From the NCBI RefSeq assembly GCF_004359985.1, contig NZ_SMRO01000001.1:2208193-2272192 (forward strand): DNA of 64,000 nucleotides. Reading direction: 5' to 3'. The notes beneath the pieces were generated by a model that saw only the letters and a program-made list of their open reading frames with translations, was not told the origin of the DNA and searched no databases. Below, piece by piece: positions 1 to 64,000 of the stretch. Origin of the DNA: Paraburkholderia flava. GTDB taxonomy: Bacteria; Pseudomonadota; Gammaproteobacteria; Burkholderiales; Burkholderiaceae. The position numbers were made by a program, and so were the translations under genes. Within the stretch, counting starts at the first letter, position 1. The number at the start of each line of letters is the position of its first letter.

Positions 1-371
1 GTGACGAGTGCGCTCGTGAGCCGCGCATCGACGGCCGCGCGGTAGGTGTCGCGTGCTTCGACGCGCAGCTTTTGCATCAGCGCGCGGCGTGCGGTCTGGA
101 CCGGGTTCGTGCTTGCGGCCGTTCCTGGGATCGACGATGACGGTGATGGCGTGATCGAAGCCGCTCCGCCTACGTTTGCCTGTTGACGTTGTGCAGCCGC
201 ATCGGCGGCGAGCGCGAGGCTGGTCGGCTGCGCGGCCCACGCGGACGGCAGCGGCTGCCACGCGTCGAACTGCGCGACGAGCCAGGCTCGTGGATCGTGT
301 GGCGGCGAATCGTCGGGTCGTGCGCCGAGCCCGAAGCGGTTCAGCGCGATCGCCGCAGGGGTCATGACCAT
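1..371 (-). CDS. DUF1800 family protein, N-terminal part (runs off the window)
   Basis: Only the first 123 codons are present; the rest lies before base 1. The protein opens with M-V-M-T-P followed by ALNRFGLGARPDD, the usual N-terminus of DUF1800 proteins, which are typically around 500 residues. These proteins are often encoded next to a DUF1501 partner and have no established reaction. ATG at 371 is preceded by AAGGAG at good spacing. It is the last visible gene of the sigma-factor locus and has its own upstream copy of the 30-bp promoter-like element (413-443). Family call is firm; function is unknown. Confidence 0.85.
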   Translation of the reverse strand, partial: MVMTPAAIALNRFGLGARPDDSPPHDPRAWLVAQFDAWQPLPSAWAAQPTSLALAADAAAQRQQANVGGAASITPSPSSSIPGTAASTNPVQTARRALMQKLRVEARDTYRAAVDARLTSALV

Positions 372-412
372 ACCTGCTCCTTCCGGCTTGCGTTGCGTGT
401 TGACGTATGGAC

Positions 413-443
413 GTTAAACGCGGGCCGTCGGGAAATCCGTCGC
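413..443 (-). promoter_or_regulatory. Putative ECF-sigma promoter, copy A, upstream of DUF1800
   Basis: Read on the minus strand this has GCGACGGATTTCCC, then a short GC-rich spacer, then CGCGTTTAA. The same two blocks with identical spacing recur at 2639-2668, with 26 of 30 positions alike. The -10-like CGTTTA lies about 40 bp before the DUF1800 start. Shared sequence, orientation and spacing upstream of two units of one sigma-factor locus suggest a promoter read by that sigma factor. That assignment is inference. Confidence 0.55.
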
Positions 444-498
444 GGGATCTTCAGTTTTTGTTGTATCGATGCGAGTGGGCGTGCATGTGCGTGAGCGG

Positions 499-996
499 TT
501 ACTGGTTCGATGGCTTAGGTGCAGGCCACTGGGCTCGCGGCAGCCGCCATTGACCGTGTTCGCGCAGGCTCTGCGCGAAGCGCTGGCGCTCGTCGGTCGT
601 GAGCGATGCGGCGAAATCGGCCACGCCGGTTTCGACGTGCGCGCGCACCGCGCTGTCGGCTTCACGCGTGCGGGCGAGTGCGGCGTCGAGCGCCGGACGG
701 TCGAGCTGCGGCGCGGCGAGCAACTCGAGCACGTCGCGCCGGCCTTCGCGCGCGTCGCGTGCGAACAGCCGGGCATTGCGGCGTGCTTCCTTCAGCGCAT
801 CGGCGAATTCCGACTGCCGCTCCGGCGACAGATCCGATGCGGCAAAACGCAGCGCGTTCTTCTGCGCGGCGGCGACGGCGGCCTGGCGTTCGTGCGTCGC
901 GAACCAGCGATACGCCCCGCCCGCGATACCGCCGAGCAGGAACACGTTCAGCAGGATCGATACGCTGACGATGATTTTCCACGACCGGCTATTCAT
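499..996 (-). CDS. Spy/CpxP-like periplasmic heavy-metal-sensor family protein
   Basis: The 165-residue protein has a hydrophobic anchor at about residues 8-27 followed by a long, charged, helical region. That region includes LSPERQSEFADALKEARR and a second repeat ending LTTDERQRFAQSLREHG. This is the layout of the periplasmic heavy-metal sensor / Spy group, whose LTxxQ-like helices bind misfolded proteins or metal. The start overlaps the end of the upstream membrane protein by 8 bp, so the two are probably translationally coupled. In this sigma operon it may feed envelope stress to the anti-sigma factor; that role is inferred from position only. Confidence 0.7.
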   Translation of the reverse strand: MNSRSWKIIVSVSILLNVFLLGGIAGGAYRWFATHERQAAVAAAQKNALRFAASDLSPERQSEFADALKEARRNARLFARDAREGRRDVLELLAAPQLDRPALDAALARTREADSAVRAHVETGVADFAASLTTDERQRFAQSLREHGQWRLPRAQWPAPKPSNQ

Positions 997-1411
997 TCGC
1001 TGCTCCAGTCCAGTCCGCGACGGATCCGCCGAAGCTCGTGGTCAGGTACGACACCTCGTGAGCCGCGGAGGGCGTGCCCGACAGCACGAAGAACGACACC
1101 GCGAGTGCGCCTGCGAGACCGCCGATCGCACCGACGCCCGCGAACGCGACGCCGGACCACCAGATCTGCGCGCGCGGCATCTTCGGCTTGGGTGCCGATG
1201 CGACGATGCGCCGTTGCAGGTCGGCGTCCGGCGACGGCACGACATCGCTCGACATCCACGCGTCGAGTTCGGCAGCCTGCGCGCATAGCGCGTCGGCTTC
1301 GTCGCGATGCTGCGCGGCCCATTCGGTGGCCGCGTGCCGTTCATCGGCCGGCCAGCGACGGGAATCGGCGCCGTAGGCGTCGACGATGGCTCGAAATCTC
1401 TCGGGTGTCAT
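989..1411 (-). CDS. Single-pass membrane protein, candidate anti-sigma factor
   Basis: The 140-residue protein has a soluble N-terminal half (about 1-80), one glycine-rich membrane helix (about 83-111) and a short outer tail. Its ATG lies inside the stop region of the sigma gene (1408-1411, ATGA-type overlap), and its own end overlaps the Spy-like gene. A small transmembrane protein translated directly after an ECF sigma gene is normally its anti-sigma factor. I see no zinc-binding HxxxCxxC motif, so it would not be a ZAS-type anti-sigma. Function rests on context and topology. Confidence 0.6.
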   Translation of the reverse strand: MTPERFRAIVDAYGADSRRWPADERHAATEWAAQHRDEADALCAQAAELDAWMSSDVVPSPDADLQRRIVASAPKPKMPRAQIWWSGVAFAGVGAIGGLAGALAVSFFVLSGTPSAAHEVSYLTTSFGGSVADWTGAANE

Positions 1412-2121
1412 GGCGTGTCCTTGCTGCGGCCGTCCAGCTGCGCGCGCAGGTTACGGCGTGCGCGGGCCAGCAGGCTTTCGAGTGCGTCGACGGTAATGCC
1501 CATCGACGCTGCGGCCTCGAGGTTGGAAAGCTCCTGATAATAGTTGAGCACGAGTGCTTCGCGTTGCCGCGCGGGCAGCGTCGCGAGCGCGGCACGCACC
1601 CGTGCGGCGTTCGCCTGTGCTTCGAGCTGCACGTCGGGGGCGGCTTGCGGGTCTGCCTGCTCGGGCATTTCGTCGACCGGTTCCTCGCGATGACGGCGCA
1701 GCCGGTCGTAGCAGAGATTCAATGCGACGCGGTGCAGCCACGTATCGAAGCGGGCTTCGCCCGGCCGCCAGCTCGGCGCGTGTTTCCAGATTCGCATGAA
1801 GACTTCCTGCGCGACGTCCTCGGCTTCCATCCGGTCGCCGAGCATGCGCGTCGCGAGCGCGACGAGGCGCGGCAGCTTGCGCGACACGATCGTGCGCACG
1901 GCTGCCGGGTCCCGTTGGGCGACGCGCTCGACCAGCTCGGCGTCGGGATCGTGCGCGTCCGGGCCGCTCAACGCACACGGCCCGTCGACGCGCGCGACGG
2001 CATCCGCCGGTCGCGTATGCCATATGTTGCCTGTGCCGCTTGCGTCGCCCGTGCGGGCTGAACGTCGTTCACGTGCGGTGGCTCCCAGTCCGTCGCGGGG
2101 CAGACGTAGTCTCGCCTGCAT
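1408..2121 (-). CDS. ECF-type RNA polymerase sigma factor
   Basis: The 237-residue protein has a sigma-70 region 2 at about residues 65-130, including EAEDVAQEVFMRIW, which recognises the -10 element. Region 4 at about 180-230 is a helix-turn-helix (LPARQREALVLNYYQELSN and following). There is no region 1.1 or 3, as expected of group 4 sigma factors. The first 55 residues are long and poorly conserved, so the true start could lie downstream; ATG at 2121 has only a weak ribosome site. It lies 12 bp after the small lipoprotein and overlaps the anti-sigma candidate. It probably transcribes its own locus from the elements at 2639-2668 and 413-443. Confidence 0.88.
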   Translation of the reverse strand: MQARLRLPRDGLGATARERRSARTGDASGTGNIWHTRPADAVARVDGPCALSGPDAHDPDAELVERVAQRDPAAVRTIVSRKLPRLVALATRMLGDRMEAEDVAQEVFMRIWKHAPSWRPGEARFDTWLHRVALNLCYDRLRRHREEPVDEMPEQADPQAAPDVQLEAQANAARVRAALATLPARQREALVLNYYQELSNLEAAASMGITVDALESLLARARRNLRAQLDGRSKDTP

Positions 2122-2133
2122 GGTGCGACGTGC

Positions 2134-2247
2134 TCAATATACGACGACCGGAGCCGGCCGGTAATACGCGGGACGCGCGGGCACGACGATGCAGCCGGCG
2201 AGCGTCGCCGTGACGAGCATCGCTATCAGTAGTTTCGCGAATTTCAT
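2134..2247 (-). CDS. Small lipoprotein, 37 residues
   Basis: This very short gene encodes a lipoprotein signal (residues 1-18) with lipobox LAGC, Cys19 as the lipidated residue, and a mature tail of only 18 residues rich in Pro, Tyr and Val (ends in PAPVVVY). ATG at 2247 is preceded by GGAGGA at ideal spacing, which supports translation. The tail has the same aromatic and Val/Pro flavour as the neighbouring YXWGXW protein. It sits between that gene and the sigma factor. No function is known to me. Confidence 0.7.
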   Translation of the reverse strand: MKFAKLLIAMLVTATLAGCIVVPARPAYYRPAPVVVY

Positions 2248-2287
2248 CGGAGAGTCCTCCAGACGGGCGCGCATACAGTGATGTCGC

Positions 2288-2578
2288 TCATGCCCAGTGC
2301 CCCCGGACCCAGAACCAGTTCGGTCCGCGCTGCACCCAGTGACCCGGCACCCAGTGATAGCCGACCCGTACCGCCTGCCAGTGGCCCGGCACCCACACGT
2401 AACGTCCGCCGGCCCAGCGCCAGTGGCCGCGATCCCACACGTAGCCGGCACGCGGCGCAGGCAGGACTTCGGCGCGCAGCGGCGGCGGCGCGGTGACGAT
2501 GACCTGCGCGAATGCACTCGACGCCGCGAGCGCGACTGCCGCACCCAGCAGTAACCGCTTGATGGCAAAGGATTTCAT
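2288..2578 (-). CDS. YXWGXW-repeat secreted protein
   Basis: The 96-residue protein has a signal peptide (cleaved near AFA-Q). Its mature part is made of repeated aromatic units of the kind (Y/W)xWVxGHW: GYVWDRGHW, RYVWVPGHW, YHWVPGHW and FWVRGHW. The YXWGXW family is common in beta-proteobacteria, is exported, and has no assigned reaction. I chose ATG at 2578 because GGGAG lies 5 bp ahead; an in-frame GTG six bases upstream is less likely. It is the first gene after promoter-like element B and probably leads the sigma-factor transcript. Confidence 0.8.
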   Translation of the reverse strand: MKSFAIKRLLLGAAVALAASSAFAQVIVTAPPPLRAEVLPAPRAGYVWDRGHWRWAGGRYVWVPGHWQAVRVGYHWVPGHWVQRGPNWFWVRGHWA

Positions 2579-2638
2579 CTGCACTCCCTGAATGAGCGGG
2601 CGGCGCGGGATGTGCGCCGCTTTCTCGCTGTTTCGGGG

Positions 2639-2668
2639 TTAAACGCGGGGTGCGGGGAAATCCGTCGC
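2639..2668 (-). promoter_or_regulatory. Putative ECF-sigma promoter, copy B, upstream of the YXWGXW gene
   Basis: On the minus strand it reads GCGACGGATTTCCCC, spacer, CGCGTTTAA, matching copy A at 413-443 base for base except for four spacer positions and with the same spacing. The -10-like end lies about 60 bp before the YXWGXW start. It would drive the YXWGXW - lipoprotein - sigma - anti-sigma - Spy-like series and so give autoregulation (inferred). Confidence 0.55.
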
Positions 2669-2694
2669 TGGAGGGAGAAAAAAATCGGATGGCG

Positions 2695-3606
2695 CTAGCG
2701 CGCGAGCTGCTCGACCAGGAAGTCGACGAAGCTGCGCACACGCGACGACAGATGCCGGCTATGCGGATACAGCAGCACGAACGGTCGCGAGCAGCCGCCG
2801 TAGGGGATGAGCAGTTCCTCGAGCGAGCCCTGCGCGAGGTCTTTCTCGACGACGAACCGGTAGGTCTGGAACAGGCCCGCGCCGTGCCGTGCAAGCGTGA
2901 CGCCGGCGAGTACGTCGCCGGACGCGCCATAGGTGCGGTGCGTCACGACTTCGGTTTCGTCGCCGCTTAGGCGGAACAGCCACGGGACCGGGCGGCCGCT
3001 GCTCGGCAGTTCGAACTGGACGCACTCGTGCTGGGCGAGATCGTCCGGCGTTTTGGGGCGGCCGGCGCGGCGCAGATATTCCGGCGCCGCGACGACGACC
3101 AGCTCGGCGTCTTCGAGCTTGCGCGCGATCAGGCTGGAGTCGCGCGGCGCACGGCCGCGGATCGCGAGGTCGAAGCCTTCTTCGGCGAAGTCGATGTTGC
3201 GGTTGCTCAGATGCGTCTCGACCGCGACGCCGGGATAGCGCGCGCGGAATTCGGCGAGTAGCGGCAGCACGCGGTAGTGGCCGTACGGCGTCGGCATGCT
3301 GATCCGCAGGACGCCGGTCGGTGTCGCCTGCTGGCCGGTGGCTTCGCGTTCCGCATCGACAAGCTGGCCGAGCGCGAGCCGGCATTGCTCGAAGTATCGA
3401 CGGCCTTCGTCGGTCAAGCGGATCTGCCGCGTCGTGCGTACGAACAGCCGCACGCCGAGACGCTGTTCGAGTTTCGCGACCGCCCGGCTGACCGCCGCGG
3501 GCGTCACGCTCGCGGCGGTCGCGGCGACCGTGAAGCTCTCCGCTTCGGCGGCGAGGCAGAACAGCTCGATGCTGCCGAGCAGGAGATCTTCAAATTGACG
3601 CTGCAT
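2695..3606 (-). CDS. LysR-family transcriptional regulator
   Basis: This 303-residue protein has an N-terminal winged helix-turn-helix (about residues 8-65, with AVSRAVAKLEQRLGVRLF) and a C-terminal effector-binding domain. It resembles the DsdC/PA2206-like subgroup typical of Burkholderia LysR proteins. The frame is open further upstream, but that extension runs through the tautomerase gene. ATG at 3606 (M-Q-R-Q-F) gives a normal family length. It lies 110 bp after the tautomerase gene on the same strand. Its targets are probably the adjacent tautomerase/SDR genes, but the sequence does not prove this. Confidence 0.85.
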   Translation of the reverse strand: MQRQFEDLLLGSIELFCLAAEAESFTVAATAASVTPAAVSRAVAKLEQRLGVRLFVRTTRQIRLTDEGRRYFEQCRLALGQLVDAEREATGQQATPTGVLRISMPTPYGHYRVLPLLAEFRARYPGVAVETHLSNRNIDFAEEGFDLAIRGRAPRDSSLIARKLEDAELVVVAAPEYLRRAGRPKTPDDLAQHECVQFELPSSGRPVPWLFRLSGDETEVVTHRTYGASGDVLAGVTLARHGAGLFQTYRFVVEKDLAQGSLEELLIPYGGCSRPFVLLYPHSRHLSSRVRSFVDFLVEQLAR

Positions 3607-3716
3607 GGCTTCCCGACTATCCGGCGTGTTGCATGAATTCGATCGCTCGCGCGTGAGGGCGCGCGGTGGATCGTGTCGGGGAAGCATAGCAGGGTGGTGC
3701 GGAGATATCGGCGGCC

Positions 3717-3953
3717 TCAGGCGGATTTCGCGCTGAGCTGCTTTCGGTATTCGTCTACCGGTAGTCCGCCCCAGCCCCAGTTCTGCTTGTCGACTTCCTC
3801 GATGACGACGAACGTGGCTTCGAGTGGCTTGTTCAACACGTCGAGCAGCACCTGGCTCACGCCTTTGATCAACTGCGCTTTTTCTTCGGCGGTGACCGAG
3901 GTGGCGTCGGGGCGGGTGCCCTCGCGGGTAACCTGGATCGTGACGATGGGCAT
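3717..3953 (-). CDS. 4-oxalocrotonate tautomerase family protein
   Basis: At 78 residues it begins M-P-I-V-T-I-Q-V. Removal of Met exposes the catalytic N-terminal Pro that defines the tautomerase superfamily. The length is slightly more than 4-OT monomers (about 62) because of a C-terminal extension with WGWGGLPVDEYRKQ. Such proteins interconvert enol and keto forms of small acids; the substrate here is unknown. ATG at 3953 has AAAGGAG upstream. It lies between an SDR gene and a LysR gene on the same strand. Confidence 0.85.
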   Translation of the reverse strand: MPIVTIQVTREGTRPDATSVTAEEKAQLIKGVSQVLLDVLNKPLEATFVVIEEVDKQNWGWGGLPVDEYRKQLSAKSA

Positions 3954-4092
3954 GATGTTCTCCTTTAGGACGATGGCTGGTTGGCTCACGCGAAGCGCCG
4001 AGGCGGCCGGCGCTCGCGTTGCTGGAATCGGTCGCCCGTTGGCCGGCCGGCGAGCGGTTTGGCAAGAGGGCGGATGAGCGATCAATGAGCGC

Positions 4093-4803
4093 TCAGTGCC
4101 CCGCGCTCTGGCCGCCGTCGACGTGCAGGATTTCTCCGGTCACGAAAGGCGCCGAGTCCAGATACATCACCGCGTTCACGATGTCGCTCATTTCGCCCAT
4201 GTGACCCATCGGATGAAGCGCGCCGAGCGCGTCGTGCGTTTCCTGCGGATGCATCGGCGACTTGATGATGCCGGGCGACACCGCATTCGCGCGGATGCCG
4301 CGCTTCGCGTATTCGATCGCGAGGGACTTCGTCGCGGCATTCAGGCCGCCCTTGGTCAGCGATGCGAGGACCGACGGGACGCCGTCGATGGCGTGATCGG
4401 TCAGGCTCGTCGAGATGCTGACGACGTGGCCGCTCGAATGCTTTTCCATTTCGGCGACGGCGAGCTGCGTGATGTTGAAGAAACCCGTGACGTTGACGCC
4501 GACGATCGCCGCGTAGTCCTCGGCGGTGTAGCTCGTGAAGGGCTTCGCGATGAAGATGCCCGCGTTGTTGACGAGCGTATCGACGCGACCGAAACGCTCG
4601 ACTGCTTCCGCGACGACGCGACGTGCGGTGGCCGGATCGGCGATGTCGCCGGGGACGGCGACGACGTTCGGATCGTCCGACGGCGCGATGCTGCGCGCGG
4701 TGGCGACGACCCGATAGTCGCGCTGACGGAACGCCTTGACCAGTTCAGCGCCGATGCCTTGCGATGCGCCCGTGACGATAACGACTTTTTGCGATGTGCT
4801 CAT
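4093..4803 (-). CDS. SDR-family protein without the catalytic Tyr
   Basis: The 236-residue protein has the SDR cofactor motif TGASQGIG (about residues 12-19) and NNAG (about 78-81), so it should bind NAD(P)H. The active-site Ser region (VVSISTS) is present. However, the expected YxxxK reads ASLTK: the position four before the Lys is Ala, checked in the DNA around 4360-4375. The C-terminus ends in the usual DGG segment. ATG at 4803 has GAGG upstream. It may be a non-reductive SDR, or it may use another residue as acid; classical dehydrogenase activity is doubtful. Confidence 0.85.
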   Translation of the reverse strand: MSTSQKVVIVTGASQGIGAELVKAFRQRDYRVVATARSIAPSDDPNVVAVPGDIADPATARRVVAEAVERFGRVDTLVNNAGIFIAKPFTSYTAEDYAAIVGVNVTGFFNITQLAVAEMEKHSSGHVVSISTSLTDHAIDGVPSVLASLTKGGLNAATKSLAIEYAKRGIRANAVSPGIIKSPMHPQETHDALGALHPMGHMGEMSDIVNAVMYLDSAPFVTGEILHVDGGQSAGH

Positions 4804-5222
4804 GATGAACCTCGAATGATTGGCTTCGGCTCGCTCGCCGGGCAATGGGCCGGTGGGTTTGCCACCGGACGCCGGCGATGCCGATGAACGTCAATCTAGT
4901 CGCGTCGGCGGGAAGCTCGAATACCCGGAGGGGACAAACAGAAATGCGCGGCAGGAACAAATGGTGTGGGTTGGCTGTGGGGGCGGGTGGCGGCGAAGCG
5001 TCTGATGAATGTCTTTAGCGGGGGCGCGATAGCGAGCCGTCCGCGTGGTGAGCCTTGTCTGTGGGCGCTTCACGGCCATCCCAACGCGGCCAATCCGGCG
5101 ATCCCAAAAATCTTTGACGATTTGTGTCCCCTTTCGGCGACAACCGCGTCCTACCTATGTACAGCGAGCAATACCCATGTCCCGGAAAGGCTTCCGGATG
5201 GTCAGGACGAACGGTGAATGTC
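4804..5222. other. Intergenic region between the SDR gene and the EAL gene
   Basis: About 420 bp between divergent genes. It must hold promoters for both, but I see no strong -35/-10 pair. The part from about 5124 is open in the EAL gene frame, so the EAL protein could start as early as GTG 5124 or ATG 5157. The composition there is less codon-like than the gene body. Confidence 0.4.
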
Positions 5223-6068
5223 ATGCAGAAGAGGGTCAGGAGTCGGGGAGCACTAACGGCAACGGCGGAGGTCGCGGAGCGGCTGGATGCCGAACTCGTC
5301 GACGAGGTGCACGTGGGACTGGACCACGGACAGTTCCACGTGGCGTTTCAGCCGATCGTGCACGCTCAGTCGGGGGCGCTGGATAGCGTCGAGTGTCTGT
5401 TGCGATGGCAGCACCCGCACTACGGATTGCTATTTCCCGGCGCGTTCGAGCGCGCGCTGAGCGACCGGAGCGTCGCACACCGGATGTCGGCGCTGGTGCT
5501 CGACGTCGCGTGTCGCGAGCTTCGCGCGCAACGCGATGCGGGTCAGGAAATTCCGTCCGTCGCGATCAATGTGCTGCCGTCCCAGCTCCTCGACGACCGG
5601 TTGCGAACGGAGATCGACGGGGTCACGCGTCGCTACAACATCCAGCCGTCTTCGCTTGAACTGGAACTCGTCGAAAGCGAGGAGACGCTGGCGTTGGTCG
5701 TGACGCGTGAATTCACCGCGCCGATCCGCGACATGGGTGTACGGCTCGCACTCGACGATTTCGGTACCGGCTACTCGTCGCTGGCGGTGCTCGCGTCGGC
5801 GCATGTCGATTCGGTCAAGCTGGCGCGAGAGTTTCTGCTGGGCCAGTCGTCCGGCGATCCGGGGCGCACGGCGCGCGTGATGCGCGGCGCGTTCGCGATG
5901 CTCGAGGACTTTCAACTGAGAACCGTGGTGGAAGGCGTCGAAACCGGTGAGCAGCTGGACTGGCTCGCGAGCCATACGGCGGTCTATGCGCAAGGGTATT
6001 TCGTCGGTCGGCCCGACTACGTTTTTCCATCATTAATAACGTGTCTTGATAACGAGAGAATCGAATGA
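5223..6068 (+). CDS. EAL-domain protein, predicted cyclic-di-GMP phosphodiesterase
   Basis: The 281-residue protein is essentially one EAL domain, which hydrolyses c-di-GMP in the cytoplasm. The signature reads E57-C-L in place of EAL. The metal and catalytic positions are kept: Glu57, Asn116, Glu148, Asp178-Asp179 in DDFGTG, Lys199, Glu237 in EGVE and Gln257. Activity is therefore plausible. No sensor or GGDEF domain is present. The start is uncertain (5124, 5157 or 5223; none has a strong ribosome site). The stop overlaps the response-regulator ATG, so the two are co-translated and may work together, possibly on the pilus operon downstream. Confidence 0.85.
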   Translation: MQKRVRSRGALTATAEVAERLDAELVDEVHVGLDHGQFHVAFQPIVHAQSGALDSVECLLRWQHPHYGLLFPGAFERALSDRSVAHRMSALVLDVACRELRAQRDAGQEIPSVAINVLPSQLLDDRLRTEIDGVTRRYNIQPSSLELELVESEETLALVVTREFTAPIRDMGVRLALDDFGTGYSSLAVLASAHVDSVKLAREFLLGQSSGDPGRTARVMRGAFAMLEDFQLRTVVEGVETGEQLDWLASHTAVYAQGYFVGRPDYVFPSLITCLDNERIE

Positions 6069-6799
6069 AAGTCCTACTGGTAGAAGATGACGCCCCTAAC
6101 GCCGACGCCGCGGCGCTGGCACTGGCAGACCTCGGCGTCGAATTGTCGAGGGTCGCGGATGGTACGAAGGTCATCGGCTTCCTGCAGAGGAACCCGGTCG
6201 ATCTGATCATTCTCGACTGGAAGCTGCCGGGCGTGAGCGGGCTCGACATTCTGCGCTGGATCCGCGCCAATCTGGGCGCTCAGCCTTCCGTGCTTTTCTT
6301 CACGTCGCGGATACTCGAGGCCGACATCGTCGAAGCATTCGACGCGGGCGCCGACGATTACGTGACGAAGCCGTTCCGGCATCGCGAACTCGCCGCGCGC
6401 GTCGGTGCGCTGTTGCGGCGAAAGAATGCCGCGAAGAAGACTCAGGACGAACTCTCGGTGGGTCACTACACGCTCGATTTTACGGGCCGTGTCATCTACC
6501 TGCGTGGTCAGCCGGTCGACCTGACCGAGAAGGAATTCGACCTCTCGGCGATCCTGTTTCGCAATGTCGGACGCGTAATTTCGCGGGACGTCATCGCGGG
6601 ACTGGCGTGGGGGCATGCGTATGACGGTTCGTCGAGAGCGATGGACACGCATATCTCGCGAATCCGCAGAAAGCTCGCGCTTAATCCCGAAAATGGCATG
6701 CGTCTGAATTCGGTCTATACCCATGGGTATAGGCTGACCGCAGGAAATGCAGAGGCTGAAAAGCCGGAGCAAGGCGATTATCAGAAGCAGGCCGCCTGA
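6065..6799 (+). CDS. OmpR-family response regulator
   Basis: The 244-residue protein has a receiver domain (about 1-118) with acidic pocket Glu7-Asp8-Asp9, phosphoacceptor Asp51, Thr80 and Lys102. A winged-helix DNA-binding domain follows (about 130-228, with DTHISRIRRKL). The start overlaps the EAL stop by 4 bp (ATGA). No histidine kinase gene is nearby, so its partner is elsewhere. Position between an EAL gene and a chaperone-usher operon suggests it controls surface attachment, which is inferred. The C-terminal tail (from about 229) is charged and probably disordered. Confidence 0.88.
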   Translation: MKVLLVEDDAPNADAAALALADLGVELSRVADGTKVIGFLQRNPVDLIILDWKLPGVSGLDILRWIRANLGAQPSVLFFTSRILEADIVEAFDAGADDYVTKPFRHRELAARVGALLRRKNAAKKTQDELSVGHYTLDFTGRVIYLRGQPVDLTEKEFDLSAILFRNVGRVISRDVIAGLAWGHAYDGSSRAMDTHISRIRRKLALNPENGMRLNSVYTHGYRLTAGNAEAEKPEQGDYQKQAA

Positions 6800-6838
6800 A
6801 GGTTTTATCTCATCGCGTTGATCCGAAGTTTGTTGACG

Positions 6839-6870
6839 CGTGGTGTCAGGTTACGAGCCCTGACACCACG
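6839..6870 (+). terminator. Stem-loop after the response-regulator gene
   Basis: The arms CGTGGTGTCAGG and CCTGACACCACG form a perfect 12-bp stem around an 8-base loop, 40 bp after the stop. There is no clear T-run, so it may act as a weak terminator, an mRNA-stabilising end, or a protein-binding palindrome. Confidence 0.55.
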
Positions 6871-7239
6871 GCGCGTGTGCGCCGATTGTGCCGGCTCACC
6901 TGTCTCTTCCGGTTTTCTTTCCTGTTATCCCATTTAATAAAAACCGATCCGCATGCGCGGATATTCGTCATGCGCGACGAATTTTCATAGTCGCGAAGAA
7001 CGGCAATATAAATATAGTTATCCGAATTAAAAATTCGATGCGATGTAACGATTCTTCTCAATTGAATGGTAAGCGAAAGCTACGATACATACGTCCAAAT
7101 TGAACGAAAAACAGGCATGGGGCTCGGCCAGATAGGGCTATGAAGAGCCGCCAGTATGTTGACGGTTATTGGACGGGAAAGATCGTCGATCTTGCCTTTA
7201 TTTCGTAATTCAAATTAACCAGGTTAAAAGATAATCGCT
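6871..7239. other. AT-rich leader region upstream of the pilus operon
   Basis: About 370 bp with no supported gene and a sharp drop in GC, especially 6915-7110 and 7195-7235. AT-rich upstream regions like this are typical targets of H-NS-like silencers and regulators of fimbrial genes. A TTGACG at 7159 could be a -35, but I do not see a convincing -10 at the right distance. Confidence 0.5.
7179..7193. promoter_or_regulatory. Inverted repeat upstream of the pilin gene
   Basis: AAGATCG and CGATCTT flank a single T, giving a 15-bp near-perfect palindrome 46 bp before the pilin ATG. It is a candidate operator for the pilus operon. The binding protein is unknown. Confidence 0.35.
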
Positions 7240-7824
7240 ATGAACACCAAGCTTCTTTCCACACTTGTCCTGATCGGTTCGGCGGCTATTTCGCAAGTCG
7301 CCGCTGCTGCGACGAACGGCGACGGCACGATTACGTTCAACGGTGCCGTGAGCGCGCAGACCTGCACGATCAATGGCAATGGCACGGGCGCCAAAAATTT
7401 CACCGTCACGCTCCCGACCGTTTCGTCGAGCACGCTTGCTACTTCCGGTCAGACCGCGGGCCGCACGTCGTTCAGCATTGCGCTGACCAACTGTACGCCT
7501 GCAACGGGCAACGTCCACACGTATTTCGAACCGGGCACGACGACGGATATCCAGACCGGCAACCTGATTCTGGACAGCAGCAATACCAGCAACGCCGCAG
7601 GCACCGTTCCCAAGAACGTCGCCACCAACGTCGAGATCTCGCTGCTGAACTCGGATACCTCGCCGATCAAGGCAGGCGCGGCGGATGCATCGCAGAACTC
7701 GAAGCCGGTTCCGATTACCGGGGGTAGCGCGACGCTGAACTACTACGCGCAATACATCGCGACGGGTGCGGCAACGGCAGGCACGGCGAACTCGAGCGTG
7801 ATGTACACGATTTCCTATCAATAA
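7240..7824 (+). CDS. Major fimbrial subunit (chaperone-usher, type 1-like)
   Basis: The 194-residue protein has a signal peptide (about 1-23, ending AAA) and a mature pilin. An early Cys in AQTCTING and a second in LTNCTP should form the conserved pilin disulfide. The C-terminus ends MYTISYQ, matching the beta-zipper motif with penultimate Tyr that is recognised by the chaperone and usher. It is exported by Sec, held by the periplasmic chaperone encoded next, and polymerised through the usher. First gene of the operon 7240-13905; the ribosome site is weak. Confidence 0.9.
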   Translation: MNTKLLSTLVLIGSAAISQVAAAATNGDGTITFNGAVSAQTCTINGNGTGAKNFTVTLPTVSSSTLATSGQTAGRTSFSIALTNCTPATGNVHTYFEPGTTTDIQTGNLILDSSNTSNAAGTVPKNVATNVEISLLNSDTSPIKAGAADASQNSKPVPITGGSATLNYYAQYIATGAATAGTANSSVMYTISYQ

Positions 7825-7913
7825 GTTTTACCCGGCATCGACAGGGCCGGCGAGGTGGGGCGTGAGCCTGCTTCACGGAGTACCGATCCGCCGGCCCATG
7901 CAGAGTCATCGTC

Positions 7914-8693
7914 ATGAATTTTAGAAACGTCTTTAAAAGTCTCGTTACGGTCGGGTGTGCTGTCGCCTGGATTGTCGGTGCATATCCTGCTCCTGCGAAT
8001 GCATCCGTTGTGATAGCGGGTACACGTGTGATCTATAGCGCGGGGGAGCCGGAGACGACATTGAAACTGTCGAACGAAGGCAAATCTCCGTCACTGGTTC
8101 AAGCATGGATCGATGCAGGCGACCCGAAGGCGTCGCCATCGACATCCAGCGTGCCCTTCACCATTTCACCGCCCATTTCGCGGATCGATCCAGCCAAAGG
8201 GCAGACGCTACGCATCATCTATACGGGCGAGCCGTTGCCTAAGGACAAGGAGTCGGTCTTCTGGCTCAACGTGCTGGAGGTGCCGCCGAAGCCAGGCGTG
8301 GATGAAAGCGATGTCAATCATCTGCAGCTTGCGTTCCGCTCGCGCATCAAACTTTTCTTCCGGCCTTCGGGTCTTCAGGGGCAGGCGGACGATGCACCTG
8401 AAAAGCTTGGCTGGCAGTTGAAGAAATCTGGCAATGAACCGGCGATCGAGGTGAGTAATCCGACGCCGTATCACGTATCGCTCATCTTGATCGAGGTACA
8501 TGCCGGCGAAAAAGTCGCGACCTTCGACGACGGCGCAATGGTAGGACCTCATGAGACCGTCACATTCCCGCTAAAGGGCGACGTGACCAGCGCGGACGGA
8601 GCGACTGTGCACTACACCGCATTGAACGATTACGGTGGTCCGGTCAACGGCGATGTCTCATTGCGGCAGGGAACGGCTGCTTCTTCGAAGTGA
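7914..8693 (+). CDS. Periplasmic fimbrial chaperone (PapD/FimC-like)
   Basis: The 259-residue protein has a signal peptide (about 1-30). Two Ig-like domains follow, with PapD-family landmarks: IYSAGEPETTLKLSN in the first strands, FTISPPISRIDPAKGQTLRI, and FWLNVLEVPPKP. It donates a beta strand to pilin subunits in the periplasm and delivers them to the usher. It lies 89 bp after the pilin gene and before the usher. The size is typical for the family with a slightly long C-terminus. Confidence 0.92.
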   Translation: MNFRNVFKSLVTVGCAVAWIVGAYPAPANASVVIAGTRVIYSAGEPETTLKLSNEGKSPSLVQAWIDAGDPKASPSTSSVPFTISPPISRIDPAKGQTLRIIYTGEPLPKDKESVFWLNVLEVPPKPGVDESDVNHLQLAFRSRIKLFFRPSGLQGQADDAPEKLGWQLKKSGNEPAIEVSNPTPYHVSLILIEVHAGEKVATFDDGAMVGPHETVTFPLKGDVTSADGATVHYTALNDYGGPVNGDVSLRQGTAASSK

Positions 8694-8760
8694 TGTCCGT
8701 TGCAACTCAATAGCCGCCCGATAGCACCGGTCACTGCCGGTAGTCACCGGTAAAACGCAC

Positions 8761-8776
8761 GCCTGCAACGGCAGGC
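8761..8776 (+). other. Short hairpin between chaperone and usher genes
   Basis: GCCTGC, loop AACG, GCAGGC form a perfect 6-bp stem in the 165-bp gap. No T-run follows, so it could be an mRNA processing or attenuation site that lowers usher expression relative to pilin. It may also be incidental. Confidence 0.3.
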
Positions 8777-8858
8777 AATTCCTGAAGGGCCTTCACGCTC
8801 AATCCACGGATTCGGCAGGGGGAGGGTTTGCCCAAAATCCGGCCACGGTACTACGACG

Positions 8859-11441
8859 ATGCAACAGAAATTCTCTTTCTCCTTTTCCGTGCGACTACGC
8901 CCATGCAGTCTCGCCGCGTTATGTTTTTTTGCGAGCGCCGGCGCGTATGCAGCGGACGCATCGAGTACAACCCAGGTCGCGGAAGTGGAGTTCAACGATC
9001 TGTTCCTGCAGCGGCCAGGCGCCCCGCACATCGACGTGAGCCGCTATAACAAGGGCAATCCGCTCTTGCCGGGCACGTTTCGATCGGATCTGTATGTCAA
9101 CAGTGCATGGCTCGGTCGAACCGACATCACACTCAAGCAGATCGGCCCCGGCACGCGTAACGTGCAGCCTTGCTTCGATCGCGCAATGCTCGAGCGAATC
9201 GGCGTCGATCTCGGAAAGCTGTCAACGCAGGCGAGCACGCTACTCGCGACGGGTCCGGCATCCGGCGATGCCTGCGCACCATTACCGCAGCTTATTCCTG
9301 ACGCGACAGCATCGTTCGATAGCGGCGAGTTGCGTCTGGATATCAGCGTGCCGCAAGCGGCAATGAGCCGCCAGGCACGCGGTTATGTCGACCCGAGGTA
9401 CTGGAACGAAGGCGTCCCGGCGGCGCTGTTGCAATACACCGCAAACATCTATCACGCCGAAGCCCAGGGGCCATCGTCCACGCAGGGCTATGTCGGACTG
9501 ACCGCAGGGATGAACCTGGGCCCCTGGCGTTTTCGCCATAACGGCAATCTGACGCACGACGCGCAGAGCGGCACACATTACCAGGACCTGCGGACCAGTT
9601 TGCAGCGTTCCATCGCGCGGCTTAAAAGCCAGCTGGTGATCGGCGATGCCTCTACGGATGGCACGTTGTTCGACACCCTGGGTTTTCGCGGCATACAACT
9701 GGCCACCGACGACCGGATGTATCCCGAGTCGCAACGTGGTTACGCGCCGACGGTCCGTGGTATCGCCAATAGCAACGCGTTGGTGCAGGTCCGCCAGAAC
9801 GGCAACATCATTTACGAAACCAACGTGGCGGCCGGCCCGTTCGAGATCAACGATCTCTACCCGACCGGATACGGCGGCAATCTGGAAGTGACCGTAACCG
9901 AAGCCGACGGCAGCAAGCATGTGTCGCAGGTGCCGTATGCGGCCGCGGTGAACGCGCTACGTCCCGGTATCACGCGCTTTAGTGTGACCGTCGGGCAGTA
10001 CCGCGATCCGCAGGTGCGTGCGCGACCGAAACTGTTCGAAGCCACCATACAGCGCGGCCTGACGAACATGGTGACGGGTTACGGCGGGATCGTTGCAGCC
10101 GACGGCTATATGGCCGGCATCGTCGGCGCTGCGCTCAACACGAGCTATGGGGCCTTCGGTCTTGATGTCACTGAGGCCAGCACGAGGCTGCAGAACCAGT
10201 CGAACCGCACGGGTCAAAGCGTGCGGCTGTCCTACAGCAAGCTGCTCGCGCCCACCGATACCAACATCACGGTGGCCGCGTACCGTTATTCGAGCAGCGG
10301 CTACCTGGGGCTGCGCGACGCGATGGTGCTGCGCGATCTGGCGTCGCGCGGGATGAGCGACTTCATGTCCAACGGCATCCAGCGCGGTCAGTTGCAAGTG
10401 ACGGTAAACCAGAGCCTGCCGGACGGCTTCGGCTCTTTTTATCTGTCGGGATCGACACAGGATTACTGGAATCGCTCAGGCCGGGACACGCAATTTCAGG
10501 CTGGCTACAACAACAGCTTCCGGCGCGTGAACTACGGCGTGTCGATCTCGCGTCAATACGATCTGACCCAGCACAACTGGGACAACCGGGTGATGCTGAA
10601 CGTCGGCATCCCGCTGAATCTCGGCTCGCACACGGTCTACTCGTCGACGAGCGTGCAACACGACTCCGACGGCACGGCGCTCATGCAGGAATCGATGACG
10701 GGCACATTCGGCGCCGACAATGCGCTTTCCTACGGTGTGAACGCGGGACGCGCCAGCGGGAACGGCAACGCGACGACCAACCTCGGCGGCAACGTCTCAT
10801 ACCTGTCGCCGGTTGCGACAGTCACGGGGAACGTCTCGAGGAGCACCGGCTATACGCAGTATGGCGGCGGGCTTGCGGGCGGCATCGTGGCTTACGGCGG
10901 TGGCGTGGCGTTGACGCCGAGCATGGGCGACACCATCGCGATCATCGAAGCGAAGGATGCGGACGGCGCGCGCGTGACCAACAGCAGTGGCTTGCGGGTC
11001 GACCCTTGGGGGCACGCGATCGTGTCGAACCTGACGCCGTTCTCCACGAATGAAGTCGAGATCGATCCGAAGGGACTGCCGATGAGCGTCGAACTGAAAT
11101 CGACGTCGCAGCACATCGCCCCAACGGCAGGCGCGGTGGTGCGCCTGAAGTTCGAGACCGAGGGCGGCGGCCGTGCAGTGATCCTGCGCGCGCGGATGGG
11201 CGATGGCGCGCCGGTGCCTTTTGGCGCACAGGTCGTCGACGGCGCCGGCCAGAACGTCGGCACTGTCGCTCAGGCGGGTCGCATCGTACTGCGCGGCGTG
11301 AAGTCCGATACGGGCACGCTGCACGTGAGCTGGGGCGAGACGGCGGCCGAAAGCTGCGTGCTGTCGTACAGGCTGCCCACGCGCAAACACGACGACAACA
11401 AACAAGCCTGGACCGATGCGGGGGCGACATGCCAGAACTGA
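8859..11441 (+). CDS. Outer-membrane usher protein (FimD/PapC family)
   Basis: The 860-residue length is typical of ushers. It has a signal peptide (about 1-31), then an N-terminal chaperone-binding domain beginning VEFNDLFLQRPG. The 24-strand beta-barrel with plug follows, and C-terminal domains end in a Cys-containing segment. Segments such as GFRGIQLATDDRMYPESQRG, APTVRGIA and QNGNIIYETNVAAGPFEI are hallmark usher sequences. It forms the outer-membrane pore through which pilins are assembled. Its end slightly overlaps an upstream-extended frame of the first adhesin, consistent with one transcript. Confidence 0.95.
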   Translation: MQQKFSFSFSVRLRPCSLAALCFFASAGAYAADASSTTQVAEVEFNDLFLQRPGAPHIDVSRYNKGNPLLPGTFRSDLYVNSAWLGRTDITLKQIGPGTRNVQPCFDRAMLERIGVDLGKLSTQASTLLATGPASGDACAPLPQLIPDATASFDSGELRLDISVPQAAMSRQARGYVDPRYWNEGVPAALLQYTANIYHAEAQGPSSTQGYVGLTAGMNLGPWRFRHNGNLTHDAQSGTHYQDLRTSLQRSIARLKSQLVIGDASTDGTLFDTLGFRGIQLATDDRMYPESQRGYAPTVRGIANSNALVQVRQNGNIIYETNVAAGPFEINDLYPTGYGGNLEVTVTEADGSKHVSQVPYAAAVNALRPGITRFSVTVGQYRDPQVRARPKLFEATIQRGLTNMVTGYGGIVAADGYMAGIVGAALNTSYGAFGLDVTEASTRLQNQSNRTGQSVRLSYSKLLAPTDTNITVAAYRYSSSGYLGLRDAMVLRDLASRGMSDFMSNGIQRGQLQVTVNQSLPDGFGSFYLSGSTQDYWNRSGRDTQFQAGYNNSFRRVNYGVSISRQYDLTQHNWDNRVMLNVGIPLNLGSHTVYSSTSVQHDSDGTALMQESMTGTFGADNALSYGVNAGRASGNGNATTNLGGNVSYLSPVATVTGNVSRSTGYTQYGGGLAGGIVAYGGGVALTPSMGDTIAIIEAKDADGARVTNSSGLRVDPWGHAIVSNLTPFSTNEVEIDPKGLPMSVELKSTSQHIAPTAGAVVRLKFETEGGGRAVILRARMGDGAPVPFGAQVVDGAGQNVGTVAQAGRIVLRGVKSDTGTLHVSWGETAAESCVLSYRLPTRKHDDNKQAWTDAGATCQN

Positions 11442-11512
11442 TCGATTGTGCCCAGGCATGGACCGGTTCGCACCGCGACAACGGCGTGATCGCCATTCAA
11501 ACCAAACGTGAT

Positions 11513-12664
11513 ATGGAAACGATGATGCACGCATTTGCGATGCTGACCGGCTGGATCCGGAGTCGCGGCGTGCGCCGTCTGCCGGTATGGATCATGGCGT
11601 TGTTGATCGGTGTGTGCGGCCTCGGCTCGCACACTGCGCTCGCTCAGAGCGTCAGTTGCTCAGGCGCCGCGCAGACAATACCCATTTCGATGCCTGCCTC
11701 GACCACGGTGCCGCGCGATGTGCCTGTCGGTACGGTATTGACACCCTGGGTGACTTCCCAGGCCATGAATTACTTCAACTGCACGGTCACGACCGACAGG
11801 GCTGCGGGCCTCGTATTCAAGCCGTTGTCGCTGACGAAATCCGGTATAGGGGTAGTTGCGCCGGGTGGTCCCCTTGTCACGGTCTGGAATACGAACGTTG
11901 CCGGCGTCGGAATTGCGATCGCGGTGAGCGATTACGAGACGCAGTGCAACTTTAATAGCTGGTTCGGTCTCTCCCCTGCCAATCCGGATGTAACTGTGCC
12001 GAGTCCATGGGTAGGCGTAGGCAGTGGGTGCAACGGAGGGATATCGAGCGGACAGCAAATGTCGCTCGGAGCAAAGGTTCAGATAGCGCTTGTCAAGACT
12101 GGACCGGTCACGGCCGGTACCATCGCGGGCGGCGTGCTGTTCCAGGGGGCAGCGATGGGGACGTCGGCTAGTGGTGTGGGCGCGATGTACTCGCTGCTGC
12201 CGACGGGTCTGCTTTCGTTCTCGATGAGTCAAACCAATGTGATCGCAGCCGCCTGCACGACGCCCGACGTGACCGTATTGATGGGCACATACAAGTCGTC
12301 TGCGTTCACCGGCATGGGCTCTGCGACCAATCCCGTGAGTTTCAACTTGACGCTCAATAGCTGCCCGGCGGGTATGACGAAAATCCAGTATCAGTTCGAC
12401 GCGCCGGGTGGCGTCATCGATTCGACCAATGGCGTGATCGCGTTGACCGGCGGGACATCTGCCGCGACGGGCATCGGTCTGAAACTGATGGACAACAGCA
12501 GCGCCGCACTCAAGTTCGATACGCAATATCCGCTGAGCAACTACGACAGCTCGAAGGGCGGTACGTACACGATTCCGCTCCAGGCGGCTTACTACCAGAC
12601 CGCTACGTCGGTGACGCCCGGCGCGGCGAACGCGATTGTGACTTTCACGATGACATATCAATAG
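11513..12664 (+). CDS. Fimbrial tip adhesin 1 (two-domain)
   Basis: A 383-residue protein from ATG 11513; ATG 11522 or 11525 are alternatives. It has a signal peptide ending near LAQS. An N-terminal receptor-binding domain of about 200 residues follows, then a C-terminal pilin domain. The pilin domain starts near CTTPDVTVLMGTYKSSAFTG and ends FTMTYQ, the chaperone-recognition motif. This large two-domain layout is that of tip adhesins, with an unknown ligand. The frame is open back to 11429, overlapping the usher, but the signal peptide supports the later start. It is followed by a paralogue. Confidence 0.85.
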   Translation: METMMHAFAMLTGWIRSRGVRRLPVWIMALLIGVCGLGSHTALAQSVSCSGAAQTIPISMPASTTVPRDVPVGTVLTPWVTSQAMNYFNCTVTTDRAAGLVFKPLSLTKSGIGVVAPGGPLVTVWNTNVAGVGIAIAVSDYETQCNFNSWFGLSPANPDVTVPSPWVGVGSGCNGGISSGQQMSLGAKVQIALVKTGPVTAGTIAGGVLFQGAAMGTSASGVGAMYSLLPTGLLSFSMSQTNVIAAACTTPDVTVLMGTYKSSAFTGMGSATNPVSFNLTLNSCPAGMTKIQYQFDAPGGVIDSTNGVIALTGGTSAATGIGLKLMDNSSAALKFDTQYPLSNYDSSKGGTYTIPLQAAYYQTATSVTPGAANAIVTFTMTYQ

Positions 12665-12804
12665 CGGGACCGTGAGGCGGTAAGCACCGACTATCTCGGC
12701 ATCTACCGTTACGAAGTGCGCTCGCGGCCAGCTATCGCAGTTGGCAGGATGGGCCCGTCGGCAGCGCTGCGACGGCATTGGCGTGCACGCGGAGGGCGAC
12801 GAAG

Positions 12805-13905
12805 ATGCGTAGGCTTCAATGGAGAATGAGACGGAGCGGGTTGCGGTATCTGGTGAGGATGGCAACGGGCGTGATGTTGCTGGTGCTGTGGGGGCATGCG
12901 TCCGCGCAGACCTTGGGTGTCTGCCAGGACGCAGGTCCGGATGCGTACACGATCACTATGCCCACCCAGTTGACTGTGCCGCGCGATGCCAGGGTGGGCA
13001 CCATTATCGGTAAGTGGGTAAGCACGCCGCTGGTCACCAATTACTACACCTGTTTCTCGCTCTTCGGATTTTCTACCGGAGTCGGATTCGTGGCGACGAA
13101 TCTTACGCCGTCGAGTATGACCATATCCGATGCGAAGACCACGTACACCGTTTTTAATACCAACGTCGCCGGCGTCGGAGTGGCAATCAGCGTCAGCTCG
13201 TACGCCGATAGGTGCGGCTTGAGCGGACCGATGGACCTGGGCCATAACCGATCGACTTCAACGAGTCCATTGCAGGTCGACTCGATGTGCGCCAGCATGG
13301 GACGCGGTGCTCGAAATGGCGGTACAGCATCGGTGGCTTTCGTGAAGACGGGCCCGATTACAGGCGGCACGACATCCGGAGGCGTTCTTTTCCAGGCGGC
13401 CGCGGTTATTCAGCCTTTGATCGGCGCAGCTTTCGTTCAGGGTGATATCGCCAAAAAGCAGTTCAGCTTGACCCCCACGACCTTCGTGGGTCTGGCCTGC
13501 TCGACACACGACCTGACGGTATCGATGGGTTCGTACAAGACATCGGCCTTCACCGGCAAAGGTTCTTCAACGAGTCCCGTCAGCTTCAACGTGGCGCTCG
13601 ATGACTGCCCGGCAAACATGAAAAAAATACAGTACGAATTCGACGCACCAGGCGGTGTGATCGATACAGCCAACGGCGTCATTGCGTTGACCGCGGCATC
13701 CACCGCGACGGGTATCGGTCTAAAGCTGATGGACAGCAGCAACGCTGCACTCAAGTTCGATACGCAATATCAACTGAGCGGCTACGACAAGACGATCAGT
13801 CGCTCCTACACGATCTCATTGAAGGCCGCGTACTACCAGACGGCAGCGGCGGTAACGCCTGGTACGGCGAACGCCATCATGACGTTCACGATGACGTATC
13901 AGTAG
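12805..13905 (+). CDS. Fimbrial tip adhesin 2, paralogue of adhesin 1
   Basis: A 366-residue protein with an Arg-rich signal peptide (about 1-35, ending SAQT). The N-terminal domain shares the VPRDARVGTIIGKWV and FNTNVAGVGVAISVS type segments with adhesin 1 but differs in most loops. The C-terminal pilin domain is very close: MGSYKTSAFTGKGS, FDAPGGVID, TGIGLKLMDSSNAALKFD and ending FTMTYQ. ATG 12805 has GGAGGG upstream, better than the ATG at 12778. The pair arose by tandem duplication, with the binding domain diverging. Last gene of the operon. Confidence 0.85.
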   Translation: MRRLQWRMRRSGLRYLVRMATGVMLLVLWGHASAQTLGVCQDAGPDAYTITMPTQLTVPRDARVGTIIGKWVSTPLVTNYYTCFSLFGFSTGVGFVATNLTPSSMTISDAKTTYTVFNTNVAGVGVAISVSSYADRCGLSGPMDLGHNRSTSTSPLQVDSMCASMGRGARNGGTASVAFVKTGPITGGTTSGGVLFQAAAVIQPLIGAAFVQGDIAKKQFSLTPTTFVGLACSTHDLTVSMGSYKTSAFTGKGSSTSPVSFNVALDDCPANMKKIQYEFDAPGGVIDTANGVIALTAASTATGIGLKLMDSSNAALKFDTQYQLSGYDKTISRSYTISLKAAYYQTAAAVTPGTANAIMTFTMTYQ

Positions 13906-13957
13906 AGAGAACGAATCAGCAGTATCGCGGTCGTCGCGCAAGCATCGCCGCCAATTG

Positions 13958-16297
13958 TCAGAAGTCGTAGACGCCGGTCAGATAGAACAGGCGCGTCGGC
14001 TGCACCTCAGTGAATTGCCCCTGCGCGAAATCGCCGTACAGCCGGCGATCGAATACGTTCTTCACGCCCAGCGTCATCGACCAGTCGCGCGCGTGATAGT
14101 AGATGCTTGCATCGGTACGGAGCTGGCCGGCGATCGACAATGCATTGCCGGCGCTGTCCTCTGTCGCATAGGACGACCGTGCCCGGATGCCGAGCCCTGC
14201 GCCCCAGCCATGCCAGCCTTCCGACTGCAGATCGTAGGTGGTCCAGAGACTGAACGCATGTTTGGGCACCTGCAGGGTATTCGTGCCCGGCGGATTCGAC
14301 GACAGCGTAAACGTGTAGCTCGCGGACAGTTTCCACCCCGGGACCAGGCGCGCTGTCGCATCCACCTCGATCCCTCGGGTGACATAACCCGACGGGATGA
14401 ACTCGTAGAAAACCGGATTCGTCGGATCGGATATCGCAACGTTGGAGGCGGCGATACGGAACAGCGCGACCGTCCCGGCGTAGCGTGCATCCGGAGCGTC
14501 GAACTTCAGACCTGTTTCGACGGACCGCCCAGTTTCCGGCGGTGCGACGTGGCCTGTCACATCAAGCACAGGCTGCGCATAAAAGCTCTTCTGAACATTT
14601 GCATACGCGGCGACACTGTCCGTGAGCTGATAAAGAATGCCGGCACTTGGCGACCAGGCGCTCTGATGCTGCTGGCCGGTGCCCCATTGCGAGCTTCGGT
14701 CGATGCCGACCGTTACGTGCAGCGCGTTCCACACGATCTGATCCTGCAGATAGAGCGTGTTCGAAACGGTGGTCGTATCGGAGGCGACGTCGGTAATCGG
14801 GGTCGTCGGAGGCGGCGCGGTTTGCCACGGGATCGGCTCGAACTGGTCGGCGCCGCTGTTTTGATTGAACACCTGGACGGTTCTGTTGTACGCCATGCCG
14901 AATACCAGCGTTTGCTTGACTGGCCCGGTGGAAAGCGTGGCCTTCAGGTTGTTGTCCAACGTGAGATTGTCGGTCTGAATCCGGAACTGGATGGGCTGAT
15001 AGCGGCCCGTCAGCGGCGATAACGATTCGACGTCGAGCAGAACCCAGGCATCGGGGCCGTAGTTCTTTTCTGCGTTGTACCTGGCCTGACTGTGAAAGGT
15101 CAGCGCGTCGCCCAACTTCTGCGTGAGGTCGTAGCTGAACGACGTGTCGTTACTGTAGACGCGACCCGCGGGAGTGACGGGCTGCGAGTTCAATGCCAGT
15201 GGACCCGACGGAAGGAGCACCGTGTACGGCGCCAGCGGTTCGTTGTACGCGTGTTGCTGGAAGCCGACGACCAGTCGCGTTTTGCCGTTGTCGTAGGCCA
15301 CCGACGGAGCAACATAAACATTGCTCCCCCCTCTCTGTCCGAAGAAGTCGCGCGCTGCATTTTCTCCGGACACCACAAACCTGTAGGTCAGTTGTCCGCT
15401 ATTGCCGATCGGGCCGGCGAGATCGAGCGAGCTTAGCCAGTCTCCATACGAGCCGGCCTGCATCGTCAGTTCGTGAACCGGCGTGCTCTGCGGTTGCTTG
15501 GTCGTCACATTCAGCAGACCGCCTGGCAAGGTCGAGCCCCCGATGAGCGAGTTCGCCCCCTTGACCACCTCGATACTCGACAGTGCCGCGACCGGCAGGT
15601 TGAGTGCCGCATCGGCTGAGGTCGTCGGCATACCGTTCAACATCACCGTGGCAGCGAAACCGCGGATATACGGTGTTCTATCTTGCAGGGATGCTCCACT
15701 CGAGATGAAGCTGGTGAGGCCGCTGATGTCGCGCAGCGCGTCGTCGATTGACTGAAGCTGCTCGCTTTTTATCAGCGCCGGCGTGACGACGGCAACCGAC
15801 TGCGGCGTATAGAAAAGCGGCGTCGCGGTGCGCGTCGCCGTCGACGACGACGTGGCCGCAAATTCATCCGCAGGAGGCGCCGTACCCGACACCTTGACCG
15901 GAGGAAGCACGATCGCCTCCGTTACCGCGTCCGGCGAGCGCGGGCCCGGCGACGTAACCGGAGAGAGCAGCAACTGATAACCCTTCGCGGTTTGGGCGGT
16001 TTCGCTGAGCCCGGTGTTGTGCAGGAGCGCGGTCAGCGCATTCGCTGCCGTATAGGTTCCGTGAACACCTTCGCTGCGCTTGCCCTGTACGTCCGACGGC
16101 GCGAACGACAGCGATACGCCCGCTTCGGTGGCGAAGCGGGCAAGCACGCTGTCGAGGGGGCCGGCCGGGATGTCGAATGTCAGGACGTGCGTATCTGCTG
16201 CGGGTGTAGCGGCGGTGGGTGGTGGATCCGCGTGTGCACGCGTGTGGGCAAACAGCAGACAGACTGCAAGATGAATTGCGATCGTGCGACCACGCAT
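13958..16297 (-). CDS. TonB-dependent siderophore receptor with signalling (STN) domain
   Basis: A 779-residue outer-membrane receptor. A signal peptide (about 1-24) precedes an STN (secretin/TonB N-terminal) domain at about 35-90, with FDIPAGPLDSVLARFATEAG. That domain contacts FecR-type proteins. The plug domain (about 135-245, IRGFAATVMLNGMP) and a 22-strand barrel follow; the protein ends in an aromatic residue (GVYDF). It takes up a ferric siderophore and signals ligand presence to the FecR and FecI proteins encoded just upstream on the same strand. I prefer ATG 16297, with GGAG ahead and a clean signal peptide, over ATG 16348. The siderophore cannot be told from sequence. Confidence 0.92.
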   Translation of the reverse strand: MRGRTIAIHLAVCLLFAHTRAHADPPPTAATPAADTHVLTFDIPAGPLDSVLARFATEAGVSLSFAPSDVQGKRSEGVHGTYTAANALTALLHNTGLSETAQTAKGYQLLLSPVTSPGPRSPDAVTEAIVLPPVKVSGTAPPADEFAATSSSTATRTATPLFYTPQSVAVVTPALIKSEQLQSIDDALRDISGLTSFISSGASLQDRTPYIRGFAATVMLNGMPTTSADAALNLPVAALSSIEVVKGANSLIGGSTLPGGLLNVTTKQPQSTPVHELTMQAGSYGDWLSSLDLAGPIGNSGQLTYRFVVSGENAARDFFGQRGGSNVYVAPSVAYDNGKTRLVVGFQQHAYNEPLAPYTVLLPSGPLALNSQPVTPAGRVYSNDTSFSYDLTQKLGDALTFHSQARYNAEKNYGPDAWVLLDVESLSPLTGRYQPIQFRIQTDNLTLDNNLKATLSTGPVKQTLVFGMAYNRTVQVFNQNSGADQFEPIPWQTAPPPTTPITDVASDTTTVSNTLYLQDQIVWNALHVTVGIDRSSQWGTGQQHQSAWSPSAGILYQLTDSVAAYANVQKSFYAQPVLDVTGHVAPPETGRSVETGLKFDAPDARYAGTVALFRIAASNVAISDPTNPVFYEFIPSGYVTRGIEVDATARLVPGWKLSASYTFTLSSNPPGTNTLQVPKHAFSLWTTYDLQSEGWHGWGAGLGIRARSSYATEDSAGNALSIAGQLRTDASIYYHARDWSMTLGVKNVFDRRLYGDFAQGQFTEVQPTRLFYLTGVYDF

Positions 16298-16353
16298 CAC
16301 GCGCTCCGTAGCGATGTGAGCCGGTCGGCCGCGACGATACCGCTTCATCGCTG

Positions 16354-17349
16354 CTACGTATTGTGTTGGGTGGCAGCCGGCTTCGGCGAGTCGTCGGCAC
16401 CGCTGCCGCGTGCTTCGACGCTCGTCCAGTACGGCGTGATCGACTGGACATGCACCGGGTACGCACGCTCGATCAATGCGAGTGTCGCGTCGGTGTTCGA
16501 GACCTGGTAGATGCCCGACACGCGCAGATTGGCAACATCGTCTGCGCAGCGCAATACGCCACTGCGATAGCGCGAGAGTTCCGCGATCAGGTCCGCGAGT
16601 CGCATGTTGTCGGCGTAGATCAGTCCGCGTGTCCAGAGCGCGTCATGTTCGTTGACGGCTTGCGGCGCGGTGACGGTGTCGCGTGTGAAGGTGCAGCACT
16701 GTCCTTGCCGGAGTCGAGAGGGAGTACCCGAAGCGGGCGACAGCAGCACATCGCCGATGAATGCCGCGACTCGCGTCAGCCCCGACAGTTGACGCACGCT
16801 GAACTGCGCGCCTGTGGATCCGACCGATCCTTCGACGGTCTGCACTGACAGCGTCGTTTGTCCGGTGCTCGCCGGGAGCACCATAACCTCGCCTTCGCGC
16901 AACACGACCTTCTGCATCGACGTGCTCGACACGACGTCGACTGCGCTACCGGTGTTCAGGATCAGATGCGTGCCGTCCGCGAGCCGGACGTCGCGCTGCG
17001 CGCCGGTGGCCGTCCGGTAATCGGCGCTCCATACTTGCCACGGCATCCTGCTCGCGAGCCATGCAGTCGGACCGAGGACGGCCAGCATCGACAAGGCCCT
17101 GACGACCTGGCGCCGTGTCTTCAACACATCCTGGTCGCGCCGCAGCGCGTTGCTCAGCCCCTGCGGAACCCCTTCGAACTGGCGACGTAACTGTTGCGCC
17201 AGTTCCCCGACGCGTCGGTGCGCATCGCTTTGCGTTTGCCAGCGCGAGAACGCGGCGTGGTCTGCGTCAGTGGCGGATCCGGAATGGAGGCGCGTCAGCA
17301 GTTGCGCTGCCTGCCGGAATAGCTGGGGGTCGAGTTTATCGTTGCTCAT
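16354..17349 (-). CDS. FecR-family inner-membrane anti-sigma/sensor protein
   Basis: The 331-residue protein has an N-terminal DUF4880-like cytoplasmic domain (about 5-60, AFSRWQTQSDAHRRVGELAQ), one membrane helix near 85-105, a FecR domain (about 115-210, TATGAQRDVRLADGTHLILN) and a C-terminal STN-interacting domain. It relays the signal from the receptor to the sigma factor. Its ATG at 17349 overlaps the sigma gene stop (ATGA), so the two are coupled. Confidence 0.9.
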   Translation of the reverse strand: MSNDKLDPQLFRQAAQLLTRLHSGSATDADHAAFSRWQTQSDAHRRVGELAQQLRRQFEGVPQGLSNALRRDQDVLKTRRQVVRALSMLAVLGPTAWLASRMPWQVWSADYRTATGAQRDVRLADGTHLILNTGSAVDVVSSTSMQKVVLREGEVMVLPASTGQTTLSVQTVEGSVGSTGAQFSVRQLSGLTRVAAFIGDVLLSPASGTPSRLRQGQCCTFTRDTVTAPQAVNEHDALWTRGLIYADNMRLADLIAELSRYRSGVLRCADDVANLRVSGIYQVSNTDATLALIERAYPVHVQSITPYWTSVEARGSGADDSPKPAATQHNT

Positions 17350-17846
17350 ACTTCGTACATCGCGCAAAGGCATTCTTCGAATGCGGTGGCCATATAACGT
17401 TTGATGGTCCGCGTGGACACGGAGAGTCGTCCGGCGATCTCTTCGTAAGTCAGACCGTCGAGCTGGGACATCAGGAAAGCGGCGCGCACCGGCTCCGAGA
17501 GCTTCTGAAGTATCGCGTCGATCTGCCGCAGACTTTCGAGCACCAGCGCCCTGGCTTCTTCGGACGGCGCGTGGTGGACCGGCTGCGCTGCCAACGTCTC
17601 CAGATAAATCTGTTCGAGCGTCTGACGCCGCGCCTGGTCGATCAGCAACCGGCGGGCAATGGTGGCCAGATACGCTCTCGGCTGCTCGAGCGGCGGGGTG
17701 TCGCGCTCGCCGACCAGTTTGACGAACGTGTCCTGAGCGAGATCCGCTGCCTGGTCCGAGTTGCCCAGGCGCCTGCGCAGCCAGCCGACGAGCCAGCCGT
17801 GATGCTCCGCATAAAGCTTGTGCAACGGCGTAGGTTCCCTGCGCAT
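17346..17846 (-). CDS. FecI-type ECF sigma factor
   Basis: The 166-residue iron-starvation sigma factor has region 2 (about 10-75, with SDQAADLAQDTFVKL) and region 4 (about 110-160, with LDGLTYEEIAGRLSVSTRTIKRY). It is expected to transcribe the downstream receptor gene when the siderophore is bound. First gene of a three-gene unit FecI-FecR-receptor. I looked upstream for a Fur box and could not recognise one. Confidence 0.92.
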   Translation of the reverse strand: MRREPTPLHKLYAEHHGWLVGWLRRRLGNSDQAADLAQDTFVKLVGERDTPPLEQPRAYLATIARRLLIDQARRQTLEQIYLETLAAQPVHHAPSEEARALVLESLRQIDAILQKLSEPVRAAFLMSQLDGLTYEEIAGRLSVSTRTIKRYMATAFEECLCAMYEV

Positions 17847-18513
17847 GGTCGTTCCGGTCCTCGTACTCCTGGCTTCGCGGGCTTCAGTCCGCTAGATAGT
17901 CGTGGCCCATCGCTACAACATGACGAAAATACCGACCCCTGATGCTGAATAGGTGATTTTTGCCGCCGATTATCTCATTTTTCATGTTCGACCAGGACGC
18001 GTTACCCGGCCCCTAGGTGCAATGGAAACAGGGAATAGCGGGAGAAATGTGAACATCTGTGAATTGTTGAGAGACAGGGTAACGGCTTGATTTTGAGATT
18101 TGTTGAGAAATGAAGCGAGCGCGTATCGGCAGTGAGGCCGCTGTGTTTGCATGCCGATCGCCAGGATCGAAGACAGGGGAATCGATGGGCTGTTTTGAAG
18201 TTTCAGGTTCAGAGCGGTCTTGCTGCGCACCGTGATGCGAATTTCCTTCGTATTGGAATCCTTGGAGATGTCCGCGGTAAATCGCATTGAATAGATAGAT
18301 AAGGTATCCGTATCAATTAAAAGCGGCGTTTTTATAAAAATATGGCTTCCTAACTATTTTCATCAAAAGCGCACATCGCGAAACGCTGCCCATCCCACTA
18401 TCTGCGCTGCCGTACCAAGGGAAAAACCTAATGTCTGACCAATCCTTGCAAATGCATATTTGAACGAAATGTTCATAGGTGGATTGTGCATAAACTCAAT
18501 CGCAGGAGACACG
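17847..18513. other. Intergenic region with AT-rich promoter segment
   Basis: About 670 bp between the divergent FecI and GH95 genes. An open frame on the minus strand (17982-18287, 101 codons) has no recognisable domain, no good ribosome site and atypical composition, so I do not call it. The part 18290-18500 is AT-rich and probably carries the GH95 promoter. AGGAGA lies just before the GH95 ATG at 18514. Confidence 0.4.
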
Positions 18514-20934
18514 ATGAAGATTTCCGTCAATCAAAAGCGTCGCAAGCTGCTTAAACTCGGTGGCGCCGCCGCCATCATTCCGGTTGCAGGCCGTGCCGGT
18601 GCAGCCTCTCTTTCTCCAGCCGGTGCGACCGGCGACTTCTCCGCCATCCAGTCCGAAGCGTTCGATTCGGCGATCTCTTCCGCGCAGTCCGACGCGCTCG
18701 TTTCGGCCGATCGGGCGTTGCTGTTCAAGTACGACTCGCCTGCGGTAGAGTCCAGCATCCTGTTCCAGGGGCTGCCGGTCGGGAACGGCCGACTGGGCGC
18801 GATGGCGGGCGGGGCGAGCGAACGCGAAGTGCTTTACCTGAACGAAATCACGCTGTGGTCGGGCACGCGAGACATCGTCGATCCGGCCTACACGACGAGC
18901 GGCATGGGTACGTATCTGTCGCTGGGCAGGCTCTACATCGATCTGCCCGCGCATGCGGGCGCGACGAATTACAGGCGCTCGCTCGACATCAGCAATTCGG
19001 TTGTGCGCACGCAGTACCGCGTCGGCGGCAAGACCTACAAGCGCGAGATTTTCAGCAGTTTTCCCGACAACGTGATCGTGATCCGTCTGACGTCGTCGCA
19101 TGGCGGTGCGTATAACGGCACCGTTTCGCTGTTCGACGGGCAGGGCACGCAAACCGTCGGCGAGTCGAATCAGGCACTGTCGTTTTCGGGCGCGGTCGGC
19201 GGCAGTGGAGAACTGTATTCGGCCTACGTGCTGGTTGTTCCGGACGCAGGCAGCGCGTCGCTCGGCGCGGGCAATGCGCAGATCACGCTGCGGAATTGCC
19301 CGGCGGTCACGATCATCGTCGCCGCGCGCACCGACTACAACGGCCGCTACGTCGACAACTATCTGACCGGTATCAATCCGCGCGAGTCGGCCATCGCCGA
19401 CGCGAAAAGCGCTGCGGAGCGACGCTACGGCGCGCTGCTCGAGCGCCATGTGCGCGATTACCGTTCGCTGTTCGATCGCATGGATCTCGATTTCGGCAGA
19501 TCGAGCGATTCGCAAAACGCACTGACGATTCCCGAGCGTTTGCTGCAGCGCCAGGTGAACCCATCCGCAGCCGATCCCGAACTCGAAGCGATGTACGTGC
19601 AGTTCGGACGCTACCTGACGATCTCGTCGTCGCGCGGCTCGTTGCCGGCGAATCTGCAAGGCTTGTGGAGCACGACGAACAACCCGCCGTGGATGGCCGA
19701 TTACCACACCGACATCAACATCCAGATGAACTACTGGCTCGCCGACCGGGCCGGGTTGCCGGAGTGCCAGCAACCGTTCGTCGATTACGTGACCGGGCAA
19801 CTGCCGTCGTGGGTGCAGTCGACGAAGAATCACTTCAACGATGCCGCGAACGCGAATTACAGCAATTCCAGCGGCAACGTCGCGGGCTGGACGGTGGCGA
19901 TTTCGACGGGCATCTACGGTTCGCTCGGTTGGGACTGGAGTCCGCCGGCAAGCGCGTGGTATTGCCGCACGCTGTGGAATCACTACGAGTTCACACTCGA
20001 CCGCGCGTATCTGGCGAGGATCTATCCGGTCATCAAGTCCGCGTGCGAATTCTGGCAGGTGCGTTTGATCCGCGATCCTGCAACGGGTCTGCTCGTCGAC
20101 GACAAGGACTGGTCGCCGGAGCAGGGACCGCATCAGCAGCTCGGCATCACGTACGCGCAGGAACTCGTGTGGGATCTGTTCACGAACTACCTCACGGCGA
20201 GCCAGTTGCTCGGCAAGGACGCAGACTTTGCGCGGACGATTGCGACGATGAAATCGCAGCTCTATCTGCCGAAGGTGAGCCCCACGACCGGGCAGCTTCA
20301 GGAGTGGATGAGCGACAGCGTCGTCGGCGAGACGGGACACCGGCATCTGTCGCCGCTGATCGGATGGTTCGAAGGCGAGCGCATCACGCTCGACAGCGAT
20401 CCGAAGCTCGTGGCTGGTGTGAAAGCGCTGCTGACCGCGCGCGGTTTCGATTCGTTCGGATGGGGCCTCGCGTGGCGCATTGCATGCTGGGCACACTTCC
20501 ACGACGCCGCGACCAGCTACTCGATGATCCCGAAGCTGTTGCGTTACTCGGCGGGTAACGATGGCGTCAGCGGCACGTTCGCGAACATGTTCGACGCGTA
20601 CGCGTTGTCGAGTAATTCGTCTGCATTCCAGATCGACGCGAACTTCGGCGGTCCGGCCGCGATACTCGAAATGCTGCTGCAAAGCCGGATGGATCGCATC
20701 ACGGTGCTGCCCGCATTGCCCACGCAATGGGGCACCGGAAGCGTGAAGGGATTGCGCGCGAAGGGCGGCTTTACGGTGGATCTCAAGTGGAGCCGTGGAT
20801 CGTTGTCGTCGGTGAAACTCACGAGCGTCGGCGGGACGCGCACGACGCTGCAATACGGCAACCGCACGCGGACCGTCGCGATGCAGGCGGGCAGCACGAT
20901 GAGATTCGACGGCAATCTCCAGCCAGGGTATTGA
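18514..20934 (+). CDS. Glycoside hydrolase family 95, alpha-L-fucosidase/galactosidase-like, exported
   Basis: An 806-residue protein with a twin-arginine-like signal (KRRKLLKLGGAAA), so it is probably exported folded. The GH95 N-terminal beta domain contains FQGLPVGNGRLGAMAGG and LNEITLWSG. The (alpha/alpha)6 catalytic core carries DINIQMNYW (400-408), DWSPEQG with Glu536 as the likely acid, and QIDANFGG with Asp708. GH95 enzymes invert alpha-1,2-L-fucosyl or L-galactosyl links. In characterised members an Asn-x-Asn pair with a distant Asp activates water; here the first position is Asp400 and the second Asn402. AGGAGACACG precedes the ATG. It heads a set with a GH27 and an esterase. Confidence 0.88.
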   Translation: MKISVNQKRRKLLKLGGAAAIIPVAGRAGAASLSPAGATGDFSAIQSEAFDSAISSAQSDALVSADRALLFKYDSPAVESSILFQGLPVGNGRLGAMAGGASEREVLYLNEITLWSGTRDIVDPAYTTSGMGTYLSLGRLYIDLPAHAGATNYRRSLDISNSVVRTQYRVGGKTYKREIFSSFPDNVIVIRLTSSHGGAYNGTVSLFDGQGTQTVGESNQALSFSGAVGGSGELYSAYVLVVPDAGSASLGAGNAQITLRNCPAVTIIVAARTDYNGRYVDNYLTGINPRESAIADAKSAAERRYGALLERHVRDYRSLFDRMDLDFGRSSDSQNALTIPERLLQRQVNPSAADPELEAMYVQFGRYLTISSSRGSLPANLQGLWSTTNNPPWMADYHTDINIQMNYWLADRAGLPECQQPFVDYVTGQLPSWVQSTKNHFNDAANANYSNSSGNVAGWTVAISTGIYGSLGWDWSPPASAWYCRTLWNHYEFTLDRAYLARIYPVIKSACEFWQVRLIRDPATGLLVDDKDWSPEQGPHQQLGITYAQELVWDLFTNYLTASQLLGKDADFARTIATMKSQLYLPKVSPTTGQLQEWMSDSVVGETGHRHLSPLIGWFEGERITLDSDPKLVAGVKALLTARGFDSFGWGLAWRIACWAHFHDAATSYSMIPKLLRYSAGNDGVSGTFANMFDAYALSSNSSAFQIDANFGGPAAILEMLLQSRMDRITVLPALPTQWGTGSVKGLRAKGGFTVDLKWSRGSLSSVKLTSVGGTRTTLQYGNRTRTVAMQAGSTMRFDGNLQPGY

Positions 20935-21006
20935 GCGACCGCTACCGGATAAACCGGTCAGCCAGGCAATCCACGGGCTCACCGCCCGAAGCAAAACGAA
21001 ACACGG

Positions 21007-21027
21007 CAGCGCCGCAACCCGGCGCTG
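21007..21027 (+). terminator. Hairpin between GH95 and GH27 genes
   Basis: CAGCGCCG, loop CAACC, CGGCGCTG form a perfect 8-bp GC-rich stem 72 bp after the GH95 stop. A weak T/A-rich stretch follows later. It may terminate or merely dampen transcription into the GH27 gene. Confidence 0.45.
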
Positions 21028-21089
21028 TCCGGCAGTTAACCCCGAAGTCCCGATTTTCATTTCTCACCAAGTTTTCACCAAGGAAAATC

Positions 21090-23204
21090 ATGAAGATCCT
21101 GGGTCGTACACAGGTGGTTCTGTTATTCGTCAGCGCGATGATGATGTTCGGTCTGTCCGCGTGCGGCGGCGATCAGAATTCATCCGAAGCCGCGAGCGTC
21201 CTGCACGCCGAGGCAAATGCAGCAGACGCATCGTCGTCTCAAACGCCTTCAACGCAAACTGCGGCTCAACAGTCGATCGCGCTCCCGCCGATGGGCTGGG
21301 CGTCATGGAACGCATACGGCTGCAACATCACCGAAGACCTGGTGAAAACGGCCGCGAATGCGATCTCCGGTGGTTTGAAGAAAGACGGTCCGCTGATGAA
21401 AGCGGGCTACAGCTATATCAACGTCGACGATTGCTGGTTTGCGCCGTCGCGCGATCCGCAAGGCAACCTGGTCGCCGACCCCGTGCGCTTCCCCAGCGGC
21501 ATAAAAGCACTGGCCGCCTATGTTCACGCACGCGGCCTGAAATTCGGCATCTACGAAGTCCCTTCGTTCGAAACCTGCGCGCAGCGCAATAACCTGTATG
21601 CCGGTCACACGACGCCGATGGGCAGTCTCGGACACGAAGTGCAGGATGCCAAAACATTCGCATCGTGGGACGTCGATTACGTGAAGTACGACTGGTGCAC
21701 GCCGGACGGCACGCTCGACGATCAGGTCGCGGGCTTCCAGAAGATGCGCGATGCGCTGAACAGCGCAGGTGCGGCGGTGAATCGACGCATCGTCTACAGC
21801 ATCAACCCGAACAGTTTCCATAGCGACAAGACGGGTCGCTCGTACGACTGGGGGCAAATCGCGGACCTGTGGAGAACGACTGAGGACATCACGTACGACA
21901 CCGGCACGCCGGGCCATCAGAGCACGCCCGACTTCTCGCGGATCGTGAACCAGAACTTCTACGGCAACTACTTTCCGGAAGCGCAGCACACGGGCGTCTA
22001 CAACGATGCGGACATGATGCTCGCAGGGTTCGGTCTGACGGCTGCGCAGGATCGCACGCATATGAGCTTGTGGGCGATTTCCGGCGCACCGCTGATCCTC
22101 GGCACCGATTTCACGACCCCCGTTAGCGCGGACACGATGGCGACGCTGACCAATCCCGAAGTGCTCGCGATCGATCAGGACGCACGCGGCCTGCAGGCGA
22201 TTCGCGTCGCGGTACCGCAGAATGGCCTGGGTGTATGGGCCAAACTGCTGTCGGGTCAGGGTCGTCGTGCAGTGGTTCTGCTCAACACGACAGGGACCGC
22301 CGCAGCGATCACGGTGAACTGGAAAGACCTCGGACTGGACCCGTCCGCTTCGGCTCGCGTGCGCGATGTCTGGGCGCACACGGATCTCGGCTCACCGACG
22401 TCCGGCTACACGGCGGCCAATGTGCCGGCCGGCGGTTCCGTGATGCTGACGATCGCCGGCACGGACGACGCGTCGAAGATCCAGAAAGCGAAACCGATGA
22501 AGCAGGCGGATGGAGTTGCCCGCTATACGTTGACTGCGACGACGGGCGGATACATCGACGTCAACTACCGCAACACGGGAACGTCCGCGTTGAAGGTCTC
22601 GCTGATTCTCAACGAGAGCGTCCTGACGACGATCACGCTTCCGGTGACGCCGAGAAACACGCAAGGCACGATCACGCTGTACATGCCGTTCACTCCGGGG
22701 AGCAACAAGCTGACCTTCGTGCTTCCGGGCAAGGGCCGCAGCGCGCCTGAAATCGACAAGGTGACCTTGCTTGCCGCTCCGCAGCTCGCATTGCCGCCGG
22801 TCGCCTATGAAGCGGAAAGCGCCGCCAACGTGATTCAGGACGCGTCCATCGCGGCATGCAACATCTGCAGCGGCAACAACAAGGTCGGCAATCTCACGAA
22901 CTCGGATTCGAGCCTGCAGTTCAACGGCATCGTTGCGGCATCCGATGGCCAGTACACGCTCCCCGTCGTCTACATCAGCGCGGACGATGGCGGCGGTTCG
23001 CCGCGTGCATTGAACGTCAGCATCAACGGCGGTCCGCTGATTCCGGTCCAGTTCCCGGGCGAAGGGACGTGGGATTTCCCGATCCTGTCGAGCGTTCAAC
23101 TGACGGTCCCGCTTAAAGCCGGCATGAACACCGTCAAGTTCTCGGTGCTGTCCGGTAACTACGGTCCCGACATCGACGGGTTAGGTCAGGCGGTCAAACA
23201 GTAA
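21090..23204 (+). CDS. GH27 alpha-galactosidase-like lipoprotein with carbohydrate-binding C-terminus
   Basis: A 704-residue protein with a lipoprotein signal (LSAC, Cys near residue 24). The GH27 barrel runs from about 70 to 350: PPMGWASWNAYGCNI, NVDDCWF, YVKYDWC with nucleophile Asp201, and YNDADMM (305-310) with the acid/base Asp. A beta-sandwich domain follows, then one or two CBM6/35-like modules (about 470-700, starting again at VAYEAESAANV). It would cleave terminal alpha-D-galactose, or beta-L-arabinopyranose as some GH27 members do, from plant polysaccharide outside the cytoplasm. The long upstream open frame is not used; ATG 21090 has AAGGAAA ahead. Confidence 0.9.
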   Translation: MKILGRTQVVLLFVSAMMMFGLSACGGDQNSSEAASVLHAEANAADASSSQTPSTQTAAQQSIALPPMGWASWNAYGCNITEDLVKTAANAISGGLKKDGPLMKAGYSYINVDDCWFAPSRDPQGNLVADPVRFPSGIKALAAYVHARGLKFGIYEVPSFETCAQRNNLYAGHTTPMGSLGHEVQDAKTFASWDVDYVKYDWCTPDGTLDDQVAGFQKMRDALNSAGAAVNRRIVYSINPNSFHSDKTGRSYDWGQIADLWRTTEDITYDTGTPGHQSTPDFSRIVNQNFYGNYFPEAQHTGVYNDADMMLAGFGLTAAQDRTHMSLWAISGAPLILGTDFTTPVSADTMATLTNPEVLAIDQDARGLQAIRVAVPQNGLGVWAKLLSGQGRRAVVLLNTTGTAAAITVNWKDLGLDPSASARVRDVWAHTDLGSPTSGYTAANVPAGGSVMLTIAGTDDASKIQKAKPMKQADGVARYTLTATTGGYIDVNYRNTGTSALKVSLILNESVLTTITLPVTPRNTQGTITLYMPFTPGSNKLTFVLPGKGRSAPEIDKVTLLAAPQLALPPVAYEAESAANVIQDASIAACNICSGNNKVGNLTNSDSSLQFNGIVAASDGQYTLPVVYISADDGGGSPRALNVSINGGPLIPVQFPGEGTWDFPILSSVQLTVPLKAGMNTVKFSVLSGNYGPDIDGLGQAVKQ

Positions 23205-23216
23205 TCGATCTACGGC

Positions 23217-23250
23217 GAAGCGATGCCCGCGTTATCGCCGGCATCGCTTC
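23217..23250 (+). terminator. Hairpin after the GH27 gene
   Basis: GAAGCGATGCC and GGCATCGCTTC form a perfect 11-bp stem with a 12-base loop, 12 bp after the GH27 stop. A long perfect stem at this place is a good intrinsic terminator candidate, though the T-run is poor. The next gene has its own ribosome site at 23272-23280. Confidence 0.6.
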
Positions 23251-23283
23251 ATAAACGATCTTTGACGATCCATGGAGACACGC

Positions 23284-24489
23284 ATGAAGAATCTCTTGAT
23301 GCGGATTGCACTGCCGTTGGTGTTGGCCACGAGTTTTGCACAGACATCGTTTGCGGCCGACTCGTTAGTCCAGTCGAACGACACCGCGTCGACGGCCTCG
23401 GAGCGAGGGCAACGCTTCCACCACGATGAAGTTGCCGTGCTGTTCGTGATGGGGCAGAGCAATAGCGCGGGCCTTAATGGCCTGCCGCCAGACCTTGTGT
23501 TGACCGGCGCATCGAACACGGGCGCAAGCACGGGCGGAATGCCGGCACCTAACGTCTGGGGCATCCGTAACGACGGATGGGGCAACATCGCCGGCAACGC
23601 GGACGGCACGGGTGCGCCGTTCACCCAACCGATCTCGACGATCAAGCACGTGACGTGGGTGAACTGGTCGGACAGCACGTCGGCGGACATGAATCTTGGC
23701 TACTACGGCGGCAGCGGTAATGCGGCCAATTTCGCGGCCTACGCATGGCAGTCCGCGATCAATGCCGGTGAACGGTTGCCCGACCTGTACATCATCCACA
23801 TCGGCTGGGGCAGCCAGGGCGTCGACGCTGCCGACGATGCGTTCAGCGGTTGCTGCGGCTGGACCGTGCATGGCGTCAATCTCTGGCAGCCGATGCTGAA
23901 CGCGTCCCAGATACCGACTTACGCGCTAGCCCCGTTCGCTCGCCGGATGATGTACCTCGGGCTCAAGCAGATTCTCGCGAGCGGCAAGAAACCGCGCATC
24001 CTGGGGTTGCAGTGGAATCAATGGGAGGCCGAGGCTGCGCCGCTAAATTCTTCAGGTAATGCGCCGACGATCCAGCGCGCGCCGCAGAACTATGCGCACC
24101 TCTTCAGCAGTTTCTTTGCGGCAGTGGGAACGAAATTCCCGGTGATGATCGTGAAGCCGCTGTCGACGGCTTATGACAACGTCAGCGGTGCGGTTGCGCC
24201 TTATAACCCGAACGCGCTGGCGTCGATGCAAAAGGTGTTCGAGGGATTCGTCGATGCGGATCCCCGTACCTTCAGTTTCGCGGATGCATCGAAGTCGCCT
24301 GACTGGAATGGCCAGGGGCCGGGCTTCGGTATTTTCCAGGGCGGTGCGCTAGGCGGCGGAGACGGCAGCGTGCATTACAACCTGGACACGCAGAAGTGGT
24401 TTGGCGATCAGGCGCTGGCATCGTGCCTTGGCAACTCGCGCTATTGTGGACCGCGCGTGAGTGCGCTTCCGTGGTGGTTGCCGAACTGA
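23284..24489 (+). CDS. Secreted SGNH hydrolase, sialate O-acetylesterase-like
   Basis: A 401-residue protein with a signal peptide (about 1-25). The SGNH nucleophile block is FVMGQSNSAG with Ser59. HIGWGSQG supplies the glycine block, LQWNQWEAE the oxyanion/Asn region, and GSVHYN near the end holds the catalytic His364. This matches the DUF303/acetyl-esterase group that removes O-acetyl groups from sugars. GGAGACACGC before ATG 23284 is almost the same leader as that of GH95 at 18503-18513, suggesting shared origin or control. It probably deacetylates the glycan whose fucose and galactose the neighbours remove. Confidence 0.82.
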   Translation: MKNLLMRIALPLVLATSFAQTSFAADSLVQSNDTASTASERGQRFHHDEVAVLFVMGQSNSAGLNGLPPDLVLTGASNTGASTGGMPAPNVWGIRNDGWGNIAGNADGTGAPFTQPISTIKHVTWVNWSDSTSADMNLGYYGGSGNAANFAAYAWQSAINAGERLPDLYIIHIGWGSQGVDAADDAFSGCCGWTVHGVNLWQPMLNASQIPTYALAPFARRMMYLGLKQILASGKKPRILGLQWNQWEAEAAPLNSSGNAPTIQRAPQNYAHLFSSFFAAVGTKFPVMIVKPLSTAYDNVSGAVAPYNPNALASMQKVFEGFVDADPRTFSFADASKSPDWNGQGPGFGIFQGGALGGGDGSVHYNLDTQKWFGDQALASCLGNSRYCGPRVSALPWWLPN

Positions 24490-24500
24490 TTCTGGTGCGA

Positions 24501-24524
24501 GGCGGGCAGGGCAACCTGCTCGCC
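24501..24524 (+). terminator. Hairpin after the SGNH hydrolase gene
   Basis: GGCGGGCAGG, loop GCAA, CCTGCTCGCC form a 10-bp stem with one G-U pair and a GNRA-type loop, 11 bp after the stop. It is convergent with the TetR gene that ends at 24577. Confidence 0.55.
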
Positions 24525-24576
24525 CGAATGATCGAAAGATTCCGTAAGTGCTTTAACGACGTGCGCTTGAGGTCGC

Positions 24577-25149
24577 TTAAGCGGCCTTCACCGTCGCCTG
24601 TGCGAGCATCGCCTCAACCGCTTGCCATGCCTTCGCAGCCGCGGACGCGTCGTTGAATGCCCGCGCTTCGACGGTCGCGCCATCGAGCAGCATCATGCAT
24701 ACATCCGCTAAACGTTTGGCTGCCGGTTCCGGTAAGACGTCTCGCAGAATCTCCGCGATCCAGCTGACGATTTTCTCGCGGTAGCGAATCGCAACTTCGG
24801 AAATCTTCGGGTAGCTTGTGCCGAATTCCGCGAGTGCGCGCTCAAACAGACATCCCGCGAATTCGGGCGTTCTGAACCAGTTGCCATACCAGTCGAAGAG
24901 TCCCTTCACCTGTTTGACCGGATCGGTGACGCCTTCGAGACTCTGCTCCATGCTGCCGATGATGAAGTGATAGCGCTGTTCCAGTACCTCGCGGACAAGA
25001 TCGTCCTTGCCGGTGAAATGCCGGTACAGCGTCATTCTCGCGACGCCCGAATCGTCGATGATCCAGTCCACGCCCACCGGGTGGAAGCCATACCTGGAAA
25101 ACAGCTCGGTGGCTTTTTCCACGACCTGCTGGCGCTTGCTCTCGCGCAT
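24577..25149 (-). CDS. TetR-family transcriptional regulator
   Basis: The 190-residue protein has an N-terminal helix-turn-helix (about 5-50, ATELFSRYGFHPVGVDWIIDD then ARMTLYRHFTGKDDL) and an all-helical ligand domain with CLFERALAEFG, as in the AcrR/QacR-like group. ATG 25149 follows GGAGGG; an upstream start at 25176 is possible. No obvious target is adjacent: a short exported protein follows in the divergent direction. Ligand unknown. Confidence 0.88.
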   Translation of the reverse strand: MRESKRQQVVEKATELFSRYGFHPVGVDWIIDDSGVARMTLYRHFTGKDDLVREVLEQRYHFIIGSMEQSLEGVTDPVKQVKGLFDWYGNWFRTPEFAGCLFERALAEFGTSYPKISEVAIRYREKIVSWIAEILRDVLPEPAAKRLADVCMMLLDGATVEARAFNDASAAAKAWQAVEAMLAQATVKAA

Positions 25150-25381
25150 CACAAACCCTCCGTCATGGGGACGCACTTTATCATTCTAGTTCGGCTCGTT
25201 CAGTACCCGCACCTTTCGATCGTCTATCGGGCAGGCCGCATTGCAATGTGGTCCGGTTCGCCTGTCGTGGCGGAGCGGCGAACAATCCGGCGCGATTCTA
25301 TCGCGTGCCGTTTAACGCCGCCGAGGTCGATCAAGTGAAGCTTCTGACTGTCGGCTGGCATGCACGTTCAATTCACTCAAA

Positions 25382-25900
25382 ATGGATAGTCTGACGATAA
25401 CGATCGAACGCGGAAGCCTCAGGCTGAAGAAGGGCATCCGGAATTCTTCCACGCTGCGCAGGATCGCGGGCGTGGTAGCGCAATCGACGTTGATCGTTGT
25501 GGTTCTGTTCGTAACACGCGCTCATGCAAGCGGCCAGTTGCCACCCAGGCCGCTGCCGGAGAAAACGTTCTCGAGCTTCGCGGCGTGCGTCGACTCACTA
25601 CGGCAGATGCATGCGGACGACGTCAAAGGCGCGAAGAGCGATCCCGTACCGATCGACGGCGGCGCGACGCGTCAGAGAATCGTCGATGCGAAAGACGTTG
25701 CATCGGACGGCCCCGACAACGCGCACTATACGGTCGAGAACGGCTGGGAGTTCCGTGTGCCGGGCGGCGACAACGTCGGCAATCGCTGGATCAAGACGAA
25801 CTACTCGTATGACCGTACGACATGGACATGCACGGGCGCTTCGCTGACAGGCACGGTGACGAGCGGCTTTGCGTCGCCTGGATTTGAACGGGTCCCCTGA
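25382..25900 (+). CDS. Hypothetical exported protein
   Basis: The 172-residue protein has a charged N-terminus and one hydrophobic stretch (about 30-48, ending in THAHAS-like residues), probably an uncleaved anchor or long signal peptide. The mature part contains two Cys (in FAACVDSL and TWTCTG) that could pair, and otherwise no recognisable domain. ATG 25382 has no strong ribosome site. It lies between a divergent TetR gene and a convergent LysR gene. I do not recognise the family. Confidence 0.6.
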   Translation: MDSLTITIERGSLRLKKGIRNSSTLRRIAGVVAQSTLIVVVLFVTRAHASGQLPPRPLPEKTFSSFAACVDSLRQMHADDVKGAKSDPVPIDGGATRQRIVDAKDVASDGPDNAHYTVENGWEFRVPGGDNVGNRWIKTNYSYDRTTWTCTGASLTGTVTSGFASPGFERVP

Positions 25901-25911
25901 GCTTTCCGTTG

Positions 25912-26805
25912 CTATCGGTTGCCCGCTGTCACATCCAGCGCGGACGTGGAACTCTCCGTCAGGACCTCGACGAACAATGCAATCAACGGCTGCACGATAT
26001 GCTGCGCGACAGAATCCTCGCCGATGACCGCGACTTCCGACGCAGGCAGCGCGGGCCATTGTGCGGACGTCGGCAGGATTTTCATACCGTCCTGCAGAAA
26101 AGACCTGCCCAGCACGGTCACGCCTAAACCGCCCGCGACCGCGGCCTGAACGCCGACCAGGTTGCTCGCGGTACACGCAGTCGTCCATTCGCGGCGGGCC
26201 GCGTCCAGCGTTTCGGTCATCACTTCGCGGTACCCGCAGGGCGGACGCATCATCACGAGCCTGGCGGGCCGCTTCGCGTCGCTACGAAAGCCGCTTGCCG
26301 CCAGCCACACCAGCGGCTCTCTCCAGATGACCCGGCCACGATGCGCCGAACCTTCGCGCTTCCTCTTCGCCAGCACCAGGTCCAGCAATCCCGCTTCGTG
26401 GTTTGCAAACAGATCCTGACTCGACGCAGTGGTCAGCTCGAGCTGCAGATTCGGATAGCGTTCACGCACTCGCGCAAGCAGCAAAGGCAACTGCGTCTGG
26501 ACCAGATTCTCGGAGACACCTAAGCGTAGCGTTTCCAGCGGCTCAGGATTGCGTAGTTCCTGCATGAACGCATCGTATTGCGCGAGCAGACGTCGCCCGG
26601 CGACCAGCACGCGTTCACCATCCGGCGTGACGCTCAACGATCGGCTTGTGCGCTCCAGCACCTGAAGCCCCAGGCTCTCTTCGAGACGCAGCACTTTCTG
26701 GCTGACGGCCGATTGCGAACGACCGACGACATCCGCGGCCGCCGTAAAGCTGCCCGCTTCGGCAACGGCGATGAATGCACGTAGAAGATCGAGGTCGAGC
26801 GTCAT
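25912..26805 (-). CDS. LysR-family transcriptional regulator
   Basis: The 297-residue regulator has an N-terminal winged helix (about 3-62, FIAVAEAGSFTAAADVVGRSQSAVSQKV), with a linker helix and a periplasmic-binding-like effector domain after it. It diverges from the small ester-cyclase-like gene at 26961, leaving about 155 AT-richer bases that probably hold its binding site and both promoters. By the usual LysR arrangement it should control that gene. Confidence 0.88.
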   Translation of the reverse strand: MTLDLDLLRAFIAVAEAGSFTAAADVVGRSQSAVSQKVLRLEESLGLQVLERTSRSLSVTPDGERVLVAGRRLLAQYDAFMQELRNPEPLETLRLGVSENLVQTQLPLLLARVRERYPNLQLELTTASSQDLFANHEAGLLDLVLAKRKREGSAHRGRVIWREPLVWLAASGFRSDAKRPARLVMMRPPCGYREVMTETLDAARREWTTACTASNLVGVQAAVAGGLGVTVLGRSFLQDGMKILPTSAQWPALPASEVAVIGEDSVAQHIVQPLIALFVEVLTESSTSALDVTAGNR

Positions 26806-26960
26806 TTTGATTAAGAAGGGAAACAGCTGGATTCAATAAATATTAGTCGCTGGTCTTCTTGTTTGCAAGGGCAGAAAATGAACGTACCGGCTTCCAGGTG
26901 CGGATTAAACCCATCGAGCCGCAGCGGTATTGATCTGATCGAACCTATTGGAGTGTGAGC

Positions 26961-27395
26961 ATGGACAAGCAAAATTCAGTGAAGATCGTCGAGAACTTCT
27001 GGCGAGAAGTATGGCAATCGCGCAACCCCGACGCGGTCGACCATCTGGTTGCGGAAGACTTTTGCATTACGTCGGGTGGTGTGGAAATCCGTTCGCGTGG
27101 CAACTTCAAGAAGTGGGTGGCCGCTTTTCTGGCGAGCATCGACGACTTTGAGTTTCATGTCGTCGAGAGCTTTCAGAACGAAACGGGTGACCGGGTTGTG
27201 AGCCGGTGGCGTGTGACGGGGAAAAACAATGGCTTCATGGGTTTTGAGCCATGCCAGTCACCCATCGACATGACCGGAACCGCGGTACTGCACGTACGCG
27301 AAGACGGACTGTTGCAGCACAATTGGGTCGAGCGGAACGCGCTGGAGGTGCATCGGAGTTTGATGGCTGTGAGGGAAAGCGCAGGCACTCTCTGA
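26961..27395 (+). CDS. SnoaL-like / ester-cyclase family protein
   Basis: The 144-residue NTF2-fold protein opens VKIVENFWREVWQSRNPDAVDHLVAEDF and has RVVSRWRVTGKNNG, the usual SnoaL-like strand pattern. Such proteins bind small hydrophobic ligands and act as cyclases, isomerases or uncharacterised hydrolases. ATG 26961 has GGAG eight bases ahead. It is divergent from a LysR regulator. Substrate unknown. Confidence 0.8.
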   Translation: MDKQNSVKIVENFWREVWQSRNPDAVDHLVAEDFCITSGGVEIRSRGNFKKWVAAFLASIDDFEFHVVESFQNETGDRVVSRWRVTGKNNGFMGFEPCQSPIDMTGTAVLHVREDGLLQHNWVERNALEVHRSLMAVRESAGTL

Positions 27396-27408
27396 AGGCG
27401 ATTCATCT

Positions 27409-27449
27409 AACTATTTGCGCGCCGGGTGGTTGATCCCGGCCGAATAGTT
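27409..27449 (+). terminator. Long hairpin after the SnoaL-like gene
   Basis: The outer arms AACTATT and AATAGTT enclose an inner GC stem GCCGGG/CCCGGC with small bulges, starting 14 bp after the stop. This fits a terminator with an A/T-rich base on both sides. Confidence 0.6.
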
Positions 27450-27639
27450 GACGCTGATGGAATGGTGATGGCAAAGAACCGGGGATGATTTTTGCGGACG
27501 GATCGGCGACCATGGCTGCATGTTCTTTCTTCAGAAAGGAGTCGGCGATGGACGCGGCAACGCAACCGGTTTTTTGCAGCATCGTGACAGGTCGTTGGCT
27601 ATACGAAGCATTCGGCCGGCAGTCGGGCGAGGGCGGCGT

Positions 27640-28224
27640 ATGAAAACGGCTCCAGTTCAGACGGGCGCGGTCCGATGGAGCCGCAGGCTCCGGATTTCCG
27701 CGCTGGCGCTGGTCGCAGCGCTTGGGCTAACCGCATGCGAAGGCAGCCGCGAGCCGGACGCCTCACAGAAGCTGACGATGAAACCTTCCACGACATACCT
27801 GCACTTGCTGCGGCATACGCCGTTCTTCACCGCACTGGCCACGGATCAGCTGCAGTGGGTGATTGACCATTCACGCGAGTGGTCGGCCGACCCCGGAGCG
27901 GTGGTGGCGAAATGCGGTGCTACCGTTTCCGACGACGCGTACTGGGTATTACTCGACGGCGGCTGGCAGGTGCAACATGCCGGCCGCGCATTCAAGAGCG
28001 GACACGCCGATCCAGGCAAGTGGTTCAGCACGACGGAGGCGCACGGCGAGCCTTGCGAGCTGGTCACGACCGAACAAAGCTACGTGATGCGCATCGAGCG
28101 CAGCGAGATGCAGTCGATGCTGGCTAAAGGTTTTGGATTCGGCGCGCATCTCGATAGCGGCGTTGCGTATTACCGGTCGATTTTTGGTGATGGCGCGGCG
28201 TCGGCAGCATCGGCGGCGAAATAA
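27640..28224 (+). CDS. Lipoprotein with cyclic-nucleotide-binding-like domain
   Basis: A 194-residue lipoprotein with lipobox LTAC (Cys33). From about residue 50 the mature part follows the order of a cyclic-nucleotide-binding (cNMP) barrel: LLRHTPFFTALATDQLQWV, then DDAYWVLLDGGWQVQ, then PGKWFSTTE, then SYVMRIERSEMQSMLAKGF. That resembles the CRP-type helix, strand and roll sequence. A phosphate-binding RxA or GE motif is not evident, so ligand binding is uncertain. A CNB-like fold anchored outside the cytoplasm would be unusual. ATG 27640 follows GAGGG; the open frame upstream looks untranslated. Confidence 0.65.
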   Translation: MKTAPVQTGAVRWSRRLRISALALVAALGLTACEGSREPDASQKLTMKPSTTYLHLLRHTPFFTALATDQLQWVIDHSREWSADPGAVVAKCGATVSDDAYWVLLDGGWQVQHAGRAFKSGHADPGKWFSTTEAHGEPCELVTTEQSYVMRIERSEMQSMLAKGFGFGAHLDSGVAYYRSIFGDGAASAASAAK

Positions 28225-28471
28225 CCTGTTGACGACAGGTGCCTGGTCTGAGGCAAACCGGTTGCGCGTCCGCGCGTCCTCTTCCCTCGGGGACGCAACC
28301 TCCAATATTCTGCAGACCGAACACTGCCTGTCTACTGCTGTTCGAACGCTCGTTTTTGAGCACGCAGTCGCTCCCCGTTTTCGATAAACCCCACTCCCTG
28401 TCGAGCACCATATCGGTTGCCCCGCGTGCAGACAGGCCGCTGCATTCCGCTCCGAACGGAGCAATGCACGA

Positions 28472-28696
28472 TCAGCTCGTCATCCGGTCGGCGAGTCGAC
28501 GGATCAAGGGTGCTGCGAACACGACAACCGGCAGCATCACGAGCCACGAGAAAAGATAGGCGCTCAGCCAGTGCGACGCGAATGTTCCATCGGCAATGAA
28601 GTGTGCGTTTGCGATCGCGGACGCCACGGCGCACGTGATTCCGGACTGAACCGTTCCAAATACAAAATGACCGTAACGCCTGGGGATTCTGAACAT
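28472..28696 (-). CDS. DUF2798 family small membrane protein
   Basis: The 74-residue protein has two membrane helices (about 13-30 and 45-65) and the DUF2798 pattern RYGHFVFGTVQSGITCAVASA followed by a second block ending in an Arg-rich tail. Function unknown. ATG 28696 lies 9 bp inside an in-frame GTG that directly follows the stop of the LysR gene at 28706. It is therefore cotranscribed with that regulator. Confidence 0.78.
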   Translation of the reverse strand: MFRIPRRYGHFVFGTVQSGITCAVASAIANAHFIADGTFASHWLSAYLFSWLVMLPVVVFAAPLIRRLADRMTS

Positions 28697-28705
28697 CGGC
28701 GTCAC

Positions 28706-29746
28706 CTAATGAGTTATTGCACTGTAAGTGCCGTTGCGCTCGACTGCACGGAGCAGCGGCCTCGACCCGTCCGCGCGGAGTACCCCGGTCTTCGCGGGTG
28801 CGAGCGACTGCACCGAGTTCATCGCATCGAGATCGCGCTGCATGGCGGCGAGACCCGCGGGAACCGCGAGACGCAGGTGCTCGATCAACGTACGGACCTT
28901 GGTGTCAGGGTAGCGGCCAGGCGCATGCACCGCATACACGTTGAATGCGCGCAGCGCGTATTGCGGCAACACTCTGACGAGCGCTCCGCTGCGCAGATCG
29001 TCGAGCGCGTTGTACACGGCAAGTGCGCCTATGCCGAGGCCTGACCGCAGCGCATGCGCGAGCGCATCGGGCGTATTGGCCTGAAACGGCGACGCGTCGA
29101 CGGGCACGACCGTTGCGCCATCGGCGCTTTCGAGGTGCCATTCGTTTGCCGGCGCGACAGGGCTCGCGAACCGCAACAACACGTGACCCGCAAGATCCTC
29201 GGGCAGAGCGGGCACACCGTTCTTCGCCAGATAGGCCGGCGATGCGACGAGCACCGAATGCGTGGTCCCGAGCGTACTCGCAACGTAGCTGGAATCGGGC
29301 AGTTGTGACGCGCACATCAGCGACACGTCGAAACCGTCCTCGACGAGACTCGGCACACCCTGCGCGATGCTGAGTTCGACCGATACCTCAGGGTGACTGG
29401 CCTGATAGTCGACGAGCGCTGCGGTCACGAACCGTTGAGCAAGCCCCGGCGACGAATGCACGCGCAGATGCCCGCTTGCCGTGGTGACCGTGCTGCGTGC
29501 TTCCGCGTGCGCGTGGTCGACGTCCGCGAGAATGGACCGCGCACGCTCGTAATAGCGCGCGCCGGCCTCTGTCGGCGCCAGATGACGCGTGGTCCGGCGC
29601 AGCAGTGTTGCCTGCAACTGCTTCTCCAGCGACGACACCGCGCGCGAGATCTGTGCGGTGGTCATGTCGTTTTCGTTCGCGACCGCCGTGAATGTACCGG
29701 CTTCGACGACGCGAACAAACAGTCGCATGTTTTGAATGGTGTCCAT
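28706..29746 (-). CDS. LysR-family transcriptional regulator
   Basis: A 346-residue protein with an N-terminal winged helix (about 3-62, VVEAGTFTAVANENDMTTAQISRAV) and an effector domain. Its C-terminus is about 40 residues longer than usual, ending after residues such as GVLRADGSRPLLRAVER. GGGACG precedes ATG 29746. A perfect TTGACA-N4-TGTCAA palindrome lies 58 bp upstream, a likely autoregulatory site. The divergent gene encodes a DUF4148 protein. Confidence 0.87.
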   Translation of the reverse strand: MDTIQNMRLFVRVVEAGTFTAVANENDMTTAQISRAVSSLEKQLQATLLRRTTRHLAPTEAGARYYERARSILADVDHAHAEARSTVTTASGHLRVHSSPGLAQRFVTAALVDYQASHPEVSVELSIAQGVPSLVEDGFDVSLMCASQLPDSSYVASTLGTTHSVLVASPAYLAKNGVPALPEDLAGHVLLRFASPVAPANEWHLESADGATVVPVDASPFQANTPDALAHALRSGLGIGALAVYNALDDLRSGALVRVLPQYALRAFNVYAVHAPGRYPDTKVRTLIEHLRLAVPAGLAAMQRDLDAMNSVQSLAPAKTGVLRADGSRPLLRAVERNGTYSAITH

Positions 29747-29804
29747 GGTAGACGTCCCTGCTAGGCACCGGAATCTATCCGGCATGCGTGCATGCTCTCA
29801 ATAT

Positions 29805-29820
29805 TTGACAGTAGTGTCAA
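29805..29820. promoter_or_regulatory. Palindromic LysR-type operator candidate
   Basis: TTGACA-GTAG-TGTCAA is a perfect 6+6 inverted repeat in the gap between the divergent LysR and DUF4148 genes. It fits the T-N11-A rule for LysR boxes. Confidence 0.5.
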
Positions 29821-30004
29821 GAAATAAATGCATGAGTGGTACCCCGGGCATGCCGGTCATCGATTACCCGCACCGGCTGAAAGAGTCACTGTCCGTCAAA
29901 GCCCTTAAACATCGACGCATCGCTACCTACACTGGAATCACGACGAACGGCACATGGATTGATCGCCAGACGTCAGCACTTAACTCTTTGGAAAGGTACT
30001 CATC

Positions 30005-30337
30005 ATGAAAACCAGACTCGTAGTTTCCGTCGTGGCACTTGCGTTGGCCCCGGCCATCGCGTTTGCTCAATCGCACAGCACCATCACGCGCGCCCAGGTT
30101 CGCGCCGAATTGACCGAACTTCAACAGGCCGGCTATCGCGGCGATACCGAAGCGTCCTACCCGACGAAACTGATGGAAGCGGAAAGCCGTGTCGCGAACG
30201 GCAGCGTGCAGTCCGTGGAGGCACCGAAGGCAAGCGGAGTAGGTGGCCGTGCTGCGGGTTCGTCGGCATCCGGCGCGCGTGGGCAAGGGGCCACGGATGA
30301 CATCCCCGGTCTCAAGTCGATTTATTTCGGCAGCTGA
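30005..30337 (+). CDS. DUF4148 family exported protein
   Basis: The 110-residue protein has a signal peptide (about 1-21, ending AFAQ) and the DUF4148 core TRAQVRAELTELQQAGYRGDTEASYPTKL split over residues 27-58. It ends in a Gly/Ser-rich tail. This family is abundant in Burkholderiales genomes, with no known role. GGAAAGG precedes the ATG. It is divergent from a LysR gene. Confidence 0.88.
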   Translation: MKTRLVVSVVALALAPAIAFAQSHSTITRAQVRAELTELQQAGYRGDTEASYPTKLMEAESRVANGSVQSVEAPKASGVGGRAAGSSASGARGQGATDDIPGLKSIYFGS

Positions 30338-30455
30338 TCCGGGTTGCGGCGCCTGGGATGAAGGTGGTCCCGGACGCCGGCTGGAAACCGTCCGAACAAT
30401 CGAAGACGGTCTTGAGAAATAAAAGACGTAAGAGACAAAGCCCCAGGAGACAACC

Positions 30456-30989
30456 ATGCAGCAGTATTCGCGAGACTTCGATAACCCGCTGGGCGTCCAG
30501 CCAGCACGCGATCCTCTGCCGCCGGACGCGCAGCCGGATATCTTTTTCCAGGACGTTCGCGAAATCGATGAGTCGATGTGGATCCGGCAGGCTGAAGGCG
30601 TGGAGTTTCTGCCGCTTTGTTTCGGTGTGACGCAGGGGTATTGGGTCAATCTGCTGCGCGTGCGCAAGTCGGGTGTGCTGTCGTGTCACCGGCATCTGGG
30701 CGCCGTTCATGCGCACGTACTCAAGGGGCGCTGGTTCTACATGGAGCACAAGGAGATGTATACCGAGGGCTCATTCGTGATGGAACCGCCGGGCGAGATT
30801 CACACGCTCGTCGTGCCTCGCGACGTGACAGAGATGATCACGTGGTTTCATTCGGTCGCCGGCTATATCTACCTGGATGGCGACCGGATCACGGGCTATG
30901 AGGATGTGTTCACGAAGCTCGCGGCGGCCCGTGCTCATTACGAAGAGCACGGGCTCGATCAGCGGCAACTGGACCGCCTCGTTCGTTGA
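30456..30989 (+). CDS. Cupin, 2,4'-dihydroxyacetophenone dioxygenase family
   Basis: A 177-residue single-domain cupin. Metal-binding candidates are His78 and His80 in SCHRH, His85/His87 in VHAH and His116 in PPGEIHTL, consistent with the DAD / ChrR-like cupin group. The characterised DAD enzyme uses nonheme iron to cleave the C-C bond of an aromatic ketone. Members in other genomes act on unknown substrates, so the reaction is not certain. CAGGAGA precedes the ATG. It is convergent with the TetR gene ending at 31010. Confidence 0.8.
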   Translation: MQQYSRDFDNPLGVQPARDPLPPDAQPDIFFQDVREIDESMWIRQAEGVEFLPLCFGVTQGYWVNLLRVRKSGVLSCHRHLGAVHAHVLKGRWFYMEHKEMYTEGSFVMEPPGEIHTLVVPRDVTEMITWFHSVAGYIYLDGDRITGYEDVFTKLAAARAHYEEHGLDQRQLDRLVR

Positions 30990-31009
30990 CGGCGATTCGC
31001 GTGGCGACG

Positions 31010-31588
31010 TCAAGCGCGCACGAGTGCCTTGACCAGTGCCGACGCGGTATTTCGCAGCGCCTTTTTGTCGGCATACACGCGTTCGAGCACACCGAGCCCA
31101 CGCGTCATCGCGACGATCAGACTCGTCGCTTCTTTCGGGGACACGCTGAGCTGGGCTTTTCTCTCGTCGGTATCGAGCGTGATCATTATGATGGCCGACA
31201 GTTTGTCGAGCAGCGCCTTGAGCGATTCCGTGACGCGTGGTGAAGCGGCGTCGAGGTCGAAAGCCGTTCTCGTGGACAGGCATCCTCGCGCCGGGGTGCC
31301 CTTTGTGATCGTGCGAATCGATACGTCGAAGAAGGCATTTAACGCGTCGGTCAGATCGGGTTGGGTGAGCGCCTTGGTCACGCTAGCAAGAAAGGCCGCT
31401 GCGTATCGCTCGAATGCCTGCACGAACACTTCTTCCTTGTCGCCATACGCGTGGTACAGCGACCCGCGCTGAACGCCCGTTGCCTCCGCCAGATCCAGCA
31501 TCGTGGTGCCGCGAAAACCCTTGAGCCAGAAAACTTCGAGGGCCTTCTCGAAGGCTTCCTCTTCATCGAATTCGCGAGTGCGTGCCAT
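31010..31588 (-). CDS. TetR-family transcriptional regulator
   Basis: The 192-residue protein has an N-terminal helix-turn-helix (EKALEVFWLKGFRGTTMLDLAEATGV then SLYHAYGDKEEV) and a TetR C-terminal domain of the NemR/AcuR-like type with a conserved GCLSTRTAFD Cys block near residue 105. ATG 31588 is preferred; the frame is open to 31657. It follows the truncated oxygenase remnant on the same strand and may once have controlled it. Confidence 0.88.
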   Translation of the reverse strand: MARTREFDEEEAFEKALEVFWLKGFRGTTMLDLAEATGVQRGSLYHAYGDKEEVFVQAFERYAAAFLASVTKALTQPDLTDALNAFFDVSIRTITKGTPARGCLSTRTAFDLDAASPRVTESLKALLDKLSAIIMITLDTDERKAQLSVSPKEATSLIVAMTRGLGVLERVYADKKALRNTASALVKALVRA

Positions 31589-31694
31589 GGGATCGGAAAA
31601 ATAGAAAGGGCGGTTAGCGGATATGTCGGGTAGTGCAACGCTACCGATTTTAGACATTTATGTCAATAATAGGTTCGGAGGATGGCCGCTCCCG

Positions 31695-32510
31695 CTACAC
31701 CGCCATCACGCCTCTATAAAACTCATAGAACGCACGAATCTGGCTCTCGCTGAGCATATGCTCGACGTCCCCCGTATCGCGGCCGCCCAGTTCGAAATAG
31801 CCTTCGTTCTCCTGGTAGCTCATGGCAGTCTTCTGGACGAACTTCGGCACCTCGCTGTCGTCGACGGAAACGAGGCCGGCTGGCCCAAACAGATTCGCAT
31901 GCTTGATCCGGCGCAGCTTCATCTCGTCGCTGTCGTCCTCATAGCCGAAGAATGTCCAGATCAGTTCGGTATGTCCCGGTCCTTTCGGAACGAGATGACG
32001 GATCGCGAGGCTGTTGGCCTGTTGATGCATGACGATGCCCGGATGCGGCGTGCCGCCTCCGACCTTACCGTCCGCGAACTCGGGAACAGGCACCACGGTC
32101 GCCATGTCCTCGAGCGTCAGACGATCGCCAAAGCGTTGAATTTCCCCGGTGGTGTCCTTGCTCTGTTGACCGGTGTTCTGCGTCACCGTGATCGAATGCG
32201 CACCGCCCGCAGCGGTGCCGAGGCTGAACGAATTGCCGGCACGCAGCAGGCCGAACGTCACGTAGAACGTGTGCAACAGCGTGGCGTGGTACGGATCGCG
32301 CAGGTTCTCGATATACAACTTCCAGTTGCACGGCAGCATCTGCCGCTGGTAGCCGAGCACGCGGACCTTGCGCGCAAACAGACGATCGATTCCTGGCAGG
32401 GCGTCGTCGAAATACGTTTCGAAATCCGGCGTGTCTTTCGCAAACGTCGCCCACACGACACCATCGCGCTCGACATGACGAAGTTTTCCCAATCCATGCT
32501 CTGCCGGTTC
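31695..32510 (-). pseudogene. Ring-hydroxylating oxygenase alpha subunit, C-terminal remnant without Rieske domain
   Basis: The frame encodes about 270 residues matching the catalytic half of a Rieske-type oxygenase alpha subunit. It starts at the canonical post-Rieske segment PAEHGL, then LRHVERDGVVWATF. The mononuclear iron region follows: NWKLYIENLRDPYHATLLHTF, with Asn/Asp and two His. It continues to a natural end. The N-terminal CxH...CxxH Rieske domain (about 150 residues) is absent, because upstream DNA belongs to a P450 in another frame. Only a TTG at 32492 could start it. Without the Rieske cluster it cannot receive electrons; I judge it a deletion remnant. Confidence 0.82.
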
Positions 32511-33649
32511 TCCGGCAGCCAGCGGTCGGGATCGAAACGCAGCGGGTCGTCGAACCAGCGTGCGTCGTGATGCATCAGGTACGGGCTGTAGATCACTTCC
32601 GAATCGGCAGGAATCGTGTAGCGGCCGACGCGTACCGCGCTCAGCGTGCGTCGCGTGAACACGAGCGGCGTGCGCAGGCGCAGCACTTCGGTAATCACGC
32701 GGCTCAGGTACTCGAGCGCAGGCAGGTCTTCGTACTGCGGCGCGCGTTCGCCGAGCACCGCATCGATCTCCGCGTAGACCCTGCTCGCGACTTCCGGGTT
32801 ACGCCCGATCTCGTACATCACCCAGCCGAGCGCCGCACCGGGCGCTTCGATGCCGGTCAGCGCGAGCGTCATCACCTGTGCGTGGATTTCTTCATCGGAC
32901 AACGCCGAGCCGTCGTCGTCGCGTACCGCGAGCAGCGCGGACAGCACGTCGCCGCGATCCTCGCTGGCCTCGCGATAGGCGGCAATGACGTTGTCGATGG
33001 CCCGATGCATGCGTGCCATCGCGCGATCGAAACGCAGATTGCCAGGCGTCGGCACGCGTTCCCATGCGCTCGGCAACACGGTGCGCAACAGCAGTCCGCG
33101 TGTGAGCGCCTGCATGCCCTGCTTGATTGCATCGGCGGTGTCGGCCTGCACGGTGAGCCGGAACAGGCTGCGTGTGAGCGCGGTCAACGCGAGATCGTTC
33201 ATCGCTTCGTCGACGGCGAGCACATCACCGTCGCGCCACGTGGCGACGGTTTCTTCGGCGGCGGTTCGCATGATTGCGGCGTACTGCGCAATCCGCTCAC
33301 GCGTGAAAACCGGTTGCAGCAATCTGCGCTGACGACGGTGCTCGTCGCCGGACACCGTCGCGATGCCTTTACCCAGCGCGGGTTCCAGTTTCTCGAAGAT
33401 GCGCCCGCGCTTGTAGTCGCGATCGCCCGGCACGAGCACTTCGCGCACCGCACCCGGATGCGTGACCACGTACACCGGCATTCGCCCGAACCGCACCTTG
33501 ACGATGTCGCCATGCGCGGCAATGGCGGGTAGGAATGCGAGCGGCCGGCGCAGCATCGGCACCATGTGACCCAGCAGCGGCCACGCGCCAGGCGCTTCGG
33601 GAATGGTTTCCTCGTGGAGCGGAATGGAGTTGTGAATCTTCGTGCTCAT
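32500..33649 (-). pseudogene. Cytochrome P450, truncated before the heme-binding loop
   Basis: Starting at M-S-T-K-I (ATG 33649) the frame encodes a normal P450 through the I-helix, the K-helix ExxR (EVLRLR) and the meander ending DPLRFDPDRWLPEN. The homology then stops. The frame runs on to 32258 over oxygenase DNA but never supplies the FxxGxRxCxG loop, so the heme-ligating Cys is missing. The break lies near 32505, where oxygenase similarity begins in a different frame. It should be non-functional unless the junction is an assembly error. No ribosome site is obvious near 33649. Confidence 0.82.
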
Positions 33650-33933
33650 ATGTCTGCATCTGAGCGTCTCCTGTTTGTGCAGGGTCCGTATGTGCCTGTT
33701 CTGGCAGGATGGGTTGCGTTTTTTATTCGGTCTTATTGCCGCTTTATTCAAAAGCCGCGGCATCACAGCTCATTCACGGAGCAGGTTGCATGCTCCTGTT
33801 TCAATCCGGCATCACAGCCCAAGCGAATCACGCCCGGTCTGTGCCGCCATCACATACGCCGCTGCACAACTTTTCGACGTTCACCTCGTATTGAACGTTA
33901 AGCTTCGATGTCGTGCGAACCGGTTCGCCCCGG

Positions 33934-34833
33934 CTATTTCAGAACGCGCGGCTTGAGCAGATCGCTCAGACCCACGCGATGCAGCATGTCGGTGCGCATC
34001 CGGTCGAGCACGGTGAAGCCGACGTCGGCACCGTCCTGCGTCGGGTCCACATGCACGCGGAACGGCCGCTGCCCAAACGGCGTATCGACGATCCTGACGA
34101 TCGCGTCGCTTACCGTCGCGACATCGGCATCGGGCGGCACGATGGCCGCGAATGCTTCGAGCACCTGCTTGCCGAAGTCCTTGTACGGACCCGCTTCGTA
34201 TTCGGCGACCCGTGCGGTATCGGCCGGCGATCCCGAATGCGCGAAATGATTGGTGCCGCTCGTGAACGCACCGGGCACGACGATCGACGTCTCGATGCCC
34301 CAGCGCGACACCTCACGTGCGTATTGCACCGCGAGCGCATCCATCGCGGCCTTGGCCGCGAAATACGGTGCGAGGTAAGGCGGTGTGCCGCCGGCCGAAC
34401 TGCTGCTCGATACCCACAGCAGCAAGCCCTGTCCCTGACGGCGCAGATACGGCAGCACCGCGCGGTTCACGCGCTGCGTGCTGAGCACGTTGACGTCGTA
34501 GAGATGGGCGTATTGTTCCGGCGTGAATGCTTCGGCAGGACCGAATGCCATGTGACCGGCGTTGTGGACGAGCACGTCGATATGGCCCGCTTCGCTCATC
34601 ACGTGCTGCGCGGCGGCATCGGCGGATTCCTGCGACTGCACGTCCAGCTCGACGACGCGCAGATCGACGTTATGCGTCCGCGCGAATTCCATCATCTCCG
34701 CGACGTTTGCCGCATTGCGGCCAGTCGTGTTGCGCATCGACGCATAAACGATGTGTCCGGCTTTCGCGAGGGCTTCCGCAGTCAGGCGGCCGAATCCGCT
34801 CGAAGCACCGGTGATAAGAATGACTTTGCTCAT
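33934..34833 (-). CDS. SDR-family oxidoreductase (pair 1, second gene)
   Basis: A 299-residue SDR with cofactor motif TGASSGFG (about 8-15), HNAG in place of NNAG (about 88-91), active-site Ser run WVSSSSSAGG and YFAAK as YxxxK. It has a C-terminal extension past the usual 250-residue core, VHVDPTQDGADVGF and following. AAGGA precedes ATG 34833. It lies 61 bp after another SDR, the same order as the pair at 45311-47028, whose equivalent gene shares long identical stretches. Substrate unknown. Confidence 0.9.
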   Translation of the reverse strand: MSKVILITGASSGFGRLTAEALAKAGHIVYASMRNTTGRNAANVAEMMEFARTHNVDLRVVELDVQSQESADAAAQHVMSEAGHIDVLVHNAGHMAFGPAEAFTPEQYAHLYDVNVLSTQRVNRAVLPYLRRQGQGLLLWVSSSSSAGGTPPYLAPYFAAKAAMDALAVQYAREVSRWGIETSIVVPGAFTSGTNHFAHSGSPADTARVAEYEAGPYKDFGKQVLEAFAAIVPPDADVATVSDAIVRIVDTPFGQRPFRVHVDPTQDGADVGFTVLDRMRTDMLHRVGLSDLLKPRVLK

Positions 34834-34894
34834 GCTGTTGTTTTCCTTTGTGCGTTGGCGTCTGTCTGAATTTCGTTTGATCGACAACCTCAAC

Positions 34895-35638
34895 TCATGC
34901 GACACCGCCGTTCGCGCGCAGCACCTGGCCGTTGATCCACGCTCCATCCGGCCCAGCGAGAAAAGCGACCGCGCCCGAGATGTCCTCGGGCTGACCGAGT
35001 CGTTCGAGCGGCGGCATCTGCGCGAATTGCCTGATCTGTTCGTCGGTCTTGCCGTTGAGAAACAGTTCGGTCGCGACCGGCCCGGGCGCCACGCAGTTCA
35101 CCGTGATGCGACGGCCGCGCAGTTCCTTCGCGAATACGCGCGAGAACGCTTCGACTGCGGCTTTCGTGCCGTTGTAGACCGCATAGCCGGGCAGATTCAG
35201 CGCGAGCGTGGTGCTCGACAGATTGATGATCCGGCCGCCTTCGTTCACGCGCGTCGCGGCTTCGCGCAGCATGTTGAACACGCCGCCGACGTTGATCGCG
35301 AACGTCTGAGCGAATAGTTCGTCGCTGGTCTGTGCGAGCGGCGCCGTCTTCAGGATGCCGGCGTTGTTGACGACGACGTCGATGTTGCCGAGCTGCTGCT
35401 CGACCGTTTCGTACAGTGGGCCAACCTCGTCGCTCTTCGACACGTCGGCACGCACCGCGATCGCCTTGCCGCCGTTGCGCGTCAACTCGGTCACGAGTTC
35501 GTCCGCTTCCGACGAGCTGGCCGCGTAGTTCACTGCGACCGCAAAGCCGTCGCGTACCAGACGACGCGCGATGGTGGCGCCGATACCGCGCGACGCACCG
35601 GTAACGAGTGCAACGCGCGGTTTTTTTGCTACGGTCAT
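34895..35638 (-). CDS. SDR-family oxidoreductase (pair 1, first gene)
   Basis: A 247-residue classical SDR: TGASRGIG cofactor site, NNAG, Ser in INLSSTT and YNGTK as the catalytic YxxxK. The end GQVLRANGG is typical of the 3-oxoacyl-ACP-reductase-like group. GGAGAT precedes ATG 35638. It is paralogous to genes at 38073 and 46285 and heads a two-gene unit with the SDR at 33934. Confidence 0.9.
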   Translation of the reverse strand: MTVAKKPRVALVTGASRGIGATIARRLVRDGFAVAVNYAASSSEADELVTELTRNGGKAIAVRADVSKSDEVGPLYETVEQQLGNIDVVVNNAGILKTAPLAQTSDELFAQTFAINVGGVFNMLREAATRVNEGGRIINLSSTTLALNLPGYAVYNGTKAAVEAFSRVFAKELRGRRITVNCVAPGPVATELFLNGKTDEQIRQFAQMPPLERLGQPEDISGAVAFLAGPDGAWINGQVLRANGGVA

Positions 35639-35933
35639 CGAAGATCTCCAGGTGGGTGGGAACATTCAAACGATGATCGCCGATGCTTCTCTAAAGATCA
35701 TTCCCGCCGTCGTGCCATCACTGTTCCATCTGCTTTAACTATTTGTTTACGCGCGTACACGCGCGTCTATGCATTCCGCACGGTGGTCGTGTGTGTTTTT
35801 ACGGACGCGGTACTAGAGCGGCGACTTCTAAAGTCGACGGGCGAAATTGCCGTAAACGGGCAATGGCAGTCGAAAAAATTGCAGGCGCACCGTCCGCCTG
35901 ACGATAACGACATACGAGAGAACGAGGGTCGAC

Positions 35934-37355
35934 ATGAATTCGAGCAACGAGTTGTTGCATGGCATCTATGCAAAAGCGGACCGGCTGATGATCGCCGTCG
36001 TGTGGTGCCTGTTCGGCATCTCATGCGTGCTCGCGATCCGCGACTACAACTGGGAGGCCGTGCAGTGGATCGGGCTGCCGACCGCGCTCGTCGCGTCGGC
36101 GCTGGTGTGGTGGCGCCCGGGCACGCTGTTGACGCGGCTGTTTCTTGCCGCCAGTTTGATGACCTTCTCAGCGCTACAGATTCATCAAGCTCATGGATTG
36201 ACCGAACTGCACTTTGGCATCTTCGTGCTGTTGTCTTTTCTGCTCGCGTACCGCGACTGGCGACCGATCGCGTTTGCCGCAGTCGTGATCGCAGTGCACC
36301 ATCTGACGTTCAACTATCTGCAGCTCGCGGGGTTCGGCGTGTTCTGCTTCACGCAGCCGGCGTTGTCGACCGTGCTGATTCATGCGGCGTACGTGGTCGC
36401 TCAGGCCGGGTTGTTGATCTACATCGCGCGGCACATGCGAGCCGATGCGCAGGCCGGCATCGAACTCGCGCTGCTTGGAGAAAGCCTGTCGCGCGAAGCA
36501 GGGAAGTTCGATCTGCGGTTGCCGCAGATCACGCTTGAAGGCGCGAGCAGCCGCACGTTCAAGGGGACGCTCGACGCGATTCACCACGCGCTGCGCGAAA
36601 TCACCCACACGACCGACCGGATGACCTCGTCGTCGGAGCATATCGCGACCGGCAACCAGACCTTGCTGGAACAGATCGCCGCACAGGCGGATGGCCTGAA
36701 GGCGACGAGCGTGACGATGGCGCAGATCGCGCAGCGGATTCGCGAAAACGCCGGACACGCTGCAACAGCCAATTCGCTATCGCGGAAGACGTCCGCCGTC
36801 GCGCAGCAGAGCGGCGAGGCCGTCAGCGAAGTGGTTAGCAAGATGGGCGAGATCGATGTGGCCGTGCATCGGATGGGTGAGATGATCTCGACGATCGAAG
36901 GGATCGCGTTTCAGACCAACATTCTCGCGTTGAACGCGTCGGTCGAGGCGGCGCGCGCGGGGAACGAGGGACGCGGCTTTGCCGTCGTCGCCGACGAAGT
37001 GCGCACGCTTGCGCAAAGAAGCGCGACTGCCGCGCGCGAGATCCGGCAACTGATCGCGGATTCGTTGCAGCGGGTCGAACTGGGCTCGGTGCTCGCGACG
37101 CGTGCGGGCGACACGATGCAGGCGGTCGTCGGGCATGTCGAGGATGTCGCGCGACTGATCGAGCGGATCAGTTCCGCCAGCGAAGCGCAGAGTCACGATG
37201 TGGACCGCTTCAGCCAGGGCGTCGAGGAAATGGACGTGGCGCTCGCGGGCAACGTCGAAAACGTGAAGGGGGTTGCGTCGGCGTCGGGGAGTTTGCGCGA
37301 ACAGGCGCGGACACTGTCGGCTGCGATGTCGGCGTTTATTGTCGAGCGGGGTTAA
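35934..37355 (+). CDS. Methyl-accepting chemotaxis protein with multi-helix membrane sensor
   Basis: A 473-residue protein. About 170 N-terminal residues form five or six membrane helices and no periplasmic ligand domain. They include conserved ELHFGIFVLLSFLLAYRDW and VHHLTFNYLQ, whose His residues could bind a metal or heme. A signalling coiled coil follows, with the invariant tip EGIAFQTNILALNASVEAAR and GFAVVADEVRTLAQRS. It should report to CheA/CheW. It has no HAMP domain that I can see. The stop is followed by a strong hairpin. Confidence 0.9.
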   Translation: MNSSNELLHGIYAKADRLMIAVVWCLFGISCVLAIRDYNWEAVQWIGLPTALVASALVWWRPGTLLTRLFLAASLMTFSALQIHQAHGLTELHFGIFVLLSFLLAYRDWRPIAFAAVVIAVHHLTFNYLQLAGFGVFCFTQPALSTVLIHAAYVVAQAGLLIYIARHMRADAQAGIELALLGESLSREAGKFDLRLPQITLEGASSRTFKGTLDAIHHALREITHTTDRMTSSSEHIATGNQTLLEQIAAQADGLKATSVTMAQIAQRIRENAGHAATANSLSRKTSAVAQQSGEAVSEVVSKMGEIDVAVHRMGEMISTIEGIAFQTNILALNASVEAARAGNEGRGFAVVADEVRTLAQRSATAAREIRQLIADSLQRVELGSVLATRAGDTMQAVVGHVEDVARLIERISSASEAQSHDVDRFSQGVEEMDVALAGNVENVKGVASASGSLREQARTLSAAMSAFIVERG

Positions 37356-37365
37356 CTCGCAGCGA

Positions 37366-37399
37366 GAGGAGCACATGGCATACATGCGATGTGCTCCTC
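37366..37399. terminator. Bidirectional hairpin between the MCP and DUF1097 genes
   Basis: GAGGAGCACAT and ATGTGCTCCTC form a perfect 11-bp stem; the 12-base loop itself contains GCAT/ATGC. It lies 10 bp after the MCP stop and 32 bp from the end of the convergent DUF1097 gene, so it can serve both. Confidence 0.65.
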
Positions 37400-37431
37400 A
37401 TATCGCCGGTCGTGCATCAGTGCATCAAGCA

Positions 37432-37923
37432 TTAATGCGCGGCTTTCTGGTTAATGCGTTTTTGCAACGCATGGGCCATAAAAGCGGCGATTGCACCCAG
37501 CGTCGTAGCGATGGCCAGCGTTCCGAAGATCTCGAACGACGGCGGTTGATGCATCGCGAAGTAAGCCACGAGACCCAGGAAGACGCCGAGCAGGTTATTG
37601 AAGATCGGTGCTTTCGCGAGCGATAACACGATGACCGTGATGGCGAACACGACTGCGCTGATCGCATAGCTGCCCAGATGCGGTGTCAGCGCCGACATCG
37701 CGTGTGCTGCACCGATGCCGAGGCCTACACCGATCAGCACGCAGGCGAGGTTGATGGCGCCCTGCTTCAGATTCAGCCCGCGCGTAAAGAATGCAATCCA
37801 GCCGACGAACATCGCCCAAACCGGCACCTCCAGAGCGACCACGCTAAGCGTTGCGGCCGACGTCGCGATGACCGATTCGCCGATCACCACCTTCAGGTTA
37901 TTGGAAAGAGAATGACGGGTCAT
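37432..37923 (-). CDS. DUF1097 family membrane protein
   Basis: The 163-residue protein has about five membrane helices: two near 15-50, then LACVLIGVGLGIGAAHAMSA, then SAVVFAITVIVLSLAKAPIF and a final pair. This matches DUF1097 inner-membrane proteins, including E. coli YcdZ; no function is established. It is convergent with the MCP gene. ATG 37923 has a GGGAG-like site ahead. Confidence 0.8.
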   Translation of the reverse strand: MTRHSLSNNLKVVIGESVIATSAATLSVVALEVPVWAMFVGWIAFFTRGLNLKQGAINLACVLIGVGLGIGAAHAMSALTPHLGSYAISAVVFAITVIVLSLAKAPIFNNLLGVFLGLVAYFAMHQPPSFEIFGTLAIATTLGAIAAFMAHALQKRINQKAAH

Positions 37924-38072
37924 GATTCAACTCCCTGTATGTTGTGAATTAACGAAAGATAAAAAGCGAGAGATAAAAAGCGGCCACGCCGATGCGGGAG
38001 AAAGCTTTGCGTCGATGCGACCCGCGCAGCGCATCGACGATTCAGTAACCGTTGCTGGTTGAATGGTTGAAC

Positions 38073-38834
38073 TCAGGCGAATCCGCCATTAGCGCGCACG
38101 ATCTGCGCATTGACCCATCTGCCATCGGCACCCGCGAGGAACGACACCACGCGTGCGATGTCGTCGGGATTCCCGAGTCGTTCGAGCGGTGCGGCCTTGC
38201 TCAACTGCGCGACCTGTTCGTCGGTCTTGCCTTCGAGGAACAGTTCGGTCGCGACCGGGCCAGGTGCCACTGCATTGACCGTGATGTTGCGTCCGCGCAG
38301 TTCGTTGGCGAGCACACGGACGAGTCCTTCGACCCCCGACTTGGCCGCGATGTAGGCGCCGTATTGCGGGATCGACTTCGCGATCACGCTGGTCGAGATT
38401 GCGACGATGCGGCCACCGTCCCGTAGATGCTTCGCTGCGTGACCCAACACGAGGAACGCACCGCGCAGATTCGTATGGATTACGCGGTCGAAGGTGTCGA
38501 TGCTGTCGGGTGCGATCGGTGCGAGCGACATCACACCCGCGCTGTTGACGACGACATCGATCGTGCTGAACGCTTCGAGCGTCGTGGCAAAAAGCCGCTG
38601 CACATCGTCGGGGTTCGACACGTCGGCCTGCACCGCAATCGCTTTGCCGCCTGCCGCTTCGATCTCAGCGACGACTTCCTGAGCCTTCGCTGCGTTACCC
38701 GCGTAATTGACGGCGACGCGGAAGCCATCGGCTGCGAGGCGCAGTGCAATCGCACGACCGATGCCTCGGGATGCGCCGGTGACGATCGCCGTCTGATCGG
38801 TCGATATCGTGGAGGAATGCTTGCTGGTAGTCAT
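38073..38834 (-). CDS. SDR-family oxidoreductase (single copy)
   Basis: A 253-residue classical SDR with TGASRGIG, NSAG in place of NNAG, Ser in VAISTS, and YIAAK as YxxxK. The C-terminus ends IVRANGGFA. It is closest in the window to the first genes of the two SDR pairs (34895 and 46285), sharing NELRGRNITVNAVAPGPVAT-like blocks. It has no partner SDR next to it. The frame is open to 38909, but M-T-T-S-K at 38834 fits family length. Confidence 0.9.
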   Translation of the reverse strand: MTTSKHSSTISTDQTAIVTGASRGIGRAIALRLAADGFRVAVNYAGNAAKAQEVVAEIEAAGGKAIAVQADVSNPDDVQRLFATTLEAFSTIDVVVNSAGVMSLAPIAPDSIDTFDRVIHTNLRGAFLVLGHAAKHLRDGGRIVAISTSVIAKSIPQYGAYIAAKSGVEGLVRVLANELRGRNITVNAVAPGPVATELFLEGKTDEQVAQLSKAAPLERLGNPDDIARVVSFLAGADGRWVNAQIVRANGGFA

Positions 38835-39241
38835 CGAATGATTTCCGTCGAGTGGGGGGAGACATCGTGGTATCCATGATGTCGGTTGACGGTCGATCGA
38901 TAAATACACGGGGATTGGCTTGTTAATTCAAAGGCCGTCAATAATCGGAAGCGCAGCAACCGCTTCAAAAGCCTTTGTTTTGATCGTTTGAGTGGTGCGC
39001 GTACGCATGTATGCCGTGCCGCGAGGACGCGATCTGCTAGATGTTTGTATGGAAACGGGGAGGAGTGGCCGATAGCGTGCAAAAGCCACGCAGCCCACAG
39101 GACTTTGCGCGCGACGACGGATGACGTCGCCACGAGCAGTGATTAAAGCCGGAGATCATCGCGACAGATTGCCACACACGTCGCCGGAAAGATTCGCTCG
39201 ACGTTGCATCGAGCGATCAGGTTACTCAGGCTGCTACACCA
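38835..39241. other. Intergenic region without a supported gene
   Basis: About 400 bp between two minus-strand genes. Open frames here are short and lack ribosome sites or domains. It should contain the promoter of the SDR gene at 38834 and the end of the MFS operon. No clear terminator was seen. Confidence 0.4.
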
Positions 39242-40555
39242 TCAAGCCCCCGGCGCTTCAACCACTCGCCCATCCACAGCAGCATCGCGCCGCGCGAGCG
39301 CGCTGTCACCCGCAGGCTCCCTCGCACTCGTATCGTGCAACCGATCCGGAATAAACAGCGCACAGACCCCGCTCAGAAAAAACACCGCACCGACGACGAG
39401 AAACCCCATGCCAAGTGAAAACTGTGTCGCAAGATAACCGATCACAACCGGCGCCGCGCCCGAGCAAAACCGTCCCACGTTATACGATCCACCGACAGCA
39501 GTGCCGCGCACCCGCGTCGCGAAGCTCTCGGACATGAACGCGCCCATCGTGCCGAGCGGAACGCCATACAGGAAGCCGAAGAAAAGCATCAGCCAGACGA
39601 TATTCTCGCGCGTGTGAAAGAAGATGATCACCGGCAGAAACAGCGCCGCGGCCATACAGCCGATTACGTAGACGCCACGCCGGCTCCATGCATCGCCGAG
39701 CCAGCCCGCCGCGATCTTGCCGATGAACGCAACGACGTACGTGCCGATCATGTAGCCGGCCATCGAACCGAAGCGTATGTGCAGCTCTTTCTCGAGGTAA
39801 GTCGGCAGCCAGTTGTTCAAGCCATAGAAACCGGACAGCGCGAAGACGGACGCGAGCGCCCACAGCACGAACATCGTGCGCGCTTCGCGGTCGGTGAAGA
39901 TCAGGTAGTAGCGGTTGTCACGCCAGTTGCGTCTATTGCGCGTTGCGGTCGCGCCGTCGGTCGCTTCGCTGGCTCGCCATACCGGCGGCTCGGGCACGAA
40001 CCGGTGAATCGCGATCGCGAGTAAAACGGGCACCGTCGCGACGTAGAACAGCATGCGCCAGCCATAGTGCGGCAGAATCCAGCTGCTCAGCGCGATGACG
40101 ACGATATAGCCCGCCGACACACCGGTCTGCAACATGCCGAGTATCAGCGAGCGCCGTTCGGTCGGCACATACTCGGCGACCAGCGTGCTGACGAGCACCA
40201 TGCAACCGATGCCGAACGAACTGATCAATCGGACCACTGCGAACTGCAGGAAGCTGTGCGTGAAGCCCAGCAAACCCGCGCCAAGCGAAAACAGCGCAAG
40301 CGCCCACACGACGACGCGCACGCGACCCAACGAATCGCTCGCCCACCCGCCGAGAATACCGCCCACCGCCATACCGATCAGCGTCAGGCTACCGAGCGCC
40401 CCTGCCTCGACGTTGGTCAGACCGAACTCGCTCTTGATGCGTGTGAGCGTGAGTCCGTACATCATCACGTCCGCGCCGTCGACCAGCAGCGCGAGGTAGC
40501 CGAGCGCGAAGACGATCAGCCATCGGTGGGCCGACGGTGCGGACGCGTTGTTCAT
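39242..40555 (-). CDS. MFS transporter, AAHS (aromatic acid:H+ symporter)-like
   Basis: A 437-residue transporter with twelve predicted helices. The MFS signature after helix 2 reads GGWASDSLGRVRV, and an acidic helix 1 (LLVDGADVMMYG) is as in AAHS members that carry aromatic or other small acids. A charged central loop is near 205-225. The start overlaps the stop of the GAF gene (ATGA), so it is the last gene of the GGT operon. It probably imports a substrate or exports a product of that pathway. Confidence 0.87.
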   Translation of the reverse strand: MNNASAPSAHRWLIVFALGYLALLVDGADVMMYGLTLTRIKSEFGLTNVEAGALGSLTLIGMAVGGILGGWASDSLGRVRVVVWALALFSLGAGLLGFTHSFLQFAVVRLISSFGIGCMVLVSTLVAEYVPTERRSLILGMLQTGVSAGYIVVIALSSWILPHYGWRMLFYVATVPVLLAIAIHRFVPEPPVWRASEATDGATATRNRRNWRDNRYYLIFTDREARTMFVLWALASVFALSGFYGLNNWLPTYLEKELHIRFGSMAGYMIGTYVVAFIGKIAAGWLGDAWSRRGVYVIGCMAAALFLPVIIFFHTRENIVWLMLFFGFLYGVPLGTMGAFMSESFATRVRGTAVGGSYNVGRFCSGAAPVVIGYLATQFSLGMGFLVVGAVFFLSGVCALFIPDRLHDTSAREPAGDSALARRDAAVDGRVVEAPGA

Positions 40556-41088
40556 GGTTGAACTTCCCGGCACGCCAGCAACGCGGGCGCGAGAAACGAG
40601 CCCAGCAGCAGGCCTGCGTTTTCATGCTGCGGTGTGTACCAGTGCTCGACGTGCGTCAGGTTCATCGTGCCGATGCACCGACCGTCCCAGGCGATCGGAA
40701 TGTTGAGGATCGAGCCGAGGCCCATCTCCGTCATCACGGTGTGATCGTCGAATGCATTGCGGATGTCGTGCGACGTCTCGCCGCGAAACGGCCGCAGTTC
40801 CTGCATGATCTGCGTCGCCCATGCGGTGTCGCGTTTTGTCTTGCGGCCGCCGGTCGGATAGATCTCGGGCATGTTGGTGTAGACGCGCTCGACTTCATGC
40901 TGCTGCGCGTCGTATGTCATGATCGTGAACAGGCGAAAGCCGATCGTCTCGGCGGCGACCGCTTCGACCGCGCGAAAGAGTGCAGCCGGTTGACCGGACT
41001 CGCGCATCGCGATCGCGAGTCGTTGTAGATCTTGTACCTGCAGCTGGCGGGTCGTGCGCGAATCGGCATGGTCTGCTGTGTCTTGCAT
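40552..41088 (-). CDS. GAF-domain protein
   Basis: The 178-residue protein is almost entirely one GAF domain (about 20-172). TIGFRLFTIMTYD lies at the start and EMGLGSILNIPIAWDGRCIGTMNL in the core; no output domain is attached. It may bind a small ligand as a stand-alone enzyme or sensor. It lies 41 bp after an MFS gene and overlaps the next by 4 bp. Similar GAF proteins occur in amidase and GGT-type catabolic operons, so a role in that pathway rather than signalling is possible. Confidence 0.8.
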   Translation of the reverse strand: MQDTADHADSRTTRQLQVQDLQRLAIAMRESGQPAALFRAVEAVAAETIGFRLFTIMTYDAQQHEVERVYTNMPEIYPTGGRKTKRDTAWATQIMQELRPFRGETSHDIRNAFDDHTVMTEMGLGSILNIPIAWDGRCIGTMNLTHVEHWYTPQHENAGLLLGSFLAPALLACREVQP

Positions 41089-41129
41089 GGTGGTGTCTGG
41101 TTAGAGGCTAAGAGGCGCAGCGAAAACGC

Positions 41130-42539
41130 CTAGCCGCGAAGATGCGTCGGCGCGAGCGCTTCGCGTCCATCGCTACCCGTCGCGCCGTTGATCTCGATGT
41201 CCTCGAGCGACCGGTTGCGCGTCTCGATCCCGAGAAAGAACACCACGCATGCGCCGGCCAGCAGCACGACGGTCGTCATCGCGAACACGCCGAAGAAACC
41301 GAACGCCGGATAGACGAGCCCGACCAGTATCGGCGCGCTCACCGAACCGATCCGTCCGAACGACGACGATGAACCCGTCCCCGTCGTGCGAACAGCGGTC
41401 GGGAAAATTTCCGGCGTGTACGCATAGACGCCCGCGAACGCACCGTTCATGAAGAACGACAGACAGATCCCCGCCGCGATGATCTGCGGACCCGTGTGCG
41501 ACAGCGACAGCATGATCGCGGCGAGCCCGCCGAGCGTCATGTACGCCGCAACCACGCCCTTACGGCCGATCTTTTCGTTGAGCCACGCCGCCGAGAAGTA
41601 GCCCGGAATCTGCGCACCGTATATGGCGATCGAGAAGCCGAAGCTTTTGGTCATCGTCAGCCCTTCTTTCAGCAGCAGGCTGGGAATCCACGAGAAGAAC
41701 GAGTAATACGCGAACGCGACCGAGAACCACATCAGCCAGCTGACCGCGGTCGTGCCCGCGAGCCGTCGCGACCACAACGTCATCACGTTCTGCAATGCGC
41801 TGCCGCTGCTGCGCGCGGCGGCCGGAATGTTGCCGATGGCCGCGAGCGGCGCAAGCGCGATGCCGCGCAGCGCGTACCACGACTCGATGCCGCTGACGAT
41901 GCGATCCGCTTCCACGGTACGCCCCTGGCTTTCCATCCAGCGCGGCGACTCGGGCAACGTGCGGCGCCACCAGAGCAGCATCAACACTGGCAGCGACGTG
42001 ATCACCGCGAGGTAACGCCAGCCGTCCGGGAAATTACGCACGACCGTGTAGCCGAGAATCGACGAACTCAGATAGCCGAACGACATGAAGCCGACGAGCG
42101 CGCCGCAGAACATCCCGCGATAGCGACGCGGCACGAACTCCGCGAGGAACGGTGCGATCACGACGGTCTCCGCACCCGAACCGAAACCTGCTGCGACACG
42201 CCACGCAAAGAACGTGTGCCAGTCGTGCGACGTGGCGCTGCCGAGCGACGCGACGCAATAGATCGCGAGCGCGCTCATCATGATCTTGCGGCGGCCGATC
42301 ACGTCCGCGAGCACGCCGGACAGAAACGCGCCGAAGAAATAGCCGATGTACGTACTGCTCGCGACGAGGCCGGTCTGCGCGCTCGTCAGTTGCCACATCT
42401 TGCTGACGACGGGCAGCAGAAAAGCCAGCGACGACGAATCGAGGCCGTCGAACATATAGCCCAGCCCGCCGATCAACAGCAGTTTGCGATGAAAACCGGA
42501 AAGCGGCAGCCGTTCAAGGCGGGCAGCAACAACGGACAT
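41130..42539 (-). CDS. MFS transporter, sugar-porter/SV2-like
   Basis: A 469-residue transporter with twelve helices. Motifs are GVLADVIGRRKIM after helix 2, ESPRWMESQGR in the central loop, a second conserved loop LNEKIGRKG, and a YTPEIFPTAVRTTG segment typical of the metabolite:H+ symporter branch. It follows the GGT gene by 36 bp in the same operon. The substrate is probably the compound the GGT-like enzyme hydrolyses, which is inferred. Confidence 0.87.
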   Translation of the reverse strand: MSVVAARLERLPLSGFHRKLLLIGGLGYMFDGLDSSSLAFLLPVVSKMWQLTSAQTGLVASSTYIGYFFGAFLSGVLADVIGRRKIMMSALAIYCVASLGSATSHDWHTFFAWRVAAGFGSGAETVVIAPFLAEFVPRRYRGMFCGALVGFMSFGYLSSSILGYTVVRNFPDGWRYLAVITSLPVLMLLWWRRTLPESPRWMESQGRTVEADRIVSGIESWYALRGIALAPLAAIGNIPAAARSSGSALQNVMTLWSRRLAGTTAVSWLMWFSVAFAYYSFFSWIPSLLLKEGLTMTKSFGFSIAIYGAQIPGYFSAAWLNEKIGRKGVVAAYMTLGGLAAIMLSLSHTGPQIIAAGICLSFFMNGAFAGVYAYTPEIFPTAVRTTGTGSSSSFGRIGSVSAPILVGLVYPAFGFFGVFAMTTVVLLAGACVVFFLGIETRNRSLEDIEINGATGSDGREALAPTHLRG

Positions 42540-42575
42540 AGTGAGGAGTCTCCAGAGCGGGGAGTGCGGTTCGCG

Positions 42576-44360
42576 TCAGCGTCCGATTGCATATGCCTGC
42601 ATCTGGCGCGGCGTCGCCGCCCCGCGCAGCAGGCCGTTTCTGATACCGACCGCGCACACGCGACCGAGCGACCACGGCTCGGCCACCGTGAGGTCGTGGC
42701 CGCGCGCGCGCAGTTCGTCGAGCGTGCTTTGCGGGAAGCTGCCTTCGGCTGACATCTTGCCGAGCTGCATGTCGCGCGGATAGAACGAGCCGGGGAAATG
42801 CGCGGTCTGGAACGTCGGCGAATCGACGGCGGCCTGCAGGTTCATCCCGCCATGCACGTGACGCAGGAAGAGTTGCAACGACCATTGATCCTGCTGATCG
42901 CCGCCCGGCGTGCCGAGTGCGGCGTACGGCTTGCCGTCGCGCGTGACGAGCGTCGGCGACAGCGTCGTGCGCGGACGCCGTCCCGGACCGAGCGACGACG
43001 GCAGACCTTCTTCCATCCAGAACATCTGGCCGCGCGTGGTCACGTTGAAGCCGAGTCCCGGCACTGCTGGCGATGCCTGCAGCCAGCCGCCCGACGGCGT
43101 CGCCGACACCATGTTGCCCCACCGGTCGACGACATCGAGATGCACCGTGTCGCCGCGCAGTTCGGGCAGCGGCGCGAAGGTCGGTTCGCCCTGGCCGAAA
43201 CCACCGGGCTGCTGACGTCCCGCGTTCGCGAGAATCTTTGCGGCACGCGCTTCGCTGTCGCCGAGACGACCCGGCCGGAATTCGAACGACGCGCGGCGCG
43301 GATCGATTTCTCGACGACGTGTGTCGTTGTACGCATCGCTGAGCAACGTGTCCATCGGCACGTCGGAGAAGTTCGGATCGCCGTAGAACACCTCGCGGTC
43401 CGCAAACGCGAGCTTCGAACACTCGATCACCGTGTGCACGAAGTCTGGTCCCAACGGATCCATCGCCGCGAGATCGAAGCCCTTCAGCAACGCGAGCTGC
43501 TGCAGGAACATCGGCCCCTGTCCCCACGGTCCCGTCTTGTGGACGCGGAAACCTTCGTATTCGTACGACACCGAGTCTTCGTACGTCGGTTCCCAGCGCG
43601 CGAGATCGTCGGCAGTCAGCAGACCGCGATTGCGCTGGCCCGACGTATCGAGCACGTCGGTCGAGCGGAAATACTGGTCGATCGCATCGGCGATGAAGCC
43701 GCGATAGAACGCCGTGCGCGCACGCTCGCACTGCTCCGTGCGGTCACCGTGTGTGCAGGCTTCGCGCAGGATGCGCCGGTAGGTGTCGGCGATCGCGGGG
43801 TTCGCGAACAGGTGATTGGGGCGCGGCGCTTCGCCGTTGCGCAGCCACTGCTCGGCGGACGTGTGCCATTCCGTGCGGAAGAAATCCTGGATCGCGAGGA
43901 TCGACGCGGCCATCCGCGGCAGCACCGGATAGCCATGCTCCGCGTAGCCGATCGCGTAGCTCAGCACGTCGTCGAGCGGCAACTGGCCGTAGTCGCGCAA
44001 CATCGTCATCCAGCCGCCGAACGCGCCGGGCACGACCGCCGGCAGCAAGCCGGTACCGGGCATCACGGTGAGCCCGAGTTCCTGCATGCGTGCGATGGTC
44101 ATCGCGGCGGGCGTCACGCCTTGCCCGCACAGCACGCGCACGCGATCTTCCTTCGCGCTGTAGAACACCACCGGCAATTCACCGCCTGGCCCGTTCAGAT
44201 GCGGTTCGACGATCTGCAGCACGAAGCCTGCCGCAGCCGCTGCGTCGAATGCGTTGCCGCCTTTTTCGAGGACCGCCATCGCGGATGCGCTGGCGAGCCA
44301 GTGCGTCGAGGCGACCATGCCGAAGGTGCCGATCAGTTCCGGGCGTGTCGTGAAAGCCAT
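42576..44360 (-). CDS. Gamma-glutamyltransferase family (Ntn-hydrolase)
   Basis: A 594-residue GGT-fold protein. Self-cleavage would expose Thr405 in GDTVHLDVVD, aligned with the nucleophile Thr of classical GGT. Other family blocks are GGNAFDAAAAAG, NGPGGE, GGWMTMLRDYG and the glycine loop LGTPGGDQQDQW. There is no signal peptide, so it is probably cytoplasmic, unlike E. coli GGT. It would cleave gamma-glutamyl amides or related acyl amides. It heads a four-gene operon with two MFS carriers and a GAF protein. M-A-F-T-T at 44360 is chosen over an upstream ATG. Confidence 0.88.
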   Translation of the reverse strand: MAFTTRPELIGTFGMVASTHWLASASAMAVLEKGGNAFDAAAAAGFVLQIVEPHLNGPGGELPVVFYSAKEDRVRVLCGQGVTPAAMTIARMQELGLTVMPGTGLLPAVVPGAFGGWMTMLRDYGQLPLDDVLSYAIGYAEHGYPVLPRMAASILAIQDFFRTEWHTSAEQWLRNGEAPRPNHLFANPAIADTYRRILREACTHGDRTEQCERARTAFYRGFIADAIDQYFRSTDVLDTSGQRNRGLLTADDLARWEPTYEDSVSYEYEGFRVHKTGPWGQGPMFLQQLALLKGFDLAAMDPLGPDFVHTVIECSKLAFADREVFYGDPNFSDVPMDTLLSDAYNDTRRREIDPRRASFEFRPGRLGDSEARAAKILANAGRQQPGGFGQGEPTFAPLPELRGDTVHLDVVDRWGNMVSATPSGGWLQASPAVPGLGFNVTTRGQMFWMEEGLPSSLGPGRRPRTTLSPTLVTRDGKPYAALGTPGGDQQDQWSLQLFLRHVHGGMNLQAAVDSPTFQTAHFPGSFYPRDMQLGKMSAEGSFPQSTLDELRARGHDLTVAEPWSLGRVCAVGIRNGLLRGAATPRQMQAYAIGR

Positions 44361-44406
44361 ATGCGGTCGTTCCAGGTTGTCGGTGGCGGGACTGCGATAA
44401 AACACA

Positions 44407-44424
44407 AACCATTTGATATTGGTT
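44407..44424. promoter_or_regulatory. Putative GntR operator 1 (GGT side)
   Basis: AACCATTTGATATTGGTT is an imperfect palindrome about 45 bp upstream of the GGT start. It matches the palindrome at 44552-44567 in its ends (ACCA...TGGT) and AT-rich centre, as expected for FadR/FCD-type GntR sites. Confidence 0.5.
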
Positions 44425-44551
44425 CGGCGTGCCTCGATAGAGCGAGTTACGCAACAAACTTCCTGCAGTCACCACGAATGTCGCAAAGATACTGCACCGT
44501 AAAAAGTAGCGCAATCCGTTCGCGGTGATTCGCGTTTCTGTTAGGATTCGA

Positions 44552-44581
44552 ACCAATATTGATTGGTACGTATTGATTGGT
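44552..44581. promoter_or_regulatory. Putative GntR operator 2 with direct repeat
   Basis: ACCAATATTGATTGGT (44552-44567) is an inverted repeat. The half TATTGATTGGT occurs at 44557-44567 and again at 44571-44581, a 14-bp step. It lies just before the GntR start, suggesting autoregulation. Confidence 0.55.
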
Positions 44582-44593
44582 GCAGATAGGAAT

Positions 44594-45250
44594 ATGGAAA
44601 AACTTTCGCTCGACAAGCTGCTCGACTACCTGTCGGAGCACAACCTCAGAGACGGCGACGCGTTGCCGCCGGAAAGAAAGCTCGCCGAAGCGCTCGGTAT
44701 CAGTCGACGGGATCTGCGCGGCGCGCTCGCGACGATGGAAGCGTCCGGCCGCGTGTGGCGTGGTGTGGGACGCGGCACGTATCTCGGTGCGCGACCGTTG
44801 AAGTTCGCGGCGTCATTGCGCAGTCTGCGTGCGGGATCGAGTCCCGCCGACATCGCCGAGATGCGCCTCGTGCTCGAACCGGCTTTAGTGGAACTTGCCG
44901 CGCGCAAGGCCAGCGCCGACGATCTCGCCGAACTCGAAAAGTGCGCGAAGCGCAATGCGATCGTGAACGACGATTACGAGTGGCAGCAATGGGATCACCG
45001 GTTTCATCTGCTGATCGCACAGGCCACGCGTAACGCGGCGATCATCGCGCTGATGGAAGCGGTCAACGCGATGCGCATGACACCGAACCTGCGCGAAAGA
45101 ACGGCGGATCAAGAAACGCGCCGGCACTTCGCGCAACAGCATCAGGCGATCGTGAACGCGATGAAGGATCGCGATAGCGAAACGGCAGCGGCACGGATGC
45201 GTGACCATCTGCTGAACGTGCAATGGCGGATGCCGGGGAAGGTAGGATGA
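44594..45250 (+). CDS. GntR-family regulator, FCD (FadR) subfamily
   Basis: The 218-residue protein has a winged helix (about 5-68, LPPERKLAEALGISRRDLRGAL) and an FCD effector domain (about 85-210). Metal-site residues of the FCD type are present: DHRFH, then QQHQ and RDH. It is divergent from the GGT operon with similar palindromes near both starts, so it most likely represses that operon until an organic acid or amino-acid ligand binds. ATG 44594 has AGG close ahead; the frame is open from 44525. Confidence 0.88.
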   Translation: MEKLSLDKLLDYLSEHNLRDGDALPPERKLAEALGISRRDLRGALATMEASGRVWRGVGRGTYLGARPLKFAASLRSLRAGSSPADIAEMRLVLEPALVELAARKASADDLAELEKCAKRNAIVNDDYEWQQWDHRFHLLIAQATRNAAIIALMEAVNAMRMTPNLRERTADQETRRHFAQQHQAIVNAMKDRDSETAAARMRDHLLNVQWRMPGKVG

Positions 45251-45260
45251 ACATGCGTTG

Positions 45261-45286
45261 AGGCCAGATGCTCTCGCACCTGGCCT
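45261..45286. terminator. Hairpin between the GntR and SDR genes
   Basis: AGGCCAG and CTGGCCT form a perfect 7-bp stem with a 12-base loop in the 60-bp gap between convergent genes. Confidence 0.5.
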
Positions 45287-45310
45287 GCCCGACTTCAATC
45301 GATCGGATCA

Positions 45311-46210
45311 TCAGCCGTTGATACGCGGCTTCAACAGATCCGACAAACCCACCCGGTGAAGCATTTCCGCCCGCACGCGGTCGAGCACCGCGAAGCCGAG
45401 GTCGGCACCGTCCTGCGTCGGATCGATATGCACGCGGAACGGACGCGTGCCGAACGGCTTCGCGACCACATCGACGATCGCTTCGGCCACGAGGCCCACG
45501 TCCGCATCCGGCGGCACGATTTCCGCGAAAGCCTTCTGCACCTGTTCGCCGAAACCTGCGTACGGACCTGCGTCGTACTCGGCCGCGCGTGCCGTGTCGG
45601 CGGGTACACCGCTGTGCGCGAAATGGTTCGTGCCGCTGGTGAACGCGCCCGGCACGATGATCGACGTTTCGATACCCCAGCGCGACAATTCACGGGCGTA
45701 CTGCACGGCGATCGCATCCATCGCGGCCTTCGCGGCGAAGTACGGCGCGAGGTACGGCGGCGTGCCGCCTGCCGAGCTGCTGCTCGATACCCACACGAGC
45801 AGACCTTGCCCGCGACTGCGCATATGCGGCAACACCGCGCGGTTCACGCGCTGCGTGCTGAGCACGTTGACGTCGTAGAGATGTGCGTACTGCTCCGGCG
45901 TGAACGATTCGGCGGGACCGAACGCCATGTGACCGGCGTTGTGCATCAGCACGTCGATACGGCCTGCGTCGGCGATGACCTTCGCGACACCCGCATCGAC
46001 GGAATCCTGCGACTGCACGTCCATTTCGACGGTACGCAGATCGACGCCGTGTTCCTTCGACCACGCGGCCATCTGTTCGACTACCGGCGCGTTGCGACCG
46101 GTCGTGTTGCGCATCGACGCGTAGACGGTGTGGCCGGCTTTAGCGAGTGCCTCGGCCGAGAGACGGCCGAAGCCGCTGGATGCGCCGGTAACAACGATGA
46201 CTTTGCTCAT
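45311..46210 (-). CDS. SDR-family oxidoreductase (pair 2, second gene)
   Basis: A 299-residue protein with the same length and architecture as the SDR at 33934: TGASSGFG, HNAG, WVSSSSSAGG, YFAAK. It shares long identical runs such as the region around GHMAFGPAE and DVNVLSTQRVNRAVLP. GGGAG precedes ATG 46210. It follows the other SDR of the pair by 74 bp. The two-gene block is a duplicate of 33934-35638. Confidence 0.9.
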   Translation of the reverse strand: MSKVIVVTGASSGFGRLSAEALAKAGHTVYASMRNTTGRNAPVVEQMAAWSKEHGVDLRTVEMDVQSQDSVDAGVAKVIADAGRIDVLMHNAGHMAFGPAESFTPEQYAHLYDVNVLSTQRVNRAVLPHMRSRGQGLLVWVSSSSSAGGTPPYLAPYFAAKAAMDAIAVQYARELSRWGIETSIIVPGAFTSGTNHFAHSGVPADTARAAEYDAGPYAGFGEQVQKAFAEIVPPDADVGLVAEAIVDVVAKPFGTRPFRVHIDPTQDGADLGFAVLDRVRAEMLHRVGLSDLLKPRING

Positions 46211-46284
46211 GATGCTGCTCCCTGAAAGGGCGTTGGGTACGCTTGCGCCGGCTAACGGGCGCATCGATTGTTTGTTCAAGGGGG

Positions 46285-47028
46285 TTAAACCATGCCGCCG
46301 TTGCTGCGCAGAACCTGGCCGTTGATCCAGCCGCCGTCGGGACCGGCGAGGAACGCGACTGCATTTGCGATGTCGGCCGGCGTGCCGAGACGTTCGAGCG
46401 GATTCATCTTCGACATGCGCTCGATCAGTTCCGGCGACTTGCCGTTCAGGAACAGATCGGTGCCGGTCGGGCCAGGGGCCACGGCATTCACGGTGATCGA
46501 GCGGCCGCGCAATTCCTTCGACAGGATCGCCGTCATGGTTTCGACCGCTGCCTTCGTCGCGGCGTAGACGCCGTACGTTTCGAGCTTCAGGCCGACCACG
46601 CTCGTCGACAGATTGACGATGCGTCCGCCGTTGCGCAGACGGCGCGCGGCTTCGCGCAACGTGTTGAACGTGCCCTTCAGGTTGATCGCGATCTGGCTGT
46701 CGAACAGCGCGTCGTCGCTGTCGGCCATCGACGCGAGCTTCATGATGCCGGCGTTGTTGACCAGTACGTCGACGCCGCCGTAGGCAGCTTCGGCTGCATC
46801 GAACAGACGGGCGACGGCGGCGGCATCACTGACATCGGCCTGAGCTGCGATCGCGTGGCCGCCGGATTTTTCGATCGTGTTCGCGAGTTGCTCGGCTTCG
46901 GCGGCCCTGCCGGCGTAGTTGATCACGACGGTGAAGCCGTCGGCTGCAAGACGGGTGGCAATCGCAGCGCCGATACCACGTGACGAGCCGGTGACGATGG
47001 CGACTTTTTGCTGGTTGCTGGTGCTCAT
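46285..47028 (-). CDS. SDR-family oxidoreductase (pair 2, first gene)
   Basis: A 247-residue classical SDR: TGSSRGIG, NNAG, Ser in VNLSTS, YAATK and a GQVLRSNGG end. It is a paralogue of 34895 with identical length. AGGAGAGA precedes the ATG. It is divergent from a LysR gene at 47168 with 139 bp between, including TTATC-N8-GATAA at 47081-47098, a possible LysR site. The LysR is the likely regulator of this pair. Confidence 0.9.
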   Translation of the reverse strand: MSTSNQQKVAIVTGSSRGIGAAIATRLAADGFTVVINYAGRAAEAEQLANTIEKSGGHAIAAQADVSDAAAVARLFDAAEAAYGGVDVLVNNAGIMKLASMADSDDALFDSQIAINLKGTFNTLREAARRLRNGGRIVNLSTSVVGLKLETYGVYAATKAAVETMTAILSKELRGRSITVNAVAPGPTGTDLFLNGKSPELIERMSKMNPLERLGTPADIANAVAFLAGPDGGWINGQVLRSNGGMV

Positions 47029-47167
47029 GATCTCTCTCCTGGGTGGGTGCCGCTGCGTTGCGGTGAGGTAACTATGCTACTTATCCCAGTGTAGATAATC
47101 TGTATAAAATGCACGTTGCTGTTTCTCTGGTACGAACAATAGCGAACAACGGGAATAGGGCTCTGGC

Positions 47168-48073
47168 ATGGACCGGTTTGACTCGATGCGGCTTTTCGTA
47201 CGGATCGTCGAGCGGCGCAGCTTCACGCTCGCGGCCAACGATATGGAGATTCCCCGTTCCACCGCGACCAAGGTGATCGCGGAAATGGAAGCCAAGCTGG
47301 GTGTGCGTTTGTTGCAGCGAACCACGCGGGTCGTGCGTCCGACGCTCGACGGCGAGGCGTTCCACCAGCGCTGCGTGCGCATCCTCGACGACGTCGAAGA
47401 TGCGGAGGGCGCGTTCCTCGGCGTGCAGCCGAAGGGGTTGCTGCGCGTGGAGGTGCAGGGCACGCTCGCGCGTCACTTTCTGATGCCCGGTTTGCCCGCG
47501 TTCTTCGAGCGTTACCCGGAGATCGAACTGTCGATGAGCGAGAGCGATCGCTGGGTCGACCTGGTCCAGGAGGGCGTGGATTGCGCGCTGCGCTGGGGTC
47601 GGTTGCGCGACAGCGAACTGGTCGCGCGGCAGGTGGCTACGCTCGACCGGCTGACCTGCGCGACGCCCGCGTATCTGGAGAAGTTCGGTACGCCGTCCGG
47701 CATCGACGAACTCGACGCACATCGGATGGTCGGTCTGCGCTCGATCACGACGGGCCTCGTCACGCCGCTCGAATTTCAGGTGGGCAATGGCGTGCACACC
47801 GTGTCGCCGCGCGGGGTGCTAACGGTCACCGGCACCGAGAGTTATCTCGCTGGCATTCGTCTCGGGTTGGGGATCGCGCAGGTGCCGCGCTTTCACGTCG
47901 AAGGCGATCTGCGTCGCGGCGATCTGGTCGAAATCTTCAAGGACGCGCCGCCGCCGTCGGCGCCGGTGTCTCTGCTCTATTCACGCACGCGGCAGTTGTC
48001 GCCGCGTGTGCGCGCGTTCCTCGATTGGGCAGCAGGGGAGTTCAGCAAGCACTTTACGCAGCCGTTGTATTGA
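47168..48073 (+). CDS. LysR-family transcriptional regulator
   Basis: A 301-residue protein with a winged helix (about 5-62, RSFTLAANDMEIPRSTATKVIAEME) and an effector domain of the Burkholderia-type LysR subgroup (GVDCALRWGRLRDSELVARQV). It starts opposite the SDR pair 46210-47028. The first SDR pair at 34-35.6 kb lacks an adjacent LysR gene, so this protein might act on both. Confidence 0.88.
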   Translation: MDRFDSMRLFVRIVERRSFTLAANDMEIPRSTATKVIAEMEAKLGVRLLQRTTRVVRPTLDGEAFHQRCVRILDDVEDAEGAFLGVQPKGLLRVEVQGTLARHFLMPGLPAFFERYPEIELSMSESDRWVDLVQEGVDCALRWGRLRDSELVARQVATLDRLTCATPAYLEKFGTPSGIDELDAHRMVGLRSITTGLVTPLEFQVGNGVHTVSPRGVLTVTGTESYLAGIRLGLGIAQVPRFHVEGDLRRGDLVEIFKDAPPPSAPVSLLYSRTRQLSPRVRAFLDWAAGEFSKHFTQPLY

Positions 48074-48334
48074 CCGGTTGCGGACGGCGTTCGTCGCGCA
48101 GGCACGATCGATTGCTGTCCGGACGCATGCGCGCATACTCTTGCCTGAGGCAAACGGAACTTGAAAATGACCGACAGGCAGCCGTCTTTGGCTGCATAAG
48201 AATCTGCGTACGCGATTCATCATGCCGTACTGCCATGCGTGCGCCGGCAAAAAGTTCTACCCCGGGGACAAGACGCCATCGCCATTTCGGCGCGGCACTC
48301 GACGCGGCATTTCACCGCGAACCAGGAGGACGAC

Positions 48335-48640
48335 ATGTACGACATGAAGAACATGCAGAAATTGCCCGCACTAGGCGCTAAAGCATCCGCCACATGGGAC
48401 GCTTTCGTTGCGTTCGACAAGGCCGCATTGGCCGACGGTGCGATCCCCCGCAAGTACAAGGAACTGATGGCACTCGCCGTTGCACTGACGACGCAATGCC
48501 CGTACTGCCTCGAGATTCACAAGGGCGCCGCGATCAAGGCAGGCGCCACCGAAGTCGAACTCGCGGAGGTCACGTTTATCGCTGCGGCGTTGCGTGCGGG
48601 CGCGGCGATCACGCATGGGACTCATCTGATCGAAGGGTGA
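48335..48640 (+). CDS. Carboxymuconolactone decarboxylase / AhpD-like protein
   Basis: The 101-residue protein has the AhpD-type core: Glu43 in YKELMALAVAL and CPYCLEIH with Cys55, Cys58 and His62. These make a redox CxxC-(x3)-His site suggesting peroxidase or reductase activity rather than decarboxylation. AGGAGGACGAC precedes ATG 48335. It follows a LysR gene on the same strand, after 260 bp of non-coding DNA. Confidence 0.88.
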   Translation: MYDMKNMQKLPALGAKASATWDAFVAFDKAALADGAIPRKYKELMALAVALTTQCPYCLEIHKGAAIKAGATEVELAEVTFIAAALRAGAAITHGTHLIEG

Positions 48641-48776
48641 TTTAAAGGAGGGCGGCTGTGCGGTTCGCCGCGCAGCGTGACGCTGCGAATGGTGCTCCGT
48701 GCAAGCCTGAACGAGTCCGACTTCGCTCTGACTTGCACTCACCACAATGCAGCTGCGCGTCGCCGCCTACCTGGCA

Positions 48777-50000
48777 TCACGCAGGCTTGCTGGTGCTCCA
48801 CCGCGCCATCAACGTATTCGACGGCAGCTTTTCATCGAGCAGCTTGCGCGCGGCCTCGACGCCCGTGACCGGCAGTCCGGTCGGATCGAGCAGGCCGATC
48901 TGCGTGAGCACGCTGGCCTGATCCCAGTAGATGTGTTCGTTGTAGAGTTTCGGCCCGCGAAACCCGACGACCACCAGCATCGGAATCTCGACCCGCTTGC
49001 CGGTCGGCGCAACGCCGGGCAGCAGCCAGTCGATCTCGCGATCGTGCGTGAAGCTCAGAATGAATTCATCGACCATCCGATCGACGCCGATCACGCGCGA
49101 GATCGGCGTCATCTTCATGTCGTCCGGATTGCCGGGGATGAAGTGATGCGCGTAGAAGCGCTTCAGTTCGTCGTGGCCGGTGCCGCCGGTCATCGTGGGG
49201 ACGTGGTTCACGTACGGTTCGGGGACCATCGTTTTCATCGTCTCTTCGGCGTCGCGTGCGGCGAACTCCAGATAGAAATGATGATCGGCGATCGCGCCGA
49301 GATCGTAGTCGGGTCCCATCACCCTGCGGAACCCCTGGAGGCTGCGCGTGTGAGCCGGCATTGCTGCGGTCTTCACGAAGGTCGGGCCGCTGCGGCTGAA
49401 TGCGTGACCAGCGTCCGGGTACTCGTATAGTTTTACGTTGGACTTGCCGGCCAGCGCGTCGCGAATCGCGGCGACGGCATCGGGCGGATTGAGCGGATCG
49501 GTTGTGCCGAAGTGCAGCACGAGCGGGCAGGTGATTTTGTCTGCGAGATCGAGCGACTTCTCGATGCCGACGCCGTAATAAGCGACCGCACAATCGACGC
49601 CACATTCCGCTGCCGCCAGATACGCGAGCTTGCCGCCGAGGCAGAAGCCGAGCGCGCCGACCTTGCCGGTCGATTCCGGCAGCGTGCGCGCGTGATCGAC
49701 TGTCGCGCGGATATCGCGCATCGCGCGCGCGACGTCGAAGCGGGCGTAGTAGTCGTAGGCCTTCGCGTGATCGGCTTCGCTATAGCCGAGTTCGATGTTC
49801 GGCGCGAATTGATGGAACAGGTCCGGCACGACGACGACGTAGCCTTCGGCCGCGTAGAGGTCCGCGACCTCGCGCATCTCGGCATTCACGCCGAAGATCT
49901 CCTGCAGCAGCACGATGACCGGGCCATGCCCGGCTTCCGGCAGGGCGACGTACGCGTCGAACGATGTTTCGGCGGCGGGGATGCGGATCTGCTTCGACAT
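48777..50000 (-). CDS. Dienelactone hydrolase fused to a SnoaL-like domain
   Basis: A 407-residue two-domain protein. Residues 1-235 are a dienelactone hydrolase with Glu34 (LLQEIFGVN), nucleophile Cys120 (GFCLGG), Asp168 and His199 (AGHAF). Residues about 245-400 form an NTF2/SnoaL-like domain (KRFYAHHFIPGNPDD, DEFILSFTHDREIDWLLPG). DLH opens lactones in aromatic catabolism; the second domain may widen or change substrate range. The start is supported by GGAG upstream. It is convergent with the CMD gene. Confidence 0.88.
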   Translation of the reverse strand: MSKQIRIPAAETSFDAYVALPEAGHGPVIVLLQEIFGVNAEMREVADLYAAEGYVVVVPDLFHQFAPNIELGYSEADHAKAYDYYARFDVARAMRDIRATVDHARTLPESTGKVGALGFCLGGKLAYLAAAECGVDCAVAYYGVGIEKSLDLADKITCPLVLHFGTTDPLNPPDAVAAIRDALAGKSNVKLYEYPDAGHAFSRSGPTFVKTAAMPAHTRSLQGFRRVMGPDYDLGAIADHHFYLEFAARDAEETMKTMVPEPYVNHVPTMTGGTGHDELKRFYAHHFIPGNPDDMKMTPISRVIGVDRMVDEFILSFTHDREIDWLLPGVAPTGKRVEIPMLVVVGFRGPKLYNEHIYWDQASVLTQIGLLDPTGLPVTGVEAARKLLDEKLPSNTLMARWSTSKPA

Positions 50001-50203
50001 GTCGATGGGCTCCTTGAGCGCGATGGGGGATTGGGGGAGTCAGTTTGCAGCTAGCATACGCTGCATGGTCGTCGATGTTCGCGGGGACGTGCTGGCAGGT
50101 AGTCGTCGATCTGCGATTCACGCGAAAGCTTTTTGCATCATCGAGCCGGCCGGTTACGCTATCGTTTCGATTCCATTTCAATCTTCGCGCCCCTCGACAC
50201 ACG

Positions 50204-50809
50204 ATGCCAACGCGCTTAAGTTTTGACGACGGCCCAGGGCCTTCGACTCCGTCGTTACTCGACGTATTACGCGCAGCCTCGTGCAACGCAACGTTCTTTC
50301 TGCTTGGAAAGAACCTGGAGCACGCGCCCGACGTCGCTGCGAGGATGGTCCGCGAAGGTCATCTATTGGGCAATCACACCTGGTCGCATGCGCGGCCGGG
50401 TGCGTTGTCGGACGAAGCGTTGATCGATGAGATCGAGGCGACCGACGCACTGATCCGCAACGCGTATCGGGCTGCCGGTTTCGCTGCGCCGGACGCTATT
50501 CCGTTGCGCCTTCCGTATGGACTCGAGGCGCAGGATGTCCGCAGCCGTGTGCTGCTGCATTTGCAACGCGATCACATCGGCTGGACTGCGCTCTTCGACG
50601 ACTGGTGCCGCCCGCCGCCGTCGCCGCACGCGCTATTCGAAGCGATGCGTCAGCACATCGTCGAGCGCGTGGCGCAGCGGCAGGATGCGCTGCTGTGTCT
50701 GCACGACAGTTCGCGGCACGGCGAAGCGCATCCCGAGACGGTCGAGGCGGTGCGTCTGCTGCTCGACCATCCGGACGGGCGACGCAGCCTGCTAGACGTC
50801 GGCCAGTAA
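50204..50809 (+). CDS. Minimal polysaccharide deacetylase (NodB domain), no signal peptide
   Basis: The 201-residue protein begins M-P-T-R-L-SFDDGP, so the NodB motif 1 starts at residue 6 and nothing precedes the catalytic domain. HTWSH supplies the HxxxH metal pair, RLPYG the substrate Arg/Pro/Tyr block, and LCLHDSS the last motif. These enzymes remove N- or O-acetyl groups using Zn or similar metal. With no export signal it would act inside the cell, on a sugar metabolite rather than the wall. No strong ribosome site is seen at 50204. It overlaps the convergent kinase-like gene by 18 bp. Confidence 0.8.
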   Translation: MPTRLSFDDGPGPSTPSLLDVLRAASCNATFFLLGKNLEHAPDVAARMVREGHLLGNHTWSHARPGALSDEALIDEIEATDALIRNAYRAAGFAAPDAIPLRLPYGLEAQDVRSRVLLHLQRDHIGWTALFDDWCRPPPSPHALFEAMRQHIVERVAQRQDALLCLHDSSRHGEAHPETVEAVRLLLDHPDGRRSLLDVGQ

Positions 50810-51796
50810 CTGCCGCCAGCACGCAAGAAATCCCATGCCGGGACCGGGCATCCACAGGCCGCGCTGCGCTGCTTCCAGATGAATCAGCACTTGATCCGCG
50901 CAGAACAGAACCATCAGCGCGTCGCGGTTTTCGTGCATCCACTGTGGCACCGCGTGAGGTTGCATAGCGGCGTATGCAAGCAGACCCGTGTCCCACAGCC
51001 GGGCATCGAAAACGAAACGATCGTCAATGGTCGCGTCACGCGAAAGCGCGAACAGCGCAAACGCGGTTTCGAGCCAATGCGAACCTTGCCCGACGTCGTC
51101 GAAATCGAGCACGCCGTTCACCCGCCCATCGACGAACAGCAGATTGCCCGCGTGATAGTCGCCGTGCAGCCAGTGTGTCGGACCGGTCACCCAGGCGGTC
51201 GCCGCATCGAGACTGGCGCCGATGCGATCGAGCAGCACGTCGTAGCGATCGGGCAGGTCAGCGGGCAATGTCGGTGCCGCGCGCCTCGCCACCCGCGTAT
51301 AGCGTTCGCGCAACCACGCGACGGGGCTGGATTCGGTAGAGGGCGAAGGCGAAGGCGAGGGCAAGGGCATCGTCCCCATGGCCGCGTGCAGACGGGCCAG
51401 GGTGTGCATCGCGTCGGTGGTGCCGGACTCTGCATCGGCGGGCAGGCCGGGGATGCCGTCGATGTAGTCGAACAGATGCAGCCAGCTTCCGTCGGGCGTC
51501 TGTACGCCGGGTTGGGCGCCTGTCGTCGGCTGGAGCCGGGGTAGTGCGGGAAGCTTCGCAGACACGCTGAGAACGCCAAGATGATCGAGCACCAGCGCCT
51601 CGCGCCGAACCTGTTCGATCGATTTACCGGGCCACGACACACGCAGCACCGAGCGATGCGAATCACAATCGACGATATACGTTTTGTTAGTATGCCCCGA
51701 CGACATCGCGTGCAGGCGCGCGGGCCGGATGCCCCAGTGCCGGTGAAGCAAAAGTTCGAGCGTTTCCACGTCACTCCTACTCGTTGCAGGGATCAT
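50792..51796 (-). CDS. Aminoglycoside-phosphotransferase-like kinase (cluster kinase 1)
   Basis: The 334-residue APH/choline-kinase-fold protein has an N-lobe with SSGHTNKTYIVD and a C-lobe with the Brenner-type motif HGDYHAGNLLF and the metal motif VLDFDD. It should phosphorylate a small hydroxylated molecule. It is grouped with a deacetylase, methyltransferases and a radical SAM gene. Its ATG (51796) shares bases with the divergent CmcI-like ATG (51795), so the two use a common start region; upstream or downstream starts are possible for either. Confidence 0.85.
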   Translation of the reverse strand: MIPATSRSDVETLELLLHRHWGIRPARLHAMSSGHTNKTYIVDCDSHRSVLRVSWPGKSIEQVRREALVLDHLGVLSVSAKLPALPRLQPTTGAQPGVQTPDGSWLHLFDYIDGIPGLPADAESGTTDAMHTLARLHAAMGTMPLPSPSPSPSTESSPVAWLRERYTRVARRAAPTLPADLPDRYDVLLDRIGASLDAATAWVTGPTHWLHGDYHAGNLLFVDGRVNGVLDFDDVGQGSHWLETAFALFALSRDATIDDRFVFDARLWDTGLLAYAAMQPHAVPQWMHENRDALMVLFCADQVLIHLEAAQRGLWMPGPGMGFLACWRQLLADV

Positions 51797-52484
51797 GTCT
51801 GAGCGTATTTCCGCCCGCATGCGGGACATCAATATCGAATGGCTGACGCGTGCAGCTGAATTCGACCATCTGTTTCAGACGCGCTGGCTCGGCGAGCGCT
51901 TCTTCCATCTGCCGGGCGACATGCTCGCGATCCAGGAACTGGTCTGGCGCGAGCGTCCCGACTGCATCGTGCAGACGGGTATCGCGGCCGGCGGCGGTGT
52001 CGTGTTCTCCGCGTCGATGCTGGAACTGGTCGCCGGTGATGGCCGCGTCGTCGCCGTCGAACCGCGTTTGCGCGACGACGTCCGGCAGCGTTTGCAATCG
52101 CATCGTCTTGCTCATCGGATGGTGCTGATCGAAGGCGAATCGTGTTCGGACGCGACGCTCGAATCGGTCCGCGAGCAGATTCGCGGCTGTTCGCGCGTCA
52201 TGGTGATTCTCGATCTCACGCACACACACGAGCACGTGTTGCGCGAGCTCGAATGTTACGCGGGACTCGTGACGCCGGGCAGCTACGTGGTCGTGATGGA
52301 CACGATCATGGAGTATCTGCCCGAGTCGATGTTCGACGGCAAGCCCTACGGAAAAGGCAACAACCCGGCGACGGCGGTGCGCGCGTTTCTCGCGGACGAC
52401 GACCGCTTCGAGGTCGACGAAGAAATCGAGGATCGCGTGATCATGACCCTGTCGCCAGGCGGCTTCCTGAAGCGAGTTCGCTGA
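51795..52484 (+). CDS. CmcI-like cephalosporin hydroxylase / rhamnosyl O-methyltransferase family protein
   Basis: The 229-residue SAM-methyltransferase-fold protein matches the CmcI family: QTGIAAGGGVVFSASMLEL as the SAM loop, GRVVAVEPR after it, and LDLTHTHEHVLRELE with the DxxH-type metal motif. Family members methylate or hydroxylate sugars and beta-lactams. It runs opposite the neighbouring kinase and converges with the glycosyltransferase, overlapping it by 44 bp. Modification of a sugar hydroxyl fits the cluster, but the substrate is unknown. Confidence 0.82.
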   Translation: MSERISARMRDINIEWLTRAAEFDHLFQTRWLGERFFHLPGDMLAIQELVWRERPDCIVQTGIAAGGGVVFSASMLELVAGDGRVVAVEPRLRDDVRQRLQSHRLAHRMVLIEGESCSDATLESVREQIRGCSRVMVILDLTHTHEHVLRELECYAGLVTPGSYVVVMDTIMEYLPESMFDGKPYGKGNNPATAVRAFLADDDRFEVDEEIEDRVIMTLSPGGFLKRVR

Positions 52485-53646
52485 TCAGGCGAGCCGCTTC
52501 GGCCGACCCATCACGCGTATAGCTCGCACGGATCTGCGCGACGCGGTCGTGCAGCGGACCGGGGCGCAGCGCGCGCCCGATTGCATCCGCGATGTCCTGC
52601 ACCGTTGCGTGCTCCAGATCCAGCCGGTATCCGGCTCCCGCCCGTTCGACGAAGTGCGCGGAGTGGAACTGGTCATTGCAGAACGGCGACAGCAGCATCG
52701 GGACGCCGGATGCGAGCGCTTCCATCACCGAGTTCGCGCCGCCATGGCTGATGAACGCGTGGGTTCGCTGCAGCAACGCGAGTTGCGGCGCGTAGCGCAC
52801 GGCGATCACGCGTTCGTCGTCGGTAGGCAGCACGTCGGCGTCGACCAGTTCGCCTGCCGACAGCACCAGTTGCGCGGACGTTTTGCGTGTCGCGTCGATG
52901 ACCTTCGCGAACAGATCCGGGTGGTAGTAAAGCTGGCTGCCTAACGACATATAGACGAGCGGACGGTCGGCGTCGATGCGTTCCCACGGGAAAGACGTCT
53001 CGTCACCGCGAGGACCCGACGGTAGCGCCGGGCCAACCAGCTCGACGCCGACCGGCGGCTTGCCGACGAGTTCTTCTGTCGTGAACGCGAGCGTCAGATG
53101 CGGCGAGAGAATGTCGCAACCGCGAAAGCGCGCGTCGAGACCGTAGCGCGCGAACAGGCGATCGCGTTCCGGCGCGAGCCAGCGCACCGTGCGCAACAGC
53201 TCCGAGTCGAGATCGTCCGGCAACACGGGATTCAGCGAGTTGGACATCGCGACCCACGGCAATCCTTCCAGCTCGGCCGCAATGGCCGCGGCGTACAGCA
53301 GTGGATCGATCACGACCACGTCGGGTCGCCACGCGTGCATCACGGCGCGGATGCCGTCGGTCTGGGCAGGCGCCAGATCGATCAGCAGCGTCCGGATCCA
53401 CTGTCGCAGCCACGCGGCGTCGCGAATGTTCGCGGCGAATGTCGCGCCGCGAGACAGATCATGTCGTTCGGGCGTTTCGCGTGGCCCGAGGAACGTGAAA
53501 GTGCCGGCGCCGTCGAGCTGATCGCTGATGTCGGCGGGCGCGTAGAAGGCGACGTCGAAGCCGGCGGCTCGCAGATGCTGGGCCGGTCCGATGCAAGGAT
53601 TGACGTGCCCTTTCTCGGGCACGACGCAGAACAGGATGCGGGTCAT
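52441..53646 (-). CDS. MGT-type glycosyltransferase (GT1 family)
   Basis: A 401-residue GT-B enzyme. The N-terminal acceptor domain begins ILFCVVPEKGHVNPCIG with the His that activates the acceptor. The C-terminal nucleotide-sugar domain has MSLGSQLYYHP and HGGANSVMEALASGVPML. Such enzymes transfer sugars to small natural products. The ATG overlaps the stop of the asparagine-synthetase-like gene (ATGA). It is the last gene of a five-gene operon. Confidence 0.9.
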   Translation of the reverse strand: MTRILFCVVPEKGHVNPCIGPAQHLRAAGFDVAFYAPADISDQLDGAGTFTFLGPRETPERHDLSRGATFAANIRDAAWLRQWIRTLLIDLAPAQTDGIRAVMHAWRPDVVVIDPLLYAAAIAAELEGLPWVAMSNSLNPVLPDDLDSELLRTVRWLAPERDRLFARYGLDARFRGCDILSPHLTLAFTTEELVGKPPVGVELVGPALPSGPRGDETSFPWERIDADRPLVYMSLGSQLYYHPDLFAKVIDATRKTSAQLVLSAGELVDADVLPTDDERVIAVRYAPQLALLQRTHAFISHGGANSVMEALASGVPMLLSPFCNDQFHSAHFVERAGAGYRLDLEHATVQDIADAIGRALRPGPLHDRVAQIRASYTRDGSAEAARLISELASGSRLATGS

Positions 53647-54707
53647 GGGCGGGCTACGTGGGTGGGAAGCGTTGCGCCGAGGTGGTCGAGCGTCAGCGTG
53701 AGGGTCGTCCATAGCACGCGCTCGGTGTCCGGTTGCAGCGTGGGAGCGGGAAGGTTCAACGTGTCGGCGAGCATGGGGATGCGGTCGCGATCGAGCAGTG
53801 CATCGAGGTTCATCGCGGGTGCGAGCCGGCCACGCTTGGGACCGCGTACCAGACGATCCGGCAGGTTCAGCCGTGCGCCTAGTTCGCGCAGGCAGTGCTT
53901 GTCGGGATCGGGCGGAATGCTGGTCAGGTGGTTGACGACAGCCAGGTCCACGAACGGCGGACACAGGCTCACCGACGCCGCATCGAACAGCGCGTGACAC
54001 AACGGCAGATAGTTGGCCGACTGGTCGCGGCGCAGCACCTGGTCCGCGCCGTCGCCGGTGATCGCCAGTTCGATGCCGTCTGCCGCCATCGCTTCGGCCA
54101 GCAGTAGTTTTGCTACCGGGTGCAGGTTGAACATCGGCTCTTCGACTGCGTGCGTGGTCCTCGGCAACGCGGCGACGAAATCGGCTTCGCACGCGCGCAC
54201 GATCTTCACGCTGGCCTGCATCTGGTCGGCTAGTTCGAGTGCGGCGTCCAGCTCGCAGTAGTCGGGCATGTCGGTGGCGAGGATGTAGGACGTCACGTGC
54301 CGGTGCGCACCGAGTTCGCGCAACAGCGCGAGCAGCAGCGCGGAATCGAGCCCACCGCTCAATGCGAGTGCGACGCGCTTGCCGCTGTCGAGTGCGCGTT
54401 GCAGTGCGTCGCGCAGCACGGTCTCCAGATCGGCGCGCACGGGTTCGGACGGCGCGGCATGCACTTCCAGACCCTGCGACGAACGGATCAGCGCGTGACC
54501 GGGCGGTACCGCCAGCACGTCCCGCAACACCGTACGACCGACGACGCGCTCGCCGCTCAGATAGCCGGCAATCGCGGTCACGTCGGGTGGACCGGCGGGT
54601 TGCCCGGAGGCCCGTAGTACCTGCAGGATGCCGCCTGCCGACGCGCCGCTGCGCGGATGGTAGTGCAGCCGCTCGAAGCCGAAGAAGTCTCGCGTGCCGA
54701 CGATCAT
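53643..54707 (-). CDS. Asparagine-synthetase-like amide ligase with shortened glutaminase domain
   Basis: The 354-residue protein has an ATP-pyrophosphatase loop SGGLDS at 117-122, a second site TGDGADQVLRRD, and a late PKRGRLAP block, as in asparagine synthetase B and beta-lactam synthetase. The N-terminal part starts at RDFFGFERLHYHP, equivalent to residue about 80-90 of the usual glutaminase domain. The nucleophile Cys2 and glutamine site are therefore missing. It should adenylate a carboxylate and join it to free ammonia or an amine. It overlaps both neighbours by 4 bp. The frame is open upstream but inside the radical SAM gene. Confidence 0.85.
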   Translation of the reverse strand: MIVGTRDFFGFERLHYHPRSGASAGGILQVLRASGQPAGPPDVTAIAGYLSGERVVGRTVLRDVLAVPPGHALIRSSQGLEVHAAPSEPVRADLETVLRDALQRALDSGKRVALALSGGLDSALLLALLRELGAHRHVTSYILATDMPDYCELDAALELADQMQASVKIVRACEADFVAALPRTTHAVEEPMFNLHPVAKLLLAEAMAADGIELAITGDGADQVLRRDQSANYLPLCHALFDAASVSLCPPFVDLAVVNHLTSIPPDPDKHCLRELGARLNLPDRLVRGPKRGRLAPAMNLDALLDRDRIPMLADTLNLPAPTLQPDTERVLWTTLTLTLDHLGATLPTHVARP

Positions 54708-55579
54708 GGATAGCACGCCTTCAGTGTCTCCACCTCGATGCGCTTCATGATCCGGTGCGGCGCCACGACCGCACTGCCGCCGTGACAGTGCAGGCAGGCT
54801 TCGAGCGGCGTTTCGCGCTGCAGGTACGCGAGCATCGCGTCGAGCATGCAGGCATCGTCGCGCAGCGGCAGACCATCGGACTGGAAATCTTGAGTGCCCT
54901 TGTACAGCGTATGAAAATGCGCGGGACGGGTGCACGTATAGAACATCCCATCGCGGATCATGTGACAGCGTTCGCGAATCCAGCAGTCGTGATAGATGCG
55001 CTTTGCTTCGTCATCGGTGCTGAGCTCCGCGCGATTCATCGTCGTGAACACGTCCTGCACTTTCCAGTTCAGGCGTACTGCGAAGCGCCCCGCCTGCTTC
55101 TCGATGTACGCGACCAGGTCCGACGCGAGCGACGGCTTCGGATAGCGCGAGATCGTCAACGCATCGACTGTTTGCCAGAACGCATTCGACATGTCTCCGA
55201 GTTTCGTCCCGTTCGTCGTCACGGAAATGACGGGCGCGATGCCGGTGTCCCGCACGCGCTTGATCAACTCGACCAGCTCGGGATGCAGCAGCGGTTCGCC
55301 GCCGACCAGTTTGAACACGCGCGGATTCAGCACCTTGACGGCTTTGCGCAGATCGTCGGCAACCGATTCGGGGCTCGCGTACCAGGCCGGCAGCAACGGC
55401 GACAGCGAACAGCACTCCGCGCACGTCAGGTTGCAGTGATCGACGATGTGCGCTTCCAGCGAGCGCGTCTGCACGCGTCCGTCCTGCACGCGGTAGTTGC
55501 GTTCGAGCGGCGGCGGGAAGACATGCTGCCGGCCGTTGGGCGACGCGCTGGTCGAGGGAGGGTTCATGTTTGCACTCAC
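54704..55579 (-). CDS. Radical SAM protein with auxiliary-cluster cysteines
   Basis: The 291-residue protein has the 4Fe-4S/SAM motif Cys49-x3-Cys53-x2-Cys56 in HCNLTCAEC, the GGEP motif at 93-96 and a TTNGT strand. The C-terminal part has further cysteines at 199, 205, 216, 244, 262 and 265 (in DCW, RCH, YTCTRP and ACLHCHGG). These could hold one or two extra clusters, as in SPASM/twitch enzymes. It may dehydrogenate, epimerise or couple a substrate. GTG 55579 follows AGGAAG; ATG 55567 is an alternative. It directly follows the kinase-like gene (1 bp gap). Confidence 0.87.
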   Translation of the reverse strand: MSANMNPPSTSASPNGRQHVFPPPLERNYRVQDGRVQTRSLEAHIVDHCNLTCAECCSLSPLLPAWYASPESVADDLRKAVKVLNPRVFKLVGGEPLLHPELVELIKRVRDTGIAPVISVTTNGTKLGDMSNAFWQTVDALTISRYPKPSLASDLVAYIEKQAGRFAVRLNWKVQDVFTTMNRAELSTDDEAKRIYHDCWIRERCHMIRDGMFYTCTRPAHFHTLYKGTQDFQSDGLPLRDDACMLDAMLAYLQRETPLEACLHCHGGSAVVAPHRIMKRIEVETLKACYP

Positions 55580-55580
55580 G

Positions 55581-56591
55581 TCAGCTTCCTGCTTCCACGC
55601 AACGGGAAAAGAAATCGATCAACTGGCCGCGCGCGTCGGCCATCGTCGACGCCATCGTCGCGGCTCCACGCAGATGCGCATCGTAGCGCGGCGGATCGGC
55701 CAGCCAGCCGCGCACGACCCACAGCTTGAGCGCATGTTGCAGACAGGCTGCGTCGACGGCCCACGCGATTCGCTCGACACGTACCGGACGGACTTGCTGA
55801 TACGCGTGCACGAAAACCTCGGCGAGTGCCGGCGCTTCCAGCGGCAGATGATTCAGACAGCGGACAAGTTCGAATTCCCGTGGCGCGCCGATCACGGCTT
55901 CCCAATCCAGAATCACAGGAGGCAGGCCGCGATCTCGCTCGGCATCGGAATCGAACAGGTAGTTGAACTGGTTGTAGTCGTTGTGGATCGGATGCTGCGG
56001 GTCGTCGACGGGAAACGCGTCGATGCTGCCGGGATAGTGTTCGTCGATCAGGCGCAGGCTCGTATCGACATAGGTGCGCAGGTGCGATGTGTCGGTGTCG
56101 GGTGGTGGGTGGTCGAGCGCGTCGACCAGGCTGCTGCGCACGTGATCGACATCGATTGCAGCGAGGCGTGCGTGGAGCGTGTCGAGTGCCGGCAGACGCA
56201 GCCGGTCGAGACTCAGATGCAGCGCCGCGAGACTCGCGCCGAGTGCGGCCCATTGATCGGGTGTGAACGTATCGTAGGTCTTGAATTGCCCTGTCCCCCA
56301 CTGCGTCAGCATCGCGTGTGAGTCGAGGCCGGTCCACAGAGCTTCGCCGGTCGTCGTGAGGCACAGTGTCTGGACGCGGAAGCGGGCATCGTCGTGTGCG
56401 TGCAGATGCGCGAGCACGGCGGCCTCTCTTGTCGCTCTCGCGTGCTGGTCGCTTGTGTAGAGCTTGACGGCCAGGTCGCCTGCGTCGGTCGGCAGGCGCC
56501 ATACGCGCTCGCTGACCTGGCGTGCGGGTCCATTGCGCGTGACGGCATACGCTGCGCAGATCGCGTCGAAGGTGGCGGCCCGATCGTTCAT
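55581..56591 (-). CDS. Phosphotransferase-like protein (cluster kinase 2)
   Basis: The 336-residue APH-fold protein has an N-lobe Lys in LAVKLYTS and a catalytic loop PIHNDYNQFNYLF with Asp205 and Asn210 (HND in place of HGD). The metal-site motif is VILDWE (Asp229). It is distant from the APH at 50792, so the cluster has two different kinases. The start codon immediately follows the methyltransferase stop (TGA-ATG). Confidence 0.82.
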   Translation of the reverse strand: MNDRAATFDAICAAYAVTRNGPARQVSERVWRLPTDAGDLAVKLYTSDQHARATREAAVLAHLHAHDDARFRVQTLCLTTTGEALWTGLDSHAMLTQWGTGQFKTYDTFTPDQWAALGASLAALHLSLDRLRLPALDTLHARLAAIDVDHVRSSLVDALDHPPPDTDTSHLRTYVDTSLRLIDEHYPGSIDAFPVDDPQHPIHNDYNQFNYLFDSDAERDRGLPPVILDWEAVIGAPREFELVRCLNHLPLEAPALAEVFVHAYQQVRPVRVERIAWAVDAACLQHALKLWVVRGWLADPPRYDAHLRGAATMASTMADARGQLIDFFSRCVEAGS

Positions 56592-57341
56592 TCAGATCTG
56601 CTCGGCCGGCCCGTGGCGATACGGATGGCCGCTCAGAAACGTGTTGTGGCCGACGTAGCGCAGCTTGTACATCGCGGGCCGGAACACGACCGATGGATCG
56701 TTACTGGCGATGCCGAGGAGCGGGTACAGGTCGCGTCTGACGAAGAACGCGTTGTTGCCCATGTCATCGCAGCACACCAGCTCGTAGCCTTTCTGCTTGC
56801 CGAGGTGATGCAGCGATTCGAGGCTCGCGCCGTAATAGGTCGAGCCGTCCCATTCGTGGTCCGGATTGAAGCACATGACCCAGCGCTCGGGCGGCGTGTA
56901 GTACGGGTTGTATTCGATGATCACGATGCGCGGCTGGTGCGCTTCGAGGCCACGCCAGATCCAGTAGTCGTTGCCGTCGACGTCGATCGACAGCAGATCG
57001 AAATCGATAGGGACGCCGGCCTCGGCAAGCAGCCGATCCACCGTATCGGGCTGCACGCGTTCGTGACGCAAACGGACGCCATCCGCGCGACCGTAGTGTG
57101 CTTCGAGTTTTCCGAAGCGGTAGTCGCTCCCTTCGATCAGCAGACCCTGCCAGCCGTATTCGCGGAGCAGCCGCGCGGTGTTGCTGTTGCGCAGGCCGTC
57201 GCTTGCACCGATGTCGACGCAGAAGCGGCTGGTTGGTGCGATCCGTTCCAGCAGGCGCGACAGGATGCTTTCTTCGCTGCCTTGCGCGTAGAGGCTTTGA
57301 GCGAGGTTCGACAGGTCGATCGGGAGAGGGGAGTCCGGCAT
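56592..57341 (-). CDS. FkbM-like SAM-dependent methyltransferase
   Basis: The 249-residue class I methyltransferase-fold protein has VDIGASDGLRNSNT at 42-55 (SAM loop) and GLLIEGSDYRFGKLE (acidic ribose-binding end). FDLLSIDVDGNDYWIWRGL and IVIIEYNPYYTP follow, as in FkbM-like O-methyltransferases. First gene of the five-gene operon; the promoter should lie in 57342-57500. M-P-D-S at 57341 is chosen; the frame is open to 57437. Confidence 0.8.
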   Translation of the reverse strand: MPDSPLPIDLSNLAQSLYAQGSEESILSRLLERIAPTSRFCVDIGASDGLRNSNTARLLREYGWQGLLIEGSDYRFGKLEAHYGRADGVRLRHERVQPDTVDRLLAEAGVPIDFDLLSIDVDGNDYWIWRGLEAHQPRIVIIEYNPYYTPPERWVMCFNPDHEWDGSTYYGASLESLHHLGKQKGYELVCCDDMGNNAFFVRRDLYPLLGIASNDPSVVFRPAMYKLRYVGHNTFLSGHPYRHGPAEQI

Positions 57342-57502
57342 GGGAGCGGCACGGTTGCTTGATCGGAGACTAATGTACCTGAACTTCTGGAAGCCGCAGA
57401 ATCGGGTGGCTATCGAGGATGGGCAGCCAGTCGACACCCATTCACGAATGGTCGAAAATCCCCTTCAACTGACGATGAGAGCGCTCACTGCGAATCCGCA
57501 CG

Positions 57503-58024
57503 ATGACAACAAGATTCGATATTGCGAAGTGGCGTCGCTTTACGTTGACCATGACTGCCGTCGCGTTGGTCGGCATGGTTTCGTCGATGTTGATACCGTC
57601 GCCTTCGTTCAAGCTGTCGGACATGTGCAACGTGGACGCGTCCGGCAATGTCGTCATAGACAAGGTCGCTGTCGGGCGCATATCGCACTTCGTCGGTTCT
57701 TACTTTGTCGAGGGGCCTGGCGGCATTACAACGCTGTCGAGTTGTTCGAAGAGTGGCTGCGGACCGTTTCAGCAAGAGATGCTTGACGGGCATACCGGTG
57801 CTCCCGTTCGTGCGGAGTTCTGCGCCGGCCGGGGCGCCCGTCTAACCATTTCGGGTGAGGAAGTGTTCCATCTTACGCAGCAGTCTCTCGATCGACGGAC
57901 TGCGAACAACGCACGCAACGCCATATGGTTGGAGCGGTTTGGCATTGCGTGGTGCTGTTTCTGGTTGCTGCTGCAGACGATTGCGGAAATCCGCTTCAAT
58001 CGAATCGGTGATCGCGCGAGGTGA
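57503..58024 (+). CDS. Hypothetical membrane protein
   Basis: The 173-residue protein has one hydrophobic helix near the N-terminus (about 14-32) and one near the C-terminus (about 143-162). The central domain of about 110 residues contains paired Cys (DMCNV, SSCSKSGCG, EFCAG), suggesting an exported disulfide-bonded loop between two anchors. I do not recognise the family. It is divergent from the biosynthetic operon and followed by a hairpin. Confidence 0.65.
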   Translation: MTTRFDIAKWRRFTLTMTAVALVGMVSSMLIPSPSFKLSDMCNVDASGNVVIDKVAVGRISHFVGSYFVEGPGGITTLSSCSKSGCGPFQQEMLDGHTGAPVRAEFCAGRGARLTISGEEVFHLTQQSLDRRTANNARNAIWLERFGIAWCCFWLLLQTIAEIRFNRIGDRAR

Positions 58025-58032
58025 CCTCGATC

Positions 58033-58054
58033 GATCGCGTCACTCGACGCGATC
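58033..58054 (+). terminator. Hairpin after the hypothetical membrane protein gene
   Basis: GATCGCGTC, loop ACTC, GACGCGATC form a perfect 9-bp stem starting 8 bp after the stop. The remaining 230 bp before the next gene hold no supported gene. Confidence 0.55.
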
Positions 58055-58282
58055 CTGCTCACTCCCCCGCACACACGATGTGCTCGTTCTAGCGCTTCGA
58101 ACCTCCGACTCGAATTAGCGTCGATTCGATAAAGCACTTTTGCTGGCGATGCGCCTAATGCATCTTGCCGCTCACACAAAGCCGCGCCACATCTAGACCG
58201 CGATCTATCCAGATGCAATGCCACTGGCAGCCATTCGAACTTTGCGCTTCAACCCGCACGCGTCGATCCACATAATGGGTGT

Positions 58283-58313
58283 AACCGGTGTTCGCGTCTT
58301 TCGCGAACCGGTT
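58283..58313 (+). promoter_or_regulatory. Bulged inverted repeat in the leader of the dehydratase operon
   Basis: AACCGG, then TG, then TTCGCG pairs with CGCGAA and CCGGTT around a 5-base loop, giving a 12-bp stem with a 2-base bulge. It ends 6 bp before the ribosome site GGAGAGG and 18 bp before the ATG. It could be an operator or an RNA element controlling translation. Confidence 0.45.
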
Positions 58314-58330
58314 TATCCGGAGAGGCGATC

Positions 58331-59599
58331 ATGGGCGCGACGATCACTGAGAAAATTATTGCCCGCGCAGCGGGCCTTGTTTCGGTTGCGCCAGGCGATG
58401 AAGTCATGGTCAAGCCCGACTTCGTACTCGCCTACGACTTCCCAGGCTACACGAACGTTTACTTCAGACAACTGAAAGAGGATCTGCATATCGAGCGGAT
58501 CGCCGAACCCGAACGGTTCGGAATCTTTATCGATCACATGGTTCCGGCCGCGTCCGTCGATGAAGAGGCGTTCCACATCGAGACGCGGCAATGGACGTCG
58601 GAGAACAGCGTCCCGCTCTTCGAACGCAAAGGCATCGGTCACCAGGTCGCGGCCGAAGTCGGCTATGCGGTTCCCGGCGCGCTGGTGGTTCACTTCGATC
58701 CGCACATCAGCCAGTTGGGTACGTTTGGAACGCTCGGCCTCGGCATTCACCGGAACATGCTCGAAGCCTATTCGCGCGAACGCATTGCGCTCCGTGTGCC
58801 GCATACGGTGCGCATCGAGCTCAAAGGTTCGCTCACCCCCGGCGTGATGGCGCGTGACGTGTTTCATCATATCGTCGGACAGATCGGTTCGGACGGCTGC
58901 CGGTTCAAGGTGATGGAGCTTGCGGGTCCCGGACTCGATACGCTGTCGATCGACGGACTGCAAACCATCACGGGTCTTGCGATGTTCGTCGGCGCAATTT
59001 CGGCCATCGTTAACCCGAACGAGGCGCGGCTGCGCTATGCACTTCCGCGCGCGAGGAAGACGATCGAGCCGCTTTACAGCGACGCCGATGCGCACTACTT
59101 TGCTGTGCATGAAATCGACCTCGGCGCGATCGAACCAATTGTCGTCATACCGCCGAGTCCCGCCAATACGCGCGCGTTACGCGATCATCTCGGCGTGCCC
59201 GTGCAGGCAGGCTACCTCGGGTCCTGCGCGTCAGGTCGCCTCGAGGATCTGCAGGCGGCCGCCGCCGTGTTGCGCGGCCGGCACGTCGCAGAGGGCTTCA
59301 GTCTGAACATCGTTCCAACGTCGCAGCAGATCATGCTCGAAGCGTCCCGCGCGGGCCTGCTCTCCACGCTCGTGGAAGCAGGCGCGTTCCTGTCGTCGCC
59401 CAGCTGCGACTACTGCTATGGACGCATGGGTACGATCACCGCCGGCCAGCGCGCGGTATCGACCGGCACACTCAACGTGCCTGGACGCATGGGCAGCACC
59501 GACGCCGAGATCTATCTGTGCAACGCGGCCGTCGTCGCTGCGTCGGCAATCGAAGGACGCCTTGCCGATCCTCGTCCCTACCTCGGAGCATCGGCATGA
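58331..59599 (+). CDS. Aconitase-superfamily dehydratase, large subunit (LeuC/DmdA-like)
   Basis: A 422-residue protein of the 3-isopropylmalate dehydratase large-subunit type. 4Fe-4S ligands are Cys299 (GSCASGR), Cys359 and Cys362 (SCDYCYG). FIDHMVPAA and SQLGTFGTLGLG segments fit the family. It hydrates or dehydrates a hydroxy-dicarboxylic acid together with the small subunit encoded next. Cotranscription with a lyase of the isocitrate-lyase/PEP-mutase family recalls 2,3-dimethylmalate dehydratase (DmdA) more than leucine synthesis. GGAGAGG precedes the ATG, and the stop overlaps the next ATG. Confidence 0.87.
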   Translation: MGATITEKIIARAAGLVSVAPGDEVMVKPDFVLAYDFPGYTNVYFRQLKEDLHIERIAEPERFGIFIDHMVPAASVDEEAFHIETRQWTSENSVPLFERKGIGHQVAAEVGYAVPGALVVHFDPHISQLGTFGTLGLGIHRNMLEAYSRERIALRVPHTVRIELKGSLTPGVMARDVFHHIVGQIGSDGCRFKVMELAGPGLDTLSIDGLQTITGLAMFVGAISAIVNPNEARLRYALPRARKTIEPLYSDADAHYFAVHEIDLGAIEPIVVIPPSPANTRALRDHLGVPVQAGYLGSCASGRLEDLQAAAAVLRGRHVAEGFSLNIVPTSQQIMLEASRAGLLSTLVEAGAFLSSPSCDYCYGRMGTITAGQRAVSTGTLNVPGRMGSTDAEIYLCNAAVVAASAIEGRLADPRPYLGASA

Positions 59600-60111
59600 A
59601 CCTGAAGAATCTTGCGGGCCGCGTCGCGTTCATCTTTGCCGACGACGACTACGACGTCGACCAGATCGTCGGTGTGAAAAACATTCGGGTTCAGGACCCG
59701 GACGCGCTGCGACGCATCGTGATGCAGGCAGTCGATCCCGACTTCGCTGCGACGGTACAACCGGGCGACGTGCTGATCGGTGGACGCAACTTCGGTTACG
59801 GCCACCCGCACTATCCGCCGATGATCGCGATGCGCGACCTCGGCATTTCGTGCGTCATTGCCGAATCGTTTTCGCCCGGCTACTGGTGGGGCGAAATGGC
59901 GGAAGGATTTCCGCAGATCGCCTGCGCGGGCATTCTCGAACAGGTTCGACGCTGGGATCCGATCGAGGTCGTCTGGGACGAATGCCTCGTCAGGAATCTT
60001 GCCACCGGCGCCGCGTTGCCATTCGATCCACCGACCCGTTCGGAAAGGGACATTCTCGGCGCCGGCGGCCTCGTCAAATATCTTCAGTCTTTATCCTGCG
60101 ACCGCTCATGA
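59596..60111 (+). CDS. Aconitase-superfamily dehydratase, small subunit (LeuD/DmdB-like, atypical)
   Basis: The 171-residue swivel-domain protein opens MNLKNLAGRVAFIFADDDYDVDQIVG and has GGRNFGYGHPHYPPM, where ordinary LeuD and DmdB proteins have NFGxGSSREHA. The Ser-Ser-Arg-Glu that binds the substrate carboxylate is therefore replaced by His-Pro-His-Tyr. The substrate probably differs from isopropylmalate. The start overlaps the large-subunit stop by 4 bp, and its stop overlaps the lyase ATG. Confidence 0.83.
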   Translation: MNLKNLAGRVAFIFADDDYDVDQIVGVKNIRVQDPDALRRIVMQAVDPDFAATVQPGDVLIGGRNFGYGHPHYPPMIAMRDLGISCVIAESFSPGYWWGEMAEGFPQIACAGILEQVRRWDPIEVVWDECLVRNLATGAALPFDPPTRSERDILGAGGLVKYLQSLSCDRS

Positions 60112-60992
60112 ACAACCAACCGATGAACTCATTCCCCCGCGTTGCCCAGCCCGGCGAAGCGTCCCGTGCATTGCTGAACCTCGCACACCGCGACCGCGCG
60201 CAAGTCATTCCCGGCGCTTACGACGCCTTTAGCGCGAAGCTCGTCGAGCACGCCGGATTCGATGCGGTGTATGTCGGCAGCTATGCGACGGCCGCGGCTG
60301 CGTACGGAATGCCCGACGTTGGCGCTCTGACACTGGACCAGCTCGTCGATCACGCACGCAAGGTTGTCGCCGCAGTGTCGGTTCCGGTGATCGCGGATGC
60401 GGAAGGCGGTTTCTTCGAGCCGGGCAATATCTGGCGAACCGTGCGCGAATTCGAGCAGGCCGGCGTCGCCGCCATTCATATCGAAGATCACGCGGGAGGC
60501 AAGCACACCCAGCTGCCGCAACGCCTCGTCGCGCTCGATCAGGTGCTGGCCCGGTTGCGTGCCGCTCTCGACGCGCGCAATTCCACCGATTTCATCGTGA
60601 TGGCAAGAACCGACGCGATCTGGGCGGTGCACGACGAAGACGAGGCGATTCGTCGCGTCAAGGCGTTCTTCGATATCGGCATCGAGTACATCTTTGCGAA
60701 TGGCGCGACGCCCGACATATTGCGACGGTTTCGCCGCGCGGTGCCGGCCCGCTACGTCACGATCCAGCATCCTGATGTGCGCGACCGCAGCGAATGGAAC
60801 GGTGCAGCGGACATCGTGCTCGACTATGGATTTTGCCTGCAGGCCGTGGCGAAATCGTTGACGACGGCTTTGTCTGCCTATCGCGCGACGCCCAGCGTCG
60901 ACAGCACGGATGTCTATCTGGAACCTGCCGACGTGCTCGAAGCGAGACTGGGCTACGACGCGTTTACGGAGCGTGCGAATCGCTACGTCTAG
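60108..60992 (+). CDS. Isocitrate lyase / PEP mutase family lyase
   Basis: A 294-residue TIM-barrel protein. VIPGAYDAFSAKLVEHAGFDAVYVGS is the N-terminal block, DAEGGFFEPGN holds the metal Asp, and the IHIEDHAGGKH strand follows. VMARTDAIW and DEAIRRVKAFFDIG come next. The usual catalytic loop K-K/R-C-G-H of isocitrate, methylisocitrate and dimethylmalate lyases is absent: the sequence after IED reads HAGGKHTQLP. It may be a decarboxylase or a lyase using another acid. Third gene of a coupled operon, so it should act on the dehydratase product. Confidence 0.85.
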   Translation: MNNQPMNSFPRVAQPGEASRALLNLAHRDRAQVIPGAYDAFSAKLVEHAGFDAVYVGSYATAAAAYGMPDVGALTLDQLVDHARKVVAAVSVPVIADAEGGFFEPGNIWRTVREFEQAGVAAIHIEDHAGGKHTQLPQRLVALDQVLARLRAALDARNSTDFIVMARTDAIWAVHDEDEAIRRVKAFFDIGIEYIFANGATPDILRRFRRAVPARYVTIQHPDVRDRSEWNGAADIVLDYGFCLQAVAKSLTTALSAYRATPSVDSTDVYLEPADVLEARLGYDAFTERANRYV

Positions 60993-61021
60993 CGTCACCC
61001 TTGCATGGAGTAGACACCGAA

Positions 61022-61879
61022 ATGAACATCGAACCCCTGTCGCTACTCGCCGACGATTTTGCGTTTCTCGAAGGACCGCGCTGGTATCGCAATCATCTTT
61101 GGGCGTCGGACATCACCGGTATGAAGCTTTATCGGATCGCGATGGACGGTACGCGCGAAGTGATCTGCGACGTGCCGCATCGTCCTTCGGGCATCGGCTT
61201 TCTGCCTGACGGCACGCCTGTTGTCGTGTCGATGACCGACCGTCGGTTGATGCGAGTCGTCGATGGCAAGCTGGTGTTGCACGCGGACCTGTCCGCGCTT
61301 GCGCCGGCCGACCTGAACGATCTCGTCGTCGATGACGACGGCCGCATCTATGTCGGCAACTTTGGTTACGACCTCTTCGGCGGTGCGCCGAAGCGTCCAG
61401 CAGATCTCTTTGTCGTGGAGCCTGACGGCTCGGCGCGCGTCGCGGCAGGCGGATTCGACTTCCCGAACGGCGTGGTCCTGAAAGACGGCGGCCGCACGCT
61501 TGTCGTTGCCGAATCGTGGTCGAACCGGCTGACCGCTTTCGATCGCGACGATAACGGCAACCTGTCGAACGGCCGTCTCTATGCCGACATGGGCGACGGG
61601 CAGCCGGACGGCATTTGCGTCGATCGCGAAGGCGGCATCTGGGTGCCGAACTTCAACACCGGGGAAGTGGTCCGCATTCTCGAAGGTGGCGTCGTGACGG
61701 ACCGGATTTCCGTCGGCAACAAGCGCGCGCTCGCGTGCCAGCTAGGCGGAGAAGATGGGCGAACGCTGTTCTGCATCACGTTCGATGGCCCACCCGAAGA
61801 TCTGATGACCGGCAAGCGACTGTCCGCGCTTTATACAACCCGGGTCGCGATTCCGGGCCCTGGCTGCAACGTCGCGTGA
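61022..61879 (+). CDS. SMP-30/gluconolactonase family protein
   Basis: The 285-residue six-bladed beta-propeller has FLEGPRWYRNHLWASDITG with the metal Glu. LNDLVVDDDGRIYVGNFG, FPNGVVLKDGGRTLVVAES and DGICVDREGGIWV carry the Asn and Asp metal ligands of the SMP-30 family. It would open a lactone, feeding or ending the pathway of the preceding three genes. It starts 29 bp after the lyase gene. No signal peptide, so cytoplasmic. Confidence 0.9.
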   Translation: MNIEPLSLLADDFAFLEGPRWYRNHLWASDITGMKLYRIAMDGTREVICDVPHRPSGIGFLPDGTPVVVSMTDRRLMRVVDGKLVLHADLSALAPADLNDLVVDDDGRIYVGNFGYDLFGGAPKRPADLFVVEPDGSARVAAGGFDFPNGVVLKDGGRTLVVAESWSNRLTAFDRDDNGNLSNGRLYADMGDGQPDGICVDREGGIWVPNFNTGEVVRILEGGVVTDRISVGNKRALACQLGGEDGRTLFCITFDGPPEDLMTGKRLSALYTTRVAIPGPGCNVA

Positions 61880-61906
61880 CGCACGATGTTTGAATCGACC
61901 GTCGCT

Positions 61907-63223
61907 TTATGTGCCGCCCCGCACACACCGAAACCCTGCATAAACATGCTGATACCGCGGCTGAAACCAGTTGCGGAACGCCGGCCTCAACATGCATTGC
62001 GCGGTGCGTGCCGAGCCGCCTTTGAGCACGTAATGCTGGTCGTCGAAGAAGTTCGCTGAGTAACCCAGATAGAACGGAAACGCTTCGAAGTCAGGTAGCG
62101 CTGCGAACAACGTCGACGTCCATTCCCAGCCGTTGCCGAACTGGCCTTCGACGCCGAATGCACTGACGTTGTCCGGATGCGCGTCGACCGGCTGCGGATC
62201 CCAGTGACGAAAATCGAAATTGCCCGATGCGCCATGCGGCGCACCGTGAGCGGCGCGTTGCCATTGCGCTTCGGTCGGCAGCGTCTTGCCCTTCGAGCGC
62301 GCGTAGGCGCTCGCTTCCGCGTGGCTGACATAGACGGGCCAGTCGAGCGGTAGTGCGATGTCGTCGAACATCGTGCGCAACCGCCATGCGTCGCTATCGG
62401 ACTCGCGCGATTCACGCGACCAGCCCACCGGATGTTCGATGTGCTCCGCTTCTTTCCACGCCCAGTCCTTGTCGTTCCACCACGCACGTTCGTTGTAGCC
62501 GCCGGCCTCGATGAACGCGCGGTAGTCGCCGTTCGTCACCATGTGCCGGTCGATCTCGAACGCGGGCACGTCGACGCGCAGCTCGCCGAATTCGTTGTCC
62601 CAGCCGAACTGTCCGCTTTCCTTCGTCAGGCCGAGTACGGTCGGGCCTGCGGGAATCGCGATCATCGTGGGCGCGGGAAGATGGCGCACGGCGTCGCTCG
62701 CCTGTGCGGGCGTGGCCGTGACGGGGTTCGCGATCTTCTGTGCGAGCGGCAGTTGATGCAGCATGTACGCGAGCGTTTCCGCGTGCATCAGCCGATGTTC
62801 GATCGCGACGTTTAGCAGTTGCGCGGGCGAACTCGTCGCCATGCCGTCCTGCGCGAAGTCAAGTGTGCCGAGTGCGTGGTCGATCTGTTCGCGCGCGCGT
62901 TGTCCATAGGCACGCACGACGTCGAGCGTCGGCCAGTCGGCGGGTTCGTCGGTCGGAAAGCCTCCGTCGACGGGATCGATGCCGAACGCGAACAGCGTGT
63001 CGAGCTCGGGCTCGAACGCAGGCAGCGCGCACAGCCGTTCGTCGAACAGATTGCGGTCGAACGCTTCGAGGTGGCCAATGTAAAAGACGATGCGGTGACG
63101 CTCGCGGATCGGCCGCTCGTAGAGAAATTCGGGTTTGACGATCGCGAAGAGCGCATCCGTGACGTCGCGCGCGGCAATGAGGCGCTGAACGAGCGGATGC
63201 TGGAAGGCGAGGTCGCGTTTCAT
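61907..63223 (-). CDS. EgtB-like nonheme iron sulfoxide-synthase family protein
   Basis: The 438-residue protein has an N-terminal DinB-like helical bundle with an iron site HRLMHAE (HxxxHxE pattern) and a partner His in YIGHLEAFD. The C-terminal formylglycine-generating-enzyme fold (about 180-438) contains EFGELRVDVPAFEIDRHMVT, LPTEAQWQRAAHG, FGNGWEWT and ending GFRCVRGG. This is the EgtB/OvoA/SenA architecture, which joins Cys, gamma-Glu-Cys or a selenosugar to trimethylhistidine. No EgtD or SenB/SenC gene is in the window, so the product is uncertain. AAGGAG precedes ATG 63223. Confidence 0.87.
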   Translation of the reverse strand: MKRDLAFQHPLVQRLIAARDVTDALFAIVKPEFLYERPIRERHRIVFYIGHLEAFDRNLFDERLCALPAFEPELDTLFAFGIDPVDGGFPTDEPADWPTLDVVRAYGQRAREQIDHALGTLDFAQDGMATSSPAQLLNVAIEHRLMHAETLAYMLHQLPLAQKIANPVTATPAQASDAVRHLPAPTMIAIPAGPTVLGLTKESGQFGWDNEFGELRVDVPAFEIDRHMVTNGDYRAFIEAGGYNERAWWNDKDWAWKEAEHIEHPVGWSRESRESDSDAWRLRTMFDDIALPLDWPVYVSHAEASAYARSKGKTLPTEAQWQRAAHGAPHGASGNFDFRHWDPQPVDAHPDNVSAFGVEGQFGNGWEWTSTLFAALPDFEAFPFYLGYSANFFDDQHYVLKGGSARTAQCMLRPAFRNWFQPRYQHVYAGFRCVRGGT

Positions 63224-63546
63224 GTCGCCGGGTCTCCTTGCTGGGGGACGGTCTTGAACTTTACCGTGTTTGCACGAGACGTGCCACGGCATGTGCAGGC
63301 TGCTGCTGACGGCAACTGACGTTATGCAGCGGGCCGCCGCACGCGATATCGCACGACGAGATCGACGAGACGCGTGGTCTGCCGCGTGTGTCGATCCGTC
63401 CACGCTTTTGAAAACCTGACACGGTGCGGTGAGTGGTTCCGCTTGTCGTCCCCAGATTGATTTCCGCCGACGAATAGCCACGTGTTGTGCGTCGCTCGAC
63501 GAGATGGCAGTAGCTGTCATGTTCGCGTCGAGCAACGCATCGCGCG
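63224..63546. other. Intergenic region upstream of the EgtB-like gene
   Basis: About 320 bp with no supported gene; open frames are extensions of the EgtB-like frame or shadows. It should contain the EgtB-like promoter and the end of the stress-protein transcript. I see no convincing promoter or terminator. Confidence 0.4.
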
Positions 63547-64000
63547 TCAGTCCGCCTTTGCTTCGTCTCCGTCGCCCGCCGATGGAATCAGCAGGACCGG
63601 CAACGTCGACTGACGGACGCAACGCTCGGCCACACTGCCGAGAATCAGCCGCTGAAATCCGCGTCGTCCGTGCGTACCCATCACGACCAGATCGGCGTGG
63701 AATGCGTCGGCGGCTTTCAGCACGAGTGCGGGCACGTCGTCGAGCGACGATGCCTCTGAGGTGACGAGTTCGCCGGCGACCCCGCGCTCGCGCATCGCAG
63801 CCCCAAGTTCGGCGGCGAGCTCGTTGCCCTGTTCGACCAGTTGCGTGCGCAGCACGGACGGGTCGTAACCCGGCGACTCGAAATACAGCGGCGTGTTCTC
63901 GATCACGTAGAACGGCTGCAGCACGGCGCCCGGTGCCGCAGCGAGTCCGAGTGCCGCGTCGAACGCGCGACGCGACGTGTGGCTGCCGTCGACGGCTACG
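63547..64000 (-). CDS. Universal stress protein (UspA family), N-terminus beyond the window
   Basis: The 150 visible residues begin inside the first strand (VAVDGSHTSRRAFDAAL), so fewer than about ten residues are missing. The ATP-binding pattern G-x2-G-x9-G-S is present in GTHGRRGFQRLILGS, and the protein ends after VLLIPSA and an acidic tail. UspA proteins bind ATP and help cells survive stress and stasis. Confidence 0.9.
   Translation of the reverse strand, partial: VAVDGSHTSRRAFDAALGLAAAPGAVLQPFYVIENTPLYFESPGYDPSVLRTQLVEQGNELAAELGAAMRERGVAGELVTSEASSLDDVPALVLKAADAFHADLVVMGTHGRRGFQRLILGSVAERCVRQSTLPVLLIPSAGDGDEAKAD

Follow-up and report, generated by a model that had tools for sequence, protein, structure and literature searches.

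The eight genes at positions 50,204 to 57,341 of the window (by which we mean the whole stretch of 64,000 nucleotides of Paraburkholderia flava that was analyzed) form a conserved, co-evolving unit with intact catalytic motifs. Our leading interpretation, to which we give an even chance, is that they constitute one horizontally mobile biosynthetic cassette for a small, soluble aminosugar glycoside. All eight open reading frames were verified in position, strand, and family (Table 1). This agrees with the families named in the first-pass annotation, with the minor qualification that the window copy of the second kinase (kin2) has no Pfam match up to E 0.1 but does carry the catalytic motifs of the APH fold.

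Table 1. The eight genes of the cassette, in window coordinates.
Predicted product	Position	Strand	Evidence
NodB-type polysaccharide deacetylase, 201 aa	50204..50809	+	PF01522 E 1.1e-24
APH-type small-molecule kinase	50792..51796	-	PF01636 E 1.6e-22; ATG start 51796
CmcI / rhamnosyl O-methyltransferase-type methyltransferase	51795..52484	+	PF04989 E 4.2e-63; CmcI 2bm8 E 1.4e-4
MGT-type (GT1) UDP-sugar glycosyltransferase	52441..53646	-	PF00201 E 1.1e-19
Asparagine-synthetase-like amide ligase	53643..54707	-	PF00733 E 1.7e-24
Twitch radical SAM enzyme, SpeY/HygY type	54704..55579	-	C49-x3-C53-x2-C56; Cys 199/216/262/265; Cys205
Second APH-fold kinase (kin2), divergent	55581..56591	-	HNDYNQFN and DWE motifs
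FkbM-family class I methyltransferase	56592..57341	-	PF05050 E 7.7e-6

The genes had been described as tightly packed on the minus strand, each starting within the previous stop or at most 1 bp from it, with overlapping ends for the interleaved CmcI, APH, and NodB genes. Both descriptions are accurate. On the minus strand, the spacing is 0 bp between fkbM and kin2 and 1 bp between kin2 and the radical SAM gene, and 4-bp overlaps join the latter to the ligase gene and the ligase gene to the MGT gene. The 3' ends of the MGT and CmcI genes overlap by 44 bp, CATG is common to the start codons of CmcI and APH, and APH overlaps NodB by 18 bp. A search of other genomes for the same gene set retrieved 27 further complete loci, ranging from Burkholderia to Bordetella, Achromobacter, Verticiella, and one unclassified proteobacterium; loci L047 and L053, truncated by contig ends, were left out. 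Gene order and strand are identical in all 28 loci, window included. The 44-bp overlap is kept in 27 of them and measures 47 bp in the remaining one. The 4-bp overlap between the radical SAM and ligase genes is kept in 28 of 28, a count that carries some uncertainty because a script picked the start codons of the loci as those nearest to the expected start. Because order and strand never vary and the overlaps are kept, the layout lies far beyond chance, and it upholds the earlier view of the genes as one biosynthetic unit. Nor did the genes turn up independently of each other when this was examined for the radical SAM and kin2 genes, which occur in the identical 29 of 349 genomes.

The motifs expected of each family are retained (row counts are based on locus proteins that were not cut off and had at least 60% of the query length, the truncated ligase of L047 being dropped; alignments A4 to A7 comprise the window and 12 of 30, 9 of 27, 12 of 30, and 12 of 29 loci). 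The FDDGP and GNHT-x2-H motifs of the NodB protein are invariant in 28 of 28 rows. From this start the protein has no leader peptide, and its predicted role is the cytosolic N-deacetylation of an aminosugar. The HGGANS and CNDQ motifs of the glycosyltransferase are invariant in 37 rows, and its match to TIGR01426 (E 4.1e-40) is nonetheless under the cut-off of that model. The ligase has the motifs of the amide-ligase superfamily, i.e. the PP-loop SGGxDS, the downstream GDxxD, and Lys291, all invariant in 39 rows. Its start corresponds to the tail of an Ntn domain, and we found neither a glutaminase domain with Cys1 nor a GATase Pfam match, which argues against a glutamine-hydrolysing asparagine synthetase B. 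The FkbM protein is the most conserved of the set (105 of its 249 residues do not vary across 31 rows), and its model has a generic class I methyltransferase fold (pLDDT 73.9). The APH kinase retains the catalytic HGDYHAGN and DFDD, and could alternatively start at a TTG at 51832. Among its weak profile matches are an aminoglycoside phosphotransferase (9o56, E 1.9e-5), a glucosamine kinase (6hwj, E 8.2e-5), and a hygromycin-B kinase (6iy9, E 1.3e-4). For kin2, most relatives among the 120 matches listed have a precomputed PF01636 match, and the best PDB profile match is a spectinomycin phosphotransferase (E 0.014). With E-values from 1.9e-5 to 0.014, these weak matches hint at a kinship of the two kinases to aminoglycoside and glucosamine kinases.

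The CxxxCxxC motif of the radical SAM enzyme is present in 119 of the 120 listed homologues (of 405 found), with a gap in one. The best structural match is SpeY, the twitch radical SAM dehydrogenase of spectinomycin (PDB 7wzv, 7wzx, and 7x0b), whose fold is matched over the full length (261 residues, 1.9 Å, 31% identity). The enzyme is also homologous over its full length to a HygY-like protein (36% over 98%), HygY being the twitch radical SAM epimerase of hygromycin B biosynthesis. C199, C216, C262, and C265 align with cysteines of both proteins, are kept in 118 to 120 of the 120 listed homologues, and presumably ligate an auxiliary [4Fe-4S] cluster. Cys205 aligns with Cys183 of the HygY-like protein, which has the same cysteine set, whereas SpeY has a serine there. 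It is present in the 49 rows of alignment A2 (the window, 40 of the 120 listed homologues, and 8 distant loci) and, once all 120 had been checked for cysteines, in 119 of them, with a gap in one. We take Cys183 of HygY to be the hydrogen-atom donor. Cys205 is accordingly placed as a candidate donor, and its alignment points to epimerization, although it could have another role. Cys57 is as conserved as Cys205, yet absent from the HygY-like protein.

A distinctly less probable version of the same eight-gene unit has the enzyme act as a SpeY/BtrN-type dehydrogenase, converting a sugar hydroxyl to a ketone trapped by a neighboring amine or hydroxyl. The structural match to SpeY and the four aligned cysteines, as in the fully ligated auxiliary cluster of BtrN, would fit this version, and the near-universal Cys205 argues against it. 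The radical SAM core also matches PADLOC pVip models (E 4.6e-12). The best of these matches covers residues 42-144 and positions 3-99 of 257 in the model, and no full-length match was found. We regard a prokaryotic viperin-like antiviral system as extremely improbable.

For the aminosugar glycoside cassette, we propose the following pathway. The MGT enzyme would move a sugar onto a small acceptor, the donor probably being an N-acetylhexosamine from UDP-HexNAc; an N-acetyl sugar is proposed because of the deacetylase alone. Cytosolic NodB would take off the N-acetyl group. A carbinol carbon would lose a hydrogen to the radical SAM enzyme and receive one from Cys205 on the opposite face, so that the center is inverted and the enzyme acts as an epimerase; its relatives HygY and SpeY work on sugar carbons of assembled aminoglycosides. 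The asparagine-synthetase-like enzyme would activate a carboxylate with ATP and couple it to an amine to give an amide, the CmcI-type and FkbM-type enzymes would O-methylate, and the two kinases would place phosphate on the sugar or on the end product, as part of the pathway or for self-protection. The cassette itself has no NDP-sugar gene or exporter.

The likeness to butirosin clusters suggested by the first-pass annotation stands in part: the radical SAM enzyme shares with BtrN, which acts on an aminoglycoside precursor, the twitch architecture and a presumed four-cysteine auxiliary cluster, but its closest characterized counterparts are SpeY and HygY. The unit does not qualify as a 2-deoxystreptamine cluster of the butirosin type, since neither 2-deoxy-scyllo-inosose synthase nor aminotransferase families are found among the eight proteins and the flanks are not conserved across neighborhoods. 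Spectinomycin, for its part, has an aminocyclitol pathway. The Streptomyces stretch with the HygY-like gene has an adjoining glycosyltransferase gene and a predicted aminoglycoside kinase gene. Epimerase/dehydratase, aminotransferase, and ABC transporter genes also lie in that stretch but not in the cassette, whereas the cassette has the amide ligase, NodB, and the FkbM and CmcI methyltransferases. Glycosyl transfer, N-deacetylation, and amide formation are also the logic of the mycothiol and bacillithiol pathways. However, their ligase and deacetylase families differ from those of the window, and the cassette has in addition a radical SAM enzyme, methyltransferases, and kinases, with no thiol step seen.

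The reported absence of NRPS and PKS holds for the eight proteins. In 15 representative neighborhoods (the window and 14 of the 27 loci) no flanking gene is common to all, hence no transporter or regulator is, also as reported. Achromobacter sp. HZ34 and Bordetella sp. LUAb4 have flanking ORFs in common (97 ORFs) though named as different genera. One flanking ORF of about 330-490 codons (36-41% identity) occurs in three Bordetella loci and in these two, on varying sides of the cassette. When 35 small ORFs from either side of the cassette in the window were compared with 54 flanks of the 27 loci, two matches reached E 0.01 or lower, the better one at 0.004 and spanning 21 residues. This revealed no conserved precursor peptide, as the annotation had supposed, and a RiPP cluster was rejected for want of one beside the maturase.

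Surface decoration, raised earlier as an option, would make this a cassette modifying a lipid-linked or exported glycan of a polysaccharide or LPS. O-antigen loci harbor members of four of the families seen here (FkbM, CmcI/rhamnosyl methyltransferase, NodB, and Asn synthetase), and one Bordetella homologue is named an O-antigen biosynthesis aminotransferase. Yet a Pfam scan found no Wzx, Wzy, or initiating glycosyltransferase among the eight proteins or the twelve flanking ORFs of the window, the flanks are not shared, the glycosyltransferase is MGT rather than of the polysaccharide type, and the deacetylase is leaderless; we therefore hold this option unlikely. We find still less probable a resistance cassette that would glycosylate, phosphorylate, and methylate a foreign antibiotic to inactivate it. 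Antibiotic-inactivating enzymes do belong to the MGT and APH families, but we know of no amide ligase, deacetylase, or radical SAM epimerase serving in resistance, all eight genes are conserved together, and some related clusters hold chorismatase-like or acyl-activating enzymes.

The cassette is not limited to this genome: its radical SAM marker is common in one related Burkholderia-like genus (31 of 65 genomes), and related clusters in other phyla retain only part of the gene set. Among 11 distant loci, PIG-L was not found in three, and MGT and ASKHA were not found in two; L064 and L067 are short contigs, and L066 lacks PIG-L only. The ASKHA assignment is putative, from motifs read by eye and weak matches (E 0.0027 at best). 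The top NCBIfam match of the PIG-L protein of L060 is BshB1 (E 4.9e-6, below the cut-off). Tentatively, there may be a family of radical-SAM-dependent aminosugar pathways, not described so far, that spans Proteobacteria, Verrucomicrobia, Planctomycetota, Myxococcales, and Bdellovibrionales and has the cassette as its representative in Burkholderiales; unrelated protein families would replace one another in its deacetylase, kinase, and amide ligase modules. The product of the cassette would in that case not be an antibiotic peculiar to one lineage but a conserved metabolite of the cell interior, for instance a glycoside amide with a cofactor-like or protective role. In a full-text literature search we recognized no paper on this cluster and no assigned product, which is weak evidence given the thin coverage of subscription journals.

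At 7.1 kb the cassette is compact enough to be expressed whole, and it yields the prediction that a single cysteine sets the outcome between epimerase and dehydrogenase, as is reported of one cysteine in HygY. To our knowledge, radical sugar chemistry of the HygY/SpeY type had been tied to the aminoglycosides of actinomycetes, and these clusters would extend it to several other phyla.

The eight open reading frames that the first-pass annotation had placed at window positions 50204-57341 are real, and their families were assigned with Pfam and NCBIfam. The second APH-fold kinase (kin2) is the only one of the eight proteins without a match in a Pfam scan of the window copy, but most of its relatives among the 120 matches listed have a precomputed PF01636 assignment. 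The annotation had seen no NRPS or PKS, and Pfam and NCBIfam agree for the eight proteins, which do not match a cyclitol synthase or sugar-nucleotide family either.

Features of the cassette, its flanks and related loci
Feature	Location	Strand	Basis or remark
NodB deacetylase	window	+	Pfam/NCBIfam
APH kinase	window	-	Pfam/NCBIfam
CmcI-type methyltransferase	window	+	Pfam/NCBIfam
MGT glycosyltransferase	window	-	Pfam/NCBIfam
Short Asn-synthetase-like ligase (Asn)	window	-	Pfam/NCBIfam
Radical SAM enzyme (rSAM)	window 54704-55579	-	Pfam/NCBIfam
kin2	window	-	HNDYNQFN and DWE motifs
FkbM-type methyltransferase	window	-	Pfam/NCBIfam
CmcI/APH start overlap	window 51794-51797		CATG
MGT/CmcI tail overlap	window 52441-52484		44 bp
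Aconitase/LeuC-like large subunit, small ORF, PEP-mutase-family enzyme, SMP-30/gluconolactonase	window 58331-61879		in a row
FGE-sulfatase + DinB_2 protein	window 61907-63622		
Recurring flank ORF	L031-L033 about 6220-7290	-	Bordetella
Recurring flank ORF	L049 15779-16870	-	
Recurring flank ORF	L050 16148-17623	-	
Unnamed ~270-aa family	L060 15660-16466		
Hygromycin-B-like cluster	L103, NZ_CP016083.1 819479-840523		predicted APH(7'')-Ia

An alignment search of named genomes with the rSAM returned 71 loci, among them 42 clear family members (L031-L072), with all eight genes present in 27; L047 and L053 are members truncated by contig ends. Gene order and strand are identical in all 28 complete loci (27 named and the window). 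With start codons picked by script, rSAM and Asn overlap by 4 bp in 28/28. In 21/28 the ATG starts of CmcI and APH, which are transcribed away from each other, overlap within a common CATG, so that with these starts each of the two has upstream promoter space only inside the other's coding sequence. MGT and CmcI, encoded on opposite strands, overlap at their tail ends, and the length of this overlap is exactly 44 bp in 27 of the 28 loci, spanning several genera. Five contiguous genes, the most that the 3.9-kb loci of the family genomes can hold, keep the same order in 29/29 family genomes with the rSAM, the window's own included; none of the five lies beside L002, a second and weak rSAM match in that genome. 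Separate searches of 349 family genomes with rSAM and kin2 hit an identical set of 29, and pairwise distances of the eight proteins across the 28 loci correlate at 0.91-0.97.

Complete named loci occur in Burkholderia, Paraburkholderia, Trinickia, Chitinasiproducens, Bordetella, Achromobacter, Verticiella and an unclassified proteobacterium, and the truncated L053 in Luteibacter. The rSAM marker is found in 31/65 genomes of one related genus, 6/144 of the window's own genus and 1/398 of a phylum-wide sample, the one being the window's own. Common flank ORFs sort 15 representatives (the window and 14 loci) into 10 neighbourhoods: three Bordetella; Achromobacter sp. HZ34 with Bordetella sp. LUAb4; three linked Burkholderia; and seven singletons, including the window, with one or two weak flank-ORF matches at most between groups. 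Taken together, order, overlaps, co-occurrence, correlated distances, neighbourhoods and occurrence show that the eight genes are a mobile cassette kept whole.

The neighbourhoods of these representatives have no flanking gene in common, and hence no common transporter or regulator. Nor is a small peptide gene kept next to the cassette, in line with the annotation's missing precursor peptide, and a RiPP cluster was rejected. One flank ORF of the three Bordetella loci L031-L033 has counterparts of 36-41% identity in L049 and L050, where they lie on the other side of the cassette. In the window, positions 58331-61879 have the look of a catabolic operon with no link to the cassette, and the FGE-sulfatase and DinB_2 protein is EgtB-like, possibly ergothioneine-type.

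Four cluster architectures were seen. Type I is the cassette, with an additional full-length AsnB in L056 and L053. Type II (Verrucomicrobia-type L060, L061, L063; deltaproteobacterium L066; Bdellovibrionales L069) holds rSAM, short Asn (shorter still in L069), full AsnB, MGT, GT2 and an unnamed ~270-aa family, with a PIG-L deacetylase in four of five loci (not found in L066) and a chorismatase-like gene in L063 and L069. L064 and L067 (contigs of about 5.5 kb) show rSAM, Asn and AsnB only. In type III (Myxococcales L068, L072; Planctomycetota L070, L071), Asn, MGT, the unnamed family and PIG-L are consecutive and the rSAM diverges from that row; the Myxococcales loci also have a 188-aa protein and an AMP-binding-like enzyme at the far end, and in the Planctomycetota loci these two lie beyond the rSAM. 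Across these 11 type II, type III and L064/L067 loci, Asn occurs in 11, MGT in 9, the unnamed family in 9 and PIG-L in 8. In type IV (Paraliomyxa L034; Kofleriaceae L038, a 3.9-kb contig) the rSAM faces CmcI, and L034 also has fkbM and kin2. Of the 13 genomes with type II-IV clusters, nine were searched whole; they have FkbM at E 1e-10 in Paraliomyxa only (1/9, two matches) and CmcI in Paraliomyxa and the genome of L060 (2/9; E 1.4e-115 and 2.7e-40). The core is rSAM, Asn, MGT, a kinase and a deacetylase; FkbM, kin2 and CmcI are an add-on.

Paraliomyxa is the most informative distant genome. A contig other than that of L034 carries Asn (39%), AsnB, MGT (48%), an ASKHA-like gene and PIG-L in place of NodB, and a Ser/Thr protein-kinase-type ORF separates MGT from the ASKHA-like gene. 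This genome thus combines fkbM, kin2, rSAM and cmcI with Asn and MGT, divided between two sites. The ASKHA-like gene belongs to the unnamed family (relatives in L061, L063, L066, L068-L072 and L108), which has no Pfam or confident NCBIfam match and is conserved beside distant MGT clusters. Its ASKHA/ROK-like motifs (DVGQT-K, NDAELAA, TLGFGxGAA) and weak matches to polyphosphate/ATP glucomannokinase (E 0.0027) and glucokinases (E 0.03-0.04) make it look, by eye, like an ASKHA sugar kinase; DnaK, Hsp105 and PilM chains match at similar E-values.

NodB starts six codons ahead of its catalytic FDDGP and so, with this start, lacks a leader. Asn lacks the glutaminase domain and keeps SGGxDS, GDxxD and Lys291, suggesting that it forms an amide at the expense of ATP, with either an amine or free ammonia as partner. 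MGT keeps HGGANS and CNDQ. The APH kinase weakly matches profiles of aminoglycoside phosphotransferase 9o56 (E 1.9e-5), glucosamine kinase 6hwj (E 8.2e-5) and hygromycin-B kinase 6iy9 (E 1.3e-4), and kin2 has spectinomycin phosphotransferase as top match (E 0.014). FkbM has a generic class I methyltransferase fold, with 105/249 residues invariant over 31 rows.

Full-text searches, with most subscription journals outside their coverage, found no literature on the cassette. The likeness to butirosin-type aminoglycoside clusters was not retained, the eight proteins having no cyclitol synthase match. Viperin defence was rejected (best pVip match confined to residues 42-144), as was an O-antigen locus. 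The cassette rather resembles the chemistry of HygY and SpeY, the hygromycin B and spectinomycin radical SAM enzymes, set in an aminosugar pathway. Separately, L103, which lies at one end of a linear Streptomyces plasmid of 840 kb, is a hygromycin-B-like cluster.

In the proposed pathway, MGT would transfer a UDP-sugar onto an acceptor, NodB would N-deacetylate it in the cytosol, the rSAM would invert one carbinol centre with Cys205 as hydrogen donor, and Asn would form an amide; two O-methylations and phosphorylation by the two kinases, biosynthetic or protective, would also belong to it. Mycothiol and bacillithiol pathways deacetylate and then amidate, a logic this scheme would have in common. 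The chorismatase-like and AMP-binding genes of some distant clusters may indicate that a carboxylic acid, derived from chorismate or of another kind, is the partner in those clusters; this need not apply to the cassette. NodB and PIG-L stand in for each other across cluster types, and the same seems to hold for APH and ASKHA-like kinases; an aminosugar and a phosphorylation step are therefore the most economical reading of the pathway.
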